Source: a virus
Strand: one strand, 5' to 3'
IMG/VR virus record: IMGVR_UViG_3300020034_000075
Coordinates: 1 to 20,588 of that record
DNA length: 20,588 nt
Positions 1-20,588 of the stretch are shown in pieces. The translations under genes were made by a program, and so were the position numbers. The notes beneath the pieces were generated by a model, which searched no databases, was not told the origin of the DNA, and saw only the letters and a list, made by a program, of their open reading frames with translations. Within the stretch, counting starts at the first letter, position 1; every line of letters begins with the position of its first letter.

Positions 1-22
1 TTACTTTTAGTTTAGGTTGGTT

Positions 23-96
23 TGCGTAGTAGCTGAATTGGCACAGATACTGGAGTTCAGTCTCCGGTGATACAGGTTCGAATCCTGTCTACGCAG
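23..96 (+). tRNA. tRNA with abnormal anticodon loop (Gln/Asn-like body)
   Basis: The cloverleaf is clear. A 7-bp acceptor stem pairs TGCGTAG (23-29) with CTACGCA (89-95), with discriminator G96. The T-arm is ACAGG-TTCGAAT-CCTGT (72-88). The D-arm is CTG/CAG around AATTGGCA. No CCA is encoded. U1-A72 with G73 is typical of bacterial Gln and Asn tRNAs, and the CTGGA/TCCGG anticodon stem resembles Gln tRNAs. The loop is not standard: pairing 50-54 with 63-67 leaves 8 nt (GTTCAGTC), and one further G-C pair leaves 6 nt. The anticodon could therefore be UCA or CAG, so I leave the isotype open. A gene starts 2 nt downstream. Confidence 0.85.
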
Positions 97-97
97 C

Positions 98-346
98 ATG
101 AAATTAATTAAATGGGGATATATAGGATTATCTAAACAATGGGTTAAGATAACTTTTGTACAAGATAACTGTTATTACGACAGGATTTCTTTTTGTAGAA
201 AACTATTTCACTGGAAACATTCAGATAGCGTATCTTGTGATGTTAGTGCAGAATTAGCTACTATATTAGAAAATCTTGCAGTAGAATGTTTAACTGAATA
301 TATAAAAACTCATAATCATCACTCAACTAAATTGTTAGAAATATGA
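98..346 (+). CDS. small hypothetical protein, 82 aa
   Basis: I do not recognise this protein. The ATG lies 2 nt after the tRNA, so the gene was probably read from the same transcript and freed by tRNA 3' processing. The product is mixed in composition, with aromatic and basic residues in the first half and an acidic, helix-prone second half (about residues 47-70). There is no signal peptide or membrane segment. Its TGA stop overlaps the next ATG (ATGA), a typical translational coupling arrangement, which supports both genes being real. Function unknown. Confidence 0.6.
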   Translation: MKLIKWGYIGLSKQWVKITFVQDNCYYDRISFCRKLFHWKHSDSVSCDVSAELATILENLAVECLTEYIKTHNHHSTKLLEI

Positions 347-657
347 GTGCATCAGAAAAAATGATTAAATTTAATTCTACACTTGAACAAACAGTTATTA
401 CTAGTGTACTTAAATCTAAAATCAAAAATATAATTCGTTGTGAGAAAGGTTTAATGTACAAAGTACCAGAAAAAGATTTTTTACGGTTTGGGTACGATTC
501 AGATGATTTTGTAAGAAACTTATTTACAGTAATTATACAAACTGATGTGTTTAGAGTACCTCGTATATTCAATACTGTTACCTCACGTAGAAACAAAAGA
601 TTCATCAACAGTTTTCGACGTAAAATAAGCCCAATTAGCGACAATATACCATTATAA
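343..657 (+). CDS. small basic hypothetical protein, 104 aa
   Basis: I do not recognise this protein. It starts inside the stop codon of the preceding gene (ATGA overlap), so the two are probably co-translated. The product is lysine- and arginine-rich towards the end (around residues 80-95), which would suit nucleic acid binding, but no named domain is visible. It is followed by about 105 nt of non-coding DNA containing a perfect 7-bp hairpin (700-716). A reverse-strand reading frame covers the same DNA but has no supporting context. Confidence 0.6.
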   Translation: MSASEKMIKFNSTLEQTVITSVLKSKIKNIIRCEKGLMYKVPEKDFLRFGYDSDDFVRNLFTVIIQTDVFRVPRIFNTVTSRRNKRFINSFRRKISPISDNIPL

Positions 658-699
658 GCCAATGATACCATTTTGACATTATCGTCGCCTCTATGCCAT

Positions 700-716
700 T
701 CTCTCGCATCGAGAGA
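700..716 (+). terminator. short hairpin, possible terminator or mRNA structure
   Basis: TCTCTCG-CAT-CGAGAGA forms a perfect 7-bp stem with a 3-nt loop, between the stop at 657 and the next gene. No U-run follows, so intrinsic termination is doubtful. It could equally be an operator or an RNA processing site. Confidence 0.3.
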
Positions 717-763
717 CGTATTTAACATCATATTAACCAGCGTAAAAAATTAAATCTATATAA

Positions 764-850
764 ATGAAAAAATTTCTCGGACTATCTGTAGCTATTATTC
801 TTTGTGGATATACGCCCAGTTTAAAAAAAAACAACAGTTTATATCAATAA
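764..850 (+). other. signal-peptide leader frame with A9 slippery run
   Basis: An ATG at 764 opens MKKFLGLSVAIILCGYTPS, a textbook bacterial signal peptide (basic n-region, hydrophobic core, Cys suggesting a lipoprotein), but the frame stops at 848-850. The beta-helix protein continues in the -1 frame from the same stretch. The crossing lies in a run of nine A (823-831). In the leader frame it reads TTA AAA AAA AAC, which contains the heptamer A AAA AAC known for -1 slippage. A slip there would join this leader to the long frame at CAA (832). Alternatives are a one-base indel in the phage, phase variation, or an assembly error. Confidence 0.6.
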
Positions 851-2142
851 CAATCGAGTCATTCGGTGCAATTGCAGATGGAACCACTGACTGTTATTAT
901 CCATTTAAACTTGCTTCTTTATATGCAGCTTCTCATGCAAACACGACAATTACATTCGGTTCAGGAACTTATTACATTGCTAAATACAGGAGTGTAGATA
1001 ATGATACTACAGATCATATACATTGGAATAACTGTTCAGGCTTAAAGTTAATTGGTGTTACTGGAACTAAAATAAGTCTTAATGGAACATTTTTTCGAAA
1101 TTGGGATTACTCTACATCTGATTGTTCAAAGAAAAGTTTTACCAGTGGGTTATCTCCATTTTGGTTTGATAATTGCTCTGATTTAGAGATAAGGAATATG
1201 GAAATAACTGGTAACTGCCAAAACACTACCAGGGCACCAGGTAGCGATGAAAATAATCCATCAGTTACAGAAAGTTCAAATATTCTTCTAAGGCTTACAA
1301 AATGTACAGATGTATTAGTAGATAGTATGTACTTACATCATGCCGAAGTTGATGGCCTTTGGATAGGCGGAGATAGAATAGGTGGTGTATGGATTAATAC
1401 TACTAATATAACAGTTACAAATACAAGGTGTTTAAATAATTGTAGACAGGGACTAAGTGCTGGTGGTATAAGCAATGGATACTTTAAGAATTGTGAGTTT
1501 AGTTTTAGCGGATTTGTTGGAGGTACTTATGGACACAATGACCCTGCTGCAGGAGTAGATTTAGAACCAGGTTTACTTCATTTTGACGATGGAATATTTT
1601 TTGAAGATTGTAAATTTGAGAATAACTATGGTGGACAATTTTTATGTGCAGGTCCTCTATACACATCTAATCTAACATTACTCAAGTGTACTGTAACAGC
1701 AGTTGGTTCACAAAAAAATCAGGGTATAACAATTCTTACAAATGGTGCATTAATTGATAGTTGTATAATCAGTATGGGAACAAGAGATTTAAAGATTACA
1801 AATGTAGCAAAGCCAGGAAGTAAAATAACAATACGTAATTCGACTATAGATGCTACCAGAAATTTTTTGTTAACAGAATCATCTAATCCATTAGATAGTG
1901 TAGTAATAGAGAATAATGATATAAGTTATATTGGAAGTACAATGACTACCAATTTATTTACATTGAGAACAACAAAGTTAAAATTCTTAAATAATACAAT
2001 ATATATTTCACCAGCGGCAATAGCATCAAGGCCTACAGGGTTTCATGCAGTTGTAGCAAATGCAATTATTTCAAGTGGTAATGTATTTTCGTCTGGAATG
2101 AGAGTTGATTATAGTGGAACTACAACAGTATCAGATCCTTAA
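802..2142 (+). CDS. beta-helix pectate-lyase-like protein (possible depolymerase or tailspike)
   Basis: The reading frame encodes about 446 residues of a right-handed beta-helix protein. Near the start it has S-F-G-A-I-A-D-G-T-T-D (residues 20-30), the signature that opens pectate-lyase-3-type domains of tailspikes and polysaccharide lyases. After that come many short Asn/Ser/Thr/Gly-rich strands with recurring NCxF, NNxI and NTxx turns, as expected of stacked coils. Such proteins usually bind or cleave capsule or cell-wall polysaccharide. The only in-frame start before this motif is a TTG at 802, and the next Met is about 130 residues in. The natural start is therefore probably the signal peptide at 764 in another frame (see the 764-850 entry). 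That would make it a secreted or surface protein rather than a virion spike, consistent with its distance from the structural genes. Catalytic residues could not be assigned. Confidence 0.8.
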   Translation: MWIYAQFKKKQQFISITIESFGAIADGTTDCYYPFKLASLYAASHANTTITFGSGTYYIAKYRSVDNDTTDHIHWNNCSGLKLIGVTGTKISLNGTFFRNWDYSTSDCSKKSFTSGLSPFWFDNCSDLEIRNMEITGNCQNTTRAPGSDENNPSVTESSNILLRLTKCTDVLVDSMYLHHAEVDGLWIGGDRIGGVWINTTNITVTNTRCLNNCRQGLSAGGISNGYFKNCEFSFSGFVGGTYGHNDPAAGVDLEPGLLHFDDGIFFEDCKFENNYGGQFLCAGPLYTSNLTLLKCTVTAVGSQKNQGITILTNGALIDSCIISMGTRDLKITNVAKPGSKITIRNSTIDATRNFLLTESSNPLDSVVIENNDISYIGSTMTTNLFTLRTTKLKFLNNTIYISPAAIASRPTGFHAVVANAIISSGNVFSSGMRVDYSGTTTVSDP

Positions 2143-2159
2143 ACTAAAAACAAAGTTAT

Positions 2160-2621
2160 ATGAAATCTGTATTACAAGACTGGGTGATGGAATTACCATT
2201 GAGAGCCCAAGGAACTTTACTAACTTCTGTAAGAGGTTGTGATGATGAACCTAAGCAATGGAGTTCTAAAGGAGTTTCGTATTCACCAGGAAGAAGATTA
2301 ACAGCTTTTATTAGATGGTGCTTTATGAATCCTGCTGATTTAAGAGAAGTTGATTCAGAAGAAGGTGCATTTATGATGAGTTCTCCTCCAATGCCTTTTA
2401 AACCATCAGAATTTGGGCATCTTCCTCAACATTGGTATTCACATGCTATGCACTCATTAGAGATTATAGGGTATAAACATCCTAGTTTAGATATAAGATC
2501 AAAAGCATATAATCTTTATTATTTAATGGTAGATAATATGCACCTTAATGTTGAAAATTCAATTCAAATGATAATTAGGTTAACAAAAGACAGAATCGCA
2601 AACAATACAGTTGTAAGTTAA
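2160..2621 (+). CDS. conserved phage protein of unknown function, 153 aa
   Basis: The protein opens with SVLQDWVMELPLRAQGTLL and continues with VRGCDD-P (residues 24-31), then RWCFMNPADLREVD and LPQHWYSHAMHSLEIIGY. From memory of phage genomes, this N-terminal pattern and the HWYSH..H..EI.GY motif recur in small proteins of very different phages and remain unassigned. The conserved His, Trp, Cys and Asp residues suggest an enzyme or metal-binding fold rather than a structural part, but that is inference. It has no signal peptide or membrane segment. It lies 17 nt after the beta-helix gene and 9 nt before the methyltransferase, so it is probably in the same operon as the latter. Confidence 0.8.
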   Translation: MKSVLQDWVMELPLRAQGTLLTSVRGCDDEPKQWSSKGVSYSPGRRLTAFIRWCFMNPADLREVDSEEGAFMMSSPPMPFKPSEFGHLPQHWYSHAMHSLEIIGYKHPSLDIRSKAYNLYYLMVDNMHLNVENSIQMIIRLTKDRIANNTVVS

Positions 2622-2630
2622 AACCAAATA

Positions 2631-3734
2631 ATGTACTACTCATTTTATTTAGACGTCAAAAAGACGATGCTTGTTTATAGGACAGAGGATATAACTACAA
2701 GACTTGATGGTATGTCAGAACCTGTTATTTTAAAACAGTACAGTCCAACCATAAACGATATGTTTGAACCAGAATCCACAACTCCTAAGCAATTCTCAAC
2801 AGAAGCAGAATGCAAACAAGACTTCTACAAACTTCTTTGGGATAATGAATATTACAGGTTTGGAGAAATATTCGGATTAAAACCGGAGAAAAAGGTTTCC
2901 ACAAAAATTAAAAGTCCTGTTATTTCATCTGCACCTATAACTTTGGTTGAAATTCCTAAACCAATATACCATGACCTACCACAGCGTAATACTGTTTACA
3001 ACGAAGATTGTTTACTCACTATGTCAAGGATGCCTGATGGCTTTGTTGACCATATTATTACTTCTCCACCTTATAATGTCGGGAAGCGTGTTTCTTGTGG
3101 CAAGAACAATGCAATATATATTGGTGATGAGAACATGTATAGTGAAGGCTATGGCGATGAGTTAAATGCAGAGCAATATGAGGAATGGTTGTTTCAAGTT
3201 ATTAGAGAGTGTATTCGAGTTACTAAATACCATGTGTTCTTTAACATCCAGATGTTATCTAAAAACAAGCGCACAGTACTAAAAATACATGGCGAGTTTT
3301 GCGACTATATTAAGGATAAGTTAATATGGAATAAATCAATTGCTGCACCAAATATTGTACCAGGAATCATGCGATCTGCATATGAGGATATATTCATATT
3401 CTCAAATGATAATCCAGAATCCCGGGATTTTAAGGATGGAGAGTTTAGCGGTTCATTCAGCAACGTACTTAGTGGAGTCAATGCTTCTCAAAATAAGCAC
3501 AGAAAACTAAACAAAGCAACGTTTCCGCTATATCTTCCAAGGACAATATTAAATCATTGGGGAGAAAAAGGACAGTTAGTGTACGACCCTTTCAATGGAA
3601 CAGGAACTACTGGTGATGCTTGTGTTATTGAGAAACGAGATTACATTGGCTCTGAATTAGACCCACTACAATGTGCTGCATCTAATCAGAGAATCAAAGA
3701 CCGTACTGCTGCAAAGGAGTTTGATTTTGGATAA
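2631..3734 (+). CDS. DNA methyltransferase (N6-adenine or N4-cytosine, beta class)
   Basis: This enzyme transfers a methyl group from S-adenosylmethionine to an exocyclic amino group of adenine or cytosine in DNA. The catalytic motif IV is TSPPYNVG (residues 144-151), and the AdoMet-binding motif I, DPFNGTGTTG (319-328), comes after it. That order defines the beta class. Between them lies the putative target-recognition part (about 165-300). Residues 1-115 form an extra N-terminal region, acidic and proline-containing, that I cannot assign. Its length (367 aa) is within the range of phage solo methyltransferases. No restriction endonuclease is adjacent, so it probably protects phage DNA from host restriction or marks it for regulation. 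The SPPY motif does not distinguish N6-A from N4-C activity. Confidence 0.92.
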   Translation: MYYSFYLDVKKTMLVYRTEDITTRLDGMSEPVILKQYSPTINDMFEPESTTPKQFSTEAECKQDFYKLLWDNEYYRFGEIFGLKPEKKVSTKIKSPVISSAPITLVEIPKPIYHDLPQRNTVYNEDCLLTMSRMPDGFVDHIITSPPYNVGKRVSCGKNNAIYIGDENMYSEGYGDELNAEQYEEWLFQVIRECIRVTKYHVFFNIQMLSKNKRTVLKIHGEFCDYIKDKLIWNKSIAAPNIVPGIMRSAYEDIFIFSNDNPESRDFKDGEFSGSFSNVLSGVNASQNKHRKLNKATFPLYLPRTILNHWGEKGQLVYDPFNGTGTTGDACVIEKRDYIGSELDPLQCAASNQRIKDRTAAKEFDFG

Positions 3735-3753
3735 CAATTAAAAAATTACTTAT

Positions 3754-4032
3754 ATGTCTGATAGATTAGTTTTATACAATAAATCTCAAAATTTATTTGC
3801 AATATTTGCAAAAGATTTTGGGCAAGGTTACAGTATAGGAAATGTTGATGAACTTGCAATACTTGTAAATCAGTCTCATAGTTATGACGAAATGATAGTT
3901 GGAGATTTTGATATACTTGAAGACGATGCATTGAATGTTAATACATCTAATAAATGGGAGTATTTTCCTAAGAGTGTCAACGATGAGTATATTAAGGCAA
4001 TAAATGAAATAAACAAGAGAAATGGATTTTAA
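3754..4032 (+). CDS. small acidic hypothetical protein, 92 aa
   Basis: I do not recognise this protein. It begins MSDRLVLYNKSQNLFAIFAK, is acidic in the middle (around residues 45-60), and ends in a basic, helix-prone segment. There are no cysteines, signal peptide or membrane helices. It follows the methyltransferase by 19 nt with an AT-rich leader and precedes a non-coding stretch holding a helicase remnant in the same frame just past its stop. Function unknown. Two antisense frames over it look like shadows. Confidence 0.65.
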   Translation: MSDRLVLYNKSQNLFAIFAKDFGQGYSIGNVDELAILVNQSHSYDEMIVGDFDILEDDALNVNTSNKWEYFPKSVNDEYIKAINEINKRNGF

Positions 4033-4071
4033 CATAATGTTAACATAATTTGCGCTAATATTGCCACATTG

Positions 4072-4152
4072 CCATGTTTCTGTGATGGCCAGATGTACAC
4101 AGCATTAAGCCGAGTTAAAACGCCGGAAGGATTAAGGATTATAATAAGTTAA
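4072..4152 (+). pseudogene. orphan C-terminal fragment of a Pif1/RecD/Dda-like helicase
   Basis: Between two genes, an otherwise non-coding stretch reads GQMYTALSRVKTPEGLRI and then stops at 4150-4152. This matches the end of superfamily 1B helicases, where motif VI reads about GQ-Y-ALSR followed by two to four residues, a small insertion and GL-I near the C-terminus. Nothing upstream in any frame supplies the ATPase core, and the only nearby ATG (4093) would give a peptide of about 19 residues. It is best read as the tail of a deleted helicase gene. The position just before an intact SF2 helicase and the primase suggests a replication-module rearrangement. The match is from pattern memory, not a search. 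Confidence 0.65.
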
Positions 4153-4161
4153 ATTAGTTTT

Positions 4162-4356
4162 ATGGACAAGAAAGAATATATAGCATCGTTTAAAAACTCT
4201 CGTCAAATAAGTATAGATGACTGGGAAGTATTTCATCCATCTCTGAAAATTACAGAAGATACAACTATTGGTGAAATAGATAAATGGTATAGAAAAATGC
4301 TTGGTCATCAGGTTCTTGAAGTTACAATAATACAATTAGAACTTCACAACCAATAA
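4162..4356 (+). CDS. small hypothetical protein, 64 aa
   Basis: I do not recognise this protein. It is short and charged, starting MDKKEYIASFKNSRQISIDDW and ending in a hydrophobic strand and LELHNQ. It sits 3 nt upstream of the SF2 helicase start and is preceded by an AT-rich leader, so it probably belongs to the replication operon. A small helicase partner is possible, but nothing in the sequence shows this. An antisense frame of similar length is judged a shadow. Confidence 0.6.
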   Translation: MDKKEYIASFKNSRQISIDDWEVFHPSLKITEDTTIGEIDKWYRKMLGHQVLEVTIIQLELHNQ

Positions 4357-4359
4357 TTT

Positions 4360-6072
4360 ATGTCAATACAGAATAGACAATTCCAAATAGATACTGTAGA
4401 TCATACGTACAAAAAACTTCTTGAAGAAAGGGTTTGGTGTATGCAAGGTGCCACCGGTTCCGGTAAAACAGTTATGTTTTGTAAGATTGCGCAAAGGTAT
4501 GTAAGGCAATTCAATAAATCAGTACTGATACTTGTAAACCGTAAAGAATTACTTGGACAAGCATATGATACAGTAAAAGAAATAACTGGTATTACACCTT
4601 ACATAATAAATGCAGAAACTAAAAGGTATGCTATAGCCAGGGTCTATATTGGTATGGTTGAAAGTTTGATTGCAAGAACAAATCTATTTGATAACGTTGG
4701 TTTAGTAATTATTGATGAGTGTCATATAGCTAACTTCAATAAGGTTATCCCAATGTTCATGGAGGAGTTGATTCTTGGGTGTACAGCAACTCCGCTGGCT
4801 ACATCAAAACTAATGCCAATTAAAAGATTCTACAATGGCATAACATTAGGTCCTCAAATTGAAACGTTGATAGGGATGGGGTATCTATCTCAAAACGTAA
4901 CACGTTGTCCTAAGGATATAGTTGATGCCAGCGAATTTAAAGTTGATAGAATGAGTGACGACTATAACGTTGCTCAAATGTCTGCTGCTTATCAGGTTCA
5001 GAAACATGTAATTAATGTAGTTAAGGAATACAGAATATTTTGTAAACGTGAGAAAACTATTGTATTCAATGTCTCTATCGAACATAGTAATAACGTAGCC
5101 GAGTGTTTCAGAGAGATGGGGTATAATTGCAGGCACCTTGGTTCTGATAACGAACATGAACGTGATGAGATACTTAAATGGTTTAAAGAAACTAAAGATG
5201 CAATACTTTGTAATGTGATGATTGCAACTGTAGGATTTGATGAACCATCTGTAAGGAACATTATACTTAATTTTAGTACACTTAGCTTAGTTAAATACAT
5301 TCAATGTTGTGGAAGAGGTTCTCGTGTAATGGATGAAATATTCATTAAAGAAAACCAATGGAAGTATCCGTATCAATTAGAGACTAAGGATTACTTCAAT
5401 ATAATTGATATGGGAGGTAATAGCGCAACTAATAAGTTTGGTGACTGGAACCAAGATCGTGACTGGGAGTATATATTTTACCATCCACCACAGCCAGGCG
5501 AAGGTATAGCACCTGTTAAAACATGTCCACAGTGTCAGGGCTTGTTACATGCAGCAGCAAGGCAATGTAACTTAAAGTTGCCAAATGGTGATTTATGTTT
5601 ACATGAGTTCAAGAAGATTCAGATGGAAGAGCAGGATATTGAGGAGATGATAATGATAACCAAAGGAATAAATGTTGATGAGATAACAACAAAGTATAGG
5701 AAGAAGTATGAATACTATCCTATGCTTGCACTTGGAGAGCATGTTGTTGAAAGAATGTGTAAATCTAATAGCAACTTGACAGATGATATTGTTAATAGGT
5801 ACTTTAAAATGTATTATGAGTTGTGTTGTGAGTGGTATGATAAGTTTTTAGCTGGTAAAGAATATAGGCTGGATACTATTGAAGATAGCGCTTTTCATAT
5901 TAAACTTGCAACAAACAACTTCGGGAATCTTTGTAAAAGGTTTACAGGTAATATAATAACTCCGACGAAATTTTACGATTGGAAGAGCGAAACAAAAGAT
6001 GAAAAACCAACAGGTATATTAACTGTTGATGAGTATAGACAAAAATATTTGGGACACGAGAAAACAGCCTAA
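4360..6072 (+). CDS. superfamily 2 DEAD/DEAH-like helicase with zinc ribbon
   Basis: This is an ATP-dependent nucleic acid helicase or translocase, probably acting in phage DNA replication or recombination. Visible motifs in order are a Q-motif-like RQFQ (6-9), Walker A GATGSGKT (30-37), motif Ia VNRKEL, Walker B DECH (119-122), motif III TATP (142-145), and motif VI QCCGRGSR (315-322). After the two RecA folds comes a four-cysteine zinc ribbon: CPQC (389-392), C403 and C413. The remaining roughly 150 residues are helical and unassigned. The architecture resembles the UvrB/RAD25-like helicases of many phages. At 570 aa it appears complete. It starts 3 nt after the previous gene and its stop lies 3 nt before the primase-helicase, so the two are translated from one mRNA. 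Confidence 0.92.
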   Translation: MSIQNRQFQIDTVDHTYKKLLEERVWCMQGATGSGKTVMFCKIAQRYVRQFNKSVLILVNRKELLGQAYDTVKEITGITPYIINAETKRYAIARVYIGMVESLIARTNLFDNVGLVIIDECHIANFNKVIPMFMEELILGCTATPLATSKLMPIKRFYNGITLGPQIETLIGMGYLSQNVTRCPKDIVDASEFKVDRMSDDYNVAQMSAAYQVQKHVINVVKEYRIFCKREKTIVFNVSIEHSNNVAECFREMGYNCRHLGSDNEHERDEILKWFKETKDAILCNVMIATVGFDEPSVRNIILNFSTLSLVKYIQCCGRGSRVMDEIFIKENQWKYPYQLETKDYFNIIDMGGNSATNKFGDWNQDRDWEYIFYHPPQPGEGIAPVKTCPQCQGLLHAAARQCNLKLPNGDLCLHEFKKIQMEEQDIEEMIMITKGINVDEITTKYRKKYEYYPMLALGEHVVERMCKSNSNLTDDIVNRYFKMYYELCCEWYDKFLAGKEYRLDTIEDSAFHIKLATNNFGNLCKRFTGNIITPTKFYDWKSETKDEKPTGILTVDEYRQKYLGHEKTA

Positions 6073-6075
6073 TTA

Positions 6076-8286
6076 ATGCCAAAGGTAAGCCTTTTTAAAA
6101 ACGTTGGAGAACCAAGCAATCCAGAGATCATAGATTTAATACTACAACTGGAAGATACAAGGGATGGGAAATGGAAGGATATAACTAATATATGCAGAAA
6201 TTTAAAGACTAAAGAGGAGAGAGATGCGTATAAAAGAACGATGCCAACATGTTCATACTCAGGTGAATTCAGTTATCGTGCTAATGATAAGTTAATAACT
6301 CATAGTGAGATAATCAATATTGATCTTGATTATGTTGAAGGTATTGTTGCATTGAAAAGAAAACTTGAAAATGATAAGTATGTATTCTCTGTATTTCAAA
6401 GCACATCTGGATATGGGTTAAGGGTATTATTCCAAATAAATCCAAATAAACATGAGGAGTCGTATCGTGGTATATCAGAATACTTATTTAATGAATACGG
6501 ACAGGTTACAGACCCTAATGGAGTTTCGTTAAGTAAACCATACTGTGTTACTTATGACCCTTATCTTTGGCTTAATCCACAAAAAACAACACTGTGGACT
6601 AAATATCCAAAGGAAACTGTAATAAAAAGACTACCTGATTTCGTACATACGGCTGGAGATTTTGATTATGTAATGAAACAGATAACTGGTAGGCAAGTTA
6701 ATATTTGCGAATCGTACGACGACTATCTTAAAGTTGGTTTGGCGTTAGCCTCCCAATTTCAGGAGAACGGACGACAATACTTTCACGATCTTTGTCAGTT
6801 TTCAAATAAGTATAAGTTTAAAGTTGTTGAGAAACAATATAATTACTGTTTAAAGGCTCATTCGGATGGTAAACGAGTTGGAATATCCAGCTTTTATTAC
6901 TTAGCTAAGTTAAACAATATTAATATTTGCTCTGAACAAACAAAGAAAGTTGTTAAGGCCACAAAAAGTAGTAAAAGGGTTGGGTTGAAACCTAAGCAAA
7001 TAATAGAAAACTTACTTAAAAACGAAGGTATATCTGGAGTTGATGAACTTGTAACTAATATATTTGAATCTGGTGATGATTATAATGATGAGGAACAATC
7101 TATATTACATGAGTTAGAGTTATACATAAGAAATAACTATTCGTTACGATTGAATGAGGTAACTGGGTATCTTGAACATAATAAGATGGCGTTATCCCAG
7201 GGCTATCTCAACTCAATGTTTATATCAGCAAAGAAAGTGATACCTAAGCTGGACTATCCATTGATGAAACGATTACTTATGTCTGATTTTGTTGAGACGT
7301 ACAATCCTTTCTACGAATTTTTAGGAAGTGATGGCATACCTTATCCATTACCAGCTATATCTGTTGTGCAAGATTTAGATTTATTTCCAAGTCCTCTGAT
7401 AGATAAGTTGGCATCCTGTATAAAAAACGACCAGCCAGCGTATACTTGTTATTTTTTGAGGAAATGGATTGTTTCGATAATTTCTGCTATGCACAAGGTT
7501 CATAGTCCACTTGAGCATATACTTGTAGGGCCTCCAGAAACAGGTAAAACTGAATTTTACAGAAGGTTGTTACCAAAGGAGTTGGTTCCGTACTATGCAG
7601 AATCTAAACTTGATAAGGGAAAAGATGATGAACTACTAATGACACAGTATATTGTGATAATGTATGATGAGTTATCTGGAAGAAGCAAACAGGAAGCTAA
7701 TAAAATGAAGGCTTTAACATCTGTTCAACATTACTATATAAGACGACCATATGCCGAAAATAATGAGAAAATATTGCGTCTGTCTGTTTTGTGCGGTACT
7801 TCTAATATCTTGCAAATCATTAACGACCCTGTGGATAATAGACGGATTATTCCAACCGAGGTTGATGATCTCGATAGAGTCTTATACAATAGTATTGATA
7901 AACGAGAGCTTTTCTTTGAAGCATTCAGATTATATAAGGCAGGCTTCGACTGGAGGGTTACCCGTGCTGATATGCCTTACCTTAATATTAATATTGAAAG
8001 ATATCAACACATTGTTAAAGAAAAAGAACTAATAGAGAAATATTTTGAGCCATGCGAAGATCATTTAACCGGATATGAAGTTGTAACATCTACTGATTTT
8101 CTTGTGGAAATTGAATTTTTAACAAGGCAAAAGTGTAATCCGGCTGTATTAAGAAGGCAACTTGAGTTATTGGGATATGAATATAAAAGTAGGCGTGTTG
8201 GCAAATTCAAAGTTGTAAAGGCTTGGGGCGCAAAGAGGATTAATAGACCAGGAAGCGATACTACAGAGCAACCATTAAATTTTTGA
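6076..8286 (+). CDS. VirE-type primase-helicase
   Basis: This is a bifunctional replication protein of 736 aa. The N-terminal domain (about 35-175) resembles VirE_N/BT4734, an archaeo-eukaryotic-primase-like fold. It shows INIDLD with paired acids D83 and D85 and a STSGYGLR motif (109-116). The middle (about 195-285) resembles a PriCT-2 domain (CESYDDYLKVGLALASQF). The C-terminal half is a VirE/SF3-like helicase with Walker A GPPETGKT (485-492) and Walker B VIMYDE (acids D531, E532), followed by a sensor-like LCGTSN. It probably makes primers and unwinds DNA at the phage origin. It is tightly coupled to the SF2 helicase upstream. A linker around 310-350 is acidic. Domain names are from motif recognition only. 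Confidence 0.88.
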   Translation: MPKVSLFKNVGEPSNPEIIDLILQLEDTRDGKWKDITNICRNLKTKEERDAYKRTMPTCSYSGEFSYRANDKLITHSEIINIDLDYVEGIVALKRKLENDKYVFSVFQSTSGYGLRVLFQINPNKHEESYRGISEYLFNEYGQVTDPNGVSLSKPYCVTYDPYLWLNPQKTTLWTKYPKETVIKRLPDFVHTAGDFDYVMKQITGRQVNICESYDDYLKVGLALASQFQENGRQYFHDLCQFSNKYKFKVVEKQYNYCLKAHSDGKRVGISSFYYLAKLNNINICSEQTKKVVKATKSSKRVGLKPKQIIENLLKNEGISGVDELVTNIFESGDDYNDEEQSILHELELYIRNNYSLRLNEVTGYLEHNKMALSQGYLNSMFISAKKVIPKLDYPLMKRLLMSDFVETYNPFYEFLGSDGIPYPLPAISVVQDLDLFPSPLIDKLASCIKNDQPAYTCYFLRKWIVSIISAMHKVHSPLEHILVGPPETGKTEFYRRLLPKELVPYYAESKLDKGKDDELLMTQYIVIMYDELSGRSKQEANKMKALTSVQHYYIRRPYAENNEKILRLSVLCGTSNILQIINDPVDNRRIIPTEVDDLDRVLYNSIDKRELFFEAFRLYKAGFDWRVTRADMPYLNINIERYQHIVKEKELIEKYFEPCEDHLTGYEVVTSTDFLVEIEFLTRQKCNPAVLRRQLELLGYEYKSRRVGKFKVVKAWGAKRINRPGSDTTEQPLNF

Positions 8287-8287
8287 T

Positions 8288-8584
8288 ATGTATAAAAATC
8301 CTCCATACAAAAGAATAACTTTAAGTATTCATGAGATACAAAATTTATCTCATGAAATATCTACAGGTAAAAAACTAAAAGATATAGCAAAATCCTTTGG
8401 ATGGTCTGACTCTAAACTTATGCAACAGAAGAAATTATTAGGAATAAGTAAGCCTAGTGATTCTTTTGATAATAAGAAAGTTACATTGCAACTTAGTATA
8501 CCTCGTAAACATTATAATTCAGCGTTAAAGAGATTTAATGAAATAATTAAAAATGATTACAAGGTTACTGATAAGAATATTTAA
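8288..8584 (+). CDS. small protein with helix-turn-helix-like segment, 98 aa
   Basis: I cannot name this protein. Residues about 25-52 (TGKKLKDIAKSFGWSDSKLMQQ) follow the spacing of a helix-turn-helix: a helix, the turn SFGWSD, then a second helix. That suggests DNA binding. The C-terminal part is basic. Its ATG lies 1 nt after the primase-helicase stop, so it is the last gene of the replication operon. The intergenic region right after it is packed with TGTTAA repeats and a promoter-like element, which makes a regulator acting there conceivable, but this is speculation. Confidence 0.6.
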   Translation: MYKNPPYKRITLSIHEIQNLSHEISTGKKLKDIAKSFGWSDSKLMQQKKLLGISKPSDSFDNKKVTLQLSIPRKHYNSALKRFNEIIKNDYKVTDKNI

Positions 8585-8671
8585 CAGGCTGTTAAAATTA
8601 TGTTAAATGTTAAAAATGTTAATTATGCTATCATATATATATGTATATTGCGGCATGGTCGATATTGACCA
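8585..8671 (+). promoter_or_regulatory. regulatory region: TGTTAA repeats, shared promoter-like element, small palindrome
   Basis: The region has three parts. First, four TGTTAA units lie at 8590-8622. Second, a 25-nt element at 8627-8651 ends ATATGTATATTGC. With one 2-nt indel and a single substitution it recurs at 16611-16637 upstream of the large terminase. Its TATATTGC part resembles the Bacteroidetes -7 box (TAnnTTTG). Third, an inverted repeat TGGTC-GATATT-GACCA (8656-8671) could be an operator. This is the first sizeable intergenic gap after the replication operon, so a promoter for the small-gene cluster is expected here. Confidence 0.55.
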
Positions 8672-8691
8672 GCTACGTAAAATTTACTACA

Positions 8692-9156
8692 ATGAGTGAT
8701 ACACAAACACAACCAACACGAGGTTTAATTCCTCAAAAAGAAGCGTTAAAGTTCATGACTGGAGGTAACTCAACTGTTACATTTAAGTCTCTTATATCTG
8801 GAAGTCACTTTACTTATAAAATTGTAGCCAGCGATGATCAGAAGTTCTTATTTATTAAGGTTTTAAATGGTCCTGATAATACGAGTAATTATAAGGATAT
8901 ATTGATTTTTCAACTTAAGGACGATGGAACTCCATGCCTTATGAATAGGAGTGGTGTTAAACCTTCTTCAAGTATTGTAGCCTTTAGATTCGTATTCATG
9001 AATCTACTACTTAAGCCAGGAATACCAATGACTAACCTGGAAATTTGGCACGAAGGTAAGTGCTGCAGGTGTGGTCGTAAGTTAACTGCACCTGAAAGTA
9101 TAGCTAACGGTATAGGGCCAGAATGTATTACTAAACAAAACTCATTTAATATTTAA
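8692..9156 (+). CDS. zinc-finger protein with DUF6011-like C-terminus, 154 aa
   Basis: Start chosen at 8692 (MSDTQTQPTRGL). An earlier in-frame ATG at 8641 lies inside the promoter-like element and would add unlikely residues. The C-terminus reads CCRCGRKLTAPESIANGIGP followed by EC. CxxC (C124/C125-C127) plus C145 with the conserved GRxL, P-S and GIGP spacing matches the small DUF6011 zinc module seen in phage and bacterial DNA-associated proteins. Residues about 25-115 are beta-rich and unassigned. Its role is unknown, and nucleic acid binding through the zinc module is plausible. It is the first gene after a promoter-like region. Confidence 0.8.
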   Translation: MSDTQTQPTRGLIPQKEALKFMTGGNSTVTFKSLISGSHFTYKIVASDDQKFLFIKVLNGPDNTSNYKDILIFQLKDDGTPCLMNRSGVKPSSSIVAFRFVFMNLLLKPGIPMTNLEIWHEGKCCRCGRKLTAPESIANGIGPECITKQNSFNI

Positions 9157-9171
9157 GTAAAACTAAACACT

Positions 9172-9447
9172 ATGTCAAGAAAAACTGACGAGTTCTTCAA
9201 TCAGATAACATCATGCGTTGAGAACGAAACACATGTTAGAGTACACTTCAACTCTCACATCAAAGTACCTGTTGTTGGTAAGTTTGTATATATTGAAGAT
9301 TGGTTAGAATTACAATCAAAGGAGTTCGTAAGATTTGTAACTGATGGTAGCGAAAATGGTTATAAGAATGCAAATGAAAAGATGAGGCGTTCATACACAT
9401 TACTTTATAAGGTATCTGATTTCTTACTTATAAAACCTATTGTATGA
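9172..9447 (+). CDS. small hypothetical protein, 91 aa
   Basis: I do not recognise this protein. The centre (about 18-55) is beta-rich, with HVRVHFNSHIKVPVVGKFVY resembling a small barrel. The end is helical and then hydrophobic. It starts 15 nt after the zinc-finger gene behind an AT-rich leader, and its TGA overlaps the next ATG. It opens the run of overlapping small genes. Confidence 0.65.
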   Translation: MSRKTDEFFNQITSCVENETHVRVHFNSHIKVPVVGKFVYIEDWLELQSKEFVRFVTDGSENGYKNANEKMRRSYTLLYKVSDFLLIKPIV

Positions 9448-9689
9448 TTTACATTCAGTATCAGACTATTGGCAATAAGTGTTTTCTTAACGGCCCTTAC
9501 TACGAAGGCGATCTTGTATACTTAAAAGGTTCTGTTATTTCAGGAGTTAAAATAAATTCTATATGGCGAGTAAGAAGCATACACAGTCAAAAGGTTCCAA
9601 GACTTCGCAGTCCGTACTATTCGATGTACCTGCAGTCGACAAGCCAGCAACAGATCGAAGTGAAAGAAATGCAGATTCCTCAAAAATAA
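9444..9689 (+). CDS. small hypothetical protein, 81 aa, overlapping the next gene
   Basis: I do not recognise this protein. The start overlaps the previous stop (ATGA). The first 50 residues look like a folded beta-rich domain (YQTIGNKCFLNGPYYEGDLV). The last 40 become basic and Ser/Gln-rich and lie in DNA that also encodes the start of the next gene in another frame (127 nt shared). Either both are expressed or only one is genuine in the shared part. The coupled start favours this one. Confidence 0.55.
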   Translation: MIYIQYQTIGNKCFLNGPYYEGDLVYLKGSVISGVKINSIWRVRSIHSQKVPRLRSPYYSMYLQSTSQQQIEVKEMQIPQK

Positions 9690-9811
9690 TCGTTGTTAAT
9701 ACTCATCTTAGGGACGTGTATGGTTTAGGTCTAAACTCTCTATACGAAGGAAGGTCTTTAATTTATTCATCTTTTGCGGATTACATTCGCAGATCAAATG
9801 TACTAAAATGA
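9563..9811 (+). CDS. small hypothetical protein, 82 aa, overlapping the previous gene
   Basis: I do not recognise this protein. The first 40 residues are polar and probably disordered (MASKKHTQSKGSKTSQSV). The second half (VVNTHLRDVYGLGLNSLYEG) looks folded and is encoded outside the overlap with the upstream gene. The stop overlaps the next ATG (ATGA at 9808). A later start is possible, but no ATG lies in frame between 9563 and the unique part. The 127-nt overlap is long for a phage gene pair. Confidence 0.55.
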   Translation: MASKKHTQSKGSKTSQSVLFDVPAVDKPATDRSERNADSSKIIVVNTHLRDVYGLGLNSLYEGRSLIYSSFADYIRRSNVLK

Positions 9812-9987
9812 AACAACAAGTAATAATTCCAAGTCTTAATATGCCAGCATACTGTATGTTAGTTGATTCTGCAGTAGTTTTGGTTAAAATGAACCTTCCA
9901 GCAGCAATTGTATTATCACATAAACTTCTAAATCAGGAAATTCAATATTACACTGCATTAGAAATTCATCAAATTATAAATAATTAA
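9808..9987 (+). CDS. small hypothetical protein, 59 aa
   Basis: This is a short gene coupled to the previous stop by an ATGA overlap. It encodes MKQQVIIPSLNMPAYCMLVD followed by a moderately hydrophobic stretch (SAVVLVKMNLPAAIVLS) and a polar helical end. The hydrophobic part is broken by Lys and Pro, so it is probably not a membrane helix. Function unknown. The next gene starts 3 nt after its stop, which supports it being real. Confidence 0.6.
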   Translation: MKQQVIIPSLNMPAYCMLVDSAVVLVKMNLPAAIVLSHKLLNQEIQYYTALEIHQIINN

Positions 9988-9990
9988 GTT

Positions 9991-10218
9991 ATGACACCTA
10001 TTCCACCTATGTTGCAAATTACAGGCGATGAACCTTTTTATCCTATTTATCTTAATAATGGTGTAACTATCCGCCAGGAAGTAATCCTTCGGTTCATGGT
10101 TGAAAACTCTAAGTCATTTGGCCATAACTTTGAATTTTTATCAGAGACAGCACAAGACTTTGCATACGCATACATCAAAACTATAAACAATGATCAAAAT
10201 AAACAATCTTCTAATTGA
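9991..10218 (+). CDS. small hypothetical protein, 75 aa
   Basis: I do not recognise this protein. It starts MTPIPPMLQITGDEPFYPIY and ends in a polar tail. The middle (about 30-65) is probably helical, with aromatic residues (FAYAYIKTI). There are no membrane or signal segments. The start lies 3 nt after the preceding stop, and the last 29 nt are shared with the next gene in another frame. Confidence 0.62.
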   Translation: MTPIPPMLQITGDEPFYPIYLNNGVTIRQEVILRFMVENSKSFGHNFEFLSETAQDFAYAYIKTINNDQNKQSSN

Positions 10219-10387
10219 GCATCTGAACATTCATATTAATATAGTTGATATGTACAATGATTACCCTGTGCTAATGCTCACTATGTTCTCTAAACGTGAT
10301 ATTATACGATCTCACGAAATCGTATTAAACTCTAAACTTAAATTTTATGAGGTTCCTGTTAATTGCCTTGCTTTTGCTATCGTGTAA
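10190..10387 (+). CDS. small hypothetical protein, 65 aa
   Basis: I do not recognise this protein. It begins MIKINNLLIEHLNIHINIVD and reads as alternating beta and helix. It overlaps the preceding gene by 29 nt, and its last 41 nt are shared with the lipoprotein gene starting at 10347. Whether it is translated is uncertain, but the pattern of end-to-end overlaps is consistent across the cluster. Confidence 0.5.
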   Translation: MIKINNLLIEHLNIHINIVDMYNDYPVLMLTMFSKRDIIRSHEIVLNSKLKFYEVPVNCLAFAIV

Positions 10388-10502
10388 AGGCCCACTACTG
10401 ATCAATGGAGAGAAACACATGATATACAAGGGTAACTGGAGTCATTTCCACAAAAAACAAAATCTAAATACTGATACATTATGTCTAAAAGAGCGACTGT
10501 AG
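10347..10502 (+). CDS. small lipoprotein, 51 aa
   Basis: The product starts MRFLLIALLLLSCKG. A single basic residue is followed by a leucine-rich core and the lipobox LLSC (Cys13), so it is predicted to be exported, cut before Cys13 and lipid-anchored, leaving about 39 residues outside. The mature part is polar with several Lys and His. It overlaps the preceding gene by 41 nt and the next, a two-helix membrane protein, by 22 nt. A spanin-like or superinfection-exclusion role would fit the size and location, but neither is shown. It is shorter than most annotated genes and easily missed. Confidence 0.7.
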   Translation: MRFLLIALLLLSCKGPLLINGEKHMIYKGNWSHFHKKQNLNTDTLCLKERL

Positions 10503-10633
10503 CATGTGTAACATTTCTTATACTATGGTTTATTTGGTTTTATTTCTTACTAAACAAAAAATTCATACTATGCTTAGTCCTAACAATTGTGTTGCTGTGC
10601 CTTGGCTTGATCGTAAAGCGAGTAAATTTCTGA
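10481..10633 (+). CDS. two-helix small membrane protein, 50 aa
   Basis: The product is a hairpin of two hydrophobic helices, about residues 8-24 (ACVTFLILWFIWFYFLL) and 29-45 (ILCLVLTIVLLCLGLIV), separated by NKK and flanked by basic ends (KR at 3-4, KR at 46-47). This topology is typical of small holins and of phage membrane modulators. It overlaps the upstream lipoprotein by 22 nt and the downstream membrane protein by 64 nt. No endolysin is nearby, so a lysis role is only a possibility. Confidence 0.65.
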   Translation: MSKRATVACVTFLILWFIWFYFLLNKKFILCLVLTIVLLCLGLIVKRVNF

Positions 10634-10773
10634 TACTATGGCTGATTGAGTTACCGATCATTCTATGTATAACACCTGTAGTAATCATTATTATTTATCC
10701 TTTAACTGTCATACTTTATGCAACCTTCTGCTCTAATAAGCGGTCTAATATCAGTTTACCAGAAGGCGATTGA
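10570..10773 (+). CDS. small membrane protein, 67 aa
   Basis: A polar N-terminus (MLSPNNCVAVPWLDRKASK) is followed by a long hydrophobic stretch (about residues 20-53, FLILWLIELPIILCITPVVI and beyond), enough for one long or two short membrane helices, and then a charged tail ending LPEGD. I chose the ATG at 10570 because starts at 10504 or 10525 would lie deeper inside the neighbouring gene. The overlap is 64 nt upstream and 56 nt downstream. Function unknown. Confidence 0.55.
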   Translation: MLSPNNCVAVPWLDRKASKFLILWLIELPIILCITPVVIIIIYPLTVILYATFCSNKRSNISLPEGD

Positions 10774-11053
10774 TTCATGCTTACAAGAGACTGACGAAGG
10801 CGCTATTGAGTGCTGCTTTGCATACGGTGTATCTCAGGGAGTATGTGCAGCAATGGCTCATAACTTTGGTCGCAATTCCTCAGAAATGCTTGCTAATTTT
10901 AATTCTCTTGCGGATATACTTTCCGAATACTATGATACAGGAACTCGGTGGTTTGGTAAACAGCCATGCCAGTGTTCCACAAAAGAACAATTAATTGAAG
11001 CTTTGGAGTACAGGCTTGACATCTTAAAAAATATACAATATGAATCCTGCTAA
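10718..11053 (+). CDS. cysteine-containing hypothetical protein, 111 aa
   Basis: I do not recognise this protein. It is mostly helical, with Cys at about residues 20, 31, 32, 43, 83 and 85, the last two forming a CQC pair (PCQCSTKEQ). The second half (STKEQLIEALEYRLDILKNI) is a probable amphipathic helix. It is one of the longer and better-behaved frames in the cluster, with a coding-like composition. It overlaps its neighbours by 56 and 14 nt. Confidence 0.65.
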   Translation: MQPSALISGLISVYQKAIDSCLQETDEGAIECCFAYGVSQGVCAAMAHNFGRNSSEMLANFNSLADILSEYYDTGTRWFGKQPCQCSTKEQLIEALEYRLDILKNIQYESC

Positions 11054-11225
11054 TGATTTACTTAAAAGGTATTATGATTTAATAACTAATGTACCGACTT
11101 GCATTTCGCAATTGGCAGATTGGTCTGATAATTGGAAATCTTTGAATCAAGAAATAATCGAATTCTTTAAAATCAAAACCTCACCATGCCCATCAAACCA
11201 GGATCCAGCCGAAACAACTGTGTAA
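11040..11225 (+). CDS. small hypothetical protein, 61 aa
   Basis: I do not recognise this protein. It is probably helical (NDLLKRYYDLITN, SDNWKSLNQEIIEFF) with a polar, proline-containing tail. It overlaps the preceding gene by 14 nt and the next by 40 nt. It has no signal or membrane features. Confidence 0.55.
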   Translation: MNPANDLLKRYYDLITNVPTCISQLADWSDNWKSLNQEIIEFFKIKTSPCPSNQDPAETTV

Positions 11226-11422
11226 AAGGAGTTAATACCTTCTTACAATCAAAACTTATCGGCCCTGGTGAAAGGTGGGATTTGATTCAGACTTATCTGA
11301 AGTTTCCAATGGAATTCAGTATGTCTAATTACAAAGATGCCTGCCAACTAATACAACAAGATTTCAAGAGATTCGCTCGATTTATACATTCACATACTCA
11401 AACCAAAAACTCAAACACATGA
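11186..11422 (+). CDS. small hypothetical protein, 78 aa
   Basis: I do not recognise this protein. It begins MPIKPGSSRNNCVKGVNTFL and is basic and helical, with aromatic residues in the middle (WDLIQTYLKF) and several His near the end (FIHSHTQ). It overlaps 40 nt upstream and has a 4-nt ATGA coupling with the next gene. Confidence 0.58.
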   Translation: MPIKPGSSRNNCVKGVNTFLQSKLIGPGERWDLIQTYLKFPMEFSMSNYKDACQLIQQDFKRFARFIHSHTQTKNSNT

Positions 11423-11736
11423 CACTAAGAGAATTTAAACATCAGGCTGATATTTTACTACCTGATGATAAGTACAAACAGGTATCGGCTGCTATTAATG
11501 TATCAGATAACGCTGAATTTAAAATTTGGTCTAATAAATACATCAAATACTTTGACGGTAATACTCCTGAAGAAGCATTAGATGCAGTACTTGCGCATTT
11601 GAATGGTATCGTGCCGGATATTGAGATAACTGAACCTGATAAGCCAAACGATTCATTCGAAGAGATGGCTGCTATTGCCGCATCACCAATAGTCACAATA
11701 GATAATCTGGATAAAGCGGATGATCTTCCATTTTAA
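11419..11736 (+). CDS. acidic protein with SSB-like C-terminal tip, 105 aa
   Basis: The start is coupled to the previous stop by ATGA. Residues 1-65 are a compact alpha/beta segment (MTLREFKHQADILLP; GNTPEEALDAVLAHL). From about residue 68 the chain is acidic and probably flexible, ending DKADDLPF. That ending matches the acidic-Pro-Phe tip of bacterial single-stranded DNA-binding proteins (typically DDDIPF), which docks many repair and replication enzymes. The N-terminal part does not look like the OB fold of SSB. It may recruit or compete for SSB-binding partners, but the function itself is not established. Confidence 0.7.
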   Translation: MTLREFKHQADILLPDDKYKQVSAAINVSDNAEFKIWSNKYIKYFDGNTPEEALDAVLAHLNGIVPDIEITEPDKPNDSFEEMAAIAASPIVTIDNLDKADDLPF

Positions 11737-11749
11737 CAAGAACACAATT

Positions 11750-11860
11750 ATGAGCGCAGCAGTATTCTTAATATCAATTATAGGTGCATGTATACTTACT
11801 TATTTAGTTACAATTCTTATTGATATTATTGAAGATATAAATAACAATAAAAAATCATAG
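11750..11860 (+). CDS. single-pass membrane micropeptide, 36 aa
   Basis: MSAAVFLISIIGACILTYLV continues to TILIDIIEDINNNKKS, giving one hydrophobic helix of about 24 residues and a charged end. It starts 13 nt after the preceding stop with an AT-rich leader. Tiny membrane proteins of this type are frequent in phage early regions, but the specific role is unknown. After its stop an AGCCC/GGGCT pair (11859-11876) could form a weak hairpin. Confidence 0.55.
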   Translation: MSAAVFLISIIGACILTYLVTILIDIIEDINNNKKS

Positions 11861-11883
11861 CCCCTCTGACTGGGCTCAATCAC

Positions 11884-12111
11884 ATGTTAGTAAAACGCAC
11901 ATCAACTTTAACAGGAAAGACTCATCAGTTAGATATTCCGATTACACATGAACATCTGGAAGCATTTGAATTAAATGGAGTTATATTCACTTTAAGTTCG
12001 GCTCATGTTCGCTATCTTCAATACGGCATTACACCTGAAGAATGGCAACAACAACTGGATGAATTGGACAAAAACGACGATACAGACCCTAATTCGAGGT
12101 ATCACAGTTAA
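11884..12111 (+). CDS. small hypothetical protein, 75 aa
   Basis: I do not recognise this protein. The first half is beta-rich with a TGKTHQLDIPITHEH segment. The second contains GITPEEWQQQLDELD, an amphipathic helix, and an acidic polar tail. The length and coding-like codon pattern support it. It is the last gene before the 650-nt repeat region. Confidence 0.65.
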   Translation: MLVKRTSTLTGKTHQLDIPITHEHLEAFELNGVIFTLSSAHVRYLQYGITPEEWQQQLDELDKNDDTDPNSRYHS

Positions 12112-12235
12112 CTGATTCTGAATGGCAAGCACAGTTTTAACAAATCCACTAGTAAATGTATTTTATTTTTTGGTATATGTCGCGTATTTCTGACATTTTG
12201 TATGGTTTACTTTACAATGGCCACTTTGTCACCCA

Positions 12236-12269
12236 CTACACGTAATATGCTGATATTCAATTAGTTACG
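12236..12269 (+). repeat. dyad repeat copy 1 (CTACACGTAA...TGATATTCA)
   Basis: CTACACGTAATATGC is followed by TGATATTCAA and an AGTTACG end. The left GTAA and right GTTAC arms and the TGATATTCA core give imperfect dyad symmetry. Same orientation as copy 4. Confidence 0.75.
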
Positions 12270-12434
12270 AATGACATATTGGCATGTAGTGGGCAATGTA
12301 GTATTTACGAAATGTTTCTTACACTACATGCGAGACAGCCACCACAGCGGGTTACATGGAATAAAAAATTAAATGTAGTGATTGTAGTGGGGTAATCCAA
12401 AAGACCCACCAGCATTTTGGGCAAAAAAAAAATA

Positions 12435-12533
12435 TGTCAAATTAAGGAAGCCTTAAGTATGGTATATTACGTATATTGTTCTTAAGTATGCTATAACTGT
12501 AGTTAATGAATCTGTATATTCCTTAATTTGACA
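12435..12533. repeat. 99-bp element with 15-bp perfect inverted ends
   Basis: TGTCAAATTAAGGAA (12435-12449) is the exact inverse of TTCCTTAATTTGACA (12519-12533). Both ends abut the triplet ATA, which could be a 3-bp target duplication. Inside, CTTAAGTATGGTATA (12452-12466) recurs as CTTAAGTATGCTATA (12481-12495). It could be a miniature inverted-repeat element, or a cruciform or hairpin belonging to an origin. No transposase is present. Confidence 0.65.
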
Positions 12534-12604
12534 ATATGAAAATAATGGTATATATTTGTACGGCTCGCAGCAATTTACCCCACTACAAATGCGTTTTTTC
12601 GCTT

Positions 12605-12637
12605 GTAACACGTTGATTATCAATACGTTACGTGTAG
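12605..12637 (-). repeat. dyad repeat copy 2
   Basis: GTAACACGTTGATTATCAAT is followed by ACGTTACGTGTAG. Its reverse complement starts CTACACGTAAC, matching copies 1 and 4. Within it, GTAAC pairs with GTTAC and TTGAT with ATCAA. Confidence 0.75.
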
Positions 12638-12670
12638 TAATGACGCACTACAAAATTACTACAATTGGGT

Positions 12671-12703
12671 GTAATGTGTTGATATTCAATATGTTACGTG
12701 TAG
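12671..12703 (-). repeat. dyad repeat copy 3
   Basis: GTAATGTGTTGATATTCAAT is followed by ATGTTACGTGTAG. It has the same length (33 nt) and orientation as copy 2, 33 nt downstream of its end. Confidence 0.75.
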
Positions 12704-12715
12704 TGCCCCCCGTTA

Positions 12716-12750
12716 CTACACGTAACATGCTGATAATCAGCGAATTATAA
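12716..12750 (+). repeat. dyad repeat copy 4
   Basis: CTACACGTAACATGC is followed by TGATAATCAGCG and a degenerate right arm. It is oriented opposite to copies 2 and 3 and faces them across a short GC-rich spacer (CCCCCCG). Confidence 0.7.
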
Positions 12751-12766
12751 CATGTTGATATTCAAT
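12748..12766. repeat. dyad repeat core, copy 5, touching a start codon
   Basis: TAACATGTTGATATTCAAT contains only the core and left arm of the repeat and runs into the ATG at 12765. A protein bound here would block translation or transcription entry of that gene, which suggests autoregulation (inference). Confidence 0.55.
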
Positions 12767-13133
12767 GACTTATGAAAAACACACTAAACACACAGATATG
12801 ATAAGTACAGTACAAAGAGAAGACACAGTTCAAGCATCAGCCCGTAAGATATTTGAACATTTCGAAGTTGGGCAGAGTTGTACAATTACAGGATTCGTAA
12901 TTATGCCAGATGACTCAATTGACGAGAAAGGTAAGTTGGTATGCGATGAGTTGATAAGACTTGATTTCGTTGAGAATTTCAATCGGTCAGGCTCAACTCG
13001 AGGTAATGGTATGCGACGGCGAAGAATACGTCCAGAGAATAGTATTGGCGACTATTTAAGGAAAAAGACATTCCAATGGCAGAGAAAAATAATTGATAAC
13101 CAAGTAAGATATACTATATGGCGCATACAATAA
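12765..13133 (+). CDS. basic hypothetical protein, possibly DNA-binding, 122 aa
   Basis: I do not recognise this protein. Residues about 20-65 (VQASARKIFEHFEVGQSCTI) and the following segment (DEKGKLVCDELIRLDFVENF) have the helix-helix-strand look of a winged-helix domain. The middle is strongly basic (RSGSTRGNGMRRRRIRPENS), which suits DNA contact. The C-terminus returns to a strand-rich segment. An alternative start is the Met at 12798. It sits directly downstream of the palindromic repeat block, one copy of which touches its start codon, so it may bind those repeats. Its end overlaps the next gene by 16 nt. Confidence 0.68.
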   Translation: MTYEKHTKHTDMISTVQREDTVQASARKIFEHFEVGQSCTITGFVIMPDDSIDEKGKLVCDELIRLDFVENFNRSGSTRGNGMRRRRIRPENSIGDYLRKKTFQWQRKIIDNQVRYTIWRIQ

Positions 13134-13342
13134 TTACTTTAAACAGCAGGTTCACTCTGGAGTTTAAGATTAAACGTGATAACCTGAAAAAGATAGAGGA
13201 GGTATTGAATGTGAACGGATTAACTCATACAACCTGGCAGCAAACAGGTTTCCCAGCATTTTATTCATTCAGAGTAGATTGTAACTTACGCCAAGCAGAG
13301 TTGGCACGACAATTACTCAAAAACTTTAAATTGTATGACTAG
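13118..13342 (+). CDS. small hypothetical protein, 74 aa
   Basis: I do not recognise this protein. It is predominantly alternating strands and helices (ITLNSRFTLEFKIKRDNLKK; RQAELARQLLKNF), resembling a small two-layer alpha/beta fold. It overlaps the upstream gene by 16 nt and the downstream nuclease by 8 nt, so it is part of the nuclease-terminase operon and translated by coupling. Confidence 0.65.
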   Translation: MAHTIITLNSRFTLEFKIKRDNLKKIEEVLNVNGLTHTTWQQTGFPAFYSFRVDCNLRQAELARQLLKNFKLYD

Positions 13343-13691
13343 TTCAGAAGAGCGCCTCCAATCACAATGCACCCAATGGTTCTGGAACGAATTTCCACTG
13401 GAGCGCAGGATGTTATTTCATGTAGATAATAACTCATGGAATGCTATAGTTGGCGCAAAGAAGAAAGCATTAGGTGTAGTATCTGGTGTGAGTGACTTGA
13501 TTTTTATTGTGGACTCGGCTGTTATATTCATTGAAATGAAAATACCAGGTGGAACGCAGAGCTCTGAGCAGATGGACTTTGAGATGAAGGTGAATGTGCG
13601 CGCACACGAGTATGTGATTATTTATTCTTTTGAGGAATTTAAGAAATTTATTATTAAACGTTTAATGAGAGCATTCGATGGAAGATCGTAA
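13335..13691 (+). CDS. VRR-NUC domain nuclease, 118 aa
   Basis: This is a small PD-(D/E)xK endonuclease of the VRR-NUC family, which includes phage single-domain enzymes that act on branched DNA. The catalytic pattern is GVSDLIFI (D54), then IEMK (E67 and K69) in a hydrophobic strand context, followed by GGTQSSEQMDFEMK, the Gln-containing helix typical of the family. Its length, about 118 aa, matches stand-alone VRR-NUC proteins. It overlaps the small terminase by 14 nt, so it is likely made together with packaging proteins. It may resolve branched replication intermediates before packaging (inference). Confidence 0.88.
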   Translation: MTSSEERLQSQCTQWFWNEFPLERRMLFHVDNNSWNAIVGAKKKALGVVSGVSDLIFIVDSAVIFIEMKIPGGTQSSEQMDFEMKVNVRAHEYVIIYSFEEFKKFIIKRLMRAFDGRS

Positions 13692-14211
13692 ACAAACCTC
13701 ACAACAACAATGGGAGGTTATCAATAATTATCGAGAGATACAGTCAATGACACCAGAACAACTATGGGACAACGCCATGTCTTACTTTGAGTGGTGCAGA
13801 GATAACCCGATACAGGTGTACAAATCAGTATTAAGTGGCAAAGATGTAGGCAAACGTGTGTTACTTGACCTTCCGGTTATGTTCACAATCAAGGGATTAT
13901 GCCTACATTGCAACATACTAGAAGAGTACCTGAAATCGTTGAGGAACATGAAGGATACAGCACCTGACTGGTACATAGTGGCTAGCAAACTGCTGTATAT
14001 CATACATGATCAGAACATGACTTACGCTGCCCTGGACCTGTTTAATCCGATACTTGTTGGAAGATTACACAATATAGAGAAGGACGACTCGCCGTCTGGC
14101 AACATTGTTATAGAACATGTACAGTATTTGCCAACTCTAAGCAAATCTGAATCTGAAGTTTTGGATAAGTTAGAATCGAAAGATCAATTGTTTACAAAAG
14201 ACGATTTATAG
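13678..14211 (+). CDS. terminase small subunit
   Basis: This is the DNA-recognition subunit of the packaging motor, which binds the phage pac or cos site and hands DNA to the large subunit. Residues about 20-45 (SMTPEQLWDNAMSYFEWCRD) and the helix-turn-helix-like FTIKGLCLHCNILEEYLKSL (about 62-85) match the GP3-type small terminases common in Bacteroidetes phages. The C-terminal tail (GNIVIEHVQYLPT then acidic and Lys residues) is the usual oligomerisation or large-subunit contact region. At 177 aa the size is normal. It overlaps the nuclease gene by 14 nt. Unusually, the large subunit does not follow directly: 2.4 kb intervene. Confidence 0.82.
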   Translation: MEDRKQTSQQQWEVINNYREIQSMTPEQLWDNAMSYFEWCRDNPIQVYKSVLSGKDVGKRVLLDLPVMFTIKGLCLHCNILEEYLKSLRNMKDTAPDWYIVASKLLYIIHDQNMTYAALDLFNPILVGRLHNIEKDDSPSGNIVIEHVQYLPTLSKSESEVLDKLESKDQLFTKDDL

Positions 14212-14258
14212 AATTCCTACAGAGCAATTTGCATCTGGAGAAATCGAAAAACTGATTT

Positions 14259-14286
14259 TACCTGGAATATTGAGTTGTTCCAGGTA
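14259..14286 (+). terminator. hairpin downstream of small terminase
   Basis: TACCTGGAA and TTCCAGGTA form a perfect 9-bp stem around a 10-nt loop, 48 nt after the terminase stop. No U-tract follows, so termination is uncertain. It could instead be an RNA or protein binding site. Confidence 0.4.
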
Positions 14287-14445
14287 TTGTGCATTGGCAG
14301 ATAGCTTGCCATAGCTGGTATTAGCCATGGCCAGGTAGTATGTGATATACAGTACTGCTTTGCTCTCATGGTACAATATACGACATATTGGCACAATGTT
14401 AAACGATTTAACGTCTTTTTGTCAGTAGCTGTTTAAACGCATTTT

Positions 14446-14528
14446 AAGCCGATTTAAGCCGATTGTTTGGTCAAACATATAACCATAAGCCGACCATGCC
14501 GATAATCGAAATTTGGGGAAATCGGCTT
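14446..14528. repeat. AAGCCGAT repeat cluster
   Basis: AAGCCGAT occurs at 14446-14453 and 14456-14463 (10-nt period), AAGCCGA at 14487-14493, GCCGAT at 14498-14503, and the inverse ATCGGCTT at 14521-14528. Short iterated units with a helical-turn period suggest a protein binding array. Confidence 0.6.
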
Positions 14529-14596
14529 GAAATGTTAAATATTTGTTAACATGCTAAAATGTTTTAAAACAATGATTTTTGTATTCATATAATAGC

Positions 14597-14604
14597 TATA
14601 TTTG
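14597..14604 (+). promoter_or_regulatory. Bacteroidetes-type -7 box candidate
   Basis: TATATTTG matches TAnnTTTG exactly. A TTTTTG at 14576-14581 could serve as the -33 element, although the gap (15 nt) is shorter than the usual 19-21. It would drive the Ala-rich gene at 14753. Confidence 0.35.
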
Positions 14605-14752
14605 TGTTGTGATTGAGCGATGGATGTGGTAAATGTCTCCCAGTAGTGGGTATGGCAGGTATTGAGTTCTTTGAAATATTGGATAAATTTGCATTTTTTA
14701 ACCGGCGTAGCTATAAACATAACAGCTACCCACAACCCAATATATATATTAT

Positions 14753-15430
14753 ATGGCACAAACAAAACCGTCCGCAACCAAAGCCGACGTTAAACCGGAA
14801 ACAACAGCAACAGCAACCGAAACGATTGCTAAACAGCCCGAAGCAACCAAAGCAGCCGAACCAACATCGGAAAAGCTAATCGAGTTACGTGCAACCAAAA
14901 AATCCCATTTGATTGCTGCCCGTGGTTTTGAACCCGACAGCGATGGCGAAGCAGCCGAACTGCTCGAAGCATACAAAATCGAGCAATTGATTAAAGCGGA
15001 AATTGCAAACATTGCAAACGTAGCGAAACAAGCTGAATTGCAGCTAAAACGCAGCGAACGCATTGCTTTAAACGATGCTATGCTTGAAGCATACAAAGCA
15101 TTGGTTTTGTTCACAAGCAATCCCGATGACGATGTAAGCAGCATTGAATACAACACATTGTCCGATGCGTTTAAAGCAGCACGCGAAATCGTGGATAATG
15201 AATTGCTTGCTAAATACAGCGTACCGGTTAAAGCAGCTACAACAACAACCGGAAGCATAGCCGGTGCAAAGCTAAGCGATACTGAAAATACCGCTATGGT
15301 CGCAGCCAACCACGCCGCTGGAATGACCGACGCCCAAAACCGTGCTGCTTTAATGGCCGCAGGAGTTCCAAGGTCTACAGCATGGCATAGCGTTAACAAT
15401 TGGCTAATTGCTAACAACCTCAAGAAATAG
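14753..15430 (+). CDS. Ala/Thr-rich protein of foreign composition, 225 aa
   Basis: I cannot name this protein. Residues 1-40 are a low-complexity Ala/Thr/Pro/Glu/Lys stretch (MAQTKPSATKADVKPETTAT). About 40-130 is a charged, Ala-rich, coiled-coil-prone region. About 165-225 ends with MTDAQNRAALMAAGVPRSTA and HSVNNWLIANNL, which looks like a helix-turn-helix or winged-helix end. Codon use and base composition differ clearly from its neighbours: many GCA/GCC Ala, ACC and CCG codons and visibly higher GC. It lies alone between the two terminase genes, with promoter-like sequence upstream and a strong hairpin 17 nt after its stop, the pattern of a moron. It may be a DNA-binding or structural protein. 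Antisense frames here are shadows of its skewed composition. Confidence 0.75.
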   Translation: MAQTKPSATKADVKPETTATATETIAKQPEATKAAEPTSEKLIELRATKKSHLIAARGFEPDSDGEAAELLEAYKIEQLIKAEIANIANVAKQAELQLKRSERIALNDAMLEAYKALVLFTSNPDDDVSSIEYNTLSDAFKAAREIVDNELLAKYSVPVKAATTTTGSIAGAKLSDTENTAMVAANHAAGMTDAQNRAALMAAGVPRSTAWHSVNNWLIANNLKK

Positions 15431-15446
15431 CCGAAACAATATTCAT

Positions 15447-15469
15447 GCAGGCAACATATTGTTGCCTGC
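15447..15469 (+). terminator. strong hairpin after the Ala-rich gene
   Basis: GCAGGCAACA-TAT-TGTTGCCTGC is a perfect 10-bp stem with a 3-nt loop, followed by TTCATT rather than a full U-run. It begins 17 nt after the stop at 15430, so it is a probable transcription terminator for that gene. Confidence 0.7.
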
Positions 15470-15494
15470 TTCATTAAGCTAAAATTAAAGCACA

Positions 15495-15563
15495 ATGATA
15501 AAAGCAATCAAAGCTATGCTACAGGCATGGAGCAATCAGCAATTTGCATACGGTAGCTGGTAA
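15495..15563 (+). CDS. possible 22-residue peptide
   Basis: MIKAIKAMLQAWSNQQFAYG and two more residues form a short frame with a basic, amphipathic start. It is too short to judge. It lies between two hairpins and could be a tiny peptide or chance. Confidence 0.2.
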   Translation: MIKAIKAMLQAWSNQQFAYGSW

Positions 15564-15584
15564 AGGCAGGTACCTGAGCAACTT

Positions 15585-15616
15585 AACATTTTGAAACAAA
15601 AAAATTTCAAAATGTT
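15585..15616 (+). terminator. AT-rich 12-bp hairpin
   Basis: AACATTTTGAAA and TTTCAAAATGTT form a perfect 12-bp stem around CAAAAAAA, followed by TT. It could terminate transcription in either direction. Confidence 0.5.
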
Positions 15617-15714
15617 TTCGCCTCTTCCCCCTATCCATAAATCTTTTTCTAACTTTGAAAATTAATCTCCTGTAAATTTTTATCCAGATTTCAAAATAAA
15701 TTCCTATATATCTC

Positions 15715-15756
15715 AAAGCGAAAGGCGCTCCTCGGGTTCGAGTCCCGAATTTGAAC
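15715..15756 (+). other. tRNA-like 3' half within a structured region
   Basis: TCGGG-TTCGAGT-CCCGA (15732-15748) is a perfect tRNA T-arm, followed by ATTTGAA and C as an acceptor 3' strand and discriminator. TTCAAAA at 15690 could pair six of seven bases, but the space between is too short and lacks a D-loop GG and a proper anticodon arm. A small stem AGCG-AAAGG-CGCT precedes it. It is probably a tRNA remnant, an attachment-site-like segment or part of a structured RNA, not a working tRNA. Confidence 0.45.
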
Positions 15757-15851
15757 TAAATATCCTCAATTATGCAGACATGTGAAAAAGCAGCATAAGA
15801 CGAGCCTGGGAACTGACCCCTTAGAGGCGCTCGCAGAAAAACAGCTTTAAT

Positions 15852-15869
15852 CATTTATTTTTTGAGGAA
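15852..15869 (+). promoter_or_regulatory. 18-nt leader motif, copy 1
   Basis: CATTTATTTTTTGAGGAA is repeated exactly at 17896-17913. Each copy precedes the ATG of a small gene (33 nt here). It resembles a weak -7 box followed by a GAGGAA ribosome-binding-like sequence, rare in this otherwise Shine-Dalgarno-poor window. Confidence 0.55.
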
Positions 15870-15902
15870 CAACCCTGTCGCTCGCAGTCTCGAGTATTAA
15901 TT

Positions 15903-16103
15903 ATGGAACTATATGAATGTGGAACAAATGTAAAATCAGTTCAAGGTAATATGCAAGGTATTATCACTGGTATAAATATTAGATTCGGTGCAATCCAATA
16001 CGAGTTTTCTTATTGGTTAAATGGAGATCATAAATCAATTTGGGTTTCTGATGTTGAGATTGAATCTGAAAAAGAAAAGCAAAAAATTGGATTTATTAAA
16101 TAA
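15903..16103 (+). CDS. small SH3-like hypothetical protein, 66 aa
   Basis: The sequence GNMQGIITGINIRFGAIQYE followed by FSYWLNGDHKSIWVSDVEIE reads as a five-strand small barrel. I have seen the same theme, GxITGIxIRFGxxxYExSY then a W-based strand, in small proteins from Bacteroidetes phages, without known function. It follows the 18-nt leader motif by 33 nt and precedes the next gene by 8 nt. It is likely a real, co-transcribed late gene. Confidence 0.7.
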   Translation: MELYECGTNVKSVQGNMQGIITGINIRFGAIQYEFSYWLNGDHKSIWVSDVEIESEKEKQKIGFIK

Positions 16104-16111
16104 CCATAACT

Positions 16112-16303
16112 ATGGAACAAGAACAAGCAACCACACCAGTAAGCAGCGGCAAGTTACTTCAGGTTATGCAAATAGCCGAAGATTTGTGTTCATCGCTTGA
16201 GTTCCTGATTTTGCCTGATAAAACTCGGATACTCACCGATATGATGAAACACGAGATTGAAGTTATCCGTACATTTTTACGTCAAACAACTAGCAATGTA
16301 TAA
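16112..16303 (+). CDS. small helical hypothetical protein, 63 aa
   Basis: I do not recognise this protein. A polar N-terminus (MEQEQATTPVSSGK) is followed by helices (LLQVMQIAEDLCSSLEFLIL; MMKHEIEVIRTFLRQ). It starts 8 nt after the previous stop and overlaps the next gene by 8 nt. Confidence 0.6.
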   Translation: MEQEQATTPVSSGKLLQVMQIAEDLCSSLEFLILPDKTRILTDMMKHEIEVIRTFLRQTTSNV

Positions 16304-16589
16304 TCCTCCACCTCCTCCGCCAAGATTCCCTACTAAAGGTGGTAGGCACAGGTATAACCAAAAAACAGATAGTTGGGATAAAATACCTATTACACGTAAA
16401 AAATCAGAGTACACTCCTGGTTACACCACTCCATTTTCTTTGTGGAAGTTGCTGCGCTCTGCATTGAAGTGGCTGCGCGGCCTGTTCCTGCTTATTATAA
16501 TTTCCAGTTGCTACGGCACCTACAAAATCCCCAAAGTAAACGAAATCGAGTTTAAGAAGCTGTCTAGTGTATCAAAGAAGTTATGTTAA
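16296..16589 (+). CDS. proline-rich single-pass membrane protein, 97 aa
   Basis: I chose the ATG at 16296 (MYNPPPPPPRFPTKGG), which overlaps the previous stop by 8 nt. An in-frame ATG at 16257 would lie inside the preceding gene. The product has a polyproline, basic cytosolic-type N-terminus (1-58), one hydrophobic helix (about 64-76, LRGLFLLIIISSCYG) and a polar basic C-terminus. The SSC at the helix end resembles a lipobox but lies too far inside for a normal signal peptide. The arrangement resembles a membrane-anchored accessory or spanin-like protein, but the function is unknown. Confidence 0.62.
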   Translation: MYNPPPPPPRFPTKGGRHRYNQKTDSWDKIPITRKKSEYTPGYTTPFSLWKLLRSALKWLRGLFLLIIISSCYGTYKIPKVNEIEFKKLSSVSKKLC

Positions 16590-16610
16590 TATGTGGATAA
16601 CTTTTTCATT

Positions 16611-16637
16611 GCTATGTCATATGTATATGTATATTGC
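16611..16637 (+). promoter_or_regulatory. promoter-like element before large terminase
   Basis: GCTATGTCATATGTATATGT is followed by ATATTGC. This nearly duplicates 8627-8651 (one 2-nt indel, one substitution), with TATATTGC as a -7-like box. It ends 7 nt before the terminase ATG, so a transcript from it would have almost no leader. It may instead be an operator. Confidence 0.5.
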
Positions 16638-16644
16638 ATTGTGA

Positions 16645-17871
16645 ATGAAGGTAACGCCCATATATGACCACACACTAGAAGATCTTAGGAAAGGAGTACG
16701 AACAATAGTTCACCAGGGCGGTTCATGGAGCGGAAAGACAGTTAATATCCTTCCGGCCCTTGCTACACTGGCTTCTGAAGAGAGTGGGGATGATGCTGGA
16801 GTTACAACTGTAACTTCGATGAGTATGCCGCATCTTAAAGGTGGAGCCCTAAGAGATTTTGAAACATTCGTTTATCCAGAGTTCAAATCTGCTATCAAGC
16901 AGTACCACAAAACAGATCACATCTTTACATTTAATTCTGGTTCAGTAATTGAGTTTAAGACTTTCGAAGATGAATTAAAAGCAAGGGGCGCCAAGCGCAA
17001 GAGGTTATTTGTGAATGAGGCGAACACGTTCTTGCAAATGTTGTTTTTTCAGTTACATGGCCGTAGCGATCAGACAGTAATTGATTACAACCCATCCGAA
17101 AGATTCTGGGCTCACAACGAGCTAATTGGTGAAGAAGGAGTTAACACGTATATTTCAGATCACAGGCATAATCCTTTCGTATCAGATAGCAAACATGCTG
17201 AAATTGAGAAGATTTGCACGTTTGCCTACGATAAGTTTGGTAATATACTGAAAGACGATAAAGGCTCGCCGATTGTGTTGAAAGGTGATTACGAACTTTG
17301 GAAGGTTTACGCACGAGGTTTAACAGGAAATATCGAAGGGGTTATCTTCCCTAACTGGGAAATGATTGATGATACAGCCTTTCCAGCAGACAGGGATTAC
17401 GTTTTCTCAATTGACTTCGGATATAGCGTTGACCCTACTGCAATGATGAAGATGTGCAGGATTGGAGATACATTGTTCATTAAAGAGTTGTCATACCGTC
17501 CAGGAATAGATGAATTTGAAATAAAATCTATACTGGAGGCAAATGGCTGGAACAGACAAATACCGGTTTACTGCGATCATGATGCCGATATGATAAGAAT
17601 GATGAGAAATGCTGGAATACAATACGCAGAGCCAGCACGTAAAGGACAAAATTCAATAAGTGCAGGTATCAAGTGTCTGAAAATGTACAATGTTAAGTAC
17701 ACAAGCAGTTCAAGGAATTTGCATCGTGAAAGAGCACTGTACGTTTGGGAAAAAGATAAGATAACAGGTAAATCCATCAACGTTCCAGTTGAAAGGCACA
17801 ATCACTGTTTTGACGCAATAAGATACGGAGCATATACCAAGTACTTGAGAAACCAATTGAAAAGAGCCTGA
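16645..17871 (+). CDS. terL: terminase large subunit
   Basis: This is the ATPase-nuclease motor that pumps DNA into the prohead and cuts it. Walker A is GGSWSGKT (residues 25-32). Walker B is RLFVNEA with catalytic E125. The C-terminal RNase H-like nuclease shows FSIDFGYS (D257), YCDHDAD (D311, D313) and HCFDAIRYG (D390). This set is typical of PBSX/phage terminases of the Terminase_3/6 type. At 408 aa it is complete. It follows a promoter-like element by 7 nt and is separated from the small subunit by 2.4 kb of other DNA. The portal and protease follow about 0.6 kb downstream. The ATG at 16645 is the only sensible start. Confidence 0.95.
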   Translation: MKVTPIYDHTLEDLRKGVRTIVHQGGSWSGKTVNILPALATLASEESGDDAGVTTVTSMSMPHLKGGALRDFETFVYPEFKSAIKQYHKTDHIFTFNSGSVIEFKTFEDELKARGAKRKRLFVNEANTFLQMLFFQLHGRSDQTVIDYNPSERFWAHNELIGEEGVNTYISDHRHNPFVSDSKHAEIEKICTFAYDKFGNILKDDKGSPIVLKGDYELWKVYARGLTGNIEGVIFPNWEMIDDTAFPADRDYVFSIDFGYSVDPTAMMKMCRIGDTLFIKELSYRPGIDEFEIKSILEANGWNRQIPVYCDHDADMIRMMRNAGIQYAEPARKGQNSISAGIKCLKMYNVKYTSSSRNLHRERALYVWEKDKITGKSINVPVERHNHCFDAIRYGAYTKYLRNQLKRA

Positions 17872-17895
17872 TGCGCAACCCATATATGGCTATCG

Positions 17896-17913
17896 CATTT
17901 ATTTTTTGAGGAA
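17896..17913 (+). promoter_or_regulatory. 18-nt leader motif, copy 2
   Basis: This is the second exact copy of CATTTATTTTTTGAGGAA, 15 nt before the ATG at 17929. Its GAGGAA lies at a distance that could act as a Shine-Dalgarno for this gene. It probably starts the portal operon. Confidence 0.55.
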
Positions 17914-17928
17914 TTAAAACTTTTTTAC

Positions 17929-18132
17929 ATGGCAAAGAAAAAAATCACCAAACAGACAGAAGGAGTTGCAACTCTAACCGGACACGTAATTGACCAGGAA
18001 ATACTTATGAATAATTTTCCATCTCACCCTCCTCATGCAGAGGCTTTGGCGGCAAAAAATGAAGAGGCTAAAACAATGCTTTCGACTGATGAAGGTGCAA
18101 ACGATAAGTTGAACGAAGACGCTTACTTGTAA
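17929..18132 (+). CDS. small hypothetical protein, 67 aa
   Basis: I do not recognise this protein. A basic start (MAKKKITKQTEG) is followed by a mixed middle and an acidic, Ala/Asn-rich end (DEGANDKLNEDAYL). It is low in hydrophobic residues and could be disordered. It is preceded by the 18-nt leader motif, and its stop overlaps the next ATG by 1 nt (TAATG). Confidence 0.65.
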   Translation: MAKKKITKQTEGVATLTGHVIDQEILMNNFPSHPPHAEALAAKNEEAKTMLSTDEGANDKLNEDAYL

Positions 18133-18299
18133 TGAAGCAAGTTAAACATACATATATAGTTAAAATGGATGGAAGTAAAGATCAATTATTCATCCAAAGA
18201 GAAGTCGTTATGTACGAAACTTATGGAGGTATTTTTTATATTGACATTGGACATATTCAATTGGTTACGTCAGAGTTGGCACAAAAATTACTTGCATGA
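18132..18299 (+). CDS. small beta-rich hypothetical protein, 55 aa
   Basis: MKQVKHTYIVKMDGSKDQLF continues with strands (VVMYETYGGIFYIDIGHIQL). It looks like a small beta barrel or sheet. It is coupled to its neighbours by 1-nt and 4-nt overlaps (TAATG, ATGA), which supports real translation despite its size. Function unknown. Confidence 0.65.
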   Translation: MKQVKHTYIVKMDGSKDQLFIQREVVMYETYGGIFYIDIGHIQLVTSELAQKLLA

Positions 18300-18478
18300 A
18301 AATTGAGATTTTAAAACCGGAACAACTTCAATATAAGGATTCAAAAGAATTCCTTGATCGCCAGCAAAATATTGATACATTAATTGCACTTGCAAGAGTT
18401 GGCGAAGTTGTTAAAGGTGGAAGCGAAGTTGAAACCGAAATAGTAAAAACAATTAGGAAAATATTAGATAAACTATAG
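18296..18478 (+). CDS. small helical hypothetical protein, 60 aa
   Basis: I do not recognise this protein. It is charged and helical (ILKPEQLQYKDSKEFLDRQQ; TIRKILDKL), probably a short helical bundle. It overlaps 4 nt upstream, and its TAG shares one base with the portal GTG, so translation appears continuous into the portal. Confidence 0.62.
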   Translation: MKIEILKPEQLQYKDSKEFLDRQQNIDTLIALARVGEVVKGGSEVETEIVKTIRKILDKL

Positions 18479-19971
18479 TGAGCAGCATCCTGGTAACAAT
18501 GGAGAGATCAAGGGGTCTCAAAAGAAGGTCCGAACCAGGTGATACTGTTCATCAGGTTTCTATCAGTGCTCAAAATAATCTATTTGGTTCAATTGGTGAA
18601 GGAAGATGGCCTATGAGTCCAAATGCGGACTTTATGCCGATTGATAACGAAGGTGGTGTAATGAGGATGAGAGGTGATGGACACCAGCCAAAATGGTTAG
18701 GGTTAGACAGTTTACTAATGCAGTCTTGGGCATACGATTTTTGTTCACCACTTGCATCAGTTATTGATAGAGTTGCAGAAGCTGATACAAATGGAAGGAT
18801 TGAATTTGTTGATGAGAATGGAGCAACACTTAAAAGAGAGACTGTAAACAAAACTCCAAAGTTAGGAAGGGTTAAAAGGTTATTTAAAAGACCAAATCCT
18901 TTACAAACATGGCATGAGTTTAATAACGAACAAGTTGTTATTTGTAAGAAACATGGTTACTGTCCTGTATTTATGGTTCGTCCAAAAGGAATGGATGCAA
19001 CACATACAATGTGGATGTTTAATATATCTCCTTTATGGATAACACCTCATCAAAATACAGATTTTGATATACTTGCACCTGAATCAGAAAATAAGTTTAA
19101 TCCAATTAAAAACTGGACTCTTTCAATATACGGACAAAGGTTTGATATTGATGCAGAAGATATTCTTGTTATAAAGGATGGATTAACAGCAAGTACATCT
19201 GGAGTAAGACAGAATTTTGGGTTGCCAAAGTCAAAAATTGAAGGCCTTGATTATTTTATATCAAACATCTGTGCAGCTATGGAGGCTGACAATGTTCTCT
19301 TGAAAAAGAAAGGCCCTCTTGGTGTTTTTAGCTACGATCAGAAACCTGATATGGCTGGATTAACTCCGATGCATGAAGAAGAAAAAGACGATTTACAACA
19401 GGCTCTTAATAGATACGGTCTTTCATGGGGTCAACTACAATACGTAATTAGTAAGACACCAGTCAAATGGAATCCAATGTCTTTCAACGTTGAAGAGTTG
19501 AAAACAAAAGAAACTATCAGAATGGGGATTGATGGTATATGTGATAGATTTGGTTATCCAGCGGAATTAATGAGTGGTAAGAATGCAACTTACGAAAATA
19601 GGAGTTCAGCAGAAAAGTTCTTATACCAAAATAACATCATCCCATTCTCTTTGAGGAGAATGGCGCAATATGAGAATTACTTCGAAATTGAAGGGTTAGT
19701 TCTTGATTACGACCATTTACCAGTTTTGCAAGAAGATACACTTCATGCTGGACAAGCAGCGGAGTCATTGTCAAACTCTTTGGTTGCAGATTGGGAAACA
19801 GGAATGATTAGTATGGCAGAGTATAGGACAGCAAAAGGACTTGATGTATTACCAGGACAAGAAAATTACTTTTACAAGGATTACATTAAAGATAATCCTA
19901 CATTAAATAAAAATGCTAAAACTGAACCTAAACCTAAAAAAGTAAAACCTAGTGTTAGTAAAGCAGCATAA
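18478..19971 (+). CDS. phage portal protein, HK97 family
   Basis: The portal forms the dodecameric ring at the capsid vertex through which DNA enters and leaves. The sequence matches the HK97-type portal core: a wing region (LFKRPNPLQTWHEFNNEQVV), the clip/stem-like GQRFDIDAEDILVIKDG, and MEADNVLLKKKGPLGVF then LQQALNRYGLSWGQLQYVI and MGIDGICDRFGYPAELMSG with the conserved GxP turn. At about 497 aa the length is usual. The start is GTG at 18478, one base shared with the preceding stop. An ATG at 18499 is an alternative, and neither has a clear Shine-Dalgarno. The tail is Lys/Pro-rich and overlaps the protease by 20 nt. Confidence 0.9.
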   Translation: MSSILVTMERSRGLKRRSEPGDTVHQVSISAQNNLFGSIGEGRWPMSPNADFMPIDNEGGVMRMRGDGHQPKWLGLDSLLMQSWAYDFCSPLASVIDRVAEADTNGRIEFVDENGATLKRETVNKTPKLGRVKRLFKRPNPLQTWHEFNNEQVVICKKHGYCPVFMVRPKGMDATHTMWMFNISPLWITPHQNTDFDILAPESENKFNPIKNWTLSIYGQRFDIDAEDILVIKDGLTASTSGVRQNFGLPKSKIEGLDYFISNICAAMEADNVLLKKKGPLGVFSYDQKPDMAGLTPMHEEEKDDLQQALNRYGLSWGQLQYVISKTPVKWNPMSFNVEELKTKETIRMGIDGICDRFGYPAELMSGKNATYENRSSAEKFLYQNNIIPFSLRRMAQYENYFEIEGLVLDYDHLPVLQEDTLHAGQAAESLSNSLVADWETGMISMAEYRTAKGLDVLPGQENYFYKDYIKDNPTLNKNAKTEPKPKKVKPSVSKAA

Positions 19972-20588
19972 AAAGATAGAAGAGTTTAAAAAGCGGGCTA
20001 CGCCTATAAGCTATTCTAACCTTTCAATTGATGAAAGGAAGTTACCTGACTATACAAGTTTATTAAACGAAAGAATAATAGCTGGTTACGGAAACCTTTG
20101 GGGAGTTAGAAATGCACACGGAGAAAAATTTACTAAAGGTGCATGGGGAAAGAGTATAACAGAAATGGGTCCTGGTTCAGAAAGTGCATTTAAAATTAAG
20201 TTTCGTGACAGACACGGAAAGAGTTGTTCTCTTTTTGCGGAACTATCCGAAGATAAAATTGGATTATTCTTTAAGACATCTCCACTTGATGATGTACCTT
20301 GGGCAAACGATTTGTTGGTACAGATAAAAAGTGGAACTATAAATAACTTTTCTGTAGGATTTCGTCATATATGGGATAGGGTTGAGTGGGATGATGAAGA
20401 TGATAGTTTGGTAATTCTTGAAGCAAGGTTATTTGAGATATCAGCAGTTGATATCCCATCTGATTTATCAACATATGTTTTAAGGGCTGAAGAAGAACCT
20501 GAATACTTACAAGATGATGTTGAAGAGTTCATTGATTCTCTACCAAAATCAAAACGTTTAGAGGCAAGGCACATTATTACCAGATGTA
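19952..20588 (+). CDS. prohead (capsid maturation) protease, partial at window edge
   Basis: This is the HK97-type serine protease (peptidase U35-like) that cuts scaffold or capsid protein during head maturation. The visible 212 residues include GNLWGVRNAHGEKF, RDRHGK with candidate catalytic His88, NNFSVGF with candidate nucleophile Ser134, and EISAVDIPS with a candidate acid. The start is a GTG at 19952 inside the last 20 nt of the portal gene, since no ATG is in frame before the conserved region. The reading frame is open to the end of the window, so a C-terminal part and probably a scaffold or major capsid gene follow outside. The order portal-protease is standard for HK97-like phages. 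Confidence 0.9.
   Translation, partial: MLVKQHKKIEEFKKRATPISYSNLSIDERKLPDYTSLLNERIIAGYGNLWGVRNAHGEKFTKGAWGKSITEMGPGSESAFKIKFRDRHGKSCSLFAELSEDKIGLFFKTSPLDDVPWANDLLVQIKSGTINNFSVGFRHIWDRVEWDDEDDSLVILEARLFEISAVDIPSDLSTYVLRAEEEPEYLQDDVEEFIDSLPKSKRLEARHIITRC

Follow-up and report, generated by a model that had tools for sequence, protein, structure and literature searches.

The window analysed here, that is, the whole 20.6-kb stretch of DNA, is a linear IMG/VR record and a fragment, and it showed no useful match to phages or plasmids at the DNA level. Its replication module contains a DEAD/ResIII-type helicase (4360..6072, + strand) and a primase-helicase (6076..8286, + strand) with BT4734-like_N, PriCT_2, and VapE-like domains in Pfam, the VapE-like helicase part of which matches in sequence the solved helicase PDB 7pds, 'Similar to D. 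nodosus vapE' (E=1.4e-8). Directly after the primase gene, a small HTH-like protein (8288-8584) with a weak match to the terminase-small-subunit HTH (PF10668, E=0.007) is encoded, a possible DNA-binding accessory. Further downstream, positions 12112-12798 are intergenic, with a small open reading frame (11884-12111) as the left neighbour and, as the right neighbour, a gene for a small basic protein that is usually read from 12765. A VRR-NUC nuclease (13335-13691, + strand) and the terminase small subunit TerS (13678-14211, + strand) are the syntenic neighbours on the right-hand side of this gap.

The initial annotation described a five-copy dyad array in mixed orientation in the gap, and both the copies and their orientations were confirmed. 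The window contains exactly four copies of CTACACGTAAY (12236 and 12716 on the + strand; 12627 and 12693 on the - strand) and five of TGATAWTCA, at 12251, 12614, 12680, 12731, and 12756. The repeat array is real, and is larger than was described, with a more numerous word, ACTACA/TGTAGT, having been overlooked. Within 12232..12720, 13 ACTACA words were found on both strands, six on the + strand (12235, 12323, 12582, 12647, 12658, and 12715) and seven on the - strand (12285, 12297, 12374, 12383, 12498, 12633, and 12699). These 13 words occupy less than 500 bp, compared with a maximum of 5 ACTACR per 600 bp in 60 dinucleotide shuffles, and eight of the nine copies of CACTACA in the window lie inside 12234-12705. 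The iteron is this ACTACA word and not the 27-bp dyad, the imperfect palindrome (consensus RTAAYRYRTTGATNATCAAYRYRTTAY) to which each TGATAWTCA core extends. The dyads start at 12242, 12605, 12671, 12722, and 12747, and all five match the dyad model at 24 or more of 27 positions, a level reached by no site in 60 dinucleotide shuffles; no other 27-mer in the window exceeds 20/27.

Words and dyads together form a repeating module, in which two opposed words (ACTACA...TGTAGT) lie about 51 bp apart (50-52) with a dyad in between. Module 1 (12232..12293) consists of CCCACTACA, the dyad at 12242-12268, and TGTAGTGGG, with opposed words 50-51 bp apart; module 2 (12579..12638), of CCCACTACA, the dyad at 12605-12631, and TGTAGT, 51 bp apart; and module 3 (12646..12706), of CACTACA, the dyad at 12671-12697, and TGTAGTG, 52 bp apart. 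An incomplete module (12715..12773) begins with ACTACA at 12715 and continues with two dyads (12722-12748 and 12747-12773), its right-hand word being missing. Over the window and two diverged relatives (L004 and L005), 11 opposed pairs were observed at 50-53 bp against 0.56 expected, a number reached in 0 of 20000 randomisations.

The iteron sets flank an A+T-richer centre (12396..12574), the presumed unwinding region, with about 70-78% A+T across 12425-12550, a modest enrichment over the value of about 64% with which it was compared. This centre is surrounded by an outer inverted repeat (12382-12395/12575-12588, TTGTAGTGGGGTAA) and contains an inner one (12435-12449/12519-12533, TGTCAAATTAAGGAA), the latter being partly kept in L004 as AAATAAGGAA/TTCCTTAATTT. 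Cumulative GC skew, which the initial annotation had proposed as a check, showed only a weak local turn in the window and was uninformative. Promoters of Bacteroidota follow a -33/-7 consensus, and with this as a yardstick, inspection of the sequence indicated a candidate Bacteroidota-type promoter for the rightward genes at 12528..12558 (+ strand), composed of TTG at 12528-12530 and TATATTTG at 12551-12558.

The TerS proteins of the two diverged relatives are 71% (L004/G009) and 67% (L005/G010) identical to that of the window, and both relatives carry the array in the same gap, ahead of the homologue of the 12765 gene, VRR-NUC, and TerS. Module 2 is the best conserved block in the two, and a fourth member of the family, L078, contains six dyads and eight ACTACR words. 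Taken alone, the ACTACA cluster of L004 does not beat shuffles (7.2 versus a maximum of 7.8), and in L005 clusters in coding sequence outscore it. The homologues of the 12765 gene in L004 and L005 show 46-48% identity in the alignment, and further homologues were found only within the immediate family; the small basic protein itself gave no Pfam or PHROG match, and its predicted structure is of low confidence (pLDDT 54). The fifth dyad core had been reported to touch the start of this gene. It does adjoin the ATG at 12765, but the L004 and L005 homologues start at the equivalent of the ATG at 12799, preceded by an A-rich ACTAAACA-type leader that has a similar counterpart in the window. The apparent contact is therefore probably an artefact of choosing the first ATG, as judged from these three sequences, and the first gene past the array likely extends over 12799..13133 (+ strand).

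The comparison was extended to cultivated relatives sharing the gene order VapE, gap, VRR-NUC, TerS, and TerL. In four of these phages, no k-mer cluster in the entire genome (35-39 kb) is stronger than the one in the VapE/VRR-NUC gap: AGGTAAC x8 in mumin6-1 (top score 16.6), GGTTACAC x8 in FPSV-S1 (22.1), TGGAACA x7, a word also given as TTGGAACA, in lotta8-1 (13.5), and AGTGACCA x5 in phi18:1 (12.9), the exact copies in phi18:1 all being in one orientation. Shuffle maxima for these four genomes were 6-8.4. The origins predicted in this way for phi18:1 and FPSV-S1 are located at 13.6 kb and 22.1 kb, respectively. Array scores here and below are Poisson values without correction for how many words were tried; shuffles and controls serve as the yardstick. 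In the same gap, P12024S showed only a weak cluster and phi46:1 no clear one. The statement in the initial annotation that such an array is not known from described phages is only half right: the kind is known from SaPI and SCCmec elements, and cultivated Flavobacterium and Cellulophaga phages have equivalent, unannotated arrays. A search limited to the open-access literature turned up no account of iteron origins in Bacteroidota phages. In KC821619.1 (L101), the domains and context of gp23 and gp26 are those of a replication primase and helicase; the two have been published as virulence-related (PMC11946311).

Loci from host genomes, plasmids, and phages were also picked purely by primase or VapE homology, and in these unselected loci a two-way iteron array with an element-specific word was the usual finding in the gap that immediately follows the 3′ end of the VapE-type helicase gene. 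Such arrays were clear, and came straight after the helicase gene, in the host loci L112 (TGTAACA x12) and L126 (AGTGATAG), in L113/L129 (GGGTAA x9), L120 (GTCAAC x7), L131 (TGTCATCA), L132 (AAGTCAAC), and L140 (AAAGTACG), in the Streptococcus thermophilus phage SW6 (L122; GGTAAC x9), and in a Prevotella VapE-toprim-relaxase element (L117; TACTACA x5 together with a CTGATTATCAA dyad). In a Nostoc plasmid (L121), GGTGGAAC x9 at 4907-5250 falls within what is annotated as the 3′ end of the VapE open reading frame, suggesting either that the end of the gene was misread or that the origin is intragenic. Arrays were moderate in L118, L124, L125, and L130, and no clear array was found behind the gene in L116, L119, L127, L128, and L139. 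As controls, six weak AAA matches (L133-L138) reached scores of no more than 3.9, and in the helicase-less BT4734_N loci (L109, L110, L111, L114, and L115) no array followed the gene. In the converse scan, in which ACTACA/dyad units alone were used, L080, L081, L082, L088, and L091 were recovered, with arrays immediately 3′ of their VapE/BT4734 helicase genes, and a scan for ACTACA triplets alone yielded L212 and L153, with the same position 3′ of a helicase gene.

Taken together, these observations make it highly probable that 12232-12773 is an iteron-type replication origin of the phage, used by the primase-helicase encoded at 6076-8286. The initial annotation had left the choice between an iteron origin, a partition-like site, and a multi-operator switch; the first is now strongly favoured, the other two having no specific support. 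The 12765 protein had been put forward for binding assays, but arrays of this type adjoin primase-helicase genes in elements showing no 12765 homologue, and for this reason the primase-helicase is the likely binder. By analogy with SaPI Rep, the ACTACA iterons would be its binding sites, with the C-terminal domain probably recognising them; the C-terminal region of about 100 aa, modelled as H-H-E-E with low confidence (mean pLDDT 47), is proposed as the iteron-binding part. Opposed iterons about 51 bp apart, or roughly five helical turns, would set pairs of helicase rings face to face, and the DNA would open in the A+T-rich centre that separates the two iteron sets, with the primase-helicase being loaded there. 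We infer, rather than observe, this binding, the pairing of two rings, the start of replication in the array, and the opening and its place. An initiator of the Rep_3/RepE type is not indicated, in that no Rep_3 match was obtained among the main window proteins scanned.

The alpha protein of phage P4 unites primase and helicase in one initiator and acts on short iterons in both orientations, but the P4 iteron word is unrelated to that of the window, and ori and crr are separate in P4. In SaPI origins, oppositely oriented iterons surround an A+T-rich region. In the window, likewise, there is an iteron cluster far above chance, opposed iterons lie around an A+T-rich centre, and a primase-helicase of the VapE/D5 class is encoded. 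The differences from SaPI are the iteron words, the pairing of opposed iterons, 51 bp from each other, on either side of a 27-bp dyad, and the Bacteroidota host. According to PMC7581432 (citing Ubeda et al. 2007), the C-terminal domain of SaPI Rep helicases recognises multiple short iterons directly downstream of the helicase's own gene, apparently as two hexamers. The likeness extends to the multiple short iterons, to a self-loading helicase of the primase-helicase class, and to the position directly downstream of the helicase gene, which is found in most relatives of the window phage and not in the window family itself. Because the array of the window lies 4 kb downstream of the primase-helicase gene, not directly behind it, and binding is predicted, the array is regarded as a variant working like a SaPI origin rather than as a strict member of that class. 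The SCCmec protein Cch2, a D5-class helicase, acts like SaPI Rep (PMC7581432) in that its C-terminal domain recognises a small number of short repeats located immediately after its own gene; its origin, however, has three direct 5-nt repeats, in contrast to the large two-way array of the window. The module of S. thermophilus SW6 is similar in that a two-way GGTAAC array directly follows a VapE-like helicase gene, but it has a separate primase gene, another iteron, and no dyad. The module of opposed iterons and dyad looks undescribed, although the kind of origin is known.

Multi-operator control, in which a regulator (the 12765 protein or the HTH-like 8288-8584 protein) on the dyads switches the promoter at 12528-12558 for the packaging genes, would suit the location of the array between the replication and packaging modules, the candidate promoter inside it, and the fit of palindromic dyads to a dimeric regulator. 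It leaves unexplained, however, the 13 opposed ACTACA words at a fixed spacing of 51 bp, as well as the equivalent arrays immediately 3′ of helicase genes in ICE-like, plasmid, and host-genome loci, where different genes follow; furthermore, elements that lack a 12765 homologue (L080, L082, and L117) also have dyads in their arrays. As the main function it is therefore unlikely, although a secondary regulatory role beside the origin is possible. That the array is a packaging start (pac/cosB) read by the TerS encoded 1 kb downstream appears very unlikely: TerS is indeed nearby in the window, L004, L005, and L078, but similar arrays also come after helicase genes where no terminase is encoded close by, for example in the Prevotella element L117 and the host loci. 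A parS-like partition or centromere site of a plasmid-like phage, suggested by the several palindromic dyads and by a Hymenobacter-type plasmid contig that has ParA and Rep_3-like genes and also TTGATWATCAA dyads in an array, is highly improbable, with the conserved partner of the arrays being the primase-helicase, no ParA/ParB annotated in the cultivated relatives, and no ParA/ParB family match among the window proteins scanned, which are part of the open reading frames of a fragmentary record. Finally, a role in recombination or attachment, with ACTACA as the arm-type and the dyad as the core-type site, is scarcely credible, the resemblance to tyrosine-integrase arm and core sites being superficial, with four to six dyads rather than one core, arrays coming after helicase genes, and no integrase family match among the window proteins scanned.

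If the array is an origin as proposed, for many phages, mobilizable elements, and prophages of Bacteroidota the origin would be readable from sequence as a two-way cluster of a short word behind a VapE-type helicase gene, and the word varying per element would provide a natural series on how VapE-type helicases recognise DNA. The 'virulence-associated' label (PMC11946311, phi18:1) would be corrected, with the context of the VapE-type gene being a replication module, and the fixed 51-bp opposed geometry would offer a testable hint on the loading of two helicase rings.

With respect to the 27-bp dyad, a search of 84,980 genomes returned 31 exact matches, 30 of them in Bacteroidota and nearly all intergenic. 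The reading of the dyad core as a common chromosomal motif of this phylum was rejected: random TTGATWATCAA matches in one genome lacked the extended dyad, and the 25-mer (at most one mismatch) was absent from 147 of 148 genomes of the phylum, the sole exception being the centre genome, itself found through the dyad motif. A general iteron function was also rejected, with gaps behind unselected VapE genes having iterons but no TGATWWTCA dyad, and pattern-found ACTACA arrays without the dyad existing too. The dyad was found with ACTACA arrays in several elements, including the unselected locus L117, but not with origins using other words, nor with every ACTACA array. Because it is tied to some ACTACA arrays and absent from other-word origins, the dyad is, judged by this distribution, an accessory element, which may be a further binding site of the initiator or one for a host factor. 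A more specific version, in which phages and mobile elements have built a Bacteroidota host-factor site into their origins so that dyad and opposed iterons form a phylum-specific origin module, is doubtful.

The dyad also occurs in other settings. Single exact copies lie between genes in Bacteroidota chromosomes (L013-L043), and in a Cytophagales MAG (G002) the 15-bp core is present 49 times, in some cases with repeated flanks. One perfect dyad was found on a 4.8-kb, putatively microvirus contig with a pilot-protein-like open reading frame (L011:917-943), and two related phage contigs each have one perfect dyad adjoining a terminator-like hairpin (L008:1893-1919 and L012:12840-12866). In the Hymenobacter-type plasmid contig (L066:7311-7610; G084 contig C16), which encodes ParA and a Rep_3-like initiator, AGTGCCCC words in both orientations, spaced 53-54 bp apart, adjoin the TTGATWATCAA dyads at least 6.5 kb from rep.
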